Part shown: positions 1-64,000 of the stretch, piece by piece | Numbering within the stretch: the stretch's first letter is position 1 | How the letters are laid out: each line of letters opens with the position of its first letter | Notes under the pieces: generated by a model | What the model saw: only the letters and a program-made list of their open reading frames with translations | What the model was told of the DNA's origin: nothing | The model's database searches: none | Source of the DNA: Bryobacteraceae bacterium | Lineage (GTDB): Bacteria > Acidobacteriota > Terriglobia > Bryobacterales > Bryobacteraceae | Assembly: GCA_023384675.1 (NCBI GenBank) | Contig: JAHDVK010000026.1 | Coordinates: 1 to 64,000, forward strand | Length of the DNA stretch: 64,000 nucleotides | Reading direction: 5' to 3' | Translations under genes and position numbers: made by a program

Positions 1-163
1 ACGGGCCGATCGCCAGATTGTCATCCCAGGGGCTAGGCGGCGGGAACGGGCCGATTGATGGGACATTGTGCTCCAGACTTGGCACAACGACGGATGCCAT
101 AGCCGTGCCACAGCCCAAAATGAGTGTAACACATAGAAGCGTCAGGCTGATGCGTAATGTCAT
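1..163 (-). CDS. Secreted protein of unknown function, N-terminal fragment cut by window edge
   Basis: Reading the minus strand from an ATG at 163 gives 54 codons open to the left edge. The product begins MTLRISLTLLCVTLILGC and continues GTAMASVVV, then a Pro-rich stretch (PFPPPSPWDD). That is a clear export signal: a short basic start, a hydrophobic core of about 14 residues, and either an Ala-x-Ala type site at AMA/S or a weak lipobox at ILGC. A Shine-Dalgarno AAGGTG lies at 171-176, 7 bases upstream. No domain is visible in the available part, so function is unknown. PEP-CTERM proteins of this lineage often start similarly, but the C-terminus is outside the window. Confidence 0.6.
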   Translation of the reverse strand, partial: MTLRISLTLLCVTLILGCGTAMASVVVPSLEHNVPSIGPFPPPSPWDDNLAIGP

Positions 164-428
164 GGTTTTCACCTTAAGGACGCAAAGTACAAACTCTAAG
201 ATAAAGGCTACGCCCAATCTAAGCGTATGCTTGTATGTTATCGGGCCCATAGGTACTAGTCACCTAGGATTAATCCTGTATTCTACTAAGGATTTCTTCC
301 CCTGGGTCTTCTAAGTCATTCGCCTCCCCTTCTCAGCATATCCCTGGAACTGTGCCTGCAGGTGCTCAGGCCCCGGAACGAGAGCCCAGGCCAGAGGGTT
401 CTTGGTTTATGCTCAAACGAGGGGCTTC
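164..428. other. A+T-rich intergenic region, no gene recognised
   Basis: About 265 bases, much richer in A+T than the surroundings between roughly 170 and 310. It separates the minus-strand secreted-protein start from the plus-strand methyltransferase and must carry at least one promoter. It contains a perfect 12-bp palindrome at 266-277. A plus-strand open frame can be drawn across 18-314, but it runs antisense to the secreted-protein start and has no ribosome site or recognisable product, so I do not annotate it. Confidence 0.5.
266..277. promoter_or_regulatory. Perfect 12-bp palindrome, possible operator
   Basis: AGGATTAATCCT is self-complementary over all 12 bases and sits in the A+T-rich gap upstream of the secreted-protein gene and downstream-facing to the methyltransferase. 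Its location suits a dimeric regulator site, but a 12-mer palindrome can also arise by chance, and no second copy was found nearby. Confidence 0.25.
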
Positions 429-992
429 ATGCAGACAGTCTGGCCATCCACCGTATTTCTCGTCCTGACGGCATTCGGGTCCGCCGCGGCTCAGGCAGTC
501 CGTGCGCCTGATGTGCCCTATGTGCCGACAACGGAGCCGGCGGTCGAGGAGATGCTGAAACTCGCCAAGGTCGGCAGGTCCGATGTGGTTTACGACCTTG
601 GTTGCGGTGACGGACGGATCGTGATCACGGCAGCGAAGAAGTACGGGGCGCGCGGGGTGGGGATCGACATCGACCCCGACCGCATCGCCGAGGCGCGCTC
701 CAAAGCCAGGAAGGCTGGGGTCGGGCATCTGGTGAGATTTGTCGAGCAGGACCTTTTCGAAGCCGACATTCGTGAAGCAACTGTGGTGACCCTGTTCCTG
801 CTCAACCATGTCAACGCGAAGCTCAAGCCCAAACTCATGGCCGACCTGAAGCCGGGCACACGCGTGGTCTCCAACACCTTTGACATGGGCGACTGGAAAG
901 CGGACGCCGAGCGCTCGCTCAATGACAGCGATGCCGGCTACTTCAGCAGCCATTTCTACCTGTGGGTGATCCCTCGGCGTCCTTCCGAGTAA
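429..992 (+). CDS. Exported class I SAM-dependent methyltransferase
   Basis: 187 residues from the ATG at 429, chosen because it is preceded by GAGGGG and starts directly with a signal peptide (MQTVWPSTVFLVLTAFGSAA, cleavage after AQA near residue 23). The mature part has methyltransferase motif I, VVYDLGCGDGRIV (about 53-65), the acidic ribose-binding motif VGIDIDPD (about 77-84) and a FVEQDLFE strand that fits motif II. The substrate is unknown. The fold needs S-adenosylmethionine, which is not known to be available in the periplasm, so the signal peptide is puzzling. An in-frame start at 402 would bury the signal, but it lacks a ribosome site. It stands alone, 127 bases before the next gene. 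Confidence 0.8.
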   Translation: MQTVWPSTVFLVLTAFGSAAAQAVRAPDVPYVPTTEPAVEEMLKLAKVGRSDVVYDLGCGDGRIVITAAKKYGARGVGIDIDPDRIAEARSKARKAGVGHLVRFVEQDLFEADIREATVVTLFLLNHVNAKLKPKLMADLKPGTRVVSNTFDMGDWKADAERSLNDSDAGYFSSHFYLWVIPRRPSE

Positions 993-1119
993 AAGACATC
1001 AGGCTCAAGTCGAAACAGATCATTGATGGGGTTTCCGCCGAAGGCTGAGTGCCCGGTCCGGGCAGGAGCAAACCGGGACGGACCGCTCCTCCCCAGTGAT
1101 CTTTCGATAGACTGACAGT

Positions 1120-2088
1120 TTGCACGCGTACAAACCGAACAGCCTGCACAGCGTGAGCGGCCTCGCATCATCGCGTGACAGGCGCACTCTGCTCAGCGTG
1201 AAAGATGTTCTCTGGCTGCTCTATCTCTACCCCATGCGCTGGCTGGTGCAGGCGCTCGGCATGCGGCCCACGTATCTGCTCGGCCGGTTGGTGGAGCCTG
1301 TGTTTCAGATCATCGCCGCCGAGCGCAGAGGTCGTGCGCGGGGCTGGATGCAAGAGGCGCTGCCCCGCCAAACCTCCTCAGAAGCGCTCGACCGTTTGGC
1401 GCGCAGGTTCGTGTCCAACGCCGTCTTTCGCGCGCTCGACGATCTTCACCTGGTGAAGCCGGGATTTGTGGAGCGTATCTCCCATCCCGAGATCCAAGGA
1501 CGGGAGCACCTGAAGGCCGCCCTGGCTGAAGGCCGAGGGGTGCTGTTGATCAGCGGCCATTTCTACGCGAACCGGTTAGGGAAGCGCCTGCTCGGCCGCC
1601 TGGGCTACCCCGTGATGTCGGTACGGCATGGGCAGCCTCCCGACCGCTGGATGGGCCGCATGGGGCGCAAATGGCTGCAGCCCAGATACATTCGATTTCT
1701 CCACGAAGTGATCGGCGAGGAAGTGTACATTGGAGATCCGCATGGCAGTTTGAAGATCTTTCAGCGGTTGCGCTCCGGCGGTCTGGTCAATGTCCACGTG
1801 GATGTTGGGTTCGCCACCGGCCGGCGTGAAATGCCGTTTCTGGGGCGGCGGCGGCGCTTCGGCACCGGCCTTCTGGAGATCATCCGCTTGTCCGGATGCG
1901 TTGTGCTGCCGATGCTCTGCCTGGGAAATCAGCGCCGCTGCACGATCCGTTTGGGTCCGCCGCTCGAAATGGCCGAAGCGGACGGCCGGCTCGATTTCGC
2001 GGAGGCGAATCTGCCGGGAATCGTCAAACGGCTGGAGGAGATGATTTTGGAGAAACCGGAGGAATGGGAATTGTGGCAGCGCCTTTGA
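1120..2088 (+). CDS. LpxL/HtrB-like lysophospholipid acyltransferase family protein, catalytic motif degenerate
   Basis: The product has an N-terminal hydrophobic anchor (WLLYLYPMRWLVQALG) typical of LpxL/HtrB-type acyltransferases, then GRGVLLISGHFYANRL around residue 147 and a late RFGTGLLEIIRLSGCVVLP block matching the family. Known members use HX4(D/E); here the sequence is H-F-Y-A-N-R, so the acidic residue is replaced by Arg. The protein may therefore be inactive, or use a different acyl donor. The 3' end overlaps the acyl carrier protein gene by 25 bases, and a ligase and hemB follow, so it is the first gene of a four-gene run. The start is uncertain: TTG at 1120 gives the longest form, and GTG at 1198, just before the membrane anchor, is equally plausible. 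Confidence 0.75.
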   Translation: MHAYKPNSLHSVSGLASSRDRRTLLSVKDVLWLLYLYPMRWLVQALGMRPTYLLGRLVEPVFQIIAAERRGRARGWMQEALPRQTSSEALDRLARRFVSNAVFRALDDLHLVKPGFVERISHPEIQGREHLKAALAEGRGVLLISGHFYANRLGKRLLGRLGYPVMSVRHGQPPDRWMGRMGRKWLQPRYIRFLHEVIGEEVYIGDPHGSLKIFQRLRSGGLVNVHVDVGFATGRREMPFLGRRRRFGTGLLEIIRLSGCVVLPMLCLGNQRRCTIRLGPPLEMAEADGRLDFAEANLPGIVKRLEEMILEKPEEWELWQRL

Positions 2089-2381
2089 ACAGGCCCGCGC
2101 CGGATACCGCTGCGATTGCCCGCGAAATCCGCCAGGTGATGGTGGAGGCGTTGGGCCTGCGGTTGGAGGAACACGAACTCAGCGGCGTCAGCCGCCTGAC
2201 CGAGGCGGTGGCCATCGATTCCGTGGCCGCGCTCCAGTTCGTCGTCGCGCTGGAGCGCCGCTTCGGCATCCGAATGGAAGAGCAGTGGCTGGACCTGGAA
2301 AGGCTAGGCGATCTGGCTGCGCTCTCAGCCTACGTCGCGGAACGAAAGAACTCAAGCGGCGCGGCGGGGGCGGCAGGCTAG
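2064..2381 (+). CDS. Free-standing acyl carrier protein
   Basis: About 105 residues. The core EIRQVMVEALGLRLEE followed by AVAIDSVAALQFVVALE is an acyl/peptidyl carrier protein: helix 1, a loop, then the D-S-(V/L) motif whose Ser53 would carry 4'-phosphopantetheine at the start of helix 2. GGAGGA at 2057-2062 abuts the ATG at 2064 and lies 10 bases before a GTG at 2073, so the true start may be 2073. It overlaps the upstream acyltransferase and is 4 bases from the AMP ligase, which suggests that the ligase loads a carboxylic acid onto this carrier and the acyltransferase-like protein receives it. It is not the housekeeping fatty-acid AcpP: it has an extended Pro-rich N-terminus, an Ala-rich tail and no fab neighbours. 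Confidence 0.85.
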   Translation: MGIVAAPLNRPAPDTAAIAREIRQVMVEALGLRLEEHELSGVSRLTEAVAIDSVAALQFVVALERRFGIRMEEQWLDLERLGDLAALSAYVAERKNSSGAAGAAG

Positions 2382-2385
2382 GCGG

Positions 2386-3852
2386 ATGCTCTGGGAGCGC
2401 TTCGAGGGCTGGGCCCGCGAGACGCCGGCGGCCGAGGCCGTGGTGGACGGAGAGGTTCGTCTATCCTACGGAGAGCTGGCCACACGCGCGGCCGCCTTCG
2501 GGCAATGGTTATGTGAGCGGTATGGGCTCGGAGAAGGCAGCGTGATCGCCGCAGCGCTGCAGAATGGCTGGGAGTACCCGGTCTGTTTCGCGGCTGCGAA
2601 CCGGATCGGCGCGGTTTTTCTGCCGGTGAATCCGCAATGGCGGCCGCTTGAACTGGCCTGGCTGGCGGAAAAACTGGGTGTGCAGGCCGCGCTGGTCAAC
2701 CCGGCCACTGCCCTGGAATGGAAAGGGGTGCTACCGGAGGACAAAGTCCTGCAAATCGAGGAGGGCGAAGCGGCGCAGGCTCTGCGAGGAAATGCCGCCC
2801 GTGGCGATTCAGCCCCGCCGAAGTCCGCCCGGAGAGCGCTGCTGCTGGCGACGTCGGGCTCCACCGGGCAGCCCAAAATCGTGCCGAGAACGAACGCGAA
2901 CTTGCTGGCCGGCGCCAGTTCCGTTGGCGAAGAACTGGGCGTCAGAGCCGGGGACCGCGTGCTGGCGGCGGTGCCGTTTCATCACGCGAACGGATTCAGC
3001 AATTGCCTGCTCATGCCCTTGTTATCCGGCGGGACTTGCGTGGCGGTGCGGCGCGCGCTGCCGGGCGTGGTGGCGGATTGCGCGCGGAAGGAGCGGGTCC
3101 GGCTCATCAACGTGTCGCCCATTCTGTATAACCTCCTGGCCGATCAGGAGTTGGCGCCTGAATGGATGGAGAGCGTTGAGATCTGCATTTCGACCGGCGC
3201 GCACCTGCCCGCCGCGCTTGGACGTGTGTGGCGGCAGCGCTTCGGAGTGCCCATTCGTCAGTTGTACGGATCCTCGGAGACCGGGACCATCTGCATCCAG
3301 AGTCAGGACGGTGAAGCGCAACCGGGCGAAGTGGGGCCTCCGCTGAAGCCGGTTTCGCTGCGGATTCTCAGCCCAGAGGGCGTGCCTTTGGCCGAGGGCG
3401 CGAGTGGCGAGGTGGCGGTGCGCGGGCCCGCGCTGATGAGCGGTTACGTGGATGAGCCGTCGCTGAATGCAGCCTGTTTCGTGGACGGCCATTTCCGCAC
3501 CGGCGATTCCGGGCGCATCCTGCCCGGTGGTTCGCTCGCGTTGGATGGACGCCTCACACGCTGGATCAACCTGGGCGGCGTGAAGGTGGATCCGGTCGAA
3601 GTGGAGAACGCCTTATACGAGCTGCCGGAAGTCGCCTGCTGCCGGGTGATGGAAAGCGAAAATGGGCAGGGATGGAAGGTGTTGTCGGCCCTGATTCAGC
3701 CGCGCGCAGCTGCTGCTGTCACGCGCAAGCAGGTGGTGGAGCATTGCCGCGGCAGGCTCGCTGAGTACAAGATCCCCCGGGTGATCGAATTTGTAGCCGC
3801 GATGCCCGGCGATGCGGCCGGAAAACAGCCGAAGGAGTGGAGAATCCCATGA
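2386..3852 (+). CDS. AMP-forming acyl-CoA synthetase / acyl-ACP ligase
   Basis: 488 residues of the ANL adenylating family. Visible core motifs are the phosphate loop LLLATSGSTGQPK (about 152-164), YGSSETG (about 295-301), the FRTGDSG aspartate motif and the hinge region GRLTRWINLGGVKVDPVEVE. The C-terminal catalytic lysine is probably the one in AAGKQPK close to the end. It would activate a carboxylic acid as an acyl-adenylate and pass it to CoA or, given the neighbour, to the carrier protein 4 bases upstream. The substrate cannot be read from sequence. The last codons overlap hemB by 4 bases (ATGA), implying translational coupling. Confidence 0.85.
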   Translation: MLWERFEGWARETPAAEAVVDGEVRLSYGELATRAAAFGQWLCERYGLGEGSVIAAALQNGWEYPVCFAAANRIGAVFLPVNPQWRPLELAWLAEKLGVQAALVNPATALEWKGVLPEDKVLQIEEGEAAQALRGNAARGDSAPPKSARRALLLATSGSTGQPKIVPRTNANLLAGASSVGEELGVRAGDRVLAAVPFHHANGFSNCLLMPLLSGGTCVAVRRALPGVVADCARKERVRLINVSPILYNLLADQELAPEWMESVEICISTGAHLPAALGRVWRQRFGVPIRQLYGSSETGTICIQSQDGEAQPGEVGPPLKPVSLRILSPEGVPLAEGASGEVAVRGPALMSGYVDEPSLNAACFVDGHFRTGDSGRILPGGSLALDGRLTRWINLGGVKVDPVEVENALYELPEVACCRVMESENGQGWKVLSALIQPRAAAAVTRKQVVEHCRGRLAEYKIPRVIEFVAAMPGDAAGKQPKEWRIP

Positions 3853-4829
3853 GTTTCCCCCAGCGAAGGATGCGGCGGCTCCGGAGCAGTGACGCGATCC
3901 GTCAACTGGTGAGCGAAGTGCGCCTGGCGCCGGAGGACCTCATCTTCCCGATGTTCGTCACCACGCGGCCGGATGTCCGTGAGCCGTTGGGCGCGCTGCC
4001 GGGAATGATGCTGCTGTCGGGCGCCCCGCTGGCGGAGGAAGCGAAACGATTGCTCGAAGCCGGCATCCGTGCCGTGCTGCTCTTTGCCGTGCTCGATGAA
4101 CCGGAGAAAGAGCCCGAGGCCGGTCTCTCGCGCTCCCCGCGGGGGCCGGTTCAGCGCGCCATCGAAAGCATCAAAGCCGCCGCGCCGGAGATGACCGTAA
4201 TCGCCGACCTTTGCATGTGCGAATACTCCACGGACGGGCACTGCGGAGTCCTGCGCGATGGCGTGATCGATAACGATCTCACCCTGGAGCGGCTGCAGCC
4301 CGCGGCGGTTTCGCTCGCTGCGGCCGGCGCGGATGTCGTCGCCCCGTCGGGCATGATGGACGGCGTGGTAGGCGCGCTGCGGTCGGCTCTGGATTCGGCA
4401 GGAATGCAGCGTACCCTCTTGATGCCGTACGCGGCGAAGTATGCATCGAGTTTGTACGGGCCCTTCAAGAGCGCTACGCGTTCTGCTCCGGCCGAGAGCA
4501 GGCACGCGACCCATCAACTGGATCCCGCCAACCTGAGGCAGGCTCTTGAGGAAATCCGCCTGGACCTGGAGGAAGGCGCGGATATGTTGATCGTCAAGCC
4601 CGCGCTGGGCTATCTGGACGTGGTCGCGGCCGCGCGGCGCGAGTTCAACGCGCCCATCGCGGCTTATCAGGTTTCCGGCGAATACAACATGATCCATGCC
4701 GCCGCCGGTGGCGACGAACAGGCCCTGGAGCGTCTGATACTGGAGATGCTGACGTGCATCAAGCGCGCCGGCGCGGACATGATCATCACGTATTTCGCGC
4801 CGCTGGCGGCCAGGGTCCTGCGGGTGTGA
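3849..4829 (+). CDS. hemB: Porphobilinogen synthase (delta-aminolevulinic acid dehydratase)
   Basis: 326 residues, the normal family length. It condenses two 5-aminolevulinate molecules to porphobilinogen in tetrapyrrole synthesis. Both Schiff-base lysines are present: K197 in MPYAAKYASSLYGPF and K250 in MLIVKPALGYLDVV. A zinc-type site DLCMCEYSTDGHCG supplies Cys122, 124 and 132. The substrate carboxylate contacts AYQVSGEYNMI and IITYFA are also kept. In the active-site lid, YGPFK replaces the usual YGPFR, and His219 sits where family members usually have Lys or Arg before the conserved Gln. These changes are mild and the enzyme is probably active. The start at 3849 is chosen for the ATGA overlap with the ligase; an in-frame 3837 start would lie inside it. 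Confidence 0.92.
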   Translation: MSFPQRRMRRLRSSDAIRQLVSEVRLAPEDLIFPMFVTTRPDVREPLGALPGMMLLSGAPLAEEAKRLLEAGIRAVLLFAVLDEPEKEPEAGLSRSPRGPVQRAIESIKAAAPEMTVIADLCMCEYSTDGHCGVLRDGVIDNDLTLERLQPAAVSLAAAGADVVAPSGMMDGVVGALRSALDSAGMQRTLLMPYAAKYASSLYGPFKSATRSAPAESRHATHQLDPANLRQALEEIRLDLEEGADMLIVKPALGYLDVVAAARREFNAPIAAYQVSGEYNMIHAAAGGDEQALERLILEMLTCIKRAGADMIITYFAPLAARVLRV

Positions 4830-4992
4830 CAGGAATAAGGAAAAATTTCACCTCACCTGCAAGTGGTTTGATAGGAAGCACTTAGTCTGGAGATGGGACC
4901 TGTTTCGGGGCTTCCGCGCGCGGGTTTTCTCCAATCCGGGCCATAAAATGGTGGCCGGGATGGGGTTCTACACGCAATTCGAGCTTCGCGGG

Positions 4993-5904
4993 CTACGGCT
5001 GCCCCGCGGGCGGCTGGGGGGGCGGCGTCTCTTCGGCCGAGCCGCCGAAGTAGTCTTCGTTGAGAACGACGGCCGCTTTTTTGCGGATCTCTTCCGCGGT
5101 GGCGCGTGCCTTGGCGGGCTTCTGGCGCTGTTCGATCTCCTCGCGCATCTCCTCGAACGGCTTCGTGCCGCGTTCGTCCACCAAAATCAGGTGATAGCCA
5201 AACGGGCTCTTCACCGGCTCGCTGATTTCGCCGACGGGCTGCGTGAAAACGGCCTGATCGAAGACCGGCACCATGCGGCCGCGGCCGAACTCGCCAAGAC
5301 TGCCGCCTTCGGCGCCGGAGCCGGTGTCGTCGCTTTCGGCCTTGGCCACTTCTGCGAAGTCCTCGCCGGCCAGAAGACGTTTGCGGATGGCTTCGGTCTG
5401 AGCGAGAGCTTCTTCTTCGGTCCGGTCGGGCTGGCCCTCGCGGATGGGCACGCGCGAACCCTGGAAACGGATCAGAATGTGGCGGGCTTTGGCGGTTTCG
5501 TACTCGGACTTGTGCTCTTCGTAATAGCCGCGGACCTCTTCTTCGCTGGGCTGAGATTCCTTCAGAAGGTCTTGAAACAGCGAGTTGGCGAGCAGGTTTT
5601 CTTCGGTCAACTGAAGCTGTTTTTTCACATCGGGCCGTTCGGAGATCTTGCGGCGGCGGGCCTCCTGGGCCAGGGCCTTAATCTCGCTGAGGTTCTCGGC
5701 GAAGCGCCGCTTGGCCTGGGGCGAGGCGAGTTCGGCGCGCGCTTTGTCGGGCATCGCGGCGATGAGGGCCTCGAAGTCCGAGCGAGTCATTTTCTCGCCG
5801 CCGACGGCGAAGACCACCGGGTCTTCGGCCTGGTCCGGAGGGGCCGGAGCGGGCGTTTGCGCCCACACGGCGCCGCAAAGCATCGACAATAGGAAGGTTC
5901 GCAC
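4993..5904 (-). CDS. Secreted parvulin-type peptidyl-prolyl cis-trans isomerase (PpiC/SurA-like)
   Basis: About 303 residues. From GTG at 5904 the product begins VRTFLLSMLCGAVWAQTPA, a short signal peptide, so it acts outside the cytoplasm. A SurA_N-like helical region (about residues 30-130) is followed by one parvulin domain: ARHILIRFQGSR, DFAEVAKAESDDTGSGAEGG, GSLGEFGRGRMVPVFDQAVF and SPFGYHLILVDER are the family signature strands and helices. The tail is Pro-rich (ETPPPQPPAGQP). It would assist folding of exported proteins. An in-frame ATG at 5973 would add an N-terminal extension overlapping the divergent ABC gene, so I prefer the start that exposes the signal peptide. Confidence 0.88.
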   Translation of the reverse strand: MRTFLLSMLCGAVWAQTPAPAPPDQAEDPVVFAVGGEKMTRSDFEALIAAMPDKARAELASPQAKRRFAENLSEIKALAQEARRRKISERPDVKKQLQLTEENLLANSLFQDLLKESQPSEEEVRGYYEEHKSEYETAKARHILIRFQGSRVPIREGQPDRTEEEALAQTEAIRKRLLAGEDFAEVAKAESDDTGSGAEGGSLGEFGRGRMVPVFDQAVFTQPVGEISEPVKSPFGYHLILVDERGTKPFEEMREEIEQRQKPAKARATAEEIRKKAAVVLNEDYFGGSAEETPPPQPPAGQP

Positions 5905-5910
5905 CCTCTC

Positions 5911-7788
5911 ATGGTACCCCGGCACACGTCCTTTTCGGAGCGCACCTCGCGGCGGCAAGCCCGCGGACTGCATCCTGTGGAACAGAAGAAGAGCGCCAAC
6001 TGGTCTGCCGTCTGGCCGGATATCCGCGAGTTGATCCGCCCGCGCCGTGGTCAGCTTCTGCTGGGGCTGGCGCTGATCATCATCAGCCGCGTGGCGGGCC
6101 TGGTGTTACCGGCGTCCACGAAGTTCCTGATCGACGATGTCCTGGCGAACCGGCGCGTGGAACTGCTGGCCCCGCTGATTCTGGCGGTACTGGGCGCGAC
6201 GGCGGTGCAGGGCGTGACGGGCTTCTGGCTGACGCATTTGCTCTCGAAGTCGGCGCAGAAGCTGATCGCGGAGCTGCGCTGCAAGGTGCAGGCCCATGTC
6301 GGGCGGCTCCCGGTGGTGTACTTCGACACGAACAAGTCCGGACAACTGGTTTCGCGCATCATGAACGACGTCGAAGGGGTGCGCAACCTGGTGGGGACGG
6401 GACTGGTGGAATTTGTGGGCGGTCTCCTCACCGCTGTGTTGTCGTTTGTCGTGCTTTTGAACATCAGCCCGAAGCTCACCCTGATGGCGCTGGCGGTGGT
6501 TTCGGTGTTCACGCTGGTGCTGCGGTATGCGTTCAACACGCTGCGGCCGATTTTCCGCGAGCGCGGCAAGATCACGGCCGAAGTCACGGGGCGGCTGACG
6601 GAAACGCTGGGCGGCATCCGGGTGGTGAAGGGCTACCACGCCGAGGAGCGCGAGGAGCGCGTGTTTGCCGCGGGCGCGCAGCGGATTTTGAACAACGTGA
6701 TGCAGTCACTGACCGGCGTGGCGCTGCTGAGCCTGTCCGCGACGGTGCTGCTGGGCATCGTGGGCGCGCTGGTGATGTACATGGGCGGGCGCCAGATTCT
6801 GGACGGCACACTCACGCTGGGCGGCTTTGTCACGTTCACGGCCTTCATGGCGTTCCTCGTGGCCCCGGTCTTTCAGGTGGTGGGCATCGGGACGCAGCTT
6901 ACCGAAGCGGTGGCGGGGCTGGAGCGGACGCGGGAGATCCTGGACGAGCAGGCCGAGGACCGGGATCCGTGCAGAACCGAGACGTTGCCGCCGCTGCAGG
7001 GCGAGGTGCGCTTCGACCAGGTGGAGTTCCACTACGAAGAAGGCAAGCCGGTGCTGCGCGGGGTTTCGTTCGAAGCCGCGCCGGGGACGGTGACGGCGCT
7101 GGTGGGTTCGTCGGGGTCGGGCAAGTCCACCACGATCGGCCTGATCGCGGCGTTTCACAAGCCCTGCGCGGGCCGGGTGCTGGTGGATGGTGTGGATTTG
7201 AGCGCGGTGCGGCTCGATAGCTACCGCACGCAGATCGGCGTGGTGCTGCAGGAGACGTTCCTTTTTGACGGCACGATTCGCGAAAACGTAGCGTTTGCGA
7301 AGCCGGAGGCGAGCGAGGAACAGATTCTGGAGGCGTGCCGGATCGCGCGGGTGGACGAGTTCGTGGAGCGGTTCCCGGATGGCTATGAGACCGTGGTGGG
7401 CGAGCGCGGCGTGAGGCTTTCGGGCGGGCAAAAACAGCGCGTGTCGATTGCCAGAGCGATTCTGGCCGATCCGCGCATCCTGATTCTTGACGAGGCCACG
7501 TCGAGCCTGGACAGCGAGACGGAGGCGATGATCCAGGAAGGTTTGGCCTATCTGATGCGGGGGCGAACGACGTTCGTGATTGCGCACCGGCTGTCCACGA
7601 TCCGGCGCTCGGATCAGATTCTGGTGATGGAGGGCGGGGAGATCGTGGAGCGCGGCACGCACGAAGAACTGTACGAGGCGCGCGGGCGTTATCACGAGTT
7701 GTACACACGCCAGCACGGGCTGGAGCGAAACCTGTTTCTGGCGCCGGGCGAGGGCGACTCGGCGGAAGAGCCGGCGGAGGCGCCATGA
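5911..7788 (+). CDS. ABC exporter half-transporter, fused membrane and ATPase domains (MsbA/multidrug type)
   Basis: 625 residues. The first 320 or so form an ABC exporter membrane domain with about six hydrophobic helices (for example LLGLALIIISRVAGLVLPAS). The ATPase domain has Walker A ALVGSSGSGKSTTIGL, a Q-loop in IGVVLQETFLFDGTI, the signature RLSGGQKQRVSIARAIL, Walker B ILILDEATSSLD and the switch VIAHRLSTI. Such proteins work as dimers in the inner membrane and export lipids or drugs; the sequence cannot tell which. The start is unclear: ATG 5911 nearly touches the divergent isomerase gene, and GTG at 5977 (VEQKKSANW) would be closer to the first helix. It is coupled to the next gene by an ATGA overlap. 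Confidence 0.9.
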   Translation: MVPRHTSFSERTSRRQARGLHPVEQKKSANWSAVWPDIRELIRPRRGQLLLGLALIIISRVAGLVLPASTKFLIDDVLANRRVELLAPLILAVLGATAVQGVTGFWLTHLLSKSAQKLIAELRCKVQAHVGRLPVVYFDTNKSGQLVSRIMNDVEGVRNLVGTGLVEFVGGLLTAVLSFVVLLNISPKLTLMALAVVSVFTLVLRYAFNTLRPIFRERGKITAEVTGRLTETLGGIRVVKGYHAEEREERVFAAGAQRILNNVMQSLTGVALLSLSATVLLGIVGALVMYMGGRQILDGTLTLGGFVTFTAFMAFLVAPVFQVVGIGTQLTEAVAGLERTREILDEQAEDRDPCRTETLPPLQGEVRFDQVEFHYEEGKPVLRGVSFEAAPGTVTALVGSSGSGKSTTIGLIAAFHKPCAGRVLVDGVDLSAVRLDSYRTQIGVVLQETFLFDGTIRENVAFAKPEASEEQILEACRIARVDEFVERFPDGYETVVGERGVRLSGGQKQRVSIARAILADPRILILDEATSSLDSETEAMIQEGLAYLMRGRTTFVIAHRLSTIRRSDQILVMEGGEIVERGTHEELYEARGRYHELYTRQHGLERNLFLAPGEGDSAEEPAEAP

Positions 7789-8318
7789 GCGCGAGGCCGG
7801 GGAACAGATATGTGACGCTGGCGCTGTTTCTCTGCGCGGTGATTTTCGCGGGGTTTGCCGTGCAGCGGTTCATGGAGATCAAGCTGACGGGCAGCCTGGA
7901 TGAGCCTGCGTTCAAGGAGGCCAGCGACGCGGAGGCGGAACTGAAGGCCGAGTTTAACAACGCGGCTGACCAGACGCGCGTGATGGTTCTGTTGAGCGCT
8001 GGTTCGCTTTCGTCCGAACAGGATGTGGATGCGTTACGGCGGGTGTTGCGGGAGAACCGCGGGGCGCAAGTCCGGCTGCTGGCGGTGTGGCGCGGCGCGA
8101 AGCCGCTGCGGGCGCACACGACACGCTTCGGGGACGGCCGGGTGCGGCATTTCTGGGACGCGGAGAGGCGGGTGCTGTCGGAAACGCTGGAGGGGACGGT
8201 GCTGGTGTTCAAGCCGGGCGTGCGGTGGACCGTCGAGTTCCCTGCGGCGGCGGAGCAGGGCGAGCCGGCGCGCGCAGTGCTACCCCTGATCCGGCGAGCC
8301 TTCGGCACCGGCGGGTAA
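7785..8318 (+). CDS. Single-pass membrane-anchored protein of unknown function
   Basis: 177 residues, not recognised. An N-terminal hydrophobic segment (YVTLALFLCAVIFAGFAV) would anchor it, leaving a soluble domain of about 140 residues outside the membrane. That domain alternates basic strands (RVLRENRGAQVRLLAVWRG) and acidic helices without a known motif. It overlaps the ABC exporter stop by 4 bases, so it is probably co-translated with it and could be an accessory subunit. Its 3' end overlaps the convergent YkgJ-type gene by 39 bases. Confidence 0.7.
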   Translation: MSARPGNRYVTLALFLCAVIFAGFAVQRFMEIKLTGSLDEPAFKEASDAEAELKAEFNNAADQTRVMVLLSAGSLSSEQDVDALRRVLRENRGAQVRLLAVWRGAKPLRAHTTRFGDGRVRHFWDAERRVLSETLEGTVLVFKPGVRWTVEFPAAAEQGEPARAVLPLIRRAFGTGG

Positions 8319-9068
8319 GTCCTCCAGACCTTGCAGTTTGGCCAGGAATCGCTTAAGCATGTCGGGCGCGAAGACGCTGGCTTCGGGCGGCGGATTGGCT
8401 GCGGCGAACTGCAGCGAAAGCACCAGGGGCACGAGAATAAAGCGGGTGCGGCCGTCGCCGTCACCAAACGTGGAAAGCGCGTGCGAGGGCTTGCCGGGCA
8501 GATAGACGCCTTCCACCTTTTTCCCGGCCGGGTCCTGGCAATGGATGGCGTCGGAGGTGACGAGGTATTCGCGGCAGCTCATCGGCCGCACCTCGTGGAT
8601 GCTGCACGATTCGTCCTCGAGGAACGGGCACGGCACGCCGAGCTTGAAGTAATCGAGGCCCAGCCGTTCACGCTCTTTCGCATCGAGCATCTGGTGAAGC
8701 TGCTCGATGCGCAGGCGGAGGCCTGCAGATTCCAATTGCGCGACGGCGTCGCGAAAGCGCAGCAGGATTCGCGTGCGCCGGGGTTCGGGCATGTCCAGAA
8801 CGAACTGGGCCAGCGCGCGCGCTTCATGTTCGGTGATCGGCACGATCTGGCGGCAGCACGCGCCGCAGCCGGCGCGGCAGCTGATGGCGCGGCCCTCGTT
8901 TTCGATCTGTTTCACGGTGATCTGGATGAGCGTACTGCCGATGCCGTGAAAAACGGGCAGCATCTCCTCCACCGTGACCGGGGCATTGGGCAACTCCACT
9001 TCGCCCTGAATGGTGACGCCGCTGGACTTGAGCTGAAAGCTCGCGATTCCGGTTTCGGGACCCGCCAT
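8280..9068 (-). CDS. YkgJ family cysteine-cluster protein
   Basis: About 262 residues. A metal-binding Cys cluster is obvious: ISCRAGCGACCRQIVPI (CxxxCxxCC), then CPFLEDESCSIHEVRPMSCR. This is the YkgJ/Fe- or Zn-chelating pattern found in a widespread family of unknown biochemical role. The remainder, including a helical region between the two Cys blocks and a C-terminal VLSLQFAAANPP segment, has no recognised domain. The start at 9068 follows AGGGG very closely; ATG 9086 (MWQTQG) is an in-frame alternative. It is divergent from ruvA, with only 39 bases between the starts, and convergent with the preceding gene. Confidence 0.85.
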   Translation of the reverse strand: MAGPETGIASFQLKSSGVTIQGEVELPNAPVTVEEMLPVFHGIGSTLIQITVKQIENEGRAISCRAGCGACCRQIVPITEHEARALAQFVLDMPEPRRTRILLRFRDAVAQLESAGLRLRIEQLHQMLDAKERERLGLDYFKLGVPCPFLEDESCSIHEVRPMSCREYLVTSDAIHCQDPAGKKVEGVYLPGKPSHALSTFGDGDGRTRFILVPLVLSLQFAAANPPPEASVFAPDMLKRFLAKLQGLEDLPAGAEGSPDQG

Positions 9069-9107
9069 CCCCTGAGTCTGCCACATTGCGCGAAGATGGA
9101 GTCCAGC

Positions 9108-9707
9108 ATGATTGCTTTGCTTCGCGGAATCCTGGAAGAGAAACACCCCAATCAGGCGATTGTGGTGTGCCAGGGGGTGGGCTATGACGTGGCCATCCCG
9201 GTGACCACCTTCAGCACGCTGCCCGCCATGGGCGAGGAGGTGACACTGCGGGTTCACACGCATGTGCGCGAGGATGCCCTGGTGCTGTATGGCTTCGCGA
9301 CGGTGGAGGAGAAGGCGCTGTTCGAGAAACTGATCACCGTCACCGGCGTGGGTCCGAAACTGGCGATCACGATCCTGAGCGGGGTGCCCGCGCGGGAACT
9401 CGCCGGGATCATCCGGACGGGCGAAGTGGCGCAGTTGACGCGAATTCCGGGGATCGGCAAGAAGACGGCCGAGCGGCTGGTGCTGGAACTGCGCGACAAG
9501 ATCGACTTCGGCGCGGCGCCCGCGGCATCGGCCGGCCAGCCGGCGGCGCGCGCTCTTTCCGGCCTGGAGCAGGATTGCGTGAGTGCGCTGGTCAACCTGG
9601 GAGGGAAAGCCGAGGCGGCCGAAACGGCGGTGCGGAAGGCGGCGGCGGAGACGGGCAGCGAGGACTTCGAGGCGCTGTTCCGCCGGGCGCTGCAACTGAT
9701 GCGCTAA
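9108..9707 (+). CDS. ruvA: Holliday junction branch migration protein RuvA
   Basis: 199 residues, standard length. It begins MIALLRGILEEKH (OB-fold domain I) and has two helix-hairpin-helix motifs, VTGVGPKLAITILSG and IPGIGKKTAERLVLEL, which contact the DNA backbone. An Ala-rich linker leads to domain III (DCVSALVNLGG ... LFRRALQLMR), which binds RuvB. RuvA tetramers hold four-way junctions for RuvB-driven migration. I chose ATG 9108 because GGAG stands 6 bases upstream and the product then starts as in the family; ATG 9096 is less likely. ruvB follows after 14 bases. Confidence 0.97.
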   Translation: MIALLRGILEEKHPNQAIVVCQGVGYDVAIPVTTFSTLPAMGEEVTLRVHTHVREDALVLYGFATVEEKALFEKLITVTGVGPKLAITILSGVPARELAGIIRTGEVAQLTRIPGIGKKTAERLVLELRDKIDFGAAPAASAGQPAARALSGLEQDCVSALVNLGGKAEAAETAVRKAAAETGSEDFEALFRRALQLMR

Positions 9708-9721
9708 CCTGAAGATCGCCG

Positions 9722-10762
9722 ATGCCCGATTCGAGCCCAGCCCGCCGCCTGGTGTCGGCCGACGTCCAGGCGGACGATACCCAGTTTGAGACCACGCTGC
9801 GCCCGCGGCGGCTGGACGAATTCACCGGCCAGCCGAAGTTGAAGGAAATTCTCGCGATCGCGATCGAAGCGGCCAAGCAGCGCGGCGAAGCGATGGATCA
9901 TGTCCTGCTGATCGGCCCGCCGGGCTTGGGCAAGACCACGCTGGCGAACATCATCGCCCAGGAGCTGGAAGCGGCGTTCGATCTCACCAGCGGTCCAATG
10001 CTGCAAAAAAAGGTGGATTTAACCGGCATTTTGAGCGCTTTGAAGGGCCGGCAAGTGTTTTTTGTGGATGAAATTCACCGTCTGCTGCCGGATGTCGAAG
10101 AAGTGCTCTATTCGGCGCTGGAGGACTTCCGCATCGACATCGTGATCGGCCAGGGGCCCGGGGCGCGCACGCATTCTCTGCCGATTCAGACGTTTACGGC
10201 CGTCGGCGCGACCACGAGGCAGGGCCTGCTGAGCGCGCCGCTGCGCGGCCGCTTCGGACTGGTGCTCTATCTGAAGCACTACGAAGTGGAAGAAATGACT
10301 CAGATCGTCGAGCGCGCGGCGCGGATACTCGGGGTCCCGGTGGATGACGACGCGGCGGCGGAGATCGCGCGTCGCTCGCGCGGCACGCCGCGCATTGGGA
10401 ACAGGCTGTTGCGGCGGGTGCGGGATTACGCGCAGGTCCGCGCCGGGGGTCACATCACCATCGAGGTGGCGAGGACGGCGCTCGATCTGCTGGACGTGGA
10501 CCCCTGGGGTTTGGATGAGATCGACCAGAAGATCATGCTGACGATCCTGGAAAAGTACGCCGGTGGGCCGGTGGGGCTGAACACGATCGCCGCGTCGACC
10601 GACGAGGAGCCGGACACGATCGAGGAAGTGTACGAGCCGTATCTGATGCAGTTGGGGTTTTTGGACCGGACGCCGCGGGGGCGGATGGCGACGGATCGTG
10701 CTTTCAGCTACTTCAAGATCGACCGGCGGCGGCCGTTCGACCCGCAGGCGCCGCTCTTTTGA
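9722..10762 (+). CDS. ruvB: Holliday junction branch migration helicase RuvB
   Basis: 346 residues. An AAA+ ATPase with Walker A LLIGPPGLGKTTLA, Walker B VFFVDEIHRLLPDVEE, the DNA-contact and hairpin region RIDIVIGQGPGARTHSLP, the sensor/arginine-finger stretch VGATTRQGLLSAPLRGRFG and a C-terminal winged helix (YLMQLGFLDRTPRGRMAT). It powers junction migration as a hexamer on RuvA. One small oddity is PLRGRFG where PLRDRFG is usual; the finger Arg itself is kept. It lies 14 bases downstream of ruvA, most likely in one operon; ruvC is not here. Confidence 0.97.
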   Translation: MPDSSPARRLVSADVQADDTQFETTLRPRRLDEFTGQPKLKEILAIAIEAAKQRGEAMDHVLLIGPPGLGKTTLANIIAQELEAAFDLTSGPMLQKKVDLTGILSALKGRQVFFVDEIHRLLPDVEEVLYSALEDFRIDIVIGQGPGARTHSLPIQTFTAVGATTRQGLLSAPLRGRFGLVLYLKHYEVEEMTQIVERAARILGVPVDDDAAAEIARRSRGTPRIGNRLLRRVRDYAQVRAGGHITIEVARTALDLLDVDPWGLDEIDQKIMLTILEKYAGGPVGLNTIAASTDEEPDTIEEVYEPYLMQLGFLDRTPRGRMATDRAFSYFKIDRRRPFDPQAPLF

Positions 10763-10842
10763 CGGCGGCGCGGCCGGGCGGGAAGTAACCACCTTTCGGC
10801 CGGGGGCGTCTTGTTGTAGGCTGAGAATGGCAGCGCGACTGC

Positions 10843-12333
10843 ATGACCTCCGATCCGCTTCAGGGCCGCCCAGCACTCGACTCTTTCGACCGTCCGGAAG
10901 CGGCCGAGCCTCGACTTCTCGATACCCTGTTCGAGTTGCCCCGGGTCCGCGTGCTCTTGCTTGTGCTGGCGGCGGTCAGCTTGATTGTGCTTGCGGACAG
11001 CACCACGCAGAGGAACGTCTCGCTGGGCATCCTCTACATGATCCCAATTGCGTTGGGGTCGCTGGCTTTTGGGCGCCTGGAAATCATTGCGCTGGCCCTC
11101 GTGTGTTCCGTGCTGCGGGAGCATCTCGGCCCCTATTCCTGGGAGCCGCATGCCTTGACGCGCCTTCTTTCCACGTTTGTCACCTTCGGCATGGTGGGGT
11201 TGCTGCTGGGCGAAATCGCGCGCAACCGCCGCATGCAGTTGAGCTACCTGCGGGATATTCGCGTGGAAAGCTTGCGCCGGAAGGCGGCCGAAGAACAAAT
11301 GCGGATGGTGGTGGAATCCAGCCCGGCCGCGATCGTGACCGCCGATGCGGAAGGGCTCATCGAGCTTGCCAACCGGGCCGCCCACTCGCTGCTCGAAGTG
11401 GGACCTGGCGGACTTCTGGGGAGGAACATCGGCGAATTCCTGCCGGCAATGGGGGATCTGCAGGACAGGAGAGGCACGTTCGAGTACCGCACCACGACAA
11501 CGTGCCGGGGCAAGAGGGCCGGCGGCGAACAGTTTCTGGCCTCGGTGTGGTTCACGAGTTTTGCCACGCGCGATGGCCGCAAACTAGCGGCGATTTTTAC
11601 GGACAACTCGGAGGACTTGCGCGATCAGCAGGAGTCGAATCTGGAGAGCCTGCTGCGGAGCACGCGCGTTCTGGTGGGCAGCGTGTCCCACGAGATTCGC
11701 AATGTGTGCGCGGCGATCGCGGTGGTGCATGCGAATCTGGGCCGCATTCCCGGCGTGACGGAGAACGCGGACTACGCGGCGCTGAGCACGCTGGCGCATG
11801 GATTGTCGCGGCTGGCGACGGTCGAGTTGCAGTCGGCCAATGAAAACGATCTGGCGACGCTCAAGTTGGGTGGTCTATTGGAGGAGTTTCGTATCGTGCT
11901 CCAGCCTGCACTGTCGGCGAGCGAAATCGAGTTGGAGTTGCGCGGGGTGGATGATCTGCCGATGGTGATCGGCGATCACCACAGTTTGCTGCAGGTATTT
12001 CTGAATCTTGCGCGCAATTCGCTGCGCGCGATGGAGAATGCGCCGGTCCGGAGGATCACGGTGGAGGCCAGCGTGGAGAAAAGCCATGCGCTCGTGCGCT
12101 TCAACGATTCCGGTCCCGGCCCGGCGCACCCCGAGCGGATGTTCCGCGCGTTCCAGGAGGGTGCGGATTCCGTCGGGCTCGGCCTTTTTGTTTCGCGTTC
12201 ACTGGTCCGCGCCTCGGGCGGTGAACTCTATCACGAACCCAGCCCGGCGGGCTGTACGATGTGCGTACGGCTGCGCATCGCCGCCGGGCAGGACCAGACT
12301 GCCCGATTGATATCACCGGAGATTCATGCATGA
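10843..12333 (+). CDS. Membrane sensor histidine kinase with PAS domain
   Basis: 496 residues. The first 130 or so contain about four hydrophobic helices (VLLLVLAAVSLIVLA, ILYMIPIALGSLAFG, IIALALVCSVL, FGMVGLLLGEIA), then a PAS domain (MRMVVESSPAAIVTADAEG onward, about 150-270). The dimerisation helix carries the phospho-acceptor His in VGSVSHEIRNVCAAIAV. The ATPase part has an N-box QVFLNLARNSLRAM, G1 RFNDSGPGP and G2 SVGLGLFVSRSLV. The signal is unknown. The stop overlaps the following response regulator by 4 bases, defining the pair. The SHEIRN box with Arg-Asn rather than RTP points away from the PhoR/EnvZ class. Confidence 0.88.
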   Translation: MTSDPLQGRPALDSFDRPEAAEPRLLDTLFELPRVRVLLLVLAAVSLIVLADSTTQRNVSLGILYMIPIALGSLAFGRLEIIALALVCSVLREHLGPYSWEPHALTRLLSTFVTFGMVGLLLGEIARNRRMQLSYLRDIRVESLRRKAAEEQMRMVVESSPAAIVTADAEGLIELANRAAHSLLEVGPGGLLGRNIGEFLPAMGDLQDRRGTFEYRTTTTCRGKRAGGEQFLASVWFTSFATRDGRKLAAIFTDNSEDLRDQQESNLESLLRSTRVLVGSVSHEIRNVCAAIAVVHANLGRIPGVTENADYAALSTLAHGLSRLATVELQSANENDLATLKLGGLLEEFRIVLQPALSASEIELELRGVDDLPMVIGDHHSLLQVFLNLARNSLRAMENAPVRRITVEASVEKSHALVRFNDSGPGPAHPERMFRAFQEGADSVGLGLFVSRSLVRASGGELYHEPSPAGCTMCVRLRIAAGQDQTARLISPEIHA

Positions 12334-12965
12334 CCAATGTCCTTTTGGTTGACGATCACGCGCTGTTCCGCGAGGGCCTATCCCGCTTACTCGCGGCGGA
12401 CAGCGACATTCACGTGGCCGCACAGTGCGCCACGGTGGGCGAAGCGCTGGAGCTGATGAGCTCACAGAAATTCGACCTTGTGCTGCTTGACTACGAACTC
12501 GGCGACCGCCGGGGCAATGAGGTGGTGCTGGCCGCGCAGGAGCGCGGATTCGACGGCCGCATCCTGATCGTGACGGTGGGATTGACGCGGGCTGAGGTCC
12601 GGCAGATGCTCAATCATGGCGTGAATGGCATCTTCCTGAAGAATCATCCGCCCGAGATGCTGCTGGAAGCGATTCATAAGGTTGTGGCCGGTGAACGCTG
12701 GCTCGACCCGAAGTACCTGGATCCGATGGCGGACGACTCCCCCAGCGCCTTCGCGCGCCGGGCGAAATTCACCGAGCGCGACCGGCAGGTCCTGCGCGGT
12801 GTCTTCGAGGGCCTCGCGAATAAGGAACTGGCCGAACGCCTGCACGTGTCCGAAAGCGCGGTGAAGGCGTCGCTGCAGCAGCTCTTCTCGAAAACAGGGG
12901 TCCGGACGCGCAGCCAATTGGTGCGCGTGGCGCTGGAGCATTACCGCCGGGAACTACTGAACTAA
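12330..12965 (+). CDS. LuxR/NarL-family response regulator
   Basis: 211 residues from the ATG at 12330, which overlaps the kinase stop (ATGA). The receiver has the acidic pair in LLVDDHALFREG, phospho-acceptor Asp in LVLLDYELGD, Thr in ILIVTVGLT and Lys in IFLKNHPP. The C-terminal LuxR-type helix-turn-helix is LANKELAERLHVSESAVKAS followed by LQQLFSKTGVRTRSQLV. It would bind DNA as a dimer once phosphorylated by the upstream kinase. Its targets are not evident. It ends convergently with the glycosyltransferase gene, with a 4-base overlap. Confidence 0.9.
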   Translation: MTNVLLVDDHALFREGLSRLLAADSDIHVAAQCATVGEALELMSSQKFDLVLLDYELGDRRGNEVVLAAQERGFDGRILIVTVGLTRAEVRQMLNHGVNGIFLKNHPPEMLLEAIHKVVAGERWLDPKYLDPMADDSPSAFARRAKFTERDRQVLRGVFEGLANKELAERLHVSESAVKASLQQLFSKTGVRTRSQLVRVALEHYRRELLN

Positions 12966-14410
12966 CGGACCTCCGCCGGCGCGCGCCGGAGGTGGATTCT
13001 TTCCGGATAATGCGAGAAGCGGGCGCCGCTGGGGTACGGGCGGCGGTCCACCACCTGATATCCCTGCCGGGTCAGGGCCGCCACCGCTTCGCTTTCCGGG
13101 CCGAAATTGGGGCGGTAGAAGACGAGCAGTTCGGGCGGCAGCGGCTTGGCGGCGTCCCGCAGCGAATGGATGGTGCGCGACGGCGGCAAATAATGGCGAA
13201 GCACCGCGGAGATGCCGTAGGAGTAAGCCGAATAGACCGGCACGGCGGCAAGCGGTTTCGAAAGTAGCTCCGCCGCGGCTTCACGCAGCGGATAACGGAT
13301 GGGCAAATCCCTGCGCGTCTGCCACGCGGGAAGCGCTGCGAACAGCAGTAGCAGAGCTGCCCCCGCGGTTCTGGCGGTACGCGGGCGCCGGGTGTGTCCC
13401 GCCAGCTTCATCAACCCGAGCGCCGCCAGCAGGAGACAGATACCGGCCGCGGGCAAAAGGTGCCGGATGCCGAACACGGGAATCCGGAACGGCGGTAGCG
13501 CGAGCAGGACGACCAAGGCGGGCGCAACCAGACCCACTGCCGCCAGCGGAAGTAGACGGCGCTCCCATTTCCACACCGCGGCCGCCACGAGGACCACCCC
13601 GGCGATGAGCGCGGCCGAGGTAGCGCCGGCAAGGTCCGGCACGCCGATAAATTCCGCGAACACCGTGCGAATCTCCGCTCCCGAGGGCACGCTCACCCAT
13701 CCCAGGTTCGCTTCGAGCCCCCGGCGGCTTTCATAGACGGGAACGAGCGAGACAAGCCAGGGAACCAGCGTCAGTGCGCCCGCGGCCGCGAACGCCGCGG
13801 CGGTTTTGCGCGAGGCCGAGGGTCCAAGCCAGACGGCGCCCGCCACCAGCAGCGCGGTCAGCGCGCCCACATAGTGCGTGTAGGCAAGCGCCGCCGCTAA
13901 AGGAAAAGCCGCCGCCAGCAGCCAGGAGGGCGCAGGCGCGCGATTCACCCGCAACGCCCAAAGCGCCAGCAGGCTGGTCAGGAAGCAGAACAGCGCGTAC
14001 GAGCGCGCCTGCTGGCTGTAGAAGATGTGCCAGTGGTGGAATGCAAGCAGGCCCGCTGCGAGCATCGCTGCGCTTTCCAGCCCCTCCATCTGCCGTCCGA
14101 TGGGCCACAGCAGGGCGATCGAGAGCAGTCCGAAGACGAGCGAGGGCAACCGCAAGCCGAAATCGCCGGCGTCCGTCATCTGCGTCGAGGCGCGCGCCAC
14201 GAGGTAGTACAACGGCGGATGAACCAGATCCTCATGGATCGCCTGCATCGCGGCGCTCAGTGTGGGTGCGGTGGCGACGCCGAGCGTGAAAACCTCATCG
14301 CCATCGAGGCTTTCCGCGGGCAGGTTCGCCAGCCGGGCGGTGAGCGCCGCGGCGAGGATGAGAAAGAACAGAACGAGGTGCAGCCTGGACGGGCGGTTAA
14401 TAGCGCTCAC
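12962..14410 (-). CDS. GT-C type (GT39/ArnT-like) membrane glycosyltransferase
   Basis: About 482 residues with some ten hydrophobic helices. Near the N-terminus, after the first helix (HLVLFFLILAAALTARL), is the acidic loop LDGDEVFTLGVA, the position where GT39/ArnT/PMT enzymes carry their catalytic acid, followed by DLVHPPLYYLVAR. It would transfer a sugar from a polyprenyl-phosphate donor on the outer face of the inner membrane. The C-terminus (RNPLAAVPVYSAYSYG region onward) is soluble and short. GTG 14410 was chosen since the product then begins a few residues before helix 1. Its start is 10 bases from the end of the upstream monooxygenase-like gene, so they may be co-transcribed. Confidence 0.8.
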   Translation of the reverse strand: MSAINRPSRLHLVLFFLILAAALTARLANLPAESLDGDEVFTLGVATAPTLSAAMQAIHEDLVHPPLYYLVARASTQMTDAGDFGLRLPSLVFGLLSIALLWPIGRQMEGLESAAMLAAGLLAFHHWHIFYSQQARSYALFCFLTSLLALWALRVNRAPAPSWLLAAAFPLAAALAYTHYVGALTALLVAGAVWLGPSASRKTAAAFAAAGALTLVPWLVSLVPVYESRRGLEANLGWVSVPSGAEIRTVFAEFIGVPDLAGATSAALIAGVVLVAAAVWKWERRLLPLAAVGLVAPALVVLLALPPFRIPVFGIRHLLPAAGICLLLAALGLMKLAGHTRRPRTARTAGAALLLLFAALPAWQTRRDLPIRYPLREAAAELLSKPLAAVPVYSAYSYGISAVLRHYLPPSRTIHSLRDAAKPLPPELLVFYRPNFGPESEAVAALTRQGYQVVDRRPYPSGARFSHYPERIHLRRAPAEVR

Positions 14411-14420
14411 ATGCGGCAGA

Positions 14421-15851
14421 TTAGCAGGCGAGCAGGTCGTCAAGCACGTCGCTGGCGGTGTAGTGGAAACTCCCCGGACGCAGAAAACGTGTGAGGTCTT
14501 CGAGTCCGTCGCCGGAGGTGACCAGGGGGCGCTCCTGGTACTGCCCGCGTATCTGCGGCAAGCCGATGTTGGCCATGAGCCCATTGCAGAGACACTTGCG
14601 CCCTTCGGTCTCTTCGGCCGCGCCGCCCTTGCTGACGAAGACTGTCACCGGCTCGGCGGGGCAGCGGTATGCGATTTCGCCCTCGGGCGTGCGGTACGAC
14701 TCGCGCAAATAGCCGAGATCACAGACACGCGGGCGGGCGTCGTACACATCCTTCTCCGAATTCGAGTCCGCCAGGCTGACGACCTTGAATGGGAAGCCGG
14801 AGGGCGAGGCCAGCGGGTCGGTAAAGACCTGCGCGCGCCCCGCGGCGACGTCCTCCAGAATCGCTCGCTTGACTTCAGGCGCCAGCCCGGACTCGTCGCA
14901 GTAGGCAAAGGCGGTACCCACCTGAATGCCCGCGGCGCCGGCCGCCAGCGCCTCTCTGAGCCTGTCCGCCGAGCCATAGCCGCCGGCCAGCCAGAATGGG
15001 GCGCCGAGCGCCGCCAGTTTCTCCAGGTCCACCACGTCGCGCTCGCCGTAGATCGGTTCGCCTTTCTCGCTCAATTGGAGTGCGCCGCGCGGCGGGGCGT
15101 TGTGGCCGCCGGCCGTGGGACCTTCGATGATCAGGCCGTCCACGCGCCCGTTGGCCTTTTTCAGCATCGTCAGCGCGAGGGTGTTGGAAGCGACGATGGC
15201 GAGGAATTTGGGACGCTTCAAAGGCGGCAGTTCGCGGTCCAGGTAGTCGCTCGGGTCCAGGCGCATCAGGGTGTCGTCATCCGGCTGAGATCCGGTGACG
15301 TTCAGGGGATATTTGGCAGGCTGGTGGTTCGCGAAGGCGTCCAGCACGCCCGGATACTTAAGCGGGATGCCCGCGCCCATCAGCACGTAGTCTACGCCGG
15401 CCAGCATCGCGCCGTAGGTAGCGGGCAGGTGGTGGAGTTGAAGCTTGTCGAGATAGTTGATGCCAACGGGATTGGAATGGCCCTCCTTGGCGAGCCACAC
15501 CTCGACGAAGTTGGCCACGATCGTGAGTTCACGGACACTAACGGGCGCATCAATCGTCGGCATCGGAATTCGCTTATAGGGCGTGCCGCTGGCCCTGCCG
15601 CCGTCGATGAAATAAAGATCATGCACGCGCTGCGCGATGGCGGGGATGGGGAACGCGCCGAGAGCGCGGCGCATGTGCCCGCCGGGGTCGCCGTCCTGCA
15701 GACGCCACGCGAGGATCTGATCGAGAGCGGTGCCGGATACGACTCCCAACTGGCCGCGTTCAGAGACCGCTCGGGCCAGGCGCCAGTTCGAGACGCCTGA
15801 TCCCATGCCGCCTTGAATAATAGTGGGTTCCTGAGACATTCCAGGTTTCAT
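14421..15851 (-). CDS. Nitronate monooxygenase-like / PfaD-related flavoprotein
   Basis: 476 residues, longer than simple nitronate monooxygenases (about 320-380) and closer to PfaD-type proteins. FMN-barrel features are visible: PTIIQGGMGSGVSNWRLA at the N-terminus, PLNVTGSQ, VDGLIIEGPTAGGHNAPP with the glycine-rich phosphate loop, and LAGGYGSADRLREALAAGAA followed by GIQVGTAFAYCDESG. The C-terminal 130 residues include GRKCLCNGLMANIG, two cysteines with no assigned role. It could oxidise a nitronate or serve as an enoyl reductase-like partner, but no polyketide or fatty-acid synthase genes are adjacent. The start may be 15851 or the ATG at 15839 (MSQEPT). Confidence 0.8.
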   Translation of the reverse strand: MKPGMSQEPTIIQGGMGSGVSNWRLARAVSERGQLGVVSGTALDQILAWRLQDGDPGGHMRRALGAFPIPAIAQRVHDLYFIDGGRASGTPYKRIPMPTIDAPVSVRELTIVANFVEVWLAKEGHSNPVGINYLDKLQLHHLPATYGAMLAGVDYVLMGAGIPLKYPGVLDAFANHQPAKYPLNVTGSQPDDDTLMRLDPSDYLDRELPPLKRPKFLAIVASNTLALTMLKKANGRVDGLIIEGPTAGGHNAPPRGALQLSEKGEPIYGERDVVDLEKLAALGAPFWLAGGYGSADRLREALAAGAAGIQVGTAFAYCDESGLAPEVKRAILEDVAAGRAQVFTDPLASPSGFPFKVVSLADSNSEKDVYDARPRVCDLGYLRESYRTPEGEIAYRCPAEPVTVFVSKGGAAEETEGRKCLCNGLMANIGLPQIRGQYQERPLVTSGDGLEDLTRFLRPGSFHYTASDVLDDLLAC

Positions 15852-15969
15852 TGTCTCATGACCTGAAGGTCAGGAATGATGAAGGCGCGGGTGGTACCAG
15901 GAGGCTTGTTTTATCGCGGAGATTCGGCCATAATACTGTTGGTTCGGATTGTCGCCCGGAGGAGATTCA

Positions 15970-16638
15970 ATGCGCCGGATTCTGGTTGGTTGCTTGCTGG
16001 GTTGCCTGGGTGCGGCCCTGCTGTCCGCTGCCCCAATCGTCACGTGGGGTCAGGGATCGGCTGTGACTTCGGCGGATCGCAGCGCCACGTTTAACTCGAT
16101 TGCCACAGGGACCGATCTGTCGGCCTATTCCGAGAGCGGACTTAGCATCACGATCCCAAATTCCGCCTACACGAACTTCACCCCTGGAATCGGATTCTCC
16201 GGCGGGTTCCACTACCCAACCGGAGGCTACAACGCGCCGACGCGGATCCGGACGGTGGACAACCTGCTGATGTTCGCCTTGGAAGTTCACCTGGGGTCGG
16301 GCTTTTACAGCCACATGGGAGCGAACGCCTACTTCGCCTGGGACACATGGTCCAACGGTCTGCAGACCGGCAGCGGGTACTTCACGCGCCACCTCGGCAG
16401 CGAGCAGATTTTTGGTATCTCCGATCAGGCGGGCTTCACCCTTCTGCGAATCGCGAACTACGAGACACTTGAACATGCGCAAAACGGCTTGGATGCCGGC
16501 GCCCTCAACGCCGTGGCCCTGGACAACCTGCTGGTGCAACTTGCGCCGGGACAGCCGGGCGGCGAGATCCCGGAGCCCGGCACACTTCTGCTTGCAGGCA
16601 TCGGCGTCCTGCTCGTGCTGGTCAAGCGATTCCGTTAG
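15970..16638 (+). CDS. PEP-CTERM sorting domain protein, exported
   Basis: 222 residues from ATG 15970, preceded by AGGAGA at 15959-15964. It opens with a signal peptide (MRRILVGCLLGCLGAALLSA) and ends with an EPEP-type sorting tail: IPEPGTLLLAGIGVLLVLVK then RFR, meaning a PEP motif, one hydrophobic helix and a basic tip. Proteins with this tail are processed by exosortase and usually reach the exopolysaccharide or cell surface. The middle domain is Tyr/Phe/Gly-rich and not assigned. No exosortase gene is in the window. Confidence 0.88.
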   Translation: MRRILVGCLLGCLGAALLSAAPIVTWGQGSAVTSADRSATFNSIATGTDLSAYSESGLSITIPNSAYTNFTPGIGFSGGFHYPTGGYNAPTRIRTVDNLLMFALEVHLGSGFYSHMGANAYFAWDTWSNGLQTGSGYFTRHLGSEQIFGISDQAGFTLLRIANYETLEHAQNGLDAGALNAVALDNLLVQLAPGQPGGEIPEPGTLLLAGIGVLLVLVKRFR

Positions 16639-16687
16639 TTCCGTCACCGCTTGCCAACCCTGGCCCTGACCCTGCACACTGGGGTCC

Positions 16688-17569
16688 ATGAGCTTTCTGC
16701 AATTCGGCGCGCTCGTGTTGCTTGGGATTCCTGTGCTCGCCTCCGATCCGGCATATCTCGCCCGGATGGAGAAGTTCCGCGCCGCGCGCGAGGCGGATCT
16801 CAAGGCTGAGGGCGGCTGGCTAAGCGTGGCGGGTCTGTTCTGGCTGAAAGAAGGAACAAACCGGCTCGGCTCGGCGAAGGGCAGTGAAGTGGAATTACCG
16901 GCAGGCGCGGCGCCGGCCGCGCTGGGGGTTCTCAATTTGCGCGGGGGCGTGGCCACATTCGAGCCGTCGCGCGGCGCGGCGGTGACGCTGGATGGGCAGC
17001 CCTTGCGCGCGCGGGTGACGCTGCGGCCCGACGGGAAAGGCCAACAGCCGAGCGAGATCGGCACGGGGCGCTTGAAACTCACCCTGATTAAGCGCGGGGA
17101 GCGCCTCGGCCTGCGTCTGTGGGATGGCGAAAGCGAACTGCGGCGCAAGTTCGCGGGCACGCGATGGTATCCCGTGGACCCAGCGTGGCGGCTGGAAGCG
17201 CGATTCGAGCCGGCCGCGGGCGGATCCACATTCTCGGCCGAAACGCTCGCGGGTACGAAGGAGACCTACGAGAGCGCGGGATTCGCCGTGTTTTCCAAGG
17301 GCGGAAAGCAGTACCGGCTTGAGGCGGCGCGGTCCGGCGGAAGGCTTTGGTTCCTGTTCCGCGACGGCACCAGCGGCAAGACTACTTACAAGGGCGCGCG
17401 CCAGATGTACACGCCTGTGCCGACGGACGGACGTTTGACGCTGGACTTCAACGAGGCGATCAATCTGCCCTGCGCGTACAATCCCTGGACCATCTGCCCG
17501 CTGCCGCCGCCACAGAACCGGCTGACGCTCGCCATCGAAGCCGGCGAACTCGACTACCGGCCCCATTGA
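16688..17569 (+). CDS. Secreted DUF1684 family protein
   Basis: 293 residues. A short signal peptide (MSFLQFGALVLLGIPVLAS) precedes a DUF1684 domain. Family landmarks are EGGWLSVAGLFWLKEGTNRL near the start and LDFNEAINLPCAYNPWTICPL near the end, the Cys/Pro/Tyr-rich block that defines the family. The biochemical role of DUF1684 is not established. It stands about 50 bases after the PEP-CTERM gene and 46 bases before the URO-D-like gene, all on the plus strand. Confidence 0.87.
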   Translation: MSFLQFGALVLLGIPVLASDPAYLARMEKFRAAREADLKAEGGWLSVAGLFWLKEGTNRLGSAKGSEVELPAGAAPAALGVLNLRGGVATFEPSRGAAVTLDGQPLRARVTLRPDGKGQQPSEIGTGRLKLTLIKRGERLGLRLWDGESELRRKFAGTRWYPVDPAWRLEARFEPAAGGSTFSAETLAGTKETYESAGFAVFSKGGKQYRLEAARSGGRLWFLFRDGTSGKTTYKGARQMYTPVPTDGRLTLDFNEAINLPCAYNPWTICPLPPPQNRLTLAIEAGELDYRPH

Positions 17570-17615
17570 CGCGGGCGGCGAAGTTCGTCACAATGCCCCG
17601 AAAGGAGTGCCGGGG

Positions 17616-18554
17616 ATGATCAATCGACGCACTTTCCTGTTCAGCGCGGCCACGCCCTTGCTGGCGCGCGGGAAGAAGATGACGCCGCGGAAGCGGATCG
17701 ACGCCGTCCTGCGGGGCGAGGCCGCGGACCGGCCGCCGTTCACGCTGTGGCACCATTTCGGACTGGAATCGCAGGGTCCCGAGGCGCACGCCCGCGCGAC
17801 GCTCGACTTTCACACGCGCTACGGCACCGATCTTGTGAAGGTTATGAGCGATTTTCCATATCCGCGCGAGTCCGGTGTGCAGGCTACGCCGTTTCCCGCG
17901 CAGTTGCGGGCGTTGGAGTTGGTCCGGGACGGGTTGAACGGATCGAAGCATTTCGTGGAGACCGTGTTTAATCCTTGGAATGTCGCCGAGAAGCTCACTT
18001 CGAAGGAAGAGGTCGCCCGGTTGCACGCCGAGGCTCCGCAGAAGCTCCGCGACATGCTCGAAAACATCGCCAAAAGTGAGGCAAATCACGCCAAAAACGC
18101 GCGAGAAAGGGGCGTTTCCGGTGTGTTTTTGGCCATCGCCAACGCGCAGGACGGCATCCTCTCGCTCGACGACTACCGGGAGTTCAGCGAGCCCTATGAC
18201 CGGATGGTGATCGAGGCGGTGAACGATCTGCCCTTGAACATCGTCCATCTGCACGGGCCGAAGATCTATCACGAGCATTTCCTGCGCAACTGGCGCGGCG
18301 TGACGATTCACTATTCCGAGGCCGAAACAGGCTTTTCCTTGGCCGAGGCGCACGCCATCTTCCCAGGCACGTTGATGGGCGGAATCGACCACCGCAGCTA
18401 CCGCAATCTCAACGTGGAGCAACTGCGCGCGGCGGCGCGGCGCGCACGCGACATGGCAGCTCCGAATCTGATCGTGGCGCCGGGCTGTTCGGTGCCTGAC
18501 GATTGCACGCCGAAGGAACTGACGCTGCTCAGAAAGGCGATGGAAAAGGTTTGA
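17616..18554 (+). CDS. Uroporphyrinogen decarboxylase-like (URO-D fold) protein with Tat-like leader
   Basis: 312 residues. The body from KKMTPRKRIDAVLRGEAADR (about residue 20) is the URO-D/methylcobamide methyltransferase fold: RPPFTLWHHFG, FHTRYGTDLVKVMSDFPYP, NIVHLHGPKIYHEHF and GTLMGGIDHRSYR match conserved strands. The N-terminus MINRRTFLFSAATPLLA resembles a twin-arginine leader, unexpected for a normally cytosolic fold. It is a paralogue rather than haem-pathway HemE. ATG 17616 has AAAGGAG 8 bases upstream. The stop overlaps the TTG start of the VCBS-repeat gene (TTGA). Confidence 0.8.
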   Translation: MINRRTFLFSAATPLLARGKKMTPRKRIDAVLRGEAADRPPFTLWHHFGLESQGPEAHARATLDFHTRYGTDLVKVMSDFPYPRESGVQATPFPAQLRALELVRDGLNGSKHFVETVFNPWNVAEKLTSKEEVARLHAEAPQKLRDMLENIAKSEANHAKNARERGVSGVFLAIANAQDGILSLDDYREFSEPYDRMVIEAVNDLPLNIVHLHGPKIYHEHFLRNWRGVTIHYSEAETGFSLAEAHAIFPGTLMGGIDHRSYRNLNVEQLRAAARRARDMAAPNLIVAPGCSVPDDCTPKELTLLRKAMEKV

Positions 18555-19675
18555 TCCACATCTTCCTGCTGGCGCTTCTGGCGCAGGGGCCATGGCTCCG
18601 GCACACGATCGACGACGCGAGCCAGGGCGCGGACGGCGTCCGGTTGGCGGACATCAACGGCGACGGGCGGCTGGACATTGTCACAGGCTGGGAGGAGGGC
18701 GGCGTGATCCGCGTGTGCTACCAGCCGGAGCGCGCGAAGGTCAGAGACAAGTGGCCGTGCGAAACGGTGGGCGAGGTGAAGGATCCCGAGGACGCTGTGC
18801 CGGTGGATCTCGACGGCGACGGGCGCATCGACGTGGTGAGTTCGTCGGAAGGCAAGACCCGCGCGATGCATGTCCACTGGAACCGCCCCGGAGGCTGGGT
18901 GACCGAGGCGCTGCCCGCGTCGGTCAACGTGATGCAGTGGATGTTCGCCGTGCCCATGCAGGTGGATGGGCGGCATGGCGTGGACCTAGTCGCGGCGGGG
19001 AAGAACGAAGGCGCCTGGATCGGCTGGTTCGAGGTCCCGGAGAATCCGCGCGACCTCAAGGCATGGCGCTGGCACCCGATCCGGCGCGTGGGGTGGGTGA
19101 TGTCGATTGACGCCGTCGATATGAACGGCAACGGACGGCTCGACCTGCTGGTGAGCGACCGGCGCGGCGATCGCCGCGGCGTGTTCTGGCTCGAGAACAC
19201 GGGCAAGGGCGACTGGCCGGAACACCCGGTCGGCGGGCAGGACCGCGAGGTGATGTTCCTGACGCGCGCGGATCTGGACGGCGACGGTCTTGAGGATGTG
19301 CTGACGGCGGCAAAACCGCGCGAGATTCTTTTTCACCGGCGGCTGGACCGCTCGGGGTTGCGGTGGGAGACCGCGCGGATTCCGCTGCCGGAAACGGCGG
19401 GCACGGCCAAGGCGGTGCGTGTCGCGGACCTCGATGGCGATGGTCAACCCGAGATTGTTTTCTCGTGCGAGCAGGCGCAAGGCGAACTGGAAGGCGTGAT
19501 GATGCTGAAGCGAGTGGACGGCGAATGGCGTGCGCGCTCGCTTGCGGGGCGGCCGGGGGTGAAATACGACCTGATCGAACTGCTCGATCTGACGGGCAAT
19601 GGGCGGTTGGACCTGATCACCTGCGAGGAGGCGGATAACCTCGGCGTGATCTGGTATGAGAATCCGGGGCGCTGA
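18551..19675 (+). CDS. Secreted VCBS/FG-GAP repeat protein
   Basis: About 374 residues, opening with a hydrophobic stretch (LIHIFLLALLAQGPWLRHTI) consistent with a signal peptide. The rest is a series of calcium-binding-like VCBS/FG-GAP blades: VRLADINGDGRLDIVTGWEE, PVDLDGDGRIDVVSSSEG, AVDMNGNGRLDLLVSD, ADLDGDGLEDVLTAAKP, VADLDGDGQPEIVFSCEQ and DLTGNGRLDLITCEEADN. That is about six repeats of DxDGDGxxD type, suggesting a beta-propeller. Function unknown; such proteins bind carbohydrate or act as surface adhesins. TTG at 18551 overlaps the preceding stop and lies just after AAAAGG, so the two genes are coupled. Confidence 0.85.
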   Translation: MIHIFLLALLAQGPWLRHTIDDASQGADGVRLADINGDGRLDIVTGWEEGGVIRVCYQPERAKVRDKWPCETVGEVKDPEDAVPVDLDGDGRIDVVSSSEGKTRAMHVHWNRPGGWVTEALPASVNVMQWMFAVPMQVDGRHGVDLVAAGKNEGAWIGWFEVPENPRDLKAWRWHPIRRVGWVMSIDAVDMNGNGRLDLLVSDRRGDRRGVFWLENTGKGDWPEHPVGGQDREVMFLTRADLDGDGLEDVLTAAKPREILFHRRLDRSGLRWETARIPLPETAGTAKAVRVADLDGDGQPEIVFSCEQAQGELEGVMMLKRVDGEWRARSLAGRPGVKYDLIELLDLTGNGRLDLITCEEADNLGVIWYENPGR

Positions 19676-19684
19676 GCCGCGCGG

Positions 19685-20662
19685 TCAGGCCCCGTAGAAA
19701 TTCTTCTCCCACGCGTGTTTGCGCAGCAGATCGAGGATGGGCTGCGACAGCGCTCCCTTCGCGGGAACCGAGAGGTTATCCTCCACGTTGCGGACGCGGC
19801 GCATGCCCGGAATCACTGTGGAAACCGCCCGGTGAGAGAGCACGAAGCGCAGCGCGGTGTGGGGCAGCGGCTCATCGAGCCCGGCGGCGCGGAGATCCTC
19901 CAGCAGGGCGTTCACGCGCTCGAAGACCTGCCGCTTGCGGTCGCCGGCGAAATAGGCAGCGCGGAACTCGCCGGGGTCGAACGTGGTTTCGGGTGTAATT
20001 GCGCCGGTAAGCGCGCCCTCATCAAACGGCACGCGGGCAAGCACGCCGATGTTGAGTTCCCGGCACAAGGGCAGAAGCTGGTGTTCGGGGCTTTGGTCGA
20101 AGATGTTGTAGATCACCTGAACGGTGTCGATCAGGCCGGTGCGGCAGGCTTCGAGCGCGGAATCGGGTTGATGGTCGTTGATCGAAAGGCCGAAGTAGCG
20201 GATCTTGCCGGAGGCTTTCAAGTCCTCGACCGAGCGCCGCCATTCCTCGCGTTCGAGCCATTCCGGGTTCCACACATGGAATTGCTGGAGGTCGATGGTC
20301 TCGACGCCGAGATTGCGCAGGCTGGTTTCGGTGCCTTCGCGGATGTAGTCCGGCGGAAACACTTCGTCGAGCGGGATTCCCGGGCGGGCGGGCCAGAGCC
20401 GGTTTTTGGGCGGGATCTTGGTGGCGACCCACGCGCGGGCGCCGGTTTCGCGCAGTACGCGAGCGATGAGCCGCTCGCTGTGTCCTTCGTTGTAGGCCAG
20501 GGCTGTGTCGATGAAATTGAGCCCGAGTTCGAGGGCGCGGCGCAGGGCGGTCAGAGACTCCTCGTCGCTGTGCCCGCGCCACTGATTGCCTCCGATGCCC
20601 CAGGCGCCGTATCCGGTTTCAGTAACGCTCCAGCCGGTGCGGCCGAGGATTCTGGTATGCAT
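19685..20662 (-). CDS. Aldo/keto reductase
   Basis: 325 residues, normal length. It begins MHTRILGRTGWSVTETGYGA. Tetrad residues are visible: Asp and Tyr in NFIDTALAYNEGHSERLI, Lys in RAWVATKIPPK and His in DLQQFHVWNPEW. The C-terminal NADP-binding part has LRFVLSHRAVSTVIPGMRRVRNVEDN. It would reduce a carbonyl with NADPH in the cytoplasm; the substrate cannot be assigned. It is convergent with the VCBS gene (9 bases) and divergent from the 20713 gene (50 bases). Confidence 0.93.
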   Translation of the reverse strand: MHTRILGRTGWSVTETGYGAWGIGGNQWRGHSDEESLTALRRALELGLNFIDTALAYNEGHSERLIARVLRETGARAWVATKIPPKNRLWPARPGIPLDEVFPPDYIREGTETSLRNLGVETIDLQQFHVWNPEWLEREEWRRSVEDLKASGKIRYFGLSINDHQPDSALEACRTGLIDTVQVIYNIFDQSPEHQLLPLCRELNIGVLARVPFDEGALTGAITPETTFDPGEFRAAYFAGDRKRQVFERVNALLEDLRAAGLDEPLPHTALRFVLSHRAVSTVIPGMRRVRNVEDNLSVPAKGALSQPILDLLRKHAWEKNFYGA

Positions 20663-20712
20663 AGCTTCTCCATCATAAAGAACACGGGGAGCGGATGCGC
20701 GATGATGAAGGC

Positions 20713-21483
20713 ATGAGGCTCCTGGCGATGTTGCTGCTGGCCGCCGGGCTGCTGACGGCTCAGCAGATCAGATTGTATTTGAAGGATGGCGGGTTCCACC
20801 TGGTGCGGGAGTACGAGGTCATCGAGGACCGGGTGCGTTACTACTCCACCGAGCGACGCGACTGGGAGGAAATTCCCACCGATCTCGTGGATCTGGAGCG
20901 GACCCGCGGCGAAATCAAGGACAAGGCGGAGCGCGAACGCGAGCAGGCCGCGCTGGCCGGCGCCGAAGATGAGTTTGAGCGTGAGCAGCGGCGTGAGGTG
21001 GCGAAGATTCCCCAAGAGCCCGGCGTTTACATGGTCGTGGGCGGCGAAGTGCGCGCGGTGAAGCAGGCCGAGCTCAGCATCGTCAACAACAAGCGGCGCA
21101 GCATCCTGAAGGTCCTCACGCCCATCCCGGTGGTCGCCGGCAAGGCGAGCGTGGAGATGGCGGGCGAGCGATCGGCGTTTACGGTGGAAGACGCACGGCC
21201 GTATTTCTACTTCCGGATGCCGGCCCAGGGGCGGATCGCTTTGGTGAAAGTGAAGACGAAGAAGGGTGTCCGCGAACTGGAGATCTGGAACACGGTGCCG
21301 GTGACCCGCGAGATCTTTGCCGATCGGGAGGAAGTGGAGATCTTCCGGCAGCAGTTTCAGGACGGGCTGTTCAAAATCTGGCCGGTGCAGCCGCTGGAGC
21401 CGGGCGAGTATGCGGTGATCGAATACACCGAAGGCGAGGGCAACACGCAGGCGTGGGATTTCCGTGTGGCGGCGGCGCGTTAG
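20713..21483 (+). CDS. Exported protein of unknown function
   Basis: 256 residues from ATG 20713, with GAAGG just upstream. A signal peptide (MRLLAMLLLAAGLLTAQQ) is followed by a short beta-rich stretch (IRLYLKDGGFHLVREYEVIE) like a ligand- or peptidoglycan-facing module, a charged helix (KDKAEREREQAALAGAEDEF) and a larger domain that closes with EPGEYAVIEYTEGEGNTQAW. No family recognised with certainty. It overlaps the convergent ABC ATPase gene by 4 bases. Confidence 0.75.
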   Translation: MRLLAMLLLAAGLLTAQQIRLYLKDGGFHLVREYEVIEDRVRYYSTERRDWEEIPTDLVDLERTRGEIKDKAEREREQAALAGAEDEFEREQRREVAKIPQEPGVYMVVGGEVRAVKQAELSIVNNKRRSILKVLTPIPVVAGKASVEMAGERSAFTVEDARPYFYFRMPAQGRIALVKVKTKKGVRELEIWNTVPVTREIFADREEVEIFRQQFQDGLFKIWPVQPLEPGEYAVIEYTEGEGNTQAWDFRVAAAR

Positions 21484-22220
21484 GAAGTTACGGCGGCTTG
21501 GCTTTCATAAGCGGCGGCCACCTCGGCTACGGGGCCGTCCATGCGGGCACGGCCGTGGTCGAGCCAGATGGCGCGGTCGCAAAGCCGGCGCACGGTGACA
21601 AGATCGTGCGACACGCAAACCAGCGTGCGGCCCTCGCTCCGCAAATGATCGAGCCTCCGCGCGCACTTGGCCTGGAAATCCTGGTCTCCGACTGCCAGCA
21701 CTTCATCGATAAGCAGCACGTCGGGATCGACGTGCGTGGCCGTAGCGAAGGCGAGGCGCATGGACATGCCCAGTGAATAAGTTCTCAAGGGCTCACCGAT
21801 GAAATCCTTGAGTTCGGCGAATTCCACAATCCGCGGCAGCGCCGCGTGCGCCTCGGCGCGGGACATCCCGAGCAGCGCGGCGTTGATCATCACATTCTCG
21901 GCGCCGGTCAGATCGCCGTGAAAGCCGGAGCCGAGTTCCAGCAGTGCGGCAAGACGGCCTTGCACTTTCACACCTCCCGAGTCCGGCCGCGACAACCCCG
22001 CAATCAGGCTCAGCGCTGTGCTCTTGCCTGCGCCGTTCGATCCGATGAAGGCGAGCGACTCTCCCCGGGCCAGTTCGAAAGAGACATCGCGCAGGGCATA
22101 GAGCGTGTCCTTCGGTTTGCGGCGAGCGCCAAGCATGGTGCGGACGTGGGCCGCAACCAGGGCGCGGCCCTGGTGAAGACTGAAGGTTTTTGACACGTTT
22201 TCGAAGCGAATTGCCGTCAT
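21480..22220 (-). CDS. ABC transporter ATPase for polysaccharide export (Wzt/KpsT/TagH type)
   Basis: 246 residues. Walker A FIGSNGAGKSTALSLIAG, a signature of the polysaccharide-export class SLGMSMRLAFATATH, Walker B DVLLIDEVLAVGDQDFQAKC and VCVSHDL. The YS(S/L)GM-RLAFA wording is specific to ATPases that power O-antigen, capsule or teichoic-acid export with a Wzm/TagG membrane partner. It lacks the C-terminal glycan-recognition domain of long Wzt proteins. No membrane partner is in the window. It sits 37 bases after the glycosyltransferase gene on the same strand. Confidence 0.9.
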   Translation of the reverse strand: MTAIRFENVSKTFSLHQGRALVAAHVRTMLGARRKPKDTLYALRDVSFELARGESLAFIGSNGAGKSTALSLIAGLSRPDSGGVKVQGRLAALLELGSGFHGDLTGAENVMINAALLGMSRAEAHAALPRIVEFAELKDFIGEPLRTYSLGMSMRLAFATATHVDPDVLLIDEVLAVGDQDFQAKCARRLDHLRSEGRTLVCVSHDLVTVRRLCDRAIWLDHGRARMDGPVAEVAAAYESQAAVTS

Positions 22221-22257
22221 TTGGACGCTTTTTTGACCATTTTTGAGTATCGCATTC

Positions 22258-23328
22258 CTACCGGGCGAGCGAGGCGAACAGGCGCCAGGTGGATTCGGCG
22301 CAACGCCGCCACCGGAAGCTCTCGGCGCGCGCGCGGCCCGCGGCGCTCAAGGCGGCGCGGCGCCCGGGATCGTCAAGAAGCCGGCGCAGGGCCGCGGCGA
22401 GATCCATGGCGCTCAGCGGATTGACCAGTTCGGCGGCCGAGCCGGTGACTTCGGGCAAGGAACTGACATTGCTGGTGAGCACAGGCACGCCCGAAGCCAG
22501 CGCCTGCGCGACAGGCAGCCCGAAACCCTCGTAGAGCGACGGATACACAAAGAGCGACGCGCCGCGGAACAGAGCGGGCAAGTCCTGTTCCGGGACGTAG
22601 CCGAGGCGGCGGACGCCTTCGGCATCACGCAAGCGGGCCTCGGTGGCTTCGGCCCGCCAGCCCACAGGTCCCGCGATGCGGAGTTCGAATGAGCGGCGGT
22701 AGTCGCGAGGCAGGGCGAGCCAGGCGTCGAGCAGGCGATCGAGGTTCTTGCGGGGCTCGACGGATCCAGTGAAGAGGACGTAGGGCCGCGGCTCGGCCAC
22801 AGGCGCCGGGTCCTGAAAGTAGGCATCGGCGACGCCGGGATAAATAGTGTGGACTTTGTGGGGCTTCAGGCGCAGATGCCGGATAGCGTCGCGGCGGGTA
22901 TGCTCGCTGATGGCGATGACGGCATCGGCGCGGACGAGGATGCGTTCGGCGAAGGCTCGGTCGGCAGCCGTGTTGGCGCGCGTGTGCAACTCCGGCATCA
23001 GCCAGCACGTGAGATCGTAAACGGACGCCGTGAGCACTGAGCGCCGCGGAGCGCGGGGCACGAGGTTGGAAGCATGGAACAGGTCCGCTGCTGGCGGCGC
23101 CCATCCGGCATAGCGCGCCAGCGCGGCGCGCACGAGGTGAACTGCCGTCCCGACCGGCGGAAGCGGGCTGCGTTGATGATCCAGGAGGGCGCCCGGCTGC
23201 ACCTGGGGCCAAGTTGTCAGCAAGTGCGGCCCGGCAGCGGATTGCAGAGCCGCGATCCAATGGAAGAGGTAGTTCTTCACGCCGGCGCTGCGCACCAGCA
23301 GCGGCGTGGCATCGATTGTCACCTTCAT
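22258..23328 (-). CDS. Glycosyltransferase family 4 (GT-B fold)
   Basis: 356 residues. It begins MKVTIDATPLLVRSAGVKNY. The C-terminal Rossmann half has the GT4 signature: VLFTGSVEPRKNLDRLLDAW, LGYVPEQDLPALFRGASLF, and YPSLYEGFGLPVAQALASG carrying the EX7E-type acidic pair, ending VSSLPEVTGSAAELVNPL. It uses a nucleotide-sugar to extend a lipid-linked glycan in the cytoplasm. The start overlaps the stop of the upstream GT-C gene by 4 bases, placing it in the asparagine synthetase/glycosyltransferase/ABC cluster. Confidence 0.9.
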   Translation of the reverse strand: MKVTIDATPLLVRSAGVKNYLFHWIAALQSAAGPHLLTTWPQVQPGALLDHQRSPLPPVGTAVHLVRAALARYAGWAPPAADLFHASNLVPRAPRRSVLTASVYDLTCWLMPELHTRANTAADRAFAERILVRADAVIAISEHTRRDAIRHLRLKPHKVHTIYPGVADAYFQDPAPVAEPRPYVLFTGSVEPRKNLDRLLDAWLALPRDYRRSFELRIAGPVGWRAEATEARLRDAEGVRRLGYVPEQDLPALFRGASLFVYPSLYEGFGLPVAQALASGVPVLTSNVSSLPEVTGSAAELVNPLSAMDLAAALRRLLDDPGRRAALSAAGRARAESFRWRRCAESTWRLFASLAR

Positions 23329-25103
23329 GGCGTCTGGTTCACGAAGAGGAACTTGCCTCCGCTTTCCTTGACGAGATGCAGCGATTCCGGTCCGGCGAGC
23401 TTCCGGATGCGCGGTACGGCAGGCTTTTCCGCGAGCAGGTAAGTGCGCCGCGGCTCCTTCCAGAGAGTAGCGAATTCGGAATCGTTGATAAAGACCTGGG
23501 GGGCGCCGGGGGCGTAGGAGCCGTATTCGAGGTTATTGACACGGCCGTTCAGCAGCAGGGCTTTCTTCAAGTCCGCGTAGAAGAACACGCTGGAGAAGGC
23601 GTAGTACTGATTGTCGATGATCACACGGCCGGGCGGGGCCGCGCGGAGGCTCATGGCGAGCGCGTGGGAACCGAGATAGGGGTCGAAGGCGATCATGGCC
23701 ACGCGCGCGGCGTTCAGGAACAACACCATCATCAGAGCGAGGCCGAGGAATGCGGCGTGGCCTCGCAGGCGCCAGGCGGCGTAGAGGCCCGCGAGGAACG
23801 CGAATCCTGCCAGAGCAAGGGGCAGACGCAGGTAGGCGAACGAGCGCAGGGTCAGGTCTCCCATGTGCCCCAGTGAGAGCGTGTAGAGTTCGGGATTCTG
23901 CGTCAATGCTCCTGAAATGTCGCCGGGCGCGGGCAGGTTCCACACGTTGACGAGGATGAAGACGACCGCCGCCAGCGCGCATGCGGCGATCACTCCCACA
24001 ATGCGGTTCGCCGCGCGAATCCACGACGAATTCCCGGCCATCGCGCAGCCCAGCAGCAGCGCGAAAGCCGGATACGCGGGCATCGAGTAGTACTCCTGCG
24101 TCGTGGAGAAGGTGAAGAAGACGAGGATGAACCCGGCCCAGCAGAGGCACAGCAGGCGCATGCGCGCGGCGCGGTCCGCGCCGCGGTACTGAAGCCTGGC
24201 GAGGCGCGGGAGATACGCGCTCCAGGGGAAGAACCAGAGCAGGTGAAAGAGCCAGAACAGGTACCGAGGCACCGTGTTATAGTCTCGTGGCCAGCGGCGG
24301 TCGAGGAAGCGCAGGATGTGTTCGTTGAAGAAGTAGAACCAGAAAAAGCCGCGATACTGGCCCGGTCCGGATTCCATGGAGAAGTCGAAGTAGGGCGGGT
24401 TGCGCAGGGTGGCGAGTACGTGCCACGGCGCGGCCACGAGCAGGATCAGCGCGGAGCCGCTGAAGGGCCGCAGCCTTTGCCAGGTGCGGCGCGTGAATAG
24501 CTGGCCGGTGAAGAGCAACCAAAGCCCGCCGGCGGCAAACGGGAAGACGAGCGCGATCAGCCCCTTCAGGAGCAGCCCCGTGCCCATGCTCACGGCCATT
24601 ACCGAAGCCCATAGGCGAGGGCGGGTCTCCTGTTCGTCGAGAGCCCTCAGCATGGCCCACAAGGCGAGAGCGATAGTCCCGGTGAGGATCACGTCGGGGA
24701 TCAGAATGCGCGTAAAGAGGAACAGCCCGATGGATGTGCCGAGCGCGAGGCCCGCATAAAAGCCCGGTTTCGGGCCAAATGCCCACTGGCCCATGCGGAC
24801 CACAAGAAAGATGAGCGCGAGAATCGAAAGCACCACCGGCAGGCGAGCGGCCCAGTCGCTGACGCCGAAGATGGCGTAGCTCACGGCGATTATCCAATAC
24901 TTGAGCGGGGATTTTTCGAGATAAGCGACACCGTTGAGCCGGGCGGTGACCCAGTCGCCGGATTCGAGCATGGTGCGCGCGATCTGCGCCTGCACGGCGT
25001 CCACGTCGTCCATCAGGTGCGGCGGTGCGATCAGCGTGGCGGAGTAGATCAGCGCGGCGATGGCGACGGCGGTCAGCGCGCGGTAGCGGAATCGATTTTC
25101 CAT
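23325..25103 (-). CDS. GT-C type (ArnT/GT39-like) membrane glycosyltransferase
   Basis: About 592 residues from ATG 25103, preceded by GAAGGA. Around a dozen hydrophobic helices. The first periplasmic loop contains APPHLMDDVDAVQAQIARTM, the acidic pair expected for ArnT-like enzymes, and GDWVTARLNGVAYLEKSPLK, a hallmark of the ArnT/GT39 group. The C-terminal 110 residues are soluble. It would move a sugar from an undecaprenyl-phosphate donor to an acceptor at the outer face of the inner membrane. Its start lies 30 bases inside the end of asnB and its end overlaps the GT4 gene, so all three are one unit. Confidence 0.87.
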   Translation of the reverse strand: MENRFRYRALTAVAIAALIYSATLIAPPHLMDDVDAVQAQIARTMLESGDWVTARLNGVAYLEKSPLKYWIIAVSYAIFGVSDWAARLPVVLSILALIFLVVRMGQWAFGPKPGFYAGLALGTSIGLFLFTRILIPDVILTGTIALALWAMLRALDEQETRPRLWASVMAVSMGTGLLLKGLIALVFPFAAGGLWLLFTGQLFTRRTWQRLRPFSGSALILLVAAPWHVLATLRNPPYFDFSMESGPGQYRGFFWFYFFNEHILRFLDRRWPRDYNTVPRYLFWLFHLLWFFPWSAYLPRLARLQYRGADRAARMRLLCLCWAGFILVFFTFSTTQEYYSMPAYPAFALLLGCAMAGNSSWIRAANRIVGVIAACALAAVVFILVNVWNLPAPGDISGALTQNPELYTLSLGHMGDLTLRSFAYLRLPLALAGFAFLAGLYAAWRLRGHAAFLGLALMMVLFLNAARVAMIAFDPYLGSHALAMSLRAAPPGRVIIDNQYYAFSSVFFYADLKKALLLNGRVNNLEYGSYAPGAPQVFINDSEFATLWKEPRRTYLLAEKPAVPRIRKLAGPESLHLVKESGGKFLFVNQTP

Positions 25104-26953
25104 TCCTTCATCCAGAGAAAGAGGATCAGCAGGCCCCAGAGCGGATAGCCGAGATTCGCGCGGCGGCGCAGATGCGCCTGCTTGACGCGGGCGATGGCCT
25201 CCGCGTTGAACAGGCCAGAGGCCCGGATCGCCGGTTCGCTGAGCACGTCCTCCATCATCGGGCGCAGCGCGCCGCGGAACCATTTGTGTGCCGGAATATC
25301 GAAGCCTTCCTTCTTGCGGGTCAGCACGGTTTCCGGCAGTTTGCCGCGCATCAGCTCGCGCAAAAGGAATTTGAGCACGGGTCCGCGGACTTTGAACTCC
25401 TCAGGCAGCGTGGCCGCGAATTCGACGATGCGGTGGTCGAGAAAAGGCGGGCGGACCTCCAGCGAATGAGCCATGCTCATGCGGTCGCACTTGGTGAGAA
25501 TGTCGTCGGCCAGGTAGTAGCGCTGATCGAGCCAGAGGAAGCGGTTCACTTCGCCGCAGCGGAACGCTTCGGTGGGCAGCGTATTCATCAACTGGCGCGG
25601 ATTGGGGTAACGGCCGGCCGTATAGAGCGAGCGCTTTGTGGGCTCGTCGAAGGCGCCGTTCCAGAAGGGGTGCGCCTCGGCGGGATCGAGCAGCGTGCCC
25701 GCGAGGAAGCGTTTGGCCTTGTACTCGAAGCTGATTTTGTCGTCGGACACGGGCCAGAGACGCAACGCCTGCAACCCCAGACGGCGAATCCACGCCGGGA
25801 CGCGCCTCGCCTGCGCGGCGAGCGCGTCCGCGCGGTAGGTGAGATAGCCGCCGAAAAGTTCGTCGGCGCCCTCGCCGCTGAGGGCGACAGTAACGTGGCG
25901 GCGCGTCATCTGCGACAGGTACCACACAGGAAGCGCGCCGGCGTCGGCCGTCGGCTCGTCAAGGAAATGCACCATGCGTTCGATGGTGTCGGGCAGATCG
26001 TGTTCGGGGTTGAGGTCGAACTCGTGGTGATCGGTGCCGTATTTTTGCGCGACCTCGCGGAACCAGGGGCTTTCGTCATGACTGGCGCCGCGGAAGCTGA
26101 CGCTGAAAGTCTTCAGCCGGGGAACCTCCTGCGCGGCGTAATGGAGGATGGTGGAGGAGTCCACACCGCCGCTCGACCAGACGCCGAGAGGCACGTCGGA
26201 GATGAGATGCTCACGGACGGAGGCGCGCAGGAGTTCGTCGAGGCGCTCTTTGGCATCGTCGAGGGTCCAGCGGGAATGCGGCTCGAACCGCAAGGACCAG
26301 TAGGGGGCGCGGGTGAGTTCGCCGTCCACCCATTCGACATATTCACCCGGCCAGACCTTCTCGATGCCTTCGACGAGCGTGTAGGGAGCGGGCGTCCAAT
26401 TCAGCGAGAGATACAGACTCAGGCCGTTCAAATCCAGGCGGCGCGGGATCTCAGGGTGATGGAGCAGGGTTTTGAGCTCGCTGCCGAAGTAGAGGTCGCG
26501 GCCACGGTGGGCGATGTAGAGGGGCTTGATGCCCATGCGGTCGCGCGCCAGCACGAGGCGGCGTTTGGACCCGGTCCAGAGGGCGGCGGCGAACATGCCG
26601 CGCAGGCGGGCGAACGCGCCGGTATCCCACTCGAGAAAGGCGCGCAGCACGACTTCGGTATCGCAGCGCGTAGCGAAACGATGGCCGCGCTGTTCGAGAT
26701 CTGCGCGGAGTTCCGGGTGGTTGTAGATCTCGCCGTTGAAGGCGATGACCACGTCACCATCGTTGGCGAACATGGGCTGGTCGCCCTGGCCGACATCGAT
26801 GATCGCCAGCCGCGTGGCGCCGAGGGCAATAAGGTCCGATTCGTGAAAGCCGCGCTGATCGGGTCCGCGATGATGAATGGCCTTCAGCGCGCCGGCGATG
26901 CGTCCTCGCGGCACGGCGTGGTCGAGCGTGGTGAAACCTGCGATGCCGCACAC
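25073..26953 (-). CDS. asnB: Asparagine synthetase-like amidotransferase (glutamine-hydrolysing)
   Basis: 626 residues. MCGIAGF gives the N-terminal nucleophile Cys2 of the class II glutaminase domain, with IHHRGPDQRG and IAFNGEIYNHPEL. The C-terminal synthetase domain carries the pyrophosphate loop PLGVWSSGGVDSSTILHYA and SGEGADELFGGY. It transfers glutamine-derived ammonia to an adenylated carboxylate. Longer AsnB paralogues next to glycosyltransferases are often dedicated to exopolysaccharide or PEP-CTERM/exosortase loci rather than to asparagine supply; the neighbours here fit that. It is the first gene of the minus-strand polysaccharide cluster. Confidence 0.92.
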   Translation of the reverse strand: MCGIAGFTTLDHAVPRGRIAGALKAIHHRGPDQRGFHESDLIALGATRLAIIDVGQGDQPMFANDGDVVIAFNGEIYNHPELRADLEQRGHRFATRCDTEVVLRAFLEWDTGAFARLRGMFAAALWTGSKRRLVLARDRMGIKPLYIAHRGRDLYFGSELKTLLHHPEIPRRLDLNGLSLYLSLNWTPAPYTLVEGIEKVWPGEYVEWVDGELTRAPYWSLRFEPHSRWTLDDAKERLDELLRASVREHLISDVPLGVWSSGGVDSSTILHYAAQEVPRLKTFSVSFRGASHDESPWFREVAQKYGTDHHEFDLNPEHDLPDTIERMVHFLDEPTADAGALPVWYLSQMTRRHVTVALSGEGADELFGGYLTYRADALAAQARRVPAWIRRLGLQALRLWPVSDDKISFEYKAKRFLAGTLLDPAEAHPFWNGAFDEPTKRSLYTAGRYPNPRQLMNTLPTEAFRCGEVNRFLWLDQRYYLADDILTKCDRMSMAHSLEVRPPFLDHRIVEFAATLPEEFKVRGPVLKFLLRELMRGKLPETVLTRKKEGFDIPAHKWFRGALRPMMEDVLSEPAIRASGLFNAEAIARVKQAHLRRRANLGYPLWGLLILFLWMKEWKIDSATAR

Positions 26954-27024
26954 AAACTTTCAGGATAGCGGATTGGTGGAATAGGGGCCGGACCCGAAGA
27001 TGCGTTTATGCTGGTAAACGAGCC

Positions 27025-28125
27025 ATGGATGTCGAGCAACGGGTGAACGGCCAAGTGATCGCCGCCGTGGCGCTGGCACTGGCGGTGTTGCTGATCGCCG
27101 CCCGGATTACCACCACTTCCGCCGAGCACCGCAAGGAAGAGGCGCTCATGAGCCTGCTAGGGGAAGCCGAACAGGCGGCGGCGGCGCAGCGGAATGCCGA
27201 GGCGGCGCAGGCCTACCGGCGGGCACTGCAACTGGACTCCGGGTCGTTCGCGGCGCGGCTGGGCCTGGCGCGCGTGTTGGTGCGCATGGAGCAGTGGACC
27301 GAGGCGCAAGGGCACCTGAGTCAATTGCGAACCGCCGATCCCGCTTCGAGCCAAGTGAACCTGTTGTCGGCCCGAGCCGCGTGGCAGGCGGGCGAATTAG
27401 AACTCGCGACCGATTACTTCCACCGGGCCGTGTACGGTTACTGGCCGCCGGGGCAGATGGAGGAACGGTCGCGGGCGCGCATGTTGATGGTGCGGCTGCT
27501 GACGCAACGGCAGGACCGTGGTGCGCTGGTGCCCGAATTGCTCCGGCTACAGCGGGAACTGCCGGAGAATTCTCCGTACCGGCGCGAGACCGCGCTGCTG
27601 ATGCTCGGAGCGGGTTTGGCCGATGAAGCGTCGCGCGAACTCCGCGCGCTGATCGAGGCGCATCCGGAAGACCCCGATCTCAAGCTGAGCCTCGTGGAAG
27701 CGGAAGTGATGCTCGGCAACTACATCACGGCCCGCACCCAGCTTCGGGCGATCCAGCGTCAGCACCCCGAGGAGCAGCGCACAGCGGAAAGGCTCGCATT
27801 GGTCGAAAGTGTCCTCGCGCTCGATCCGCTGGGCCGGCGTTTAAGCCTTGCCGAAAGGCACCGCCGCAGCCGCCTGCTCATCGAGGCGACGATGAAGCAC
27901 GGCGAGAATTGCGGCGGCGTGGATTCGATCGGCGAACACCTGGAAGGTGCGCGGAAAGAGGCGGAGGAGGCCTACACGCGGGCTTCCGCCGAGGCCACGC
28001 TCGAACGGAACATACAGACGGCGGAGAGGCTGTGGTATCTCTTGCCCGCGGCCTGCCGGGCGCCTGATGCAGGCTCCGGCCCGCTCGCCCATGTCTTTGT
28101 GCGGCTGGAAAGGGAGGGCCGGTGA
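27025..28125 (+). CDS. Membrane-anchored TPR protein
   Basis: 366 residues. One N-terminal transmembrane helix (VIAAVALALAVLLIAARIT) then helical repeats of tetratricopeptide type: AEAAQAYRRALQLDSGSFAA, RLGLARVLVRMEQWTEAQGH, ARAAWQAGELELATDYFHRA and similar out to about residue 270, followed by a separate C-terminal helical part with cysteines (HGENCGG, LLPAACRAP). It probably scaffolds a complex at the membrane; the partner is unknown. It overlaps the ClC gene by 4 bases and is therefore likely its functional neighbour. Confidence 0.82.
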   Translation: MDVEQRVNGQVIAAVALALAVLLIAARITTTSAEHRKEEALMSLLGEAEQAAAAQRNAEAAQAYRRALQLDSGSFAARLGLARVLVRMEQWTEAQGHLSQLRTADPASSQVNLLSARAAWQAGELELATDYFHRAVYGYWPPGQMEERSRARMLMVRLLTQRQDRGALVPELLRLQRELPENSPYRRETALLMLGAGLADEASRELRALIEAHPEDPDLKLSLVEAEVMLGNYITARTQLRAIQRQHPEEQRTAERLALVESVLALDPLGRRLSLAERHRRSRLLIEATMKHGENCGGVDSIGEHLEGARKEAEEAYTRASAEATLERNIQTAERLWYLLPAACRAPDAGSGPLAHVFVRLEREGR

Positions 28126-29735
28126 AGCAACTCTGGCTGCGTCTGGCGGCGGGTGTGCGCGGCGATGAAGCGCACCGGTTCTTTCTGCTTTCGGTGCTGA
28201 TCGGCGTCTGCGCGGGGCTGCTGATCGTCTGTTTCCATAACTTCATCGAACTTGTGTCATGGGCGGTGCTGGGTTTGCCGGCGGGCTCAAGGCAATGGGG
28301 CACGCTGTTCGGCCCGATGGCTGGCGCTGTGATTTCCACATTCCTCGTGCTCCGTGTTTTCCCATCCGCGCGCGGCAGTGGCGTGGTGCAGACCAAGGTG
28401 GCGGTGGCGCAGCCGGAAGGCGAAATCCCGGCTTCCGGAGTGGCGGGAAAACTGGCAGCCTGCTCGATCTCGATCGGCAGCGGCAACGCGCTGGGGCCGG
28501 AGGATCCATCGTTGCACATGGGCGCGGGGGTGGCGTCGGTACTCGGGCGGGCATTCCGGCTGCCGCGGGACCAGATGCGTCTGATCCCGCCCGTGGGTGC
28601 GGCGGCGGGCATCGCGGCGGCGTTCAACACGCCGATCATGGCGGTGTTGTTCGTGATCGAAGAAGTGATCGGCGCATGGAACGCGATGGCGCTTGGGTCG
28701 GTGGTGCTGGCGTCGGTGTCGGCCGTGGTCACGAGCCGTTATTTTCTCGGCGACAATCCGCTGTTCCGCGTGCCGCCCTTCGACATCATGCATCCGTCGG
28801 AAATGGCGGTGTTCGCCGTGATTGGTCTGGCGGCGGGCCTGCTGGCGACGCTGTTCACGCGCACGATCATCGCGATCCGGGGCCGCATCCAGGCGATTGC
28901 GGGCCCCAGAATGACGCTGGTGAAGCCGGCCCTGGCGGGGCTGCTGGTGGGCATGATCGGACTCTGGCTGCCTGAGGTGCTGGGCGCGGGCTATGGTCCG
29001 GTGGACGGCGCTCTGCACGGTCGCTACGCATGGCAGATCCTGATTGCCATCGGGCTCGTGAAGATGCTGGCGACCACGGCGTGCTTCTCGGCAGGCGTGC
29101 CGGGTGGCATGTTCGCGCCCACGTTGTTCATTGGCGCCATGGTTGGCGGGGGGCTGGGAGGATTGGCGCGCCTGTTCTGGCCGATGCCGATCAGTCCCGA
29201 CAGTGTGTTCGTACTGGTGGGCATGGGCGCGTTCTTCGCGGGCGTGTTCCGCGCGCCAATGACGTCGGTCTTCATGGTGTTCGAAGTGAGCGCCAGCTAC
29301 AAGATCATCGCGCCCGTGATGGTGGCGAACATGCTCGCGTACATCATCTCGAGGCGGCTGCAGCCTGTGCCATTCTTTGACCGCATCGCCGGGTTCGAAG
29401 GCATCCGGCTGGATTCGCAGGAGGAGATTCGCGAGCAGAGATCCTGGCGCGTGGAAGACGCGATGCGCCCGCCCGATGAGGTGGAAGGCCACCACCTGAT
29501 CTGGTGCGGTCCCCGGCGCTGGCGCACCGAACCCGCAGCCGGCCATCCTGGCGACCCCGTCCCCTGCCTGTACGCGGACCAGACGCTCGAGGCTGCGTTG
29601 CCGGTGGTGGGAGCGCACGAGTTCGTCCCGGTGGTCGACCGGCGCGACGAGAGCCGCTTGCTGGGGGTACTGACGCTCGACGCGGCGCTGTCGCGCTACG
29701 GCATCACTCGTAGCGCAGGGTCTCCACCGGCATGA
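28122..29735 (+). CDS. ClC family chloride channel/transporter with CBS-like tail
   Basis: 537 residues with about a dozen membrane helices. ClC selectivity-filter segments are GSGNALGPEDPSLHMGAGVA (the usual GREGP reads GPEDP, with the gating Glu retained) and FSAGVPGGMFAPTLFIGAMV. VAAAGIAAAFNTPIMAVLFV also matches. After about residue 420 a soluble tail (SQEEIREQRSWRVEDAMR, then TLEAALPVVGAHEFVPVVDR) looks like CBS-type nucleotide-binding sequence. It may be a Cl-/H+ exchanger. It is coupled to the TPR gene and its 3' end overlaps the convergent permease by 32 bases. Confidence 0.9.
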   Translation: MKQLWLRLAAGVRGDEAHRFFLLSVLIGVCAGLLIVCFHNFIELVSWAVLGLPAGSRQWGTLFGPMAGAVISTFLVLRVFPSARGSGVVQTKVAVAQPEGEIPASGVAGKLAACSISIGSGNALGPEDPSLHMGAGVASVLGRAFRLPRDQMRLIPPVGAAAGIAAAFNTPIMAVLFVIEEVIGAWNAMALGSVVLASVSAVVTSRYFLGDNPLFRVPPFDIMHPSEMAVFAVIGLAAGLLATLFTRTIIAIRGRIQAIAGPRMTLVKPALAGLLVGMIGLWLPEVLGAGYGPVDGALHGRYAWQILIAIGLVKMLATTACFSAGVPGGMFAPTLFIGAMVGGGLGGLARLFWPMPISPDSVFVLVGMGAFFAGVFRAPMTSVFMVFEVSASYKIIAPVMVANMLAYIISRRLQPVPFFDRIAGFEGIRLDSQEEIREQRSWRVEDAMRPPDEVEGHHLIWCGPRRWRTEPAAGHPGDPVPCLYADQTLEAALPVVGAHEFVPVVDRRDESRLLGVLTLDAALSRYGITRSAGSPPA

Positions 29736-30918
29736 TGCGCGCGGCGGCGCGCGCCGGGTACAAGGTGGCGAGAAAACTCACGCCCAAGGCCATGGCCGAG
29801 ATCCACGCGGCGTCCCACGCGCGCGGCTCGAAGGGCACGTAGCTCATCGAGTAGATCTCCTCGTCGAGCGCGATCCATTGCTGCTGGTCGGCCAGATGGC
29901 TGAGCCCATAACCCAGAGCGAGGCCCAGCAGAAGACCGGTGAACCCGATCATCAGCCCCTGCGCGATGAAGATGCGGGCAATCTGCGCCCGCCGCGCGCC
30001 CATTGACACGAGCACGGCGATGTCGCGCTTCTTCTCCATTACCGACATCACCAGCGCCGTGAGGATGTTCAAAGCGGCGATCAACTGAATCAGGCTGATG
30101 GTGATGACGGAGACGCGCTTCTCCAGTTCAAGCGCGCCCAGCAGCTGGCGGTTCTGCTCCATCCAGTGCGTGGCGCCGAGTTTGGGGCCCGCGATCGTCT
30201 CGGCTTCGGCCGCGATGGCGGGCGCGGCGCGCAGGTCGTCAATCCGAAGCTCCAGGGCATTCACCACGTCGCCGGTCTGAAACAGCGCTTGCGCGGCTTC
30301 GAGCGTGACGAACGCAAAGTGGTTATCCAGATCATAGAAGCCGCTTTCGAAGAGGCCCACCACGCGGTAGCGGACCTGCAGCGGGCGCGGACCGAACGGG
30401 GTGAGTTCGCCTTGCGGACTGACGACGGTGACCCACGAGTTCAGCAGCATGCCCGTGCGCCGCGCGAGCTGCGTGCCGAGCAGGATGGTGCGCGGCTCCC
30501 GCAGGGCCTCGATCGAACCTTCGCGCAAGAAAGGCCCGAGATTCAACCGGTCGAGCGGCATTCCCTTCAGCGTGCTTTCCGACGACTGCATCGGGCCGCT
30601 CATCAGCACTTTGCCATAAAGCGCGGGCGAGGCTTGCCGCACGCCAGGCAATGCTTGCAGCCTTCCTGTCAACTCGCGCCAATTCTCGATTCCGGCCGAA
30701 GGTTCCTTTTCCAGCAGCGCGACGTGGGGCGTCGCGCCCAGTAGATTGCGCTCGAGGCTGTTGCGAAACCCGTTGTTAACGGCGATGGCGATCACCAGCG
30801 CCATCACGCCCGCGGCCACGCCGAGCACGCTGATCACGGTGATGACCGAGATGAAAGCCTGGCGGCGCTTCGCCTTCAGGTAGCGCGCGGCGACGAAGAG
30901 TTCGAAGGCGCGCGTCAT
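29704..30918 (-). CDS. LolC/LolE-like lipoprotein-release ABC permease
   Basis: 404 residues. It begins MTRAFELFVAARYLKAKRR, then helix 1 (FISVITVISVLGVAAGVMAL), a large periplasmic domain (about 50-250) and three C-terminal helices including AALNILTALVMSVMEKKRDI and SMGARRAQIARIFIAQGLMI, the FtsX/MacB core with the coupling helix. LolC/E extract lipoproteins from the inner membrane with the ATPase LolD. No LolD gene is adjacent here. It lies 5 bases downstream of lysS on the same strand, so the two are probably one transcript. Confidence 0.87.
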   Translation of the reverse strand: MTRAFELFVAARYLKAKRRQAFISVITVISVLGVAAGVMALVIAIAVNNGFRNSLERNLLGATPHVALLEKEPSAGIENWRELTGRLQALPGVRQASPALYGKVLMSGPMQSSESTLKGMPLDRLNLGPFLREGSIEALREPRTILLGTQLARRTGMLLNSWVTVVSPQGELTPFGPRPLQVRYRVVGLFESGFYDLDNHFAFVTLEAAQALFQTGDVVNALELRIDDLRAAPAIAAEAETIAGPKLGATHWMEQNRQLLGALELEKRVSVITISLIQLIAALNILTALVMSVMEKKRDIAVLVSMGARRAQIARIFIAQGLMIGFTGLLLGLALGYGLSHLADQQQWIALDEEIYSMSYVPFEPRAWDAAWISAMALGVSFLATLYPARAAARIMPVETLRYE

Positions 30919-30923
30919 GGGAA

Positions 30924-32438
<1,515 letters not shown>

Positions 32439-32462
32439 CGAGGACTCCTTGGGTAAAACCTA

Positions 32463-32470
32463 ATTATAAT
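32463..32470. promoter_or_regulatory. Divergent -10 elements between lysS and the GT2 gene
   Basis: The 39-base gap holds TATAAT on the plus strand (32465-32470) and, overlapping it, TATAAT on the minus strand (32468-32463). Neither has a good -35 at 17 bases, so the assignment rests on the -10 match and on the fact that both genes must be transcribed from here. Confidence 0.4.
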
Positions 32471-32477
32471 TGGGAGT

Positions 32478-33203
32478 TTGCAGTCGCTTTCGATCCTCAT
32501 CCCGGCATTCAACGAGCAGCAGCGTCTGCCCGCCACCCTAAAGACCGTGGCATCGTACCTGGATGCCCGTGCGCCCGCTTTCGCCGAAGTCCTGGTGGTG
32601 AACGACGGCTCGCGCGACGGCACAGCGGACGTGGTGCGCGGCTTTGCCGCCGCCGACGCGCGTTTCGTACTGCTCGAGAACCCAGGCAACCGCGGCAAGG
32701 GCTATGCGGTTCGCCACGGAATGCAAAAGGCGCGCGGCGAGTGGGTCCTGTTCACCGACGCCGACCTTTCCGCGCCGATTGAAGAGCTGGATAAGCTCTG
32801 GTCCGCCGTAGAACGCCAAGGCGGCGATGGCGCGATCGGTTCGCGGGCCCTCGACCGGTCGCTAATCGGCGTGCACCAGTCGTTCTTCCGTGAAACCAGC
32901 GGCAAGTTCTTCAACCTGGTGATGCGGATGATCACCGGGCTGCCCTACCGCGACACGCAATGCGGCTTCAAACTATTCAGCCGCGCCGCGGCCCAAGCTG
33001 TCTGCTCGCGGCAGCGCATCGAAGGCTTCGGTTTCGACGTCGAGATCCTCTATATCGCGCAAAAACATGGCTTCCGCATCATCGAGGTGCCGGTGCGTTG
33101 GAATAACGTCGAAGGAACCAAGGTCAGCTTGTGGAATGGTCTGCAGGCCTTCCTCGATCCGCTGGAGGTGAGGCGCAACGACCTGCGCGGGCTTTATCGT
33201 TGA
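32478..33203 (+). CDS. Glycosyltransferase family 2 (dolichyl/polyprenyl-phosphate hexose synthase-like)
   Basis: 241 residues. The GT-A core is complete: LSILIPAFNEQQRLPATLKT, EVLVVNDGSRDGTADVV, the nucleotide contact NRGKGYAVRHGMQKARGEW, metal-binding VLFTDADLSAPIEEL, and DTQCGFKLFSRAAA with the GFDVEILYIA acceptor region. The pattern matches dolichol-phosphate mannose/glucose synthases without a membrane tail. It would make polyprenyl-phosphate sugars, the donors for GT-C enzymes such as those at 14410-12962 and 25103-23325. The start is TTG at 32478; no other start leaves the first beta strand intact. Confidence 0.9.
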   Translation: MQSLSILIPAFNEQQRLPATLKTVASYLDARAPAFAEVLVVNDGSRDGTADVVRGFAAADARFVLLENPGNRGKGYAVRHGMQKARGEWVLFTDADLSAPIEELDKLWSAVERQGGDGAIGSRALDRSLIGVHQSFFRETSGKFFNLVMRMITGLPYRDTQCGFKLFSRAAAQAVCSRQRIEGFGFDVEILYIAQKHGFRIIEVPVRWNNVEGTKVSLWNGLQAFLDPLEVRRNDLRGLYR

Positions 33204-33245
33204 ATCCGCGCGCGCCCCTCCAGCATCTCTGCTATCTGGAAACTT

Positions 33246-33677
33246 ATGGCCTACCCCGAACAACTTTTGATCCCGATGCGCGCCGACCTCACTCAATACG
33301 GCGTCCAGGAGACCCGTACCCCCGAGGAGTTGGACCAGGCGATCAACGCTCACGGCACGGTTCTGGTTGTGACGAATTCTGTCTGCGGCTGTGCCGCCAG
33401 CAAAGCCCGCCCGGCGGTTGGGCTTGCACTGCGGCACGCGGTGAAGCCCGACGCGGCCGTCACCGTGTTTGCCGGCGGCGACGTGGAAGCGGTCGCCCAC
33501 CTGCGCGAGAAACACCTTCACGGCGTACCGCCTTCCTCGCCCTCCCTGGCGCTTTTCCGCGACGGCAAGGCCGTTTGGGCCATGCACCGCTTCCAGATCG
33601 AGGCGCGTCTGGCGCCCGAAATCGCCGCCGACATCACCAAGGCCTTCGACGAATTCTGCGCCCGCCAGAGCGCCTGA
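33246..33677 (+). CDS. BrxA/BrxB-family bacilliredoxin
   Basis: 143 residues, the family length. Begins MAYPEQLLIPMRADLTQYGV and carries the hallmark TNSVCGCAASKARPAV, a Cys-Gly-Cys active site. The end HRFQIEARLAPEIAADITKA also matches. Bacilliredoxins remove bacillithiol from S-bacillithiolated proteins in Firmicutes; whether this organism makes bacillithiol or uses the protein as another thioredoxin-like reductant is not visible. It is 42 bases after the GT2 gene. Confidence 0.93.
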   Translation: MAYPEQLLIPMRADLTQYGVQETRTPEELDQAINAHGTVLVVTNSVCGCAASKARPAVGLALRHAVKPDAAVTVFAGGDVEAVAHLREKHLHGVPPSSPSLALFRDGKAVWAMHRFQIEARLAPEIAADITKAFDEFCARQSA

Positions 33678-33678
33678 T

Positions 33679-34113
33679 ATGACCGGACAGAACTACGCCA
33701 ATCACGCCCGGCTCGTCACAGGCTTTCACAAAATCCTCTATCCCGTTTTGTTCGCGAGCTGGCTCGGCTCCGCTGTGAACCTGTGGCAATCCTGGGGCGA
33801 CCACAACCGCTTCTACAGCGCCGCGCTATTGTTCGTGCTGATCTTTGCCGTGATGGCGCTGGGGATTTACGCGCGCGTGTTCGCGCTCAGAGCCCAGGAC
33901 CGCGCGATTCGCGCCGAGGAGAACCTCCGGCATTTCGTCATCACCGGCCAGCTCCTCGACCCGCGTCTGCACCCCAAACAGATCGTCGCGCTCCGCTTCG
34001 CCGGCGATGAGGAGTTCGTGGAACTCGCCCGGAAGGCGGCAGCGGAAACCCTCGAGCCGGACGCCATCAAGCAGGCGATCCGGAATTGGCGCGCGGATCA
34101 TCACCGCGTCTGA
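33679..34113 (+). CDS. DUF6526 family membrane protein
   Basis: 144 residues, beginning MTGQNYANHARLVTGFHKIL. Two hydrophobic helices (LYPVLFASWLGSAVNL and FYSAALLFVLIFAVMALGIY) are followed by a cytosolic helical tail with FVITGQLLDPRLHPKQIVAL. This layout and the NYANHxR start fit the DUF6526 family, whose role is unknown. ATG 33679 comes 1 base after the bacilliredoxin stop, so the two are probably co-translated. Confidence 0.8.
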   Translation: MTGQNYANHARLVTGFHKILYPVLFASWLGSAVNLWQSWGDHNRFYSAALLFVLIFAVMALGIYARVFALRAQDRAIRAEENLRHFVITGQLLDPRLHPKQIVALRFAGDEEFVELARKAAAETLEPDAIKQAIRNWRADHHRV

Positions 34114-34117
34114 GCGC

Positions 34118-34750
34118 CTAATCCTTCCGCGCGACAAGCCGCACTACCGGTACGCGAGCCTGCGGCACGGCAGCCCACTCCGGTTGCATCTCCCGGTCTT
34201 CATAGCGAAGGATATGAAGCCGGTTGAAGGTGCGCAGCAGCTGGTTTGTACCGTAGCCGGCCCGGCCCGCCAGCGCCGGCGCGGCATCGTGATAACCTTC
34301 CACGATCAGCAGCCCGCCCGGCTTCAGCATGTCCATGATCTTCCGGGCGTTCTTCGTCGCCAAATCCTGGACGTACATGCAGAGGATCACGTCGAAGCGG
34401 TTCAGGTAAGGCGGCAGATCCTCGAAGCGGCTCACCTTGGCCTCGATCGGCGCGCCCAACTTCTTCGCTTCGGCCTCGGCCAGCTTCACGGCCTCTTTGG
34501 AGATGTCGATCCCGGTGACCTTCCAACCTTTGCGGGCGAGATAGATCGCGTTGCGTCCATTCCCCATGCCGATATCGAGCGCCTCTCCCGGAGGCAGGCT
34601 CGCCGTGGTTTCGAGCACCAGGGCGCTCGGCTTCACCGGGACGTTCCCCCCGCGGGCGGCGTAGATCTCATCCCAGGTGGGAGCGTCGGAGCGGCGCTGC
34701 GCGGTCAGGGGAAGCGCCAGCAGAGCAAGGAGAAGAATGCGGGGAATCAT
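34118..34750 (-). CDS. Exported class I SAM-dependent methyltransferase
   Basis: 210 residues. A signal peptide (MIPRILLLALLALPLTAQRR) precedes a methyltransferase domain: GEALDIGMGNGRNAIYLARK (motif I), VTGIDISKEAVKLAEAEAKK (motif II), FDVILCMYVQDL and MLKPGGLLIVEGYHDAAP. The substrate is unknown. Like the product of 429-992, it appears to be exported although the cofactor is cytosolic. Its ATG overlaps the stop of the CusF-like lipoprotein gene (4 bases), so the two are coupled. Confidence 0.87.
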   Translation of the reverse strand: MIPRILLLALLALPLTAQRRSDAPTWDEIYAARGGNVPVKPSALVLETTASLPPGEALDIGMGNGRNAIYLARKGWKVTGIDISKEAVKLAEAEAKKLGAPIEAKVSRFEDLPPYLNRFDVILCMYVQDLATKNARKIMDMLKPGGLLIVEGYHDAAPALAGRAGYGTNQLLRTFNRLHILRYEDREMQPEWAAVPQARVPVVRLVARKD

Positions 34751-35067
34751 GGTTCGGGTTGAATATCCACCAGCCAGTAGTGCAGATCGTTCCGCAGAAC
34801 CGTGGCGCGAATCGTCATGCCTTCCTTCAACTTCGCGTATTCCGCCGCGTCCGGCACGGGAAAGTCCATCGTCATGGCCTTCATCCAGCCGTCGATGTCC
34901 TCGTGCTTGATCACCGCGACGCGGTTCTCCGGACGCAGGCGGAGCACTTCGCCGCGCATCGGATGCTTCTCCTTCGCCTCGCCAAAGTCAAAAGCCGGTT
35001 CGCGTCGCGCCGGCGCGCATGCGAGCAAGCCCAGCAGCGCCGCGGCCGCCAGAATCCGCCGTGTCAT
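34747..35067 (-). CDS. CusF-like copper-binding lipoprotein
   Basis: 106 residues. The lipobox LLAC after MTRRILAAAALLG makes it a lipoprotein with Cys near residue 17. The domain GEVLRLRPENRVAVIKHEDI continues GWMKAMTMDFPVPD, reproducing the CusF copper/silver site: His in VIKHED, then Trp and the Met-Thr-Met ligands. It would bind Cu(I) or Ag(I) in the periplasm. No copper pump or Cus efflux gene is adjacent. It is 19 bases after the acyl-CoA dehydrogenase gene and overlaps the methyltransferase gene. Confidence 0.85.
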   Translation of the reverse strand: MTRRILAAAALLGLLACAPARREPAFDFGEAKEKHPMRGEVLRLRPENRVAVIKHEDIDGWMKAMTMDFPVPDAAEYAKLKEGMTIRATVLRNDLHYWLVDIQPEP

Positions 35068-35086
35068 CGTCTGTCTCCTTCCCCAA

Positions 35087-36256
35087 TCACCGGTAGGCCT
35101 GAACGCCCGTCACCATCTCGCCGAGCACCAGCGTATGAATGTGATCCGTGCCTTCGTAGGTCTTGACCGTCTCCAGATTACACAGGTGGCGCATCACGGG
35201 GTAATCGTCGATGATTCCGTTCGCGCCGAGCAGATCGCGCGCCAGGCGCGCGCACTCCAGCGCGATCGCCGTATTATTCTTCTTCAGCATCGAGATGTGC
35301 GCCGGCGCGATGCGGCCCGCATCCTTCAGCCGCGCGCAATGCAGGGCGAGCAATTGCGCCTTCGTGATCTCGGTGACCATCCAGGCCAGCTTCTCCTGCA
35401 CCAGTTGATGGGAGGCGATGGGCTTGTTGTCGAATTGCTTGCGCTCGAGCGAGTAAACGCGCGCGGTTTCGAAGCAGTCCATCGCGGCGCCGATCACGCC
35501 CCAGCCGATACCGTAGCGCGCCTGCGACAGGCACGACAGCGCCGCTTTCAAGCCGATCGCTTCAGGCAGTCGGTTCGCCTCCGGAATTCGGCAATCGGAA
35601 AACGCGAGCGACGAGGTCACCGATGCGCGCATCGACAATTTGCCGTGAATGTCCGAGGATGTGTACCCGGGCGTGCCTCTTTCGACCAGAAACCCCCGCA
35701 CTCCTTCATCGGTGCGCGCCCACACCACGGCGACGTCCGCCACCGTGCCGTTGGTGATCCAGGTTTTCTCGCCGTTCAGCACCCAATCGCCGCCGTCGCG
35801 CACGGCGCGCGTCGTCATGCCGCCGGGGTTCGAGCCATAGCCCGGCTCGGTCAGCCCGAAGCAACCGATAGCTTCGCCGCTCTGCAGTCGCGGCAGCCAG
35901 TGCTGCTTCTGCTCCTCGCTGCCGTAGGTGAAGATCGGATACATCACCAGCGCGCCCTGCACGCTGACGAAGCTGCGCAGGCCCGAGTCGCCGCGCTCGA
36001 TCTCCTGCATGATCAACCCGTATTCCAGCGCGCTCATGCCCGCGCAGCCGTAGCCATCGATGTTCGCGCCCAGGAAGCCCAGTTCGCCCATCATCGGAAT
36101 CAGGTGCGCGGGGAAACGCCCGTCGTTATAGCAATCCTTGATGACGGGCAGAACCTCGTCCTCTACAAACTGCCTCGCCGTCTGCCGGACCAGCCGCTCT
36201 TCCTCGCTCAACAGCGAGTCAATCTGGAGATAATCAACGCCCTTATAAGTGGCCAT
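35087..36256 (-). CDS. gcdH: Glutaryl-CoA dehydrogenase-like acyl-CoA dehydrogenase
   Basis: 389 residues from ATG 36256 (MATYKGVDYLQIDSLLSEEE), the size of GcdH. FAD-binding and active-site segments are GCFGLTEPGYGSNPGGMTTR, KTWITNGTVADVAVVWART, ARDLLGANGIIDDYPVMRHL and the catalytic-glutamate block NLETVKTYEGTDHIHTLVLG. These wordings, especially EPGYGSNPGGM and KTYEGTDHIH, match glutaryl-CoA dehydrogenases rather than short- or medium-chain enzymes. The role would be oxidative decarboxylation of glutaryl-CoA from lysine or tryptophan breakdown. A much longer open frame upstream has no GcdH character and is antisense to HlyD. Confidence 0.88.
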   Translation of the reverse strand: MATYKGVDYLQIDSLLSEEERLVRQTARQFVEDEVLPVIKDCYNDGRFPAHLIPMMGELGFLGANIDGYGCAGMSALEYGLIMQEIERGDSGLRSFVSVQGALVMYPIFTYGSEEQKQHWLPRLQSGEAIGCFGLTEPGYGSNPGGMTTRAVRDGGDWVLNGEKTWITNGTVADVAVVWARTDEGVRGFLVERGTPGYTSSDIHGKLSMRASVTSSLAFSDCRIPEANRLPEAIGLKAALSCLSQARYGIGWGVIGAAMDCFETARVYSLERKQFDNKPIASHQLVQEKLAWMVTEITKAQLLALHCARLKDAGRIAPAHISMLKKNNTAIALECARLARDLLGANGIIDDYPVMRHLCNLETVKTYEGTDHIHTLVLGEMVTGVQAYR

Positions 36257-36291
36257 ACATTTCCATCGTATTCCCGCGCGCCGCGCGCCGC

Positions 36292-37500
36292 TTACCGCAC
36301 CTCCGGCTTTTCGGTGGTCACCAGCACGCCCTCGGCGACGCTGGTATCGGGATGCAGCACCACCCGTTCGCCCTCCCGCAGGCCGTCGAGAATCTCTCCG
36401 GCCAGCCCGTTCCGTTTGCCAATGGACACCGCCCGGCGGCGCGCCGTATCTTCCTCGACCACAAAGACGGCCCAGCCGCCTTCGTGCGGGAACAATGCCG
36501 TCGCGGGCGCCAGCAACACGTCCGCGCTCTCCCACAGGAAGAAGCGCGCCTCCACGCGGTAACCGTCGCCCAGGCGCTCCCATTGCCGCCGTGGCGAAGT
36601 AAAGTCGATCAACACCCGCACGCGCTGCTCCTCGACGCCCAGCGCCGAGATCTTCGTGAATGCGGTCGGCTCGATCCGCCGCACGCGCCCTTCCAGCGGA
36701 CCCTCGCCGCCCCATCGGACGAACTCCACCCGCGTCCCCGGCCGCACCCTCACCGCATCCGCGGACAACAGTTCCACTTCCACCTCCAGCGCCTGCGCGT
36801 TCGCCACCTCCACCAGCGGCTCGCCCGCCTGCACTACGCCTTCGCTCTTTCGCACCACGCGCAGCACGCGCCCGCTGACCGGGGCAATCACGGGGACCGA
36901 TTCGGGAGGAGCCGGGTTGGCCGGCGCAGTGCCGCTTTGCAGCGTGGCTCGCAGCGCCGCAGCCGTATTGCGCGCCTGCTCCACCGCGTACCGGGCCGCC
37001 GAAAGCGCGGCCTCGGCGCCATCCGCTTCGGCCTTCGCGCGGTCCAGGACTTCACCCGCCAGATCGCCCGAATCCACCAGCTTCTGGAAGCGCGCCAATT
37101 GGGTGCGCGCCAGCGAAGCGTTCGCCTCCGCCGCGCGCACCTGCTGCGCGGAGGTCCGCTCGGCCGCCTCCGCGGCGGCGATGCGAGCCTCGGTCTCGGC
37201 GCGGCTGCGGGTGTCGATGAACACAGGCTGCATGGGAGTTAACCGCGAGATGGCCATCCCCTCGCGCACCACGTCGCCCACGTCCAAAGCGATCCTACGC
37301 AAGATGCCCGCCACGGGCGCCGAAATCACATAGCGGTCCGCCACGCGCGTCTTGCCCTCCTCCTCAATCGTGATCGCCAGCGGGCCGCGCCCCACCGCCG
37401 CGGCCTCCACCAGCACGGGCTTCGGCCGCAGACCCCGCACCACCAGCACCACCGTGACGGTCAGCAGCAGCGCGATCCAGATCCAGGGCTTCCACTTCAA
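36292..37500 (-). CDS. HlyD/MacA-like periplasmic adaptor
   Basis: 402 residues. An N-terminal membrane anchor (WIWIALLLTVTVVLVVRGL) then a lipoyl half-motif (VISAPVAGILRRIALDVGDV), a long coiled-coil hairpin (AETEARIAAAEAAERTSAQQ onward), the second lipoyl half (VPVIAPVSGRVLRVVRKSEG) and a beta-barrel. This is the membrane-fusion-protein architecture of MacA/HlyD. It would bridge the ABC permease to an outer-membrane channel. The start is TTG 37500, with AAAGGAG upstream, 6 bases after the permease stop. No TolC gene is here. Confidence 0.88.
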   Translation of the reverse strand: MKWKPWIWIALLLTVTVVLVVRGLRPKPVLVEAAAVGRGPLAITIEEEGKTRVADRYVISAPVAGILRRIALDVGDVVREGMAISRLTPMQPVFIDTRSRAETEARIAAAEAAERTSAQQVRAAEANASLARTQLARFQKLVDSGDLAGEVLDRAKAEADGAEAALSAARYAVEQARNTAAALRATLQSGTAPANPAPPESVPVIAPVSGRVLRVVRKSEGVVQAGEPLVEVANAQALEVEVELLSADAVRVRPGTRVEFVRWGGEGPLEGRVRRIEPTAFTKISALGVEEQRVRVLIDFTSPRRQWERLGDGYRVEARFFLWESADVLLAPATALFPHEGGWAVFVVEEDTARRRAVSIGKRNGLAGEILDGLREGERVVLHPDTSVAEGVLVTTEKPEVR

Positions 37501-37506
37501 TTCGCA

Positions 37507-39870
37507 TTACTCCTTTGTCTTCAGAACCTCGACCAGGTCGAGCCGGTCCAGATCGCGTTTGATCAGCCACACCGAGATCAGTGCCGACACCAGCACCACA
37601 CCCACCGCGAAGGCGTCCGTCGACGGGTGGATCACCAACGGCACGCGAAACAGATCCGTCTGCACGTTGCGGATGGCGAATGCGGCAATACCGCGGCCAA
37701 TGAGCAGGCCCACGGGCAAGGCCGCGAACGTCAGCAGCGCCATCTCGCCTATCAGGATATAGGCCACCTCGCCGCGCGTGAAGCCCAGCACCCGCAGACT
37801 CGCCAGCTCACGCGCGCGCTCCGACAGCGCGATGCGGGCGCTATTGAACACCACGCCAAACGCCACCACGCCGGCGAGGATCGTGTTGAAGAAGGCGAAC
37901 GTCAGCATCTGCTGCGCCATGGTCTCCTGGAAGTTGGCCAGCGCCTTGGCCTGCATCGTAGCTCCGGCCACCCGCGGCATCTGCCGCAGCTTCGCGAACA
38001 GGCCGTCGCGGGTGGAGGGATTGGTGGTCATCCACGCTCCGGAAATCAGGTCGCCTTCGCGCATCAGCCGGTTCAGCGCGGAAAGATCCATGTAGCCAAA
38101 CACGCCAACGTACTCCTTGATTGTGCCCACCACCGGCACCCGCCGCACCGGGCGCGCCCCTTCCAGCACTTCCACCGTGAGCAGTTCGCCAGGACGAATC
38201 TGGAGCAGATCGGCCAGCGCGTCGGTCAGCAGCACGCCCTCCGGCGGCAGGGTCACCCGTTCGAAGCGATCGTCCAGCAGGTGCCGCAAGCGCGCCCCGG
38301 GCGGGTGGCCGTCGAGCGACGTCATGTAGGTCCGATGGCCCGCGCGGAAGCGAGCGGGCACGCTGCGGAACGGCTCTATGTGCTCCACGCCATCGAGCGC
38401 GGATAGCGAATACGCGGCGCGGCGCGCGGTGGGCTCCGTGAAGCTCACCGTCAGGTCGTAGCGGTTCGCCAGCTTGAATTGGACATCGATCATCAGGCCC
38501 ACCGCGTCGGTGAAGAACATGCCGCTCACCAGAATCGCCACCGCGAACGAGGCGCCGATCACGGTGAGCAACGCCTTCACCGGACGCCGCTCCAGATTGC
38601 GGATGATCATTCGCGTGGGCTGGCCCAGCCGGCCCGCGAAGGCGACGACTTCCAGCAGGCCACGGTGGTAACGGCCAGGTGAGGCGGGCTGCATCGCCTC
38701 GGCGGGCGCCAGCCGTGCGGCGCGGATCAGCGATACCAGCGTCCCCGCGATGGCCGACCCCGCGCTGATGCCCACGGCGAGCGCCACCGCCTCGGGCGTC
38801 AGTTCGTACAGCAGGAAGGGAAATTTGTAGAAGTCCAGATACATCTCGCTCAGGTTCCGCCCGAGCCAGACACCGGCTCCGATGCCCACAAGCGAGCCCG
38901 CCGCAACGATCAATAGCACGAACTCGAGATAGTGAAAGGCCAGATCGACGTTGCGGTATCCGAACGCTTTGAGAATCGCGATTTGCTCGCGCTGCGTGGC
39001 GATCAGGCGCGTCACCACCACGTTCAGCAGAAATGCCGCCACGCCGAGAAAAATCGCCGGAAATAGAAAGGCCATCTGCTCGAGCTGTTTGAACTCCTCG
39101 GAGAGGTAGCGGTGCGAGATCTGGTCCGCGCGCGCATAGGCGCCGCGCCCGCCGTAGCGGCGCGTCAGCTCATCCAGCCGGTCCACCACGTCGCGCGGGT
39201 TCGTCCCCGGAGCAATCGAAAGAGCCACATCGTTGAACGCGCCCTCCATGCCGTAGGCCGCGCCCAGCGGCTTGCGCGCCATCCACAAAATGCCGTAGCC
39301 CGCGAAATCGGGAATCAGCGAGCCGGGCGCGATCGGATAGATGAACTCGGGGCTCAGGGCGATGCCGCTGATCACCAGGGTGCGGCGGCGCCCGTTGATC
39401 ACCGCCGAAAGCGTGTCGCCAGCGTGGAGCGTGTGCGCCAGGGCAAAGGTCTCGCTGACGACCGTCTCGTTCTCGCGGTCCGGATCGGGGAGCCTGCCCG
39501 AACGCAGGAACAGCCGGTTCAACAGCGGCGGCCGGTTTCCGGGCAGCGACACGATCATGCCCGTGATGGGATCCGCGTAGTTCTCCACCTCCAGCCGCGC
39601 CGCCGCCACCACCCGGGTCTCCGCCTGGAGCACGCCGGGAATCGCTTCGATCTGCTGCGCGAGTGACTGCGGCGCGCGCTTCATCGAGACGAACACATCG
39701 GCAAAGCGGTAATCCCGGTAAAACACGGCCTGCGTGAGCCGCAGCGAATCGTTGGTCGAGATCGACATCACCGCCGTGGCCACGCCGCTGGCGATCACCA
39801 GCAGAATCGCCAGGGCCTGGCCCTTCATGCGCCACAGGTCGCGGAACAGCTTCCGGTTGATCGCGCGCAT
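37507..39870 (-). CDS. ABC transporter permease with two FtsX-like domains
   Basis: 787 residues. It begins [20 protein letters not shown], then a first hydrophobic helix (AILLVIASGVATAVMSI), a large extracytoplasmic domain, and two sets of three C-terminal-type FtsX helices (around MAFLFPAIFLGVAAFLLNVV and the end AFFNTILAGVVAFGVVFNSA / LASLRVLGFTRGEVAYILIG). This duplicated layout is that of the large DUF/MacB-like efflux permeases, not LolC. The ATG at 39870 overlaps the ATPase stop (TGATG), which I used to fix the start. Confidence 0.87.
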   Translation of the reverse strand: MRAINRKLFRDLWRMKGQALAILLVIASGVATAVMSISTNDSLRLTQAVFYRDYRFADVFVSMKRAPQSLAQQIEAIPGVLQAETRVVAAARLEVENYADPITGMIVSLPGNRPPLLNRLFLRSGRLPDPDRENETVVSETFALAHTLHAGDTLSAVINGRRRTLVISGIALSPEFIYPIAPGSLIPDFAGYGILWMARKPLGAAYGMEGAFNDVALSIAPGTNPRDVVDRLDELTRRYGGRGAYARADQISHRYLSEEFKQLEQMAFLFPAIFLGVAAFLLNVVVTRLIATQREQIAILKAFGYRNVDLAFHYLEFVLLIVAAGSLVGIGAGVWLGRNLSEMYLDFYKFPFLLYELTPEAVALAVGISAGSAIAGTLVSLIRAARLAPAEAMQPASPGRYHRGLLEVVAFAGRLGQPTRMIIRNLERRPVKALLTVIGASFAVAILVSGMFFTDAVGLMIDVQFKLANRYDLTVSFTEPTARRAAYSLSALDGVEHIEPFRSVPARFRAGHRTYMTSLDGHPPGARLRHLLDDRFERVTLPPEGVLLTDALADLLQIRPGELLTVEVLEGARPVRRVPVVGTIKEYVGVFGYMDLSALNRLMREGDLISGAWMTTNPSTRDGLFAKLRQMPRVAGATMQAKALANFQETMAQQMLTFAFFNTILAGVVAFGVVFNSARIALSERARELASLRVLGFTRGEVAYILIGEMALLTFAALPVGLLIGRGIAAFAIRNVQTDLFRVPLVIHPSTDAFAVGVVLVSALISVWLIKRDLDRLDLVEVLKTKE

Positions 39871-40577
39871 CACCAATGAATCTCGCTGGGGCTTTTGCGC
39901 ACTGCGTTCGTTTCGACGCTCGCAATGTGCCCGTCGCTGACGTGAACGACGCGGTCCGCCATCGCGGCGATATCCGCGTTATGCGTGATCACCGCCGTGG
40001 CCGTTCCCAACTCGCGGTTCACGCGTTCGAGCGCCTCGAGCACCACGACGCCAGTGGCGGAATCGAGCGCGCCCGTGGGTTCGTCGCACAGCAGCACCCC
40101 GGGCCGCTTCGCGATCGCCCGCGCAATAGCCACGCGCTGCTGCTGGCCGCCCGATAGCTGCGACGGAAAGTGATCGAGCCGGTCCTCCAGCCCGACCATC
40201 GCCAGGGCCTCCTCCGGCTTCATCGGATTCTTTGCGATCTCTGTTACAATTGCAACGTTTTCCCGCGCCGTCAGGCTTGGAATTAAGTTGTAAAACTGAA
40301 AAACAAAGCCGACTTCATTGCGCCGGTATTCGGTCAACTCCCGGTCGCCCGCCTGGCTCAGATTCCGCCCCCTGAAATGCACGGCGCCGGCCGTGGGCCG
40401 GTCCAATCCCCCTAAAATATTCAAAAGGGTGGACTTGCCGGAACCGGAAGGCCCCAACAGCACCACCAGTTCGCCCCGGAATAATTCGAAATCCACGCCC
40501 CGCAGCGCCTGCACAGACACTTCGCCCATGTCGTAAATCTTCGTAATTCCACGGGCACTGAATACGGCTTCACGCAC
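39870..40577 (-). CDS. ABC transporter ATPase (LolD/MacB class)
   Basis: 235 residues. Walker [22 protein letters not shown]-loop region [20 protein letters not shown], signature [20 protein letters not shown], Walker [17 protein letters not shown] and H-loop [11 protein letters not shown]. The wording is that of the MacB/LolD class which pairs with FtsX-type permeases; here that partner follows directly. The start is GTG at 40577 after GGGGAAG. With the permease and HlyD it forms a complete ABC tripartite-like efflux operon lacking only the outer-membrane protein. Confidence 0.93.
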
Positions 40578-40682
40578 GGCTTCCCCATTACTATACCCGG
40601 CGCCGCGCGAGCGTGCCGGGTGTCCTGAAGTCGCTCTGGCCCGCGCAGTGATTCTCCAACCGTGTGAACGATTCGGGCCAGC

Positions 40683-40919
40683 CTACTGCCGAACGATCAA
40701 TGGAGCACAATACTGAGGCGGGATCGGCAGTTTCTCCGAAAGCCGGATCAGGATCCAGTCCTCGAGTACCTGTTCCAACTCCTCACGGCACGCTTCCAGC
40801 GTCTTGGCCTTCGACCAGACTCCATCCAGTCGAGGGATGCTGCCATAGAACCCCTCATCGCCCTCGAGCATTTCGTACTTGGCCCGATGCATGGCTGCCC
40901 GCAAATACTGCGTCAGCAT
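40683..40919 (-). CDS. Orphan HicB-like antitoxin
   Basis: 78 residues: [20 protein letters not shown], then [20 protein letters not shown] and [20 protein letters not shown]. The beta-beta-alpha partial RNase H-like fold of HicB is recognisable from GFYGSIPxLxGVWSxAxTLE. HicB proteins neutralise the mRNA interferase HicA. No HicA open frame is found within 300 bases on either side, so this is either a solitary regulator or a remnant. It ends 105 bases before the ABC operon and starts 33 bases from DUF192. Confidence 0.75.
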
Positions 40920-40952
40920 AGCCTCATTCTAGCTGGGTTTTCCCGCCCCGGC

Positions 40953-41303
40953 TCACTCCCCGCGCACAAATTCCAACTCGTCCCCCTTCACCGTTCCGCT
41001 CGCCACAATCGTCCCCTCCGGCAACTCCAGCACCGAATGCGCCCTCATGCAGGCCGCCACCCGCCACGGCTTCAACGACGGCACAGCCTTCACCACCCGC
41101 TTCTTCTTGTCCAAAAACAGCACGTCAATCGTGAATTTCATGAAGAAGCAATGCACCGCCTCGCAGGGAGCGATCCACAGACCCTCGCCCGTTTCCAGGC
41201 CTGTCCGTTTCAGCAGCCCCTCACGCCGCGTCGCGCTGTCGGAAGCGCTGCCGATGCGGTCTCCCAGCAGTACATCGCGCGTCCGGTTCCGAACTGTGAT
41301 CAT
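40953..41303 (-). CDS. DUF192 family protein
   Basis: 116 residues. Family landmarks: [20 protein letters not shown], then [20 protein letters not shown], which corresponds to the DUF192 MFFMKNTxIPLDVLFLD block, and [20 protein letters not shown]. Many DUF192 proteins are exported, but no signal peptide is visible here, so this one is likely cytosolic. Function unknown. The start overlaps the stop of the small Cys-rich gene by 4 bases, indicating co-translation. Confidence 0.88.
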
Positions 41304-41509
41304 GATCTCTCTGATCGGCCGTCCGCGCCCTTTTCTTCATACCCGTGGCACTGCCACACCGGCAGCACCGGGTATTTGCGGAATGCCGGATCCGTCAGCC
41401 CGCGCTGGCATTGGAAGAAGCGGCTGCCCTTGTCGCTCACCATCACCTTCACGTGCGCGCATCCCGCGCACAGCCCCGCCCGCGCCCGATCCTCTTCGTG
41501 CATCCGCAT
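41300..41509 (-). CDS. Small conserved four-cysteine protein
   Basis: 69 residues from ATG 41509 (or 67 from ATG 41503). [20 protein letters not shown] then [20 protein letters not shown] and [11 protein letters not shown]. The Cys pattern CxxC...CxxG...CxGY looks like a small metal ribbon. I recall proteins with this wording as a widespread small family in Acidobacteria and other phyla, but cannot name it. A longer in-frame upstream region lacks family character and would run into proS, which diverges from 41562. Coupled to DUF192. Confidence 0.75.
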
Positions 41510-41561
41510 ACGCAAGCCGTCCGCCCATGCGCTACATGCTATTCTTAAAAGTTTCACTCCT

Positions 41562-43274
41562 ATGCTGTGGTCCCGTCTCTTCATCCCCACTCTGCGCGAA
41601 AACCCTGCCGAAGCCGAGGTCGTCAGTCACCAGTTGCTGCTTCGCGCCGGTTATATCCGCCAGCTTTCCGCCGGCATTTATAACTACCTCTACCTCGCCC
41701 AGCGTTCGCTGCTGAAGATCACCTCGATCGTCCGCGAGGAGATGGACGCCATCGGCGCGCAGGAATTCCTGCTGCCCGCCCTCAACCCCGCCGAGGTCTG
41801 GCAGGAATCCGGCCGCTGGGATGTCATGGGCGACAACATGTTCCGCCTGAAGGACCGCTTCGGGCGCGATCTCTGCCTCGGCATGACCCACGAAGAAGTC
41901 ATGACCGTCATCGCCCGTGGCGAGGTCCGCAGCTACAAACAACTGCCCCAGATCTGGTATCAGATCCAGACGAAATTCCGCGACGAACCCCGCCCCAAGT
42001 CCGGCCTGCTGCGCGTGCGCCAGTTCATCATGAAGGACTCCTATTCCTTCGACCTCGACGCCGCCGGACTCGACGAAAGCTACGAAAAGCATCGCGTTGC
42101 CTACTGCCGCATCTTCGACCGCTGCGGTCTCGAATATGTTACCGTCGATGCCCACTCCGGCGCCATGGGCGGTTCGCAATCCCAGGAATTCATGGTCGCC
42201 ACCGAGGCCGGCGAGGACTACACCGTCATCTGCCGCCCCACCGGCTACGCCGCCAACCTCGAAAAGGCCGTCTCGCGGCCCGTGCCGCCCGCCGCCCCCG
42301 ACCCCGAAGCGGACCTCGACCCCGAGAAGGTCCACACCCCCGGAGCGAAGACCATCGAGCATGTGGCCGAGTTCCTCAAACTGCCGCAAACGTCGCTGAT
42401 GAAATCGCTGGTTCTCATCGCCGACGAAAAGCCCGTTCTGGCCGTGCTGCGCGGCGATCATCAGCTATCCGAGACCAAGTTCCAGGCCGCCGCCGGCTGC
42501 AACGAATTCCGCCCGGCGCACCCGGAAGAGATGCGTGAACTGCTGGGCGCCGACGCCGGCTCTCTCGGTCCCGTGGGTCTCAAAAACATGCGAATCATTG
42601 CCGATTTGGCGTTGAAAACGCGCAAAAACATGGTCTGCGGCGCCAATTTGGACGATTATCACCTCCTCCATGTCACGCCCGGCGAGGACTTCGAACCGGA
42701 GTTCGCCGATCTGCGCCAGGTGGCCGCGGGCGACACCGAAGTCGACTCCGGCCTGCCGCTCGAGATCCTGAAAACCGTCGAAATCGGCCATATTTTCAAG
42801 CTCGGCTACAAGTATTCACACTCGATGGGGCTGAACGTGCTCAACCACGATGGCGTTGAAACCCCCGTCATCATGGGCTCCTACGGCATCGGCGTCGAGC
42901 GCATCCTCTGCGCCGCCGTCGAGCTCTTCGCCGACGCCAACGGCATCGCGCTGCCCGCCTCCATCGCTCCGTTCGAAGTGGTGATCACGCCGGTGAAGTC
43001 CTCCGACGAATCGCTGCAAAGCGCCGCCCGCGAGCTTTACGCGCAGCTCAAGGCCCTCGGCGTGGATGCGCTGCTCGACGACCGCGATCTCTCGCCCGGC
43101 GTGAAATTCAAGGACGCCGACCTCATCGGCGTACCCTTCCGCATCAATGTCGGCAAGAAGCTGGCGGAGGGCAAAGTGGAAGTGGTCAACCGGCGCACGC
43201 GCGAATCGGCCGATGTCGCTGTCGGCGAGGCCGCCGCCCTGCTGGCCGCTCAGATCGCCGCGGCGAAGCAATGA
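41562..43274 (+). CDS. proS: Prolyl-tRNA synthetase, bacterial type
   Basis: 570 residues, the size of bacterial-type ProS with the insertion. It begins [20 protein letters not shown]. Class II motifs: [10 protein letters not shown] start region, [20 protein letters not shown] with [11 protein letters not shown] (motif 2) and the C-terminal [18 protein letters not shown] (motif 3). The editing (YbaK-like) insert is [20 protein letters not shown] with [19 protein letters not shown]. The C-terminal anticodon domain ends in an Ala-rich helix. The next gene starts inside its stop (ATGA). Confidence 0.97.
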
Positions 43275-44377
43275 GCCCGGATTGGGAAAGCGTCCGCCGC
43301 GAGTTTCCTTCACTCGCCGAATGGACCTTTCTCAACACGGCAACCTTCGGACAAATCCCGCGCCGCGGCGTCGAGGCCATCACCCGGCATTTCGCGCACC
43401 GCGACGCCACCGCCTGCTCCGAATTCCTCACCTGGTTCGACGACCACGACCGCTTGCGCGTGAAGCTCGCACTCCTGTTCGACTGCACGGCGGAGGATGT
43501 CGCGTTCATCCCAAACGCCGCCACGGCTCTCGCGCTGCTTGCCGCCGGGCTCGACTGGAAACCGGGCGATGAGATCATCACCCTCGAAAACGAGTTCCCC
43601 AATCAGATCTATGCGCCGGCCCATCTCGGCCGCCTCGGCGTCATCGTCCACGAACTCCCGTTCGAGCGCGTCTTCGATCATCTGAACCCCCGCACCCGCC
43701 TGCTCGCCTTCAGCACCGTCAATTACTCCACCGGCTTCCGCGCCCCGCTCGATGAACTGTGCCAGGAATGCGCCCAGCGCGGCATCGTCACGTTTCTCGA
43801 CGGCACGCAATCCGCCGGAGCGCTGCGCTTCCGCTTCAGCCAGACCGCGCCGGACCTGTTCGCCGTGAACGCCTATAAGTGGATGCTGGCCCCCAACGGC
43901 GCGGGCTTCATGCTCGTGCATCCGCGCCTGCGAGAACGCCTGCCGCCGCTCACCGTCGGGTGGCGCTCGCATCATGACTGGCGCAACGTGGATCATCTGC
44001 ATCACGGCGCGCCCGAGTTCAAATCGTCGGCCGAAAAATACGAGGGCGGCATGCTGCCTTCTTCCGCGCTCTATGCCTTGGAGGCCAGCGTCGATCTGAT
44101 GCTCGAACTCACCCCGGAGGCCATCGACGCGCGCGTTCTTGCGCTCGCCGCCGGCGCCCGCCGCCGCCTCGAAGACCTCGGCGCCGAACCGCTGCCTTAC
44201 ACCGATTCGCCGGTGATCGCCGCCACGCTGCCCGGCCGCGACGCCTCCGCCGTGGCGCGCGCGTTGAAGCAACACAACGTGCTGGTGTCCGCCCGCCACA
44301 ACCGCCTGCGCGTCTCCACGCACTTCTACAACAACGAAGCCGACCTCGACCGCCTCGCCGCCACGCTCACGCTATGA
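43271..44377 (+). CDS. Class V PLP-dependent aminotransferase (isopenicillin N epimerase/cysteine desulfurase-like)
   Basis: 368 residues. PLP lysine is in [20 protein letters not shown] (the usual SxHKW appears as AYKW), and [15 protein letters not shown] supplies the Asp that contacts the pyridine nitrogen. The N-terminal [20 protein letters not shown] and the C-terminal [20 protein letters not shown] fit the isopenicillin N epimerase-like branch. A cysteine desulfurase role is not supported: there is no active Cys loop near the end. The start overlaps proS by 4 bases. Confidence 0.88.
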
Positions 44378-44392
44378 CAAGATAGCCGTGAG

Positions 44393-45853
44393 ATGATCCC
44401 CCGCCGAACCGCCCTCAAGCTCTTTGGCAGCGCGCCCGCCGTGCTCAGCGCTCGCAGTGTCTCGAAGCCCCACCTGCTGATGATCATGACCGACCAGCAG
44501 CGCGGCGATACGCTGGGCGCGGAAAACCCGCTCATCGAAACCCCCAACCTCGACCGCATCGCCGGCGAAGGCGTCCGCTTCCGCCACGCCTATTCCTCCA
44601 CGCCCACCTGCACGCCCGCGCGCGCCGCGCTGCTCACCGGGCTCTCGCCCTGGCGGCATGGCATGCTCGGCTATTCGCGCGTCGCCGAGCGTTACCCCGT
44701 CGAGATGCCGCGTGTGCTCGGCGCCGCGGGTTATTACACCTGCGGCATCGGCAAGATGCACTGGCATCCGCAGCGCAACACCCACGGGTTTCATCAGGTG
44801 CTACTCGATGAATCCGGCCGCGCGCAATCGCCCGAGTTCCGCAGCGACTACCGCGCGTGGTTCGCCTCGCAAGCGCCCCTGCTCAATCCCGACGCCACCG
44901 GTATTGGTTGGAACGATTACCGGGGCGGGGAATACCGTTTGCCCGAATATCTCCACCCCACGCGCTGGACCGGCGACTGCGCCACCCGCTTCATCGCCGA
45001 TTATCAACGCGCCGAGCCGTTCTTCCTCAAGGTCTCTTTCGCGCGTCCGCACAGCCCCTACGATCCGCCCGCGCGCCTGCTTCGCCGCTATCAGCAGAAG
45101 CCGCTCCCCGAACCGGTCATCGGTAATTGGGCGGGCAAGTACGAACCCCGCAGCAGCCAGCGCGACGACCTCTGGCACGGCCGCCTGCCCATCGAGGAGA
45201 TCCGCCTCGCGCGCGCCGCCTACGCCGGCGCGGTCACCTTCATCGACGAGCAGATCGGCCGCATTCTCGAGACGCTCGAACGCCGCCGCCTGCTCGATGA
45301 AACGCTCATCGTTTTCTTCTCCGATCACGGCGACATGACCGGCGATCATCACCTGTGGCGCAAGTCCTATGCCTACGAAGCGTCGGCGCGTATCCCGATG
45401 CTCGTCCGCGGCCCCGGCGCGCCGAAGGGCATCGTCGATATGACTCCCGTTGAAATCCGCGATGTGCTGCCCACGCTGCTTCAAGCCGCGGGTGGCGCCG
45501 CGCCCGTACCGCTCGACGGCCAGAACCTGCTCACCGCGAAGCGCCAGTGGATCGACCTCGAACACGACGTCTGCTACTCGCCCGCGAACCACTGGAACGC
45601 TCTCACCGATGGCCGCCACAAGTACATCTACCACGCGCAGCAGGGCGAGGAGCAGTTATTCGACCTCGCCGCGGATCCACACGAATTGAACGACCTCGCG
45701 CCGCAAGCCGCGCATGAACCCGCGCTGCGGCTGTGGCGGTCCCGCATGGTCGAGCACCTCTCCGAACGCGGCGAGGCGTGGGTCCGCAACGGACGCCTCG
45801 TCCCGCGGCCACAGTCGATCCTGCATTCGCCGCATTACCCGAAGCCGCAATGA
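44393..45853 (+). CDS. Exported sulfatase
   Basis: 486 residues. A twin-arginine-like start MIPRRTALKLFGSAPAVLSA, then HLLMIMTDQQRGDTLG with the metal-binding Asp, and the sulfatase signature SSTPTCTPARAALLTG, whose Cys (C-x-P-x-R) would become formylglycine. FSDHGDMTGDHHL adds further metal ligands. It hydrolyses sulfate esters of carbohydrates or other molecules outside the cytoplasm; the substrate cannot be told. No sulfatase-modifying enzyme is in the window. It is 15 bases downstream of the aminotransferase. Confidence 0.9.
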   Translation: MIPRRTALKLFGSAPAVLSARSVSKPHLLMIMTDQQRGDTLGAENPLIETPNLDRIAGEGVRFRHAYSSTPTCTPARAALLTGLSPWRHGMLGYSRVAERYPVEMPRVLGAAGYYTCGIGKMHWHPQRNTHGFHQVLLDESGRAQSPEFRSDYRAWFASQAPLLNPDATGIGWNDYRGGEYRLPEYLHPTRWTGDCATRFIADYQRAEPFFLKVSFARPHSPYDPPARLLRRYQQKPLPEPVIGNWAGKYEPRSSQRDDLWHGRLPIEEIRLARAAYAGAVTFIDEQIGRILETLERRRLLDETLIVFFSDHGDMTGDHHLWRKSYAYEASARIPMLVRGPGAPKGIVDMTPVEIRDVLPTLLQAAGGAAPVPLDGQNLLTAKRQWIDLEHDVCYSPANHWNALTDGRHKYIYHAQQGEEQLFDLAADPHELNDLAPQAAHEPALRLWRSRMVEHLSERGEAWVRNGRLVPRPQSILHSPHYPKPQ

Positions 45854-45854
45854 A

Positions 45855-46547
45855 ATGACCGGCGAATTCCAGATCTTCGGCCCATTCCATCGCGTCGTGA
45901 TCGCGCTGATGCTCGGCGCGGGCCTGAGCCTGGGGCTGCTCTTCCGCCTATTCCCCAAGGGCCGCTATGCGCTGGGCCTTTTCCTCGCCGCCAATGAACT
46001 CACCTGGTATGTCTGGCGGCTGCGTGACGAAGGTTTTCGCTTCCCCGAAGCCCTGCCGCTGCAGTTGTGCGATCTCACCTTGTGGTGCGCCGTGGCGGCG
46101 TGCCTGACGCTGCGCCGCTGGCCGCTCGAAATCCTCTATTTCACGGGCCTCAGCGCCACGCTGCTCACCGTGCTCACGCCCGAGCTCTGGGCGCCGCCGC
46201 TCTCATACCCCACCATCTACTTCTTCACCGCGCATGGCGGCGTGGTGGCCGCCGCGCTCGCCTTGACGATAAGCGGCCTGCGGCGCCCCGAACCCGGCGG
46301 CTGGCTGCGCGCCCTGATCAGCGTGAATCTGTGGGCGCTCGGCGTGGGCACGTTCAACCTTATCTTCGGCACGAACTACATGTTCCTGTGCGAGAAGCCC
46401 TACAGCCCCACATTGCTGGATTTCTTCGGGCCCTGGCCCTGGTACCTGGCCGTCTGCGAGGTGGTTGCGATCGTGCTGTTCTTCGCGCTCTGGCTGCCGT
46501 TCAAGATCATGGCAAGGCGGCAATCTCCGCCGATTCCGCCGCGGTGA
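45855..46547 (+). CDS. YwaF/TIGR02206-like integral membrane protein
   Basis: 230 residues with about six hydrophobic helices: VVIALMLGAGLSLGLLF, ALGLFLAANELTWYVWRL, LQLCDLTLWCAVAACLTL and so on. The conserved Gln-Leu-Cys-Asp motif (PLQLCDLTLW) and FNLIFGTNYMFLCEKP fit the TIGR02206 (YwaF) family of unknown role. ATG 45855 follows the sulfatase stop by 1 base. Its 3' end overlaps metH by 41 bases on the other strand. Confidence 0.85.
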   Translation: MTGEFQIFGPFHRVVIALMLGAGLSLGLLFRLFPKGRYALGLFLAANELTWYVWRLRDEGFRFPEALPLQLCDLTLWCAVAACLTLRRWPLEILYFTGLSATLLTVLTPELWAPPLSYPTIYFFTAHGGVVAAALALTISGLRRPEPGGWLRALISVNLWALGVGTFNLIFGTNYMFLCEKPYSPTLLDFFGPWPWYLAVCEVVAIVLFFALWLPFKIMARRQSPPIPPR

Positions 46548-49500
46548 AGTACGCGCAATCCGGATGATGGAACACCAGCGCGCTCACTGAAGCTTCCGGC
46601 TCCATCATCATGCCTTCGGTCAACTGCACGCCGATCTCTTCCGGCTGCAGCAGCTTCCAGATGCCCTGCTGATCGTCGAGGTTCGGACATGCGGGATAGC
46701 CGAAGCTGTAGCGCTTTCCGCGGTAGCGTGACGTGAAGCGTTCCTGCATCGTCAGCGCGGGCGGGTCGGGGAAGCCCCAATCTTCGCGAATCCGGCGGTG
46801 AATCCATTCGGCGCAGCCTTCGGCGGTTTCGATCGCCAGCGCCTGAATGGCGTGCGCGAGGAAGAATTCGCCGCGCTGCTTCGCCGCTTCGCTTCGCTCG
46901 CGCACGCTTTCACCAGCCGTGCAGACGAACAGCGCCAGATGGTCGCGGCGGCCGTTTTCATCCGGACCAAGGATGTAATCGCTCAGACAAAGGCCGTCGT
47001 TTTTTGCTTGCCGGCCGAATGCAAACGTGTGCAATGGCTCCGCGGCGCCCGTTTTGAAGAGAGAAATCCGGTTTCCGTCGCGTTCGGCCTCGAAATACTG
47101 CCACACCACGCGCACCTTCATGAATTCCGCCGCCTGGCGCTTCACTTCCTCCATTTGGTGGAACAGCTCCAGCGCCTTCGGTTCGCGTTCATGCAAGCCT
47201 TTTTCGAAGCTGCCCTTGTAGCCCAGGTGCCGCCCGTAGAGCATATGCGGGTTGATGTAGCTCCAGATCTCGGCCAGGTTCGGCACCGTGCGCACACGCC
47301 GGTCGGGGTAAGGGGCGAGCGGAATGGGAATGTCCAGCCGGACCTTGGAACTGCGGGCTTCGCTGAGCGGCACAGCTTCCTCCTGCGCGGCCGCCGCGGG
47401 CGCGGCGATGGTGAACACGTGTTTCGCCAGTACGTCCGCCCGCAGAGCGGGGTCCATGATTTCGTTCATGAGCCGCAGGCCCGTCATGGCGTCTTTCGCG
47501 TAGAAAGTGGGCGCCTGGTACGCCGGCCCGATGCGCGTCACCGTGAATTTCTCCGACAGCGCCGCTCCGCCCACCAGCAGCGGCACATCGATCCCCGCGC
47601 CGCGCAAATCCTCGCCCGTGACGATCATCTGCTGCGCGCTTTTCACCAGCAGCCCCGAAAGCCCGATCGCATCCGGCTTGTGCTCCTGGAAGGCCTTGAT
47701 CAGCTCCTCCGGCGGCACCTTAATGCCCAGATTCACCACATCGTAGCCGTTGTTGGCGAGGATGATCTCCACCAGGTTCTTGCCGATATCGTGCACGTCG
47801 CCCTTCACGGTGGCCAGCAGCACCTTGCCGCGCGCGGCCACATCGGCCTTCTCCATGTGCGGCTCGAGATGAGACACCGCGGCCTTCATCGCTTCGGCCG
47901 ACTGCAGCACTTCCGCGACGATCAGCTCATTGTTGTTGAACAGCCGCCCCACCTCGCTCATGCCCGCCATCAACGGCCCGTTGATGATGTCGAGCGGCGC
48001 CGCGCCTTCGGCCCTCTTCCGGTCGAGGTCGGCGAACAGCCCGTCCTTGGTCCCTTCGATGATGTAATTCGCCAGGCGCTCATCCAGAGGCAGTTCGGCC
48101 GCGGTCTTCTTGACCCGCGCCGCCGCACCCCGGAAATGTTCGGTGATGGCCGCGATGTGGAACTGGTTGATCGCCGCCTTCTCCTCGCGGGTCTGTTGGC
48201 GCCAGTCCTGCTTGACGGGATCGGCGGCGGTTTCCCGCAGCAATTCCGATTGCGGGTGGGAGTCCGGCACTTCGGCGGGCGGCGTATTGAATAGCAGGTT
48301 TTCTGCCAGGCGCCGCTCGTGCTCCGGAATCGACGCGAATCTCTCCAGCTTCTCCGCGTTCACGATCGCCAGGTCCAGCCCGGCCTTCGTGCAGTAATAC
48401 AGAAACACCGAGTTGACGATCTCGCGCGCGGCCGCGGGCAGACCGAAGCTGATGTTCGAGACCCCCAGCACGGTGCGCGCCGGCGCAAGCTGTTCCTTCA
48501 CCAGCCGTACCGCCTCGATCGTCTCTACCGCGCCGCCGATGTAGTTCTCATCGCCTGTGGCGCAGGGGAACACCAGCGAATCGATGAGAATGTCCTCGGC
48601 CGGAATGCCGTATTTCGTGGTCAGCAGTTCCACGCTTCGCCGCGCCACCGCCAGCTTGCGCTCGCGCGTGAAGGCCTGCGCCTGCACCGGGTCCTCGTCG
48701 ATCGTGCCCACCACGAGCGCCGCTCCGTATGCGCGCGCGACCGGACACATCTTCTCGAACTTCTCTTCGCCATCCTCGAGATTGATCGAGTTGATGATCG
48801 CCTTGCCCTGGCAATACGTGAGCGCGCGCTCCACGGCCTCCGGATCGGTCGTATCGATCATCACCGGCGCCTTGATTTTGCGGATCAGCTTGTCATAGAA
48901 GGGACCGATGTCCTCCATCTCGTTGCGGTCGCTCGATTGCAGACAAACGTCCACGATATGCGCGCCGTTGCGCACCTGCCGCCGCGCGATCTCGCTCGCC
49001 TCTTCCCACTTCTCCTCGGCCACCAGATTCTTGAACAGCCGCGAGCCGATGACGTTCGTCCGCTCACCGACGATCAAAGGCCGTGTCTGCTCGTCCGCCT
49101 CCACGACGTCGATGCCGCTGAACAGAGTGCGCGGCTTGCGCCCCGGCTCCGGCCGCGGCTGATGGCTCCCGGCCATTTGTGCGATGGCGCGAATGTGCGC
49201 GGGCGTGGTCCCGCAGCAGCCGCCCACCATGTTCAGCCAGCCGTGCGCGGCGAACTTCTCGAGCTGGGCCGCCAATGAATCCGGGGTCTCGCCATATTGC
49301 CCGTCCACATCCGGCAATCCCGCGTTCGGATAACAGGACACGCGTACCGGCGAAAGCTCATGAATCGTCCGCAAATGATCGGTCATGAACTCGGGCCCCG
49401 TGGCACAGTTCAGTCCGATGGCCAGCAGCGGCGCATGTTGAACCGACACGACCAGCGCGTCCGCCCCCTGCCCGCCCAGCATCGTGCCGGTCGCCTCGAT

Positions 49501-50100
49501 CGTGCCCGAAACGATCACCGGCACCTGAAAGCCGCACTCGCGCGCCGCCTGGTCCGCCGCCAGCAGCGCCGCCTTCACGTTGCGCGTATCCTGGCACGTT
49601 TCGACCAGCAACAGGTCCGCGCCTCCGTCGATCAAGCCCATCGCCTGCCGGAAATAGCCCTCGCGCAACTCCTCGAATGTCGTGCCGCCCGTTACCGTGA
49701 TCGCCTTCGTCGTCGGCCCCATCGAACCCGCGACGAAGCGCGGCCGCCCGGGCCTGGCGAACTCCTCGGCCGCTTCGCGCGCCAGCTTCGCCGCCAGCGC
49801 GTTCACTTCATGGCACCGGTCCGCCATGTCAAATTCGCCCAGTGTGATGGGATGCCCGCCGAACGAATTCGTCTCCACGATGTCCGCGCCCGCGTCGAAA
49901 TACGCGCGATGCACCGCGCGAATCCAGTCCGGCCGTGTGAAAAGCAGATTCTCCGAGCAATTCTCGAAATGAGGCCCGCCCCAATCCTCAATCGTGGGAT
50001 TGTATTGCTGCAGCATCGTCCCCATCGCGCCGTCCAGCACCAGAATGCGCGTACTAAGGGCGTCGAGCAGGGCTTGCCTGCGCTCGTTTCGTTGGCTCAT
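46507..50100 (-). CDS. metH: Cobalamin-dependent methionine synthase
   Basis: 1197 residues. Modules in order: homocysteine domain (begins MSQRNERRQALLDALSTRIL; zinc Cys in ALLAIGLNCATGPEF and VGGCCGTTPAHIRAIA), pterin-binding domain (RPLIVGERTNVIGSRLFK, IVDVCLQSSDRNEM), cobalamin cap and Rossmann domain with the base-off motif VKGDVHDIGKNLVEIILANN, and the activation domain ending GKRYSFGYPACPNLDDQQG. It makes methionine and tetrahydrofolate in the cytoplasm. ATG 50100 is chosen since it gives the canonical N-terminus; upstream open sequence is a shadow. I looked for a cobalamin or SAM riboswitch in the 80-base leader and saw none. It follows a strong terminator. Confidence 0.97.
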   Translation of the reverse strand: MSQRNERRQALLDALSTRILVLDGAMGTMLQQYNPTIEDWGGPHFENCSENLLFTRPDWIRAVHRAYFDAGADIVETNSFGGHPITLGEFDMADRCHEVNALAAKLAREAAEEFARPGRPRFVAGSMGPTTKAITVTGGTTFEELREGYFRQAMGLIDGGADLLLVETCQDTRNVKAALLAADQAARECGFQVPVIVSGTIEATGTMLGGQGADALVVSVQHAPLLAIGLNCATGPEFMTDHLRTIHELSPVRVSCYPNAGLPDVDGQYGETPDSLAAQLEKFAAHGWLNMVGGCCGTTPAHIRAIAQMAGSHQPRPEPGRKPRTLFSGIDVVEADEQTRPLIVGERTNVIGSRLFKNLVAEEKWEEASEIARRQVRNGAHIVDVCLQSSDRNEMEDIGPFYDKLIRKIKAPVMIDTTDPEAVERALTYCQGKAIINSINLEDGEEKFEKMCPVARAYGAALVVGTIDEDPVQAQAFTRERKLAVARRSVELLTTKYGIPAEDILIDSLVFPCATGDENYIGGAVETIEAVRLVKEQLAPARTVLGVSNISFGLPAAAREIVNSVFLYYCTKAGLDLAIVNAEKLERFASIPEHERRLAENLLFNTPPAEVPDSHPQSELLRETAADPVKQDWRQQTREEKAAINQFHIAAITEHFRGAAARVKKTAAELPLDERLANYIIEGTKDGLFADLDRKRAEGAAPLDIINGPLMAGMSEVGRLFNNNELIVAEVLQSAEAMKAAVSHLEPHMEKADVAARGKVLLATVKGDVHDIGKNLVEIILANNGYDVVNLGIKVPPEELIKAFQEHKPDAIGLSGLLVKSAQQMIVTGEDLRGAGIDVPLLVGGAALSEKFTVTRIGPAYQAPTFYAKDAMTGLRLMNEIMDPALRADVLAKHVFTIAAPAAAAQEEAVPLSEARSSKVRLDIPIPLAPYPDRRVRTVPNLAEIWSYINPHMLYGRHLGYKGSFEKGLHEREPKALELFHQMEEVKRQAAEFMKVRVVWQYFEAERDGNRISLFKTGAAEPLHTFAFGRQAKNDGLCLSDYILGPDENGRRDHLALFVCTAGESVRERSEAAKQRGEFFLAHAIQALAIETAEGCAEWIHRRIREDWGFPDPPALTMQERFTSRYRGKRYSFGYPACPNLDDQQGIWKLLQPEEIGVQLTEGMMMEPEASVSALVFHHPDCAYFTAAESAEIAALP

Positions 50101-50131
50101 GCGGTGAATCTCTCCATTGTACGAAGGAAAA

Positions 50132-50153
50132 GGGCCGCCCCGAAGGACGGCCC
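50132..50153 (-). terminator. Rho-independent terminator with UUCG tetraloop
   Basis: In the minus-strand transcript this reads as a 9-bp stem (one G-U pair) GGGCCGUCC/GGGCGGCCC closed by a UUCG loop, followed by UUUUCCUU. It sits 28 bases after the stop of the secreted-protein gene (50181) and 31 bases before the metH start, so it ends the TonB-receptor operon and insulates metH. Confidence 0.87.
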
Positions 50154-50180
50154 CTTGATTCAAGCCCCGCTGAAAAGCGG

Positions 50181-51968
50181 TTAGTCGACGACGATGATGT
50201 CCTCTTCCTGGATGAAGTCGGCCCACTCCTCGGTCCATTCGATGCCACCGAAGGCGCCAATCCAGTTCGCCCACTGATCGAAGAACCCGTCGTCCGGCGG
50301 CTGCGACCAGATCGGTTGCAACGCCGGCGAAGCGAACGCGGGACGATGGTCCGGATCGCTGTAACTCAGCGGCCGGCGCAGTTGCGGATCTTCGATATAC
50401 ACGCGCTTCGCGATGCCGGTTTCGCCCTTCAGGAACGGCTGCGCCAAGGCGTTGGACTGCCCTTCGATCGTGTTCGGCTTGTCCGCGTTGCGGCCGTTGT
50501 TCCACATCAAAAGGCCATCGATCTGCAGTTCGTTGTTGGCGATCGCCTGCACGGTCGCGTTGTCGCGGATCTCAAAACCGTTCTGGAAGTAGTTCGTCAC
50601 GATGGTGTTGTTCAGACGGCCGCCCGTGCCGCGGCGCAGCCAGATGCCCGCCACCGAGGAACCTTCGTCGCGGGTTGCCTTCTCGGTGCCTACGATGGTC
50701 ATGTTCCAAAGCGTGGGGTTGGAGCGCGGCAGCAGGTCGAAGCCGCGTTCGTTGTTGTCGGCTTCCACGCCGCGGTTCGAGCCATCGTCACCCGCCACCG
50801 CCAGAATGTGCTGCAGGCGTCCACGGTAGCCGATCTGCCAGTCGATGTGGTCGTCCTGCGCGTACAGCGACACCAGGTACTTGCCATCGTTCGAACCGCC
50901 GAACCACTCGAAGTTGTCGTCCAAGCCGTAGCGCACCTGCAGGAACTCCGAAACCGTCTTCTTCCCGCAGCCGCCCCAGGTGATCGCATTCAGCTCTTCG
51001 TTCGGCTGAAACTCGGCGCCGGCGTACTCCACGCGCACGTACCGCAGCGTGCCGCAATCATGATCGTCGTCCTGCCCGCCGTAAGCGGTGTCCTCGCCCG
51101 AGGCCAGACCTTCCAGCGCGCCTTCGCCCGTAGGCCAGTTCGTGATCGCCTTGCCCAGCAGCGACAGCCCGCCCCAATCGCCGGGCCTGCGCTGGCCCAC
51201 CGGCAGAGAACTCGTCATGATGATCGGCCGCGCCTGAGTGCCGGACGCGTGAATCTTCGCGTTCCGGGTGATCAACAAAGCGGAGGCGGGATTCGATCCC
51301 GGCAAGCCGAAGATCATCGTGCCCGGCTCGATGGTCAGCGTGCCACTGCGCCACACAACGGTGCCGGAAAGCGTCCACAGCCAATCGTTCGTCCACGTCG
51401 CGTCGCCGTTCTGGATGCCCGCGATCTCACGTGTGCCCCGGACCACCACGAACTTCGCGTACAGCGACTTCACCACTCGCGAGCCCGTGTAATCCCGGAA
51501 CTGCACGACGATGGTGTGCATGCCGTACTCTTCCGGAATCGTCCCCACCTCTTCGCCAAACAAACCGCCCTCGCCCACCAGCTTCTGACCCTCGCCGTCG
51601 GGCATCCGGACCACAAAGAAGTCGCCCAGCTTGCTGCCGAACAAGTCCTTGGGCTCCTCCGAGGCGCCCTGCGTCGAGATAAAGGTCTTTTGTCCCGTCT
51701 GGTTGTTGATCCGGTACGCGACGATCGTGTAAGGGTTCGCATCGTCGAACCGGCGCACCGTCCACCACAGTTTTAGCCTCTCGCCGGGCTGATAGGCCAT
51801 CTTGTCGGTCCACAGCCACGCCGAAGCACTGGATTCATAGCTTTCAAACGGTGACGTGCCGCGCGCCGCGTCGGCCGCCCGCACGAACTCAAACCGCGGA
51901 GCCGCCGCCTGCGCCGAAGCGCCCAGCAGCGCCACTGCCGCGGCCGCCATCAGGATTGTTTTGCGCAT
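50181..51968 (-). CDS. Exported beta-helix-like protein paired with TonB receptor
   Basis: 595 residues. A signal peptide (MRKTILMAAAAVALLGASAQ) leads to an N-terminal domain with YQPGERLKLWWTVRRFDDAN, then an extended right-handed beta-helix-like region of Asn/Gly/Asp-rich turns (GTLTIEPGTMIFGLPGSNPA, ITWGGCGKKTVSEFLQVRYG, GGRLNNTIVTNYFQNGFEIR). The end is acidic (EWADFIQEEDIIVVD). I recall proteins of this shape next to TonB receptors in Bacteroidota and Proteobacteria, sometimes under phosphate control, but know no proven function. It follows the receptor by 62 bases and is closed by a terminator. It may capture the ligand for the receptor. Confidence 0.72.
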   Translation of the reverse strand: MRKTILMAAAAVALLGASAQAAAPRFEFVRAADAARGTSPFESYESSASAWLWTDKMAYQPGERLKLWWTVRRFDDANPYTIVAYRINNQTGQKTFISTQGASEEPKDLFGSKLGDFFVVRMPDGEGQKLVGEGGLFGEEVGTIPEEYGMHTIVVQFRDYTGSRVVKSLYAKFVVVRGTREIAGIQNGDATWTNDWLWTLSGTVVWRSGTLTIEPGTMIFGLPGSNPASALLITRNAKIHASGTQARPIIMTSSLPVGQRRPGDWGGLSLLGKAITNWPTGEGALEGLASGEDTAYGGQDDDHDCGTLRYVRVEYAGAEFQPNEELNAITWGGCGKKTVSEFLQVRYGLDDNFEWFGGSNDGKYLVSLYAQDDHIDWQIGYRGRLQHILAVAGDDGSNRGVEADNNERGFDLLPRSNPTLWNMTIVGTEKATRDEGSSVAGIWLRRGTGGRLNNTIVTNYFQNGFEIRDNATVQAIANNELQIDGLLMWNNGRNADKPNTIEGQSNALAQPFLKGETGIAKRVYIEDPQLRRPLSYSDPDHRPAFASPALQPIWSQPPDDGFFDQWANWIGAFGGIEWTEEWADFIQEEDIIVVD

Positions 51969-52030
51969 ACGCTGTACTTCCGTCCTTTCCTTGCTCTGTT
52001 GTTGTTCCTGCCAATGCTCCGGCCGCTTTT

Positions 52031-54793
52031 CTAGAACACCGAGAAACTTGTGCCGAAGCTATACGTGCGCCCGAGCCGGAAGGCCCGGTGCACAAACTCG
52101 CCCTGTGTCCAGCGGTAACGGTTGTCCAACAGATTCTCGGCCGTGAAACGCAGGCTGAGTTTGCCGTCTTCCCGTAAGTCGTACTGGTACACGAAATCCA
52201 CAAAATTGTTCCGCTCCTGAAAGATATCGGGCAGTCCCACGGCGCCCACATCGGTAATCCGCCGCGAAACCGAATTGAGGGAAAACCGCGCGCTCGAACG
52301 CCACTGCGGCCTCGCCCAGTCCGTGATGATGTTGTAGATGAACCGCGACTGGCCCAATAGCGGCCGGTTCCGTGAGGTCAGCAGCAGCGCGAGATCGTCC
52401 GGGATCTCCACGTTCGATTCCACGAAAGTGAAGTTGCTCTGCAAGCCGAAGCTCCGCAACCGGGGGTGGATGAACGAGAGATTCCGCCGGAATTCCAGCT
52501 CAATGCCGTAGTTCCGCGCGCCGGCCGCGTTCAGGAAGCTCTGCCGCAGGTCGGTGGTGGGTTGGATCGTCACCTCGATCGGATCCGTGAAGTCCTTGAA
52601 GAAGAAGCTCGCCGCGATCACCTGGTCTCCGCCGGGGAACCATTCCCAGCGGGCGTCGAAGTTGTCGATCTGTGCCCGGCGCAGGTTCGGATTGCCGACG
52701 GTGTTGAACCCGCCCAGCACGTTGGTAAAGTCGAAGGGGGAAAGTTCCCGGAAGTCCGGCCGGGATAGGGTCCGCCCGTAGCCGAACCGCAGATTCTGCC
52801 GCCCAGTCAGCGCGTAGATCGCGTTGATGCTCGGAAGCAGGTCGCGATTGCGCAGGTCCGCGATGGAAGGGACCGCGCCGGGGATCAGCGGGTCCACCGT
52901 CTCCACGCGGATCGCGGCGTCTTCCACGCGGAAGCCCCCCACCAGCCGCCAGCGTCCGCCCAGCGCCAGATCCACCATCCCGTAGCCGCCGTAAATGTCC
53001 ATGTTCGCGTCGTACGTGTCGGTGCCGCGCGTGTTCTCGCGAATCTCGAACCCGTCCGGCCGGATATTATCCCGGCCCAGCACCTCGTTCGCCGGTGCGA
53101 AGAAGTTGATCGTCTGCGTCCGGACCGGAACGAAACGGAAGCGCCGTGCGCCGAAATCGCGCGTGCGGAACGTACCGCGAAAACCAATCTTGAAGACCCC
53201 GGTCACGGGCCCCTTGAAGAACGGCTTCGACCAGTCTGCCTGCGGTTCATAGATGCGGTCCTGCAATTGGTTGAAGAACCGCAGCCCCGATTCCGGCAGC
53301 GGCAGGTGCCGGGTTCGTCCGCCCTCTTCGATCTGCCGGATCGTCTCCCTCAGGTCGGGTTCGTTCCGGCTCGAGTTTGAAACCGCCAGTTGCCAGTGAA
53401 AAACACTGTTACCCAGCTTCGACACCGCGTGGTCGCCTTCCACGCTCACCGAATACAGCCCGCGCTCCACCCAGCGCAGACGGGTCGCTTCAATATCCGA
53501 TCCGATGCTGTTGTTAAAGCCCCGGAAGAGGCGGCTTTCCATGTCGGTGTCGCGCGTCAGCGTGTTGCGGAATATCAGTTTGTTCGAGCCGTTGATCTTG
53601 TAGGCCGCATTCAGCACGCCTCCCAGCCGCGATGCTTCGTTGAACGAGTTGAACTGGGGAATCGTGTTGAAAAGAATGGGCCGCCCTCCAGACATCGTGA
53701 GAAAATTCAATTCCTCGAAGTTGGCCTGCGGGCTGTTGCTAAAGGTGATCGCGCCGACGAGCCCCAATCGTCCCCACGTGTTCCCCGCTGCCACCGAGTA
53801 GCTTTGCTGCGGACGCATCGAAGCCACCGGCTCAAGCTCGTAGTTCACATCGAAGGCCCGCCCGAACTCCTGCAACTGTTGCGGCGTGAAAACGCCCCGG
53901 AACAGCCGCGTGTCCGCCGCCACGTTCGGCGGCAACTGCCGGGTGCCGTCGTCGAAGCCGAAGATGTCCCGGCGCCCGCCCCGGTGCGTGCTGAACGGCT
54001 TGAAGCTGGTTACCGTGTTCATGCCCGTCTTGCCGCTCACCCTGAATACCGGCTTGTTCGGGAACTCGATCGTCGTCATCTGCACCAGCCCGCCCGAAAA
54101 CTCGCCCGGCAGATCCGGCGTGTAGGTCTTCAGCACCTTGATGTTGTCGATCAGCGACGCCGGGAACAGGTCCAGCGGAACCACCCGCCGCTCCGGTTCC
54201 GTTGTCGGAATCATCGCGTTGTTCAGCATCGTGGCGCTGTAGCGTTCGCCGAGACCGCGCACGTAGACGTAGCCGCTCTCGACAATCGACACCCCCGTCA
54301 CCTGCTGCATCGCCGCCGCCGCGTCCGACGCCGTTGAACTGCGGATCTCCTGCCCGCTAATGCCATCCGATACCGCCGCCGCCAGTTTGCGCTCCTGCGT
54401 CACCATCTCGGAAGTCGCAGCCACGGCCGAAATCGTTTCCGTCACCTCCACCGTGGTCACCGATGCCGCCGTCACCACGATCGTGCTGGCGTCTGTGTTG
54501 GCCCCCGCCACCACTACCACACCCTCGATCGTCGCCGGCAGATAGTTCGGCGCCGTGAACTTGACCTGATACGTGCCTGGCGCCACCTCCATGCGGTAGC
54601 GCCCATCCAGATCGGTCGCCGTCTTCTGACTTCCGCCCTGCAGTTCCACAACGGCGCCCCGGACGGGCTGCCCGTTCGCGCCGTCGTACAGCGTGCCGGA
54701 GATGGAGCTCCGTCCGGTCTGCGCGGGCAGGGCCAGACTCGCGAGCAATAAACCAATGGAGACGGGAATTGTTTTACTTGGGAGGGAGTACAT
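52031..54793 (-). CDS. TonB-dependent outer-membrane receptor with carboxypeptidase-regulatory-like domain
   Basis: 920 residues. Signal peptide (VSIGLLLASLALPAQT), a CarboxypepD-reg-like beta-sandwich (SISGTLYDGANGQPVRGAVV), a TonB plug (QQVTGVSIVESGYVYVRGLG and LDLFPASLIDNIKVLKTYTP) and a 22-strand-type barrel ending in an aromatic C-terminus (FRLGRTYSFGTSFSVF). The plug motif YVRGLGERY is typical of a receptor subgroup that sits beside secreted beta-helix proteins. It imports a ligand across the outer membrane using TonB-ExbBD energy. The ligand is not determined; the neighbouring PhoB/PhoR-like pair makes a phosphorus compound a reasonable guess. Confidence 0.87.
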   Translation of the reverse strand: MYSLPSKTIPVSIGLLLASLALPAQTGRSSISGTLYDGANGQPVRGAVVELQGGSQKTATDLDGRYRMEVAPGTYQVKFTAPNYLPATIEGVVVVAGANTDASTIVVTAASVTTVEVTETISAVAATSEMVTQERKLAAAVSDGISGQEIRSSTASDAAAAMQQVTGVSIVESGYVYVRGLGERYSATMLNNAMIPTTEPERRVVPLDLFPASLIDNIKVLKTYTPDLPGEFSGGLVQMTTIEFPNKPVFRVSGKTGMNTVTSFKPFSTHRGGRRDIFGFDDGTRQLPPNVAADTRLFRGVFTPQQLQEFGRAFDVNYELEPVASMRPQQSYSVAAGNTWGRLGLVGAITFSNSPQANFEELNFLTMSGGRPILFNTIPQFNSFNEASRLGGVLNAAYKINGSNKLIFRNTLTRDTDMESRLFRGFNNSIGSDIEATRLRWVERGLYSVSVEGDHAVSKLGNSVFHWQLAVSNSSRNEPDLRETIRQIEEGGRTRHLPLPESGLRFFNQLQDRIYEPQADWSKPFFKGPVTGVFKIGFRGTFRTRDFGARRFRFVPVRTQTINFFAPANEVLGRDNIRPDGFEIRENTRGTDTYDANMDIYGGYGMVDLALGGRWRLVGGFRVEDAAIRVETVDPLIPGAVPSIADLRNRDLLPSINAIYALTGRQNLRFGYGRTLSRPDFRELSPFDFTNVLGGFNTVGNPNLRRAQIDNFDARWEWFPGGDQVIAASFFFKDFTDPIEVTIQPTTDLRQSFLNAAGARNYGIELEFRRNLSFIHPRLRSFGLQSNFTFVESNVEIPDDLALLLTSRNRPLLGQSRFIYNIITDWARPQWRSSARFSLNSVSRRITDVGAVGLPDIFQERNNFVDFVYQYDLREDGKLSLRFTAENLLDNRYRWTQGEFVHRAFRLGRTYSFGTSFSVF

Positions 54794-54867
54794 AAGCGGC
54801 TTCCGCAGCCAAAAGCCACCTTACCAAGACAATCGTTTAATTCCGGTGAATAAAGGGTAAATTACGC

Positions 54868-54885
54868 GCGACTATTTCTTGACTG
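54868..54885 (-). promoter_or_regulatory. Possible Pho-box-like direct repeat upstream of TonB receptor
   Basis: On the minus strand the sequence is CAGTCAA-GAAA-TAGTCGC, two AGTC half-sites spaced 11 bases apart with an A-rich spacer. This resembles the PhoB box layout (CTGTCAT, 4 A/T bases, CTGTCAC). It lies about 75 bases before the receptor ATG. The match is partial, and the site is proposed mainly because the PhoB-like gene is next door. Confidence 0.35.
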
Positions 54886-55062
54886 ATTTCGGCACATGTG
54901 GAAATAGGCTATCCCCGGAGCGCCGTTTCACGGCCCGGCTGAACCGCTTCAAGAAAGGTCTTCTGCCCCTGCTGCGCGCCCTTGCCGCGCCTGTGCGATG
55001 GTCCCCGGCGCGCCCCGGCGCTCATTCGCCGCCTCTTCTTCAGGTAAAAACGTTTCGATTTA

Positions 55063-55080
55063 GTCATTCATTGAATTGAC
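55063..55080. promoter_or_regulatory. Imperfect palindrome, possible operator
   Basis: GTCATTCATTGAATTGAC reads almost the same on both strands (GTCA-TTC against GTCAATTC). It stands 82 bases past the terminator and some 270 bases upstream of the receptor start, in the A+T-rich part of the gap. A regulator site is possible, but no second copy was found. Confidence 0.3.
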
Positions 55081-55153
55081 ATAAGTCGGCTCGATTTCAA
55101 TGGTCACTTTGCTCGCGCAGCCTCCAGTAATCGCACGCCGCTTGCCGGCGTCA

Positions 55154-55183
55154 AAAAGAAAAAGCCCGGCCGGAGCCGGGCTT
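55154..55183 (-). terminator. Rho-independent terminator of the PhoB-like gene
   Basis: Perfect 9-bp stem AAGCCCGGC/GCCGGGCTT with a four-base loop (stem and loop 55162-55183). In the minus-strand transcript it is followed by UUUUUCUUUUUG (55152-55163 region). It lies 25 bases after the response-regulator stop and ends the dusB-rnhA-nadD-kinase-regulator unit. Confidence 0.9.
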
Positions 55184-55207
55184 CTTTGAACCGGTGCCGA
55201 AATCGCG

Positions 55208-55924
55208 TTATGCCATGCGCGCTTCCGCCCGCTGCTCCTCCCCGACCACGTCATTGAAGCTGTAGCCGAAGCCGCGCACGGACCGGATCATCTGCGGGTT
55301 CGCGGGATCCTCTTCGATCTTCTGCCTGAGCCGCAGCACGTACACGTCCACCGTCCGGTCCGTCACCGCCCGGTCGTGCCCCCAGACCGCGTCGAGCAGT
55401 TGTTCGCGGCTGAATACCACGCCCGGACGGCTCATCAGGAACTCAAGCAGCCGGAATTCGGTCGCCGTCAGCGACAGCGTCTGTCCGTGCAGCTTCACCC
55501 GGCAGCTCTGGCGGTCCAGGTCCAGCCCGCCCACTTTCAGCGAGCGCACCGGCTGCGCCTGCGTGCGGAACTGGATCTTGATCCGCGCCACCAGTTCGCG
55601 CACGAAGAACGGCTTCACGATATAGTCGTTCGCGCCCAGCTCCAGCCCGACAATACGGTCCGTCTCCGACGCCCGCGCCGTCAGGAAAATCACCGGGATG
55701 TGCGCCAGCTCCGGATGGCTCCGGATTCCTTTACAAATGTCCAGACCATCCGAATCCGGCAGCATGATATCGAGGATCACCAGGTCCGGCTTTTCCCGCC
55801 GGCACAACTCCACCGCGCCCTTTCCCGTCTGCGCCCCGGCAAGCTGGAACCCTTCCTTCTCCAGGTTGTACTTCAGCAAAGCGTACAAGTCGGAGTCGTC
55901 TTCGATGAGCATGATCTTTTTCAT
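55208..55924 (-). CDS. OmpR/PhoB-family response regulator
   Basis: 238 residues. Receiver: MKKIMLIEDDSDLYALLKYN with the acidic pair, phospho-acceptor Asp in LVILDIMLPDSDGLD, Thr in VIFLTARASETD, Lys in DYIVKPFFVRELVARI. The C-terminal winged helix has LTATEFRLLEFLMSRPGVVF and SREQLLDAVWGHDRAVTDRT, then VDVYVLRLRQKIEEDP, all close to PhoB. The function is inferred as phosphate-type control from its fold class and adjacent kinase; OmpR-family regulators serve many signals. The gap to the kinase stop is 47 bases and A+T-rich. It is followed by a strong terminator. Confidence 0.9.
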   Translation of the reverse strand: MKKIMLIEDDSDLYALLKYNLEKEGFQLAGAQTGKGAVELCRREKPDLVILDIMLPDSDGLDICKGIRSHPELAHIPVIFLTARASETDRIVGLELGANDYIVKPFFVRELVARIKIQFRTQAQPVRSLKVGGLDLDRQSCRVKLHGQTLSLTATEFRLLEFLMSRPGVVFSREQLLDAVWGHDRAVTDRTVDVYVLRLRQKIEEDPANPQMIRSVRGFGYSFNDVVGEEQRAEARMA

Positions 55925-55971
55925 TTCAGTGTGCCCTATGAAATCTTAGCCGCCAGCGAGTTTCAATTAGA

Positions 55972-57456
55972 TTACTTTTGTGTGAACTGTGTTTGAAGAT
56001 GTCCGTCTTCGGAGAGACCGATATCCTCCAGAGGCAGGGTGAAGGCAAACGCCGAGCCTTGCCCCAACTCGCTCTCCACCCGCACATCGCCGCCCAGCGC
56101 CCGCGCCAGGTGTTTCACAATCGCCAGACCCAGCCCCGTGCCGCCCATCTCGCGTGAACGGGCCTTATCCACCCGGTAGAACCGCTCGAACAGCCGGCCC
56201 AGGTCTTCCTCCGGGATGCCCATCCCGGTATCCCGCACGCTCACTTCCACCCGCGAATCCTCAGTCATTCTCGTTCCGATGAAGATCCGTCCTCCTTCGG
56301 GCGTGTATTTGATCGCGTTGTCGAGCAGGTTGCTCATGATCTGGTGCACGGATTCCGCATCACAAAAGACCTCGAGATCCGCCGGCCCCGGATCGATCTC
56401 CATACTCACCCGTTTCTTCAGCGCCACGGGCCGCAGCGTATCCACACACTCGTTCAACAGCGCGGCCAGCCGGTAGGAGGCGAACTGGAACCTCTGCGTC
56501 TTCAGTTCGATCCGCGAAACCGTCAGCAGGTCGGCGGTGAGCCGTCCCAGCCGCTCGGCGTTCTGCCGCACGATATTGAGGAAGCGGATATTGTTGTCCC
56601 TGTCCTCGAGCGCTCCATCGAGCAGCGTTTCCGTGTAGCCCTGGATCGAAGCCAGCGGCGTCCGCAACTCATGCGACACGTTGATGACGAAGTCCTTCCG
56701 GATGCGCTCGAGCTTCTCCATCTCCTGGTGCTCGCGCTCCAGTTCCTCGAACATCTTCTGGAGCTTCGCGCCGGTTTCGTTTAACTGGCGCCCGAGAATG
56801 CCCAACTCGTCATTCCCCTTCACATTCAGCCGTGCCCGGAAATCGCCCGTGGCGAGCGTGGAGGCGTAGTCGATAATCGCCCCGAGCCGGCGGGCGAAGC
56901 TTCGCGCGAAAAACAGCGCCAGCAGCAGCGCCGGCACGAAGGCGGCGGCGGTGTAGAGCACCAGTTGGCGGCGCAACACGCCAATCTGCCCGCTGATTTC
57001 TCTGAGCGGCATGGCCAGGCGCACGGCGCCGCCCTCGAGCGGCGATGCCACATACAAATAGTTCACTCCGGTTGTCGGGCTGCCGCGCACCGAATGGCCG
57101 GTCCTGCCTTCGAGCGCCGCCCTGATCTCCGGCCGCGAAGCGTGGTTCTCCATGCTGGCGCGGTCAGCTTCGGAATCCAGCAGCACGGTCCCGTCGCGGT
57201 CCACGATCGTCAACCGGCCGTTGGCCGCCTCCGCCATCACTTTCACCGATTCGCGGCGCAGGTGCAGCAGTTCTTCGCGGTTGAGCAGACCCAGCATCCG
57301 CGTCTTTTCGGTCATCTCCTGCCGCAAGGCCGCGACATAGACCTTCTCGGCCATCTCCGAAGCCAGAAAATCGATCGCCGCCAGCGCCACCGCGATCAAA
57401 ACGATCACCACCAGCACCAGCTTGCCGAAGATTCGCGCCGTCATTGAGCGGCTCAT
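55972..57456 (-). CDS. PhoR-like sensor histidine kinase
   Basis: 494 residues from ATG 57456. Transmembrane helix 1 (LVLVVIVLIAVALAAIDFLA), a periplasmic domain of about 120 residues (includes LTIVDRDGTVLLDSEADRAS and GRTGHSVRGSPTTGVNYLYV), helix 2 (YTAAAFVPALLLALFFARSF), HAMP (DYASTLATGDFRARLNVKGN), then the His box FVINVSHELRTPLASIQGYT followed by ETLLDGAL as in PhoR. ATPase boxes: MSNLLDNAIKYTPEGG, VRDTGMGIPEEDLGRLFERF, GGTGLGLAIVKHLARALGG. No PAS domain lies between HAMP and the His box. The ATG overlaps the nadD stop (TAATG) and has GGGGGA just upstream. Confidence 0.9.
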   Translation of the reverse strand: MSRSMTARIFGKLVLVVIVLIAVALAAIDFLASEMAEKVYVAALRQEMTEKTRMLGLLNREELLHLRRESVKVMAEAANGRLTIVDRDGTVLLDSEADRASMENHASRPEIRAALEGRTGHSVRGSPTTGVNYLYVASPLEGGAVRLAMPLREISGQIGVLRRQLVLYTAAAFVPALLLALFFARSFARRLGAIIDYASTLATGDFRARLNVKGNDELGILGRQLNETGAKLQKMFEELEREHQEMEKLERIRKDFVINVSHELRTPLASIQGYTETLLDGALEDRDNNIRFLNIVRQNAERLGRLTADLLTVSRIELKTQRFQFASYRLAALLNECVDTLRPVALKKRVSMEIDPGPADLEVFCDAESVHQIMSNLLDNAIKYTPEGGRIFIGTRMTEDSRVEVSVRDTGMGIPEEDLGRLFERFYRVDKARSREMGGTGLGLAIVKHLARALGGDVRVESELGQGSAFAFTLPLEDIGLSEDGHLQTQFTQK

Positions 57457-58028
57457 TATTCCCCCTGGTACAGACCCTTGTCCAACGCGTAGGCCGCCAC
57501 TGCGGGCGGCGCCTCCGCCGGCCGCCGGCCGGCAGCGAACGCTCGCCGGATATCCGAAGAACTCACCGGAAGCGCCAGCGTCTCCAGCCGGTGCAGCCGC
57601 GCGCCCTCCGGTACAGGATACTCGTATCCGGGGCGCGAAACCACAATGAACTCCACCTCGCGGAGGACATCCTCCGAACGCCGCCACGTGCCCACCTCAG
57701 CGAAAGCATCGGCCCCGATGAGGAAAAACAGCTCATCGTCCGGACCCAGCATCTTCCGCGCGCGCGCCAGCGTGTCGATCGTGTAGCTCTTGCCTTCGCG
57801 CTCCTCCAGCCGCGACGGCACGAACCGCGGATCGGCCTCGCAGGCCAACTCCACCATCCGGTGCCGGTGCTCGTACGCCGTCGTCGCCCCGGCCGGCTTA
57901 TGCGGCGGATTGCCCGCCGTGATAAACCAAACCTGATCGAGGGCAAACCGCTCCGCCGCCTCGCGCGCCACCCGCAGATGCGCCTCGTGCACCGGGTCGA
58001 ACGTCCCTCCGAATAATGCGATTCTCAA
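57456..58028 (-). CDS. nadD: Nicotinate-nucleotide adenylyltransferase
   Basis: 190 residues. The nucleotidyl-transferase motif [20 protein letters not shown] is at the N-terminus, and the second ATP motif appears as [26 protein letters not shown] and [11 protein letters not shown] match the family's substrate loops. It converts nicotinate mononucleotide and ATP to deamido-NAD in NAD synthesis. The start is TTG 58028, which overlaps the rnhA stop by 4 bases (TTGA) and places the HxGH-type motif at the usual position; a longer open frame runs back into rnhA. Confidence 0.92.
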
Positions 58029-58465
58029 TCGCGCCGTCTCCCTGCCGCTGCCGCCCTCGCCAGTTCGTCGCAGCGGTTGTTGTCCTCGTCGTTGGCGTGG
58101 CCTTTGGTCCAGCGCCAGCTGGTTTGGTGGCGCATCAGCTCGCGGTCCAGCTCTTGCCATAGATCCTGGTTGAGGACGGGCTTTTTCGCGGCGGTCATCC
58201 AGCCGTTCCGCTTCCACTTCGCCATCCACTGCTCGACGCCCTTCTTCAAATACTCGGAATCCGTCACCAGTTCCACTTCGCAGGGCTCTTTCAGCGCCTG
58301 CAGCGCGCGGATGGCGGCTGTCAGTTCCATCCGGTTGTTCGTCGTATTCGGTTCGTGGCCCGACATCGCGCGCTCATGCGGGCCATAGCGCAGGATCGCC
58401 GCCCAGCCGCCCGGCCCCGGGTTGCCCAGGCAGGACCCGTCGGTGATCACCTTCAGCTTCTTCAT
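58025..58465 (-). CDS. rnhA: Ribonuclease HI
   Basis: 146 residues. The catalytic D-E-D-D set is visible: [20 protein letters not shown] (Asp), [19 protein letters not shown] (Glu), [20 protein letters not shown] (Asp) and [20 protein letters not shown] (Asp). [10 protein letters not shown] also fits. It degrades RNA in RNA-DNA hybrids. The ATG overlaps the dusB stop by 4 bases and its own stop overlaps nadD, so dusB-rnhA-nadD-kinase form one tightly linked operon. Confidence 0.96.
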
Positions 58466-59475
58466 GCGGCTTCCAGTTCGGCCTCGAAGTGGCGCTCCAC
58501 ATGCTTCAAAATTTGCTCAATTTCGCGTGTTTGATAGATCAAAACGCGCAATTTTGCGCCATTTCGCACGCCATGCGTGAAGTACGTGGCGAACTGCTTC
58601 ATCTTGCCCACCACGTCCAGACCGCCCTTATCCGCCAGCATCCGGTAATAGCGCCGCATCATCTCGTAGCGGTCGCGCTCGGTGGGCTGATAGTAGGACC
58701 CGCGCTCCAGATACTCCCCGATCTGCCTGAAAATCCAAGGGTTCGAGCTCGCCGCCCGGCCGATCATCACCGCGTCGCAGCCGGTCTGCTCCACCATCCG
58801 CACCGCGTCTTCAGGGGCGATGACATCGCCATTGCCGATCACCGGGATCTTGACTGCCGCCTTCACCTCCGCGATGCGCTGCCAGTCGGCGCGGCCGGCG
58901 TAGCCTTGCTCGCGCGTGCGCGGATGCAGCGCGATGGCGGCCAGGCCATTGTCCTCGGCCAGCTTCGCCATCCGCACGTGGACCAGTTCCTCATCGCTCC
59001 AGCCCGCGCGGAACTTCATCGTCAACGGGATCTTGATGGCCTCGCGGCACTTCTTCAGCAGCGCGTCCACCAGCGGCAGGTCCCTCAACAACCCCGAGCC
59101 GCCATTGCAGCGCACCACCTTTTTCACCGGACAGCCGAAGTTGATGTCCACGGCGTCGAAGCCCTGGTCCTCGCAGATCCGCGCGGCCTCGGCCATCACC
59201 TCGGGATCGGAGCCGAATAGTTGGGCGGAGATGGGATGCTCGTCCGGCTCAAAGTACAAATAGTGAAAGCTTTTCGATTTGCGGCGGCCGGGGTGGCGCT
59301 CCGTAGCCACCACGCCGTGCGAGCTGGTGAACTCGGTCATCAGCAGGCCGCAGCCGCCCTGCTGGCGGATCAGCCGCCGGAAGACCGTGTCGGTGACGCC
59401 GGCCATCGGAGCCAGCACGGTCGCCGGAGCGACATGCACCGGCCCCATCTGGTAGCTTGACGGAAAGGAGACCAT
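58462..59475 (-). CDS. dusB: tRNA-dihydrouridine synthase
   Basis: About 337 residues. The Dus signature is complete: [20 protein letters not shown] for FMN binding, [20 protein letters not shown] with the catalytic Cys, [31 protein letters not shown] and [20 protein letters not shown], then [16 protein letters not shown]. It reduces uridines to dihydrouridine in the tRNA D-loop. TACAAT at 59485-59490 (minus) looks like its -10, implying a very short leader; ATG 59448 ([17 protein letters not shown]) is a closer match to relatives' N-termini and may be the true start. Confidence 0.93.
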
Positions 59476-59510
59476 CCAATCCCTATTGTAACGGGCGCGG
59501 CATGACCGAA

Positions 59511-59532
59511 ACGCAGCCCCTGGCGGCTGCGT
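59511..59532 (+). promoter_or_regulatory. Hairpin in the leader of the glycine-zipper gene
   Basis: ACGCAGCC and GGCTGCGT form a perfect 8-bp stem around the six-base loop CCTGGC. It stands 29 bases before the plus-strand ATG at 59562 and upstream of the divergent dusB promoter. There is no U-run, so it is not a typical terminator. Function unknown. Confidence 0.3.
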
Positions 59533-59561
59533 CGTATTGATTTGAGTAGGAGTTGCGGCCC

Positions 59562-60515
59562 ATGAACAAGAACATCGCATTGATCGTGCTGGGCGGGATG
59601 ACGGCGGCGGCTCTGGGCTGGCTGGCCGCGTCGGCGAACCGCGATCAGCCGGCGCCGGTCATTATCGTGCAAGCGCCTCAGGCGCCCGCCATGGCGGTGA
59701 CGCCCGCGCCCGCACCCGAGCCTGAGCCTGTTGCCGCGAAGCCCGCGCCCGTGCCGCGTCCCGCCGCCCGGCCTGCCGCCAGGCCGGCCCCCGCGCGCCC
59801 CGCCCCCGCCGCGAGACCCGCTCCGCCGCCGGAACCGGCCCCTCAGGAACCCGAACCCGCGCGCGAAGTCCGTATCACGGGAGCGGAGCCGGCCGAAGCC
59901 GCGCGAACCGCCAGCGAGGAACCCGTGGCCGAATCCCGGCCCGCCGCGCCACCCATCTTTCCCGTCCAGAAACTGCCGCCTCCGCCCCCGCGTTCGATCA
60001 CCATTCCGGCGGGCACGCTCATCACGGTCCGATTGGCTCAGGCCATTGAATCAGGAAGCAATAGCGAGGGCGACGCCTTCACCGCCACGCTCGATCAGCC
60101 GCTGGTGGTGGATGGTCTGGTGATCGCCGAACGCGGTTCCCGGCAGCAGGGCAAGGTCTCCTTCTCCGAACGCTCGGGCCGCGTGAAAGGCCGGGCCGCT
60201 TTTGGCCTGGAACTGGTGGCTTTGAATACGGCCGACGGCCAGCGGGTCGACCTCCATACCGAAATCTTCCGGCATGAAGCCGAATCCGGCGCCGGACGCG
60301 ATGCCGCCAAAGCAGGCGTGATGGCCGGCATCGGCGCGGCCATCGGCGCCATGGCCGGGGGCGGCCGTGGCGCGGCCATCGGAGCCGCCGCCGGCGGCGC
60401 AGCAGGCGCGGGCACCGTCATGGCGACCCGCGGCCAGGAGGCCCGCCTCCCCGCCGAGACGCGCATCTCATTCCGGCTCACCCAGCCCATCACGCTGACC
60501 GAAAAATTGGACTGA
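59562..60515 (+). CDS. Exported Pro/Ala-rich protein with glycine-zipper segment
   Basis: 317 residues. N-terminal signal or anchor (MNKNIALIVLGGMTAAALGW LAAS), then a long low-complexity Pro/Ala/Arg stretch (residues about 45-120), a beta-rich domain starting SITIPAGTLITVRLAQAIES with GKVSFSERSGRVKGRAAFGL, and a C-terminal glycine-zipper (AGIGAAIGAMAGGGRGAAIG onward). The middle domain resembles a small Rickettsia-like/SLT outer-envelope module. The Pro-rich part likely spans the periplasm. Function unknown. GGAG at 59547-59550 precedes ATG 59562 by 11 bases. Confidence 0.8.
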   Translation: MNKNIALIVLGGMTAAALGWLAASANRDQPAPVIIVQAPQAPAMAVTPAPAPEPEPVAAKPAPVPRPAARPAARPAPARPAPAARPAPPPEPAPQEPEPAREVRITGAEPAEAARTASEEPVAESRPAAPPIFPVQKLPPPPPRSITIPAGTLITVRLAQAIESGSNSEGDAFTATLDQPLVVDGLVIAERGSRQQGKVSFSERSGRVKGRAAFGLELVALNTADGQRVDLHTEIFRHEAESGAGRDAAKAGVMAGIGAAIGAMAGGGRGAAIGAAAGGAAGAGTVMATRGQEARLPAETRISFRLTQPITLTEKLD

Positions 60516-60693
60516 CGCCGCGATTTGTTCGCACAAGCCCGCCGGGTGCAAGGGGGCAGGCCAGCCCGGGACACTCTCGGAAGTCCGCCCTAACCCACTA
60601 ATTCTGATAGGCTACGGCCCTGCGTTGCCCCCGGCTGACACCGGGGGCTCAAGCGGGGTCCAATCCGGCGGCATGGTTTACGAGCAGCCCGGG
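60516..60693. other. Intergenic stretch, no gene recognised
   Basis: 178 bases between the glycine-zipper stop and the inverted-repeat element, with no credible open frame. It contains the perfect hairpin at 60627-60648 annotated separately; apart from that I see no promoter or repeat. Confidence 0.5.
60627..60648. repeat. Perfect 8-bp hairpin, possible dispersed intergenic repeat
   Basis: GCCCCCGG and CCGGGGGC flank the loop CTGACA. There is no U-run on either strand, so this is not a standard terminator. Wording of this kind is familiar to me from intergenic repeats in Acidobacteria and Planctomycetes, but that is memory and needs a search. It lies 46 bases from the MITE-like element. Confidence 0.4.
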
Positions 60694-60873
60694 ACAGCCT
60701 GACCCGCCCCAGCGCACTTTCCTACGAAATCTTAAATGGTTGAAAATAAACGAACTTCCGCCGCACCAGGCACTCACGATTATACCGACGGCCGCGGCAA
60801 CCGGACTATCGCTGCGGAGAAGCGCCTTTGAATGACTTAGATCCAAAAAGTGCCCTGGGACGGGTCAGGCTGT
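60694..60873. mobile_element. MITE-like element, 180 bp with 27-bp terminal inverted repeats
   Basis: Left end 60694-60720 (ACAGCCTGACCCGCCCCAGC then GCACTTT) and the reverse complement of 60847-60873 match at 25 of 27 bases. The interior, about 126 bases, is A+T-richer and encodes nothing. No clear target-site duplication flanks it. The size, long inverted ends and lack of coding capacity are those of a miniature inverted-repeat element or an insertion-sequence relic. Its right end is 15 bases from the stop of the foreign-looking gene at 60889. Confidence 0.72.
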
Positions 60874-60888
60874 TGCGATGAGCGCCGA

Positions 60889-62328
60889 CTATTCCAAGCG
60901 ACCGCTTGGCTCCCATTCGTCTCGGGCATGATAACAGTTCCAAAAGGTCTCCCGCAGGAGGGTATCGTTTGTTTGTAGGCGAACCGTCGAATTGGTTATC
61001 CGCTCTGTAACACGAAAGTAGCCCTGCCTTGGTTGCGATAAGCTATATTCCATTCGATTCTCGAAAATTCGATACAGTAATGTGATCACGTCCTCGACAG
61101 AGCAGCATGCCATCGCTCCTACTGCAACGCCAGAGGAAAACTGAATGAGTCGACTTAGCGGATGAATCTCGCTAAAGAATCGGCGACGAACGTCATCGTC
61201 GCAATAGAAAATCACGGGCTTCCCAAGGCTGAGGGCCATAGCAGCCTCGGCATCCTTCCCGTAGCTGTCGCCAGATCCTGCCGTATACACCAAGACCTTC
61301 GCGCACTTGACCATTAGGCATTCCAACAGGCCCTTATCCTCGTGTCCACGTGCCGCACTTAGCGTCGGGTCGAAGAATCGCAGGTTATACGGTGCAAGTG
61401 TATTGTGCGAAAAGATAGCATCACAAGTTTTCGCCATCGTGCGGAACTGGTCACGGTTTCGCATGCTGGTTGCAACGTACACATCTAGATCATTAGCCAT
61501 AGACAGATAAAGCGTCGTATTCTGGAGTGCTGCGGACCTAGATCTTGTAAACTTGCCTCTGATAGTATCGTATTTCTCGCGAAGGGCCTCTTGTGAGGTA
61601 ACTTCATCTTCTAGAATTTCGTCAGTAGAGAAAGCAAAAGCGGATTGCCTTTCGCGAAAGCGTGGATCAATAGCAGCCTCACTAAGAAGGTCCTTCGTGC
61701 GGAGCGGCCCACTGTTTCCACCGTTGCTTAGCTTGAGGAAGGCACCTAAGAGCGCATGCCACAAATCCTCATCGCCGCCATCAGGGGGTTCGAAGGTCTT
61801 ACATGCTTGCTCGGCGATCAGGTACCTGTCGTCTTGCGGTATGCGATTCAATTCAAGCGAGGCTCCTCTTCTAATCATGCCTGCAGTGTCGAATTTTTGT
61901 GAATTGTAGTAACTTTCTATTTCTTCGAAAGAAAGATCACGCAAGACAGAAAATCCATTCCTGATACTTCCGAAGAACATAAGTGAGTCAATGTAAAGCC
62001 TGTAAAGCCCCCATGCAAGCTGATCAATCGTCAGAATGCTTTCGCATTTCGAATAACTATTATCATAATACGGAAGAGCCTCGATATTGTAGATGTGCTT
62101 CGGCACGCTACACCAGTAATATTCGAAGAAACCATCCGACACGCCAGGTTGATGCGAGAGGGCTAGCAATTGGTTAAGAGTTGCTCTGCTAACCGGTTCG
62201 TTGCCGGATGTTGGCGCTTCGAGCTTTCGAAGCCGCTCCCAGACGACCCCCTCACCTGTTGGCGAGAGCCATGAATCGATTCCGCCCGTCTGTCCAGAGA
62301 AGAGTGCAAGCTTTTCGGATATAGGCAT
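60889..62328 (-). CDS. Candidate defence protein: unknown N-region plus deoxyribosyltransferase/TIR-like C-domain
   Basis: 479 residues. Base composition is visibly lower in G+C than all neighbours. Residues 1-270 have no recognised domain: helical, several aromatics and Cys, but no export signal. From 281 the protein shows a Rossmann-like domain: LDVYVATSMRNRDQFRTMAK, YNLRFFDPTLSAARGHEDKG, LLECLMVKCAKVLVYTAGSG and DSYGKDAEAAMALSLGKPVI. The last block resembles nucleoside 2-deoxyribosyltransferases (D-x-G...E-x-x-x-A-x-x-x-GKP), with Glu361 a candidate catalytic residue; TIR and SLOG-type domains share the layout. Such domains in bacteria often degrade or sense nucleotides during phage defence. 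No helper gene is adjacent. Confidence 0.7.
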   Translation of the reverse strand: MPISEKLALFSGQTGGIDSWLSPTGEGVVWERLRKLEAPTSGNEPVSRATLNQLLALSHQPGVSDGFFEYYWCSVPKHIYNIEALPYYDNSYSKCESILTIDQLAWGLYRLYIDSLMFFGSIRNGFSVLRDLSFEEIESYYNSQKFDTAGMIRRGASLELNRIPQDDRYLIAEQACKTFEPPDGGDEDLWHALLGAFLKLSNGGNSGPLRTKDLLSEAAIDPRFRERQSAFAFSTDEILEDEVTSQEALREKYDTIRGKFTRSRSAALQNTTLYLSMANDLDVYVATSMRNRDQFRTMAKTCDAIFSHNTLAPYNLRFFDPTLSAARGHEDKGLLECLMVKCAKVLVYTAGSGDSYGKDAEAAMALSLGKPVIFYCDDDVRRRFFSEIHPLSRLIQFSSGVAVGAMACCSVEDVITLLYRIFENRMEYSLSQPRQGYFRVTERITNSTVRLQTNDTLLRETFWNCYHARDEWEPSGRLE

Positions 62329-62618
62329 GCCGTGACCAGGACTGCCAGTATATCCGAAATGCGACTTTTTGCCAAGGCATAAGGAGGGATTTCGATATCG
62401 GTGACTTTTTGCTCACTCACTTTATCTCGGATTTGACTGCCCCAGAGCAACGGGGAGTATCCGGGCTGAAGGGCCACTCGACTGCACGACCACAGGAAAT
62501 CAAGGAATCGGCAGCTGCGCCACCCGCGGATAGGACAGGGCCGTCAGCCTATTCGTCCGGCGATCCGAATGGAGCATGGTGAACGTCACCAAAATCCTCC
62601 CAAATGCCCCACCCCCGC
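62329..62618. other. Intergenic region with promoter, no gene recognised
   Basis: About 290 bases between the foreign-looking gene and the oxidoreductase stop. Apart from the promoter at 62347-62375 I see nothing. A minus-strand open frame of 104 codons (62163-62477) overlaps the gene in another frame and is rejected. Composition remains low in G+C up to about 62450 and then returns to the chromosomal level, so the foreign segment seems to end there. Confidence 0.5.
62347..62375 (-). promoter_or_regulatory. Near-consensus sigma-70 promoter of the foreign-looking gene
   Basis: On the minus strand TTGGCA (62375-62370), a spacer of exactly 17 bases and TATACT (62352-62347) match the -35/-10 consensus at 4/6 and 5/6. 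The predicted transcript would start near 62340, only about 12 bases before the ATG at 62328, with no clear Shine-Dalgarno, so translation may be nearly leaderless. Confidence 0.65.
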
Positions 62619-63860
62619 TCACACAATCTCCTCCCTCCCCCCATCCCACCGCACCACCCGCTGTTCCCGGTACGCCTTCGCCGACATGATGAACGTCACT
62701 GCCTCCACAAACGCTTCGTCTTCGTTGCATTTGGGCTTGCGGCGCTCCCGGATGCAATTGAGGAAGTCCTGCATGTGGCTCGGTTGCGGCGGGGTCGCCG
62801 CCGGGTCGAACTTGCGGATCACGCCGCCGGCATGCTTGCCCGCATTCCTTTCCCCGATGACCTCGAAATCGTTCGCATCCTGCCCGATCCGGTTGAACCG
62901 GATCGCTGCGAACTTGCCCCGGAACTCCGGCGTCAGCGGCTGTGCGCTATTCATGCTGCTGGCAAACGTCACGGTGCACTTCTGCTTGTCGAACTGATAG
63001 GTCGTGCTCGTCGTGTCCGGAATCTCCCGGCCGTCCGTCAGAAAGTGAATCCCGCCGAGCGTCGAGCACCGATCCGGAATGCCGTAACCCAGCACCGACT
63101 GCACGTAATCCAGTTCGTGCGACAACAAATCCCCGGCCACGCCCGTCCCGTAATCCCAATAGCAGCGCCAGTGCCAGAACCGCTCCATACTGAACGGCCG
63201 CTTCGGCGCCGGACCCAGCCAGCGCTCCCAATCCAGGTCCTTCACCACCTGCGCCTCGTCCGGCCGGTCCCACGCGCTGTAGTAGCCGTACCAGCGCCAG
63301 GTCGCGCGCTCCGGCGGCGTATTCCCGCACCGCCCCGTCGTCACCAGCGTCACCGGACCGATATAGCCCTGCCCGATCAGCTCCCGCGCCTGCGCCGCCG
63401 CCGCGTACTGCCGTCCCTGATGCCCCAACTGCATCACCCGGCCTGTTTGTTTGACCTTCGCCCGCATCGACTTCGCTTCTTCCACCGTCCGCGTCCACCC
63501 CTTTTCCATGTACACGTCCTTGCCGGCATCGCAGGCGTCGGTCAGCATCTTCGCGTGCCAGTGATCCGGCGAGGCGACCACCACCGCGTCGACGTTCTTG
63601 TCCGCCAGCAGATCCCGGTAGTCGGTATACCGCTTCGCCTCCGCGTTGCCGCACATCTTGACGCCCTTCTCGACGTGCGGTTTGTAAACGTCACAAATCG
63701 CCACGATCCTGCTGCCGGTGGTCTTCAGCACGTCCTTGATCAGGTCGCCTCCGCGCGTTCCGGTCCCGATCATCCCCAGGCCGATCGTGTCGGACGGCGC
63801 CGCGGCTCGCGCCACCGCGGGCGCGCCGATTGCAGTGTGGAGAAAGCTCTTGCGTGTCAT
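62619..63860 (-). CDS. GFO/IDH/MocA-family oxidoreductase, exported type
   Basis: 413 residues from ATG 63860. The N-terminus MTRKSFLHTAIGAPAVARAA is leader-like, then the dinucleotide fold IGLGMIGTGTRGGDLIKDVL. VVVASPDHWHAKMLTDACDA and GKDVYMEKGWTRTVEEAKSM follow; the usual EKP catalytic motif reads EKG here, keeping Lys. The C-terminal domain has RFWHWRCYWDYGTGVAGDLL. It would oxidise or reduce a sugar or inositol derivative with NAD(P). Such leader-bearing MocA enzymes are common in Acidobacteria and Planctomycetes. Confidence 0.9.
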   Translation of the reverse strand: MTRKSFLHTAIGAPAVARAAAPSDTIGLGMIGTGTRGGDLIKDVLKTTGSRIVAICDVYKPHVEKGVKMCGNAEAKRYTDYRDLLADKNVDAVVVASPDHWHAKMLTDACDAGKDVYMEKGWTRTVEEAKSMRAKVKQTGRVMQLGHQGRQYAAAAQARELIGQGYIGPVTLVTTGRCGNTPPERATWRWYGYYSAWDRPDEAQVVKDLDWERWLGPAPKRPFSMERFWHWRCYWDYGTGVAGDLLSHELDYVQSVLGYGIPDRCSTLGGIHFLTDGREIPDTTSTTYQFDKQKCTVTFASSMNSAQPLTPEFRGKFAAIRFNRIGQDANDFEVIGERNAGKHAGGVIRKFDPAATPPQPSHMQDFLNCIRERRKPKCNEDEAFVEAVTFIMSAKAYREQRVVRWDGGREEIV

Positions 63861-64000
63861 GGCTGGCCCACATCGTATCACCGATCTCCGCGGTTTCGAA
63901 GACTTCTCCAATCGGGCCGCTGGACAGGGGGCGGCCCCATGAACGCGAAACCGTCTTGGCGTGCGCCTAACCACGTTCGGCCGGGATGCGCCTGCTCGCC
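63861..64000. other. Window end, no gene recognised
   Basis: 140 bases upstream of the oxidoreductase start. The minus-strand frame stays open across this stretch, but the translation is low-complexity Arg/Pro sequence. I see no second gene start. Confidence 0.4.

Follow-up and report, generated by a model that had tools for sequence, protein, structure and literature searches.

RAYT-like genes flanked by long inverted repeats were described in 2013 as TIRYT, with gene and repeats together making up a TIRtron (PMC3733652). According to the text of that paper, families of the repeats (TIRs) occur singly, as dimers and in groups, and an acidobacterial group is reported; TIR dimers as a kind are already known from that description. 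In the text of PMC6006769, 20 of the 26 TIRYT from PMC3733652 fall in subclass 2.1, for which the motifs NHVH and YIELNP are listed. The text of PMC8266576 describes single-strand chemistry for IS200/IS605 and cutting at REPs by TnpAREP. Whole REPs or REPINs repeated in tandem along with their flanks have also been published, as the texts of PMC3733652 and PMC3116915 show.

The element reported here lies in a 64-kb stretch of DNA from a Bryobacteraceae bacterium, referred to below as the window. It is very probably a decayed, non-autonomous TIR dimer of a TIRtron, with two inverted ends of the form GGGAC-AGCCTGACCC-GTCCC-...-CACTTTT around a non-coding core. The element is multicopy and nearly fixed in length, and the same ends enclose a RAYT-like Y1 (HUH) transposase gene, both here and in the genomes of other acidobacteria. 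The features are as follows.

60691..60873, no strand assigned: complete miniature element, read as a TIR dimer, from the inverted repeat and the ten-copy alignment; equals 60694-60873 plus the initial GGG of the family
60691..60720, plus strand: left terminal inverted repeat, GGGAC-AGCCTGACCC-GCCCC-(3 nt)-GCACTTT, from the arm comparison and the listing of ends
60721..60846, no strand assigned: core, non-coding, 50.8% G+C, alignable across the other copies, from the copy alignment
60847..60873, minus strand: right terminal inverted repeat, its outer GGG replaced, followed on the plus strand by TGCGATGAGCG, from the arm comparison and the copy alignment
60874..60884, plus strand: outer border TGCGATGAGCG, common to the borders of C13:18326-18515 and, reversed, G001:C70

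The terminal arms, 60694-60720 and 60847-60873, are 27 nt each, complementary at 25 of 27 positions (93%) and separated by 126 nt. When the 64-kb window was scanned for inverted 27-nt arms that match at 23 or more positions and span no more than about 300 nt, a single pair was returned, the element's own, in seven registers, so the arms represent more than chance; together with the further copies described below, the scan rules out a chance palindrome. The core has a G+C content of 50.8% against 64.1% for the whole window, and in a list of ORFs of at least 60 aa the sole ORF across the element is a mechanical one of 65 aa (60649-60846, minus strand). The inverted ends and the non-coding, A+T-richer core noticed in the initial annotation are therefore real. 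Because GGGAC begins the end across the family, the left end is placed at 60691; the right end lacks the outer half of its terminal palindrome, and TGCGATGAGCG comes next. The left and right flanks are dissimilar by eye. No duplication is seen in them by eye, as the initial annotation had also reported.

An alternative outer border, TCAGGCTG-N-TGCGATGAGCG, occurs at three family ends: at 60874-60884 of the window, at about 2005-2015 of L022 and at 1959-1978 of G001:C70. The variant border TGCGATGAGCG was traced through 61 genomes. At G000:C32:59799-59818, 20 nt of the alternative border are present without the remainder of the end, and C8:175219 matches nearly and is followed by sequence similar to that at C32; neither site has an Rfam match. 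A second palindrome, GCCCCCGGCTGACACCGGGGGC, sits immediately left of the element at 60627-60648, with copies also on the flanks of a Y1 gene on C32 (L120, 1944-2763; 177 aa, NHVH, YVLDGQ), the motifs of which resemble class 3 as given in the text of PMC6006769.

The assembly that holds the element (60 contigs) was searched with a 211-base query spanning it; of the 26 matches, query included, nine are long and the rest are single ends or partial. Ten full-length copies were aligned, including C13:18326, recovered as two partial matches. Core-to-core length is 178 nt in nine of the ten; the tenth, C13:165744, has altered ends. The nine other copies lie in unrelated places of the genome, with no target duplication visible by eye around them. 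C50 holds three copies, two of them identical across the compared columns. The window copy shows a mean identity of 75% to the other copies, whereas eight of the others reach 80-85% and C13:18326 stands at 57%; from its value the window copy looks old.

The element is enclosed by convergent ORFs, 59553-60515 on the plus strand and 60889-62328 on the minus strand. Such a location would suit an RNA or DNA structure that is retained between two such genes to terminate transcription or stabilise mRNA, and for which past mobility is irrelevant, and both strands do fold better than shuffled sequences (z -4.2 and -4.6). The folding, however, is explained by the inverted arms alone, no intrinsic-terminator-like site was found within the element, and nine further copies sit in unrelated places. 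Rfam gave no match at E up to 1 across 60400-61100, which rules out a known RNA family. We consider retention as a structure improbable.

The TIR dimer reading is carried by a transposase gene with the same ends. At C13:113659-114605, family ends face each other around an ORF of 236 aa (113765-114475), each end being doubled in tandem (44- and 45-nt spacing). The ORF scores 45.5 bits against Pfam Y1_Tnp (cut-off 23) and 77.6 bits, slightly below the curated cut-off of 80, against NCBIfam REP_Tyr_transpos (NF047646), where the match spans model positions 2-146 of 146. An HUH motif, NHIH, and a tyrosine motif, YVERNP, are seen by eye in the translation. This locus, like L125, L145 and L147, thus has a RAYT-like Y1 gene with a long terminal inverted repeat on either side, and the repeats recur elsewhere in the genome as ten dimers and as tandem-doubled ends. 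At the position of the TIRtron motif GGGGWSAS, the ends carry GGGGACAG in some cases, NGGGACAG in most and other sequences in a few, such as the right end of the window element (by eye). The partner is assigned from shared ends only, since the genome has eight Y1_Tnp matches in total. Among the other Y1_Tnp loci, L028, L029, L031 and L033 have inverted repeats of different sequence on either side, L034 has a weaker inverted pair, and L032 has no flanking inverted repeats. The second flank test covered these six; the seventh, L035, has inverted copies of a CCCCGG...CCGGGG palindrome. One of these, L029 (G000:C42, 1258-2350), encodes another Y1 transposase with a different 27-nt end, GGGGTCAAAGACCTCGGTTCCTAAACT, occurring twice per side (127- and 130-nt spacing). 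The core of the window element has no match to the transposase element outside the ends, and its origin by internal deletion is therefore not established.

Searches of 61 genomes matched the element in four: its own, two of the three others of the genus, and G017, where the match is 25 nt in the core and may be due to chance. An end in G002 is directly followed by part of a transposase (72% identity over 112 aa). One G001 end adjoins a transposase fragment on C505 (80% identity over 106 aa) and another, by eye, a truncated transposase gene start on C70. At L122 (G001:C337, 2590-2948), facing ends spanning 359 nt from outer to outer enclose apparent remnants of a transposase gene (by eye), possibly an internal-deletion intermediate between a transposase element and a miniature one. 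The exact 20-nt end palindrome GGGACGGGTCAGGCTGTCCC was found in 28 stretches among 84,980 species, represented by one genome each; this count is a lower bound, as an exact pattern misses diverged ends. All 28 bear titles of Candidatus Solibacter, Paludibaculum, Terriglobia bacterium or Acidobacteria bacterium. Related transposases (57-73% identity) occur at six of the 28 loci, and those of L125, L145 and L147 are enclosed by paired ends. Six more facing end pairs, 199-235 nt core to core (L127, L128, L134, L137, L149 and L152), lie on loci that lack a transposase match. A looser census, allowing two mismatches to a 16-nt pattern, was too unspecific, hitting 98 times where the reversed control hit 53 times. 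The search for an empty site gave no clean one: the contigs of G001 and G003 stop short of the site, and G002 matches the left-hand genes and nothing further. Carriage by phage or plasmid was considered and set aside, since a plasmid collection lacked the element, a phage collection lacked the transposase element and viral contigs lacked the exact 20-nt palindrome. The copy search in the genome and its relatives, proposed in the initial annotation, thus found the element in more than one copy and matching ends around a Y1 transposase gene, and the MITE-like character suggested there is borne out by the ten full-length copies and by the transposase genes that these ends enclose, both in the element's own genome and in relatives.

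MITEs of DDE insertion sequences are small, have terminal inverted repeats and lack coding capacity. The size and inverted repeats of the element would agree with such an origin if an autonomous DDE partner had been missed and the Y1 gene merely lay between captured ends. Against this, no target duplication is seen by eye at the window copy or at others, the ends accompany related Y1 transposases in several genomes, and no DDE gene was met between such ends, although none was specifically searched for. A DDE origin is highly unlikely.

Y1 transposition makes no target duplication. For a TIR dimer, the transposase would recognise the ends on single-stranded DNA, then cut and rejoin one strand, so that the dimer would be moved in trans; such strand transfer would leave no target duplication. 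Less certainly, action at the outer border of the end may also re-copy 7-15 nt spanning flank and end in tandem. Single-strand chemistry for this family is an inference, and a single-stranded end folds into a weak hairpin (-4.2 and -4.9 kcal/mol, z about -1.6).

The ORF at 60889-62328 (479 aa, 49.7% G+C) has no match in Pfam, NCBIfam or PADLOC. Among 150 genomes from the order, its own included, one other genome matches, weakly and over part of the protein (31% over 86 aa); this near-absence fits horizontal gain. By eye, its C-terminal part may recall nucleoside-processing or sensor domains. The initial annotation proposed that the element may have helped deliver this gene, an idea that finds no support. 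Within the 64-kb window, 12 nt of the end with at most one mismatch match in two places, both the element's own arms, so the gene is not bracketed and the element lies on one side only. Flanks of 1.4 kb were compared on both sides of the nine other copies; 16 of the 18 have 58-67% G+C and two are lower (50% and 54%). This evidence makes the element a bystander to the neighbouring gene.

Short tandem duplications border many ends of the family. A pattern for the end, which misses the altered ends of C13:165744, hit 71 places in 40 sources (L021, L024-L027, L122, L123 and L125-L151 among the loci); removal of one duplicate and six nested ends left 64. The outer test window comprised 37 nt outside plus the first five bases of the end, and control windows came from the same loci. 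A tandem duplication scoring at least 8, with a 7-15-nt unit, occurs on the outer side of 31 of 64 ends against 294 of 12,891 control windows (Fisher 4.9e-33), figures to be read with the facts that the pattern was noticed before testing, that thresholds were set afterwards and that related copies are not independent. On the inner side the count is 1 of 59, with five ends omitted that have a second end close inside. Over 200 rounds of dinucleotide-shuffled flanks, the mean was 2.1 and the maximum 6 of 64. Two further measures agree. The 7 nt lying beyond the last four outer bases are repeated exactly within 28 nt at 24 of 64 ends and at 16 of 2,191 other GGGA sites; for a strict abutting repeat, the figures are 9 of 64 and 3 of 2,574. 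The best-scoring repeat lies outside, not touching the end, in five of the 31. When the test window reached deeper into the end, duplications entered 27 ends, and 26 of these stop within the first six bases of the end; their periods are 7-15 nt, and 8-12 nt in 22 of the 27. By our mapping of loci to records, the 31 duplicated ends come from seven of the ten genomes that yielded ends. The window copy has no outer duplication at either end.

The outer repeats are unlikely to stem from target duplication, or from an insertion whose site already held a tandem array: six elements carry duplications left and right, and in each the two units differ. Even so, the units of C13:113659-114605 agree at 8 of 10 bases (by eye), and in two of the six, C42 and L147, the best repeat on one side falls short of the end.

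For unrelated TIRYT families, 38 transposase loci were fetched (two being second copies) and 31 compared; setting aside one of the element's own family and ten without a score-12 inverted repeat left 20 loci with 40 outer sides. At a score of at least 8, duplications occur on 9 of 40 outer and 1 of 40 inner sides and in 21 of 1,463 control windows; at a score of at least 10, the counts are 7, 0 and 2. Ordinary replication slippage at the end hairpin, with no need of the transposase, would account for the short units (7-15 nt) and draws on a palindrome able to fold, but the hairpin is weak, and being near-symmetrical it should mark both sides, whereas duplications mark 31 of 64 outer and 1 of 59 inner sides. 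That asymmetry could come from selection acting on duplications at the inner side, and we give slippage somewhat less than an even chance. More tentatively, the outer duplications may be footprints of an undescribed TIRYT reaction, in which the enzyme would nick the outer border and, in place of a clean transfer, the border would be re-copied in steps of 7-15 nt, occasionally with the whole end included. If so, this stutter would be a route from one transposase gene to solo ends, tandem ends and miniature dimers. No description of short border duplications was found in the main-text passages covered from the TIRtron and REP literature. If confirmed, these micro-duplications would be a footprint that any model of TIRYT action must explain, and would indicate candidate cutting positions. 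The family adds an acidobacterial member to the little-studied TIRtrons, linked to related transposases in several genomes.

Comparison with known systems rests on the texts cited. Unlike DDE-derived MITEs as defined in PMC3733652, the window element has a Y1 partner and no target duplication by eye. The partner system resembles IS200/IS605 in its Y1 HUH transposase, its subterminal palindromes and the single-strand chemistry to be expected (PMC8266576 and general knowledge), but the ends of the window family are inverted repeats of each other and the transposase is of REP type. The element shares with the REPINs and BIMEs that accompany RAYT genes, as described in PMC3116915, an inverted doublet, short palindromic ends, the lack of coding and a presumed mobilisation in trans by a Y1 enzyme; that paper also reports clusters in tandem that take in the flanks. 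Its dimer is longer than theirs and its copies are few. No GTAG tag is seen by eye at a fixed place in the listed family ends, and the element is not a GTAG REPIN. The nearest likeness is to the TIRtrons of PMC3733652, in a RAYT-like Y1 gene with long inverted repeats and in repeats dispersed singly, as dimers and in groups; their motif GGGGWSAS is near the GGGGACAG that stands in some ends of the element's family. Unlike the TIRtrons described in the text of that paper, the element belongs to a separate end family with a conserved core of about 120 nt; the passages covered there describe no locus-specific duplications on the outside of ends, such as border many ends of this family.

Follow-up and report, generated by a model that had tools for sequence, protein, structure and literature searches.

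A solitary gene of a Bryobacteraceae bacterium encodes a predicted NDT-like domain joined to a helical domain: a candidate one-gene anti-phage enzyme

Domains of the NDT (nucleoside 2-deoxyribosyltransferase) type act on the base-sugar bond, which they cleave or exchange via a covalent Glu intermediate. In prokaryotic immunity, DrHyd and TIR domains serve as NADase effectors (PMC9503650), and the TIR-DrHyd-SLOG class described by Aravind and colleagues comprises Rossmannoid domains that act on nucleotides in the role of effector, signal maker or sensor and recurrently have HTH, zincin and 2TM partners (PMC9503650). Retron-Eco1 (Ec86), a type II retron, carries an NDT-like effector, and the system is reported to defend by NAD+ hydrolysis (PMC12405507). 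In turn, the TIR-like NADase DUF4062/Swarozyc is a defence protein that combines an NDT/TIR-related domain and a conserved Glu with an auxiliary domain (PMC13174449).

The protein considered here, P0001, falls in the same domain class as the TIR-DrHyd-SLOG networks, and no published description of its family with its helical N-terminal domain, nor any library model for the family, was found. P0001 shares the NDT-type domain with Retron-Eco1, but stands alone and has different accessory domains. A type II retron places a reverse transcriptase and an ncRNA beside its NDT effector; RVT_1 (reverse transcriptase) has no match in the whole host genome, and Rfam has none at the P0001 gene. Like DUF4062/Swarozyc, P0001 has a conserved Glu and an auxiliary domain, but it appears nearer to NDT than to TIR by predicted structure, and the Pfam DUF4062 model does not match it at E 10.

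The gene lies close to one end of the window, that is, the whole stretch of 64,000 nucleotides that was analysed, where the following features were located:

60889..62328, minus strand: gene for the solitary 479-residue protein P0001, made up of a helical N-terminal domain, an NDT-like domain and a C-terminal beta-hairpin and helix, according to full-length homologues and the predicted model
62347..62375, minus strand: promoter-like site TTGGCA-17-TATACT, matching the consensus at 10 of 12 positions and ending 19 nt before the ATG
60690..60873, no strand assigned: 184-bp inverted-repeat, MITE-like element, one of nine near-full-length copies in the genome, probably outside the system

The reading frame runs for 479 codons from an ATG with 0 internal stops, and DVYVATSMRNRDQF, FDPTLSAARGHEDKGL and DSYGKDAEAAMALSLGKP start at residues 282, 319 and 354, respectively; the coordinates, translation and motif positions of the lone ORF singled out in the original prediction were thereby confirmed. 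Its assignment as a coding sequence is not due to chance, since 74 homologues align along its length and dN/dS amounts to ~0.09-0.17 in three close homologue pairs, values from which purifying selection on the protein can be read. As had been claimed, the gene lies below all its neighbours in G+C (49.7% versus 62.6-72% in the six neighbours; GC3 52.1% versus 77.6-85.2%). It is present in a single copy in the genome of its host, a soil bacterium, flanked by a dusB/glycine-zipper pair and a Gfo/Idh/MocA-type ORF, and these flanks contain no helper gene, in agreement with the earlier observation. Farther along the same contig, beyond the window, an ORF at L018:14765-15409 has a PIN/VapC-like toxin sequence, an observation read from sequence only.

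Two further elements attributed to the locus fared less well. The promoter described as near-consensus is present, but it weighs less than its 10/12 match would imply, as the region contains 4 such sites versus 1.6 +/- 1.5 in shuffles, that is, little above them. The inverted repeat, reported as 180 bp long, does exist as a 184-bp element 15 nt past the P0001 stop codon, with 27-nt arms that are 93% complementary. However, eight further near-full-length copies, with 77-80% identity, lie on other contigs of the genome, and the element therefore seems to be a dispersed MITE-like repeat, not specific to the P0001 gene and probably unrelated to its function; as a generic genome-wide repeat, it was rejected as a component of the system. 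The nine near-full-length copies (window and L006-L014), whose terminal inverted repeats measure 27-31 nt (GGGACAGCCTGACCC...), form two sequence subgroups spread over six contigs.

The protein itself divides into the following parts:

61498..62328, minus strand: all-helical N-terminal domain, residues 1-277, a putative sensor or oligomerisation module (modelled alone, no clear PDB match)
61054..61491, minus strand: predicted NDT-like Rossmannoid domain, residues 280-425 (VIA-align to NDTs; weak PF05014 and LDcluster4 matches in other members)
61246..61248, minus strand: codon of Glu361, the predicted catalytic nucleophile (invariant in 74/74; hhalign to the Glu of NDT/DNPH1)
60892..61053, minus strand: C-terminal beta-hairpin and helix, residues 426-479, with the invariant Arg450 (model and alignment)

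The AlphaFold2 model of P0001, computed on the family alignment, has a mean pLDDT of 93.9 and a pTM of 0.92. Compared by VIA-align, its residues 278-425 match 7m5h with a Z of 13.4, and the NDT-like domain of this predicted model matches bacterial NDTs with Z 11.5-12.4 (rmsd 2.3-2.7, 123-131 residues aligned), DNPH1 with Z ~10, and the TIRs of MAL, SPARTA, SARM1 and MyD88 with Z 9.7-10.9, below most bacterial NDTs. The model strongly supports the view that residues 280-425 adopt an NDT/DNPH1 fold, nearer to NDT than to TIR. It had been proposed that this region holds a deoxyribosyltransferase/TIR-like domain, and that a predicted fold unlike Rossmann/TIR would speak against it; structure prediction and fold search of the C-terminal region returned a Rossmannoid/NDT fold, with Z 11-13 to NDTs and ~10 to DNPH1 and TIRs. 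Ribose-1,5-bisphosphate isomerase/eIF2B proteins, first in the Foldseek search with the whole model, were rejected: these matches span the model and their rmsd exceeds 11, while NDTs give a good fit to the domain.

For the NDT assignment, predicted structure provides stronger support than the profile match. Neither PF05014 nor the TIR models of Pfam match P0001 at E 10, PF05014 weakly matches 4 of the 74 relatives (best 1e-3), and SLOG LDcluster4 gives weak matches in other family members. Against an NDT/DNPH1-like profile built for hhalign from sampled genomes of the same phylum, Glu361 aligns to the catalytic Glu in a short and modest match of 34 columns (P 0.0025), and Glu336 falls at or near the NDT substrate-binding Asp position only when this alignment is extended by hand. 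Across the 74-member alignment, in P0001 numbering, R154, N270, D282, Y284, T287, S288, M289, F319, P321 and T322 are invariant, as are K332, E336, L338, G357, K358, E361, H389, P390, L391, G404 and R450. DVYVATSM and LRxFxPT served as search patterns, so that invariance there is partly ascertainment, while K332, E336, G357, K358, E361, H389 and R450 lie outside the genome-scan patterns. Glu361, already put forward as the key residue, is likely the catalytic Glu, being invariant in 74/74 and aligned to its NDT/DNPH1 counterpart. The basic residues (K332 and K358, invariant; R290 and R317, near-invariant) suggest a phosphorylated substrate, e.g., a nucleotide or NAD. P0001 resembles NDTs and the DNPH1/MilB N-glycosidases of the PF05014 type in its predicted Rossmannoid fold (Z 9.5-12, 112-138 residues) and in the alignment of Glu361 with the catalytic Glu of their GxxxE-A...GKPV motif. 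It differs from them in that it is apparently not a small metabolic enzyme, has no PF05014 match even at E 10, and adds helical and C-terminal domains as well as invariant TSM, K332 and HPL positions.

Modelled alone, residues 1-277 reach a pLDDT of 91.9, and a PDB fold search with them found nothing above Z 3.9 (VIA-align), an absence of match that is no proof of a new fold. The N-terminal domain shows 19-39% identity to the window's clade versus 54-71% for the core, the lowest value (L092) being partly due to a masked stretch, and by these comparisons it diverges faster than the core. A swap of the N-terminal sensor between L088 and L092 was rejected, as in the record a run of N takes the place of the L092 end and creates a frame artefact. 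Of the new N-terminal sensor envisaged at the outset, the part that holds is a separate helical unit without a clear known fold; the sensor role is putative.

Profiles of Pfam, NCBIfam, PADLOC and PHROGs do not match P0001 (Pfam and PADLOC, with its anti-phage profiles, at E 10). Since a single-sequence scan of genome contigs with P0001 gave no relatives, these were sought by whole-genome search and then with a three-member alignment. The former found two distant relatives among 396 genomes of the phylum (the gene being present in 3/396 overall), and the latter picked out 88 related stretches among GTDB species genomes, from which a set of 80 loci was retained; 74 members were aligned along their length. 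Relatives of P0001 are encoded at no fewer than 80 loci, distributed over more than a dozen phyla of bacteria and archaea, among them Acidobacteriota, Planctomycetota, Chloroflexi, Bacteroidota, Myxococcota, Spirochaetes, Clostridia, Verrucomicrobia and others, and archaeal members include Lokiarchaeota, Hodarchaeota and Woesearchaeota. It is a real family with a wide distribution, and apparently none of the libraries tested lists it. The window protein falls in a clade of 23 rows (SH-aLRT 100), whose short loop occupies the position at which others have inserts of up to ~130 residues, and a 17-row clade (SH-aLRT 99) has an N-terminal extension of at least 84 residues.

Horizontal transfer with frequent loss is strongly supported for the family, because its tree mixes phyla throughout (e.g., Acidobacteriota with Chloroflexi), and the gene occurs in 1/61 sampled genomes of the same family, is absent from the one same-genus genome sampled, and is found in so few genomes of the phylum. 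The G+C and GC3 of the P0001 gene, so unlike those of its neighbours, likewise point to mobility. At the equivalent site in three relatives (G410, G450 and G399) the dusB/glycine-zipper pair is kept and the genes beyond it differ, suggesting a variable spot. In G399, what reads in the sequence as an apparent HEPN/nucleotidyltransferase pair occupies this site (L154:4649-5429). At three related loci (L060, L075 and L078) the gene is broken into two ORFs by a frameshift or stop, consistent with either recurrent decay or assembly errors. Searches by tblastn at E 1e-5 found no P0001 relatives in PLSDB plasmids or INPHARED phages, where a mobile defence gene would usually be expected to turn up, although the members are mostly from uncultured lineages. 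Among 41 loci scanned for tRNA integration, tRNA genes lie close upstream at L084 alone.

A conserved partner gene was sought next to the family; none recurs, and the family gene is therefore usually solitary. The neighbours of most homologues, including the window's closest clade, are ordinary or mixed, and the 122 neighbours scanned in that clade gave scattered defence matches only. In other parts of the family, an HTH-fused member at L064 overlaps HmaC by 4 nt and follows HmaB (L064:1328-9617), making it possible that it acts as a regulator or extra effector of Hma; the L069 member is located downstream of a DISARM helicase of the DrmD type, separated from it by one long ORF; and L063 adjoins a type IIG RM enzyme and is preceded by a small AHJR-like REase gene. 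Adenine methylases adjoin L054, L058 and L067 (the latter two by similarity to the L054 neighbour), a PDC-M30/M41 gene lies by L085 (L070 and L078 by similarity), L095 precedes the gene of a dGTPase-like HD protein, and Cas1 is near L020 (L021 by similarity). PADLOC matches on the relatives are dominated by HTH-type models, with a few weak single-member ones. As a separate observation, small REase-like genes adjoin three members (L045:1871-2191; L063:771-1076, AHJR-like; L060:4485-4784), and in L045 and L063 they overlap or abut the start of the family gene.

The viral contig L136 (IMG/VR) has a member alone (7425-8861, plus strand), antisense between the portal and terminase genes. This is a typical position for phage-borne accessory genes. 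The L136 member was the only sign of phage carriage found. Taken as a whole, the defence association of these neighbourhoods is suggestive only, and homologues are not confined to vertically inherited metabolic contexts, as their occurrence is patchy and cross-phylum, with some members located at defence loci or, in one case, on a viral contig.

It is unlikely, though it is the alternative that survives best, that P0001 belongs to a family of nucleotide-sensing regulators, in which the NDT-like domain would bind a nucleotide, HTH-fused members would control nearby defence genes, and P0001 itself would work via a partner regulator or be a remnant. WYL regulators, for instance, control BREX and CBASS. 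HTH Pfam models match 17/74 aligned members, with the XRE-type HTH sequences in one clade, two HTH-fused members lie beside the Hma and DISARM genes (L064 and L069), and a non-fused member has a separate HTH and an M78 peptidase gene upstream. However, P0001 and its entire 23-member clade are without HTH, no regulator is paired with them, and the Glu and the basic residues are invariant even in members without HTH.

A metabolic or housekeeping enzyme, namely a DNPH1-like N-glycosidase of nucleotide salvage or sanitation with an extra domain, is quite improbable. Metabolic NDTs and monophosphate N-glycosidases of the DNPH1/MilB type have the folds nearest to it, the neighbours in the window are ordinary metabolic genes, and the invariance of the active site would suit a metabolic enzyme just as well. 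On the other hand, the patchy presence (1/61 and 3/396), foreign G+C and phylum-crossing tree are unlike a housekeeping gene, as are the broken copies and the phage-borne one.

Least likely is a signal-producing enzyme, whose NDT-like domain would make a nucleotide messenger (e.g., a derivative of ADP-ribose) to open a small effector in the membrane, in the manner of TIR-SLATT pairs: two-TM proteins of the 8xMP family (PF24838) directly follow two very divergent members (L066:8704-9192, after 37 nt; L067:9053-9538, with a 4-nt overlap), and similar TIR/SLATT neighbourhoods with HTH and zincin genes are published (PMC9503650), but this pairing occurs in 2 of ~80 loci only and 8xMP has no match in the window's genome. 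The two 8xMP neighbours may represent a two-gene version of the system. With neither a reverse transcriptase nor an 8xMP partner matched anywhere in the genome, the stand-alone character first ascribed to P0001 holds.

The explanation preferred here, in which belief and doubt weigh about equally, is that P0001 is a mobile, self-contained conflict enzyme, a nucleotide or NAD N-glycosidase with a built-in sensor, most likely directed against phages. By analogy, the best reading is that it would work like the NDT effector of Retron-Eco1 without the retron. The core at residues 280-425, closed by the HPL motif and the C-terminal hairpin, would be an N-glycosidase of the NDT/DrHyd type, with Glu361 as the nucleophile in the cleavage of the bond that links base and sugar in NAD or in a phosphorylated nucleotide. 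The faster-evolving helical domain (residues 1-277) would keep the enzyme inactive and sense an infection cue; once triggered, P0001 would deplete or convert a nucleotide pool, stopping the infected cell. In some relatives, an HTH domain may serve autoregulation, or a small adjacent membrane protein may be a partner.

Extended to the whole family, the proposal is more tentative: bacteria and archaea, including Asgard lineages, may possess a hitherto undescribed family of immune enzymes that consist of one protein each. Direct sensing of infection would fall to a helical fold of unknown origin, which would then activate a nucleotide/NAD N-glycosidase of the NDT type. No retron, Thoeris, CBASS or any other partner would be needed, and some variants would be fused to an HTH or have a membrane partner. 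If this is true, it would be a widespread one-gene immune enzyme targeting nucleotides or NAD that PADLOC has missed, and no solved structure is clearly related to the fold of its sensor domain. It would also allow a direct test, inside a single polypeptide, of how infection can control an NDT domain, familiar both as a metabolic enzyme and as the effector of Retron-Eco1. Even if its role were regulatory, P0001 would define a sizeable family, with 80 loci or more, that goes unrecognised as such in Pfam, NCBIfam and PADLOC.
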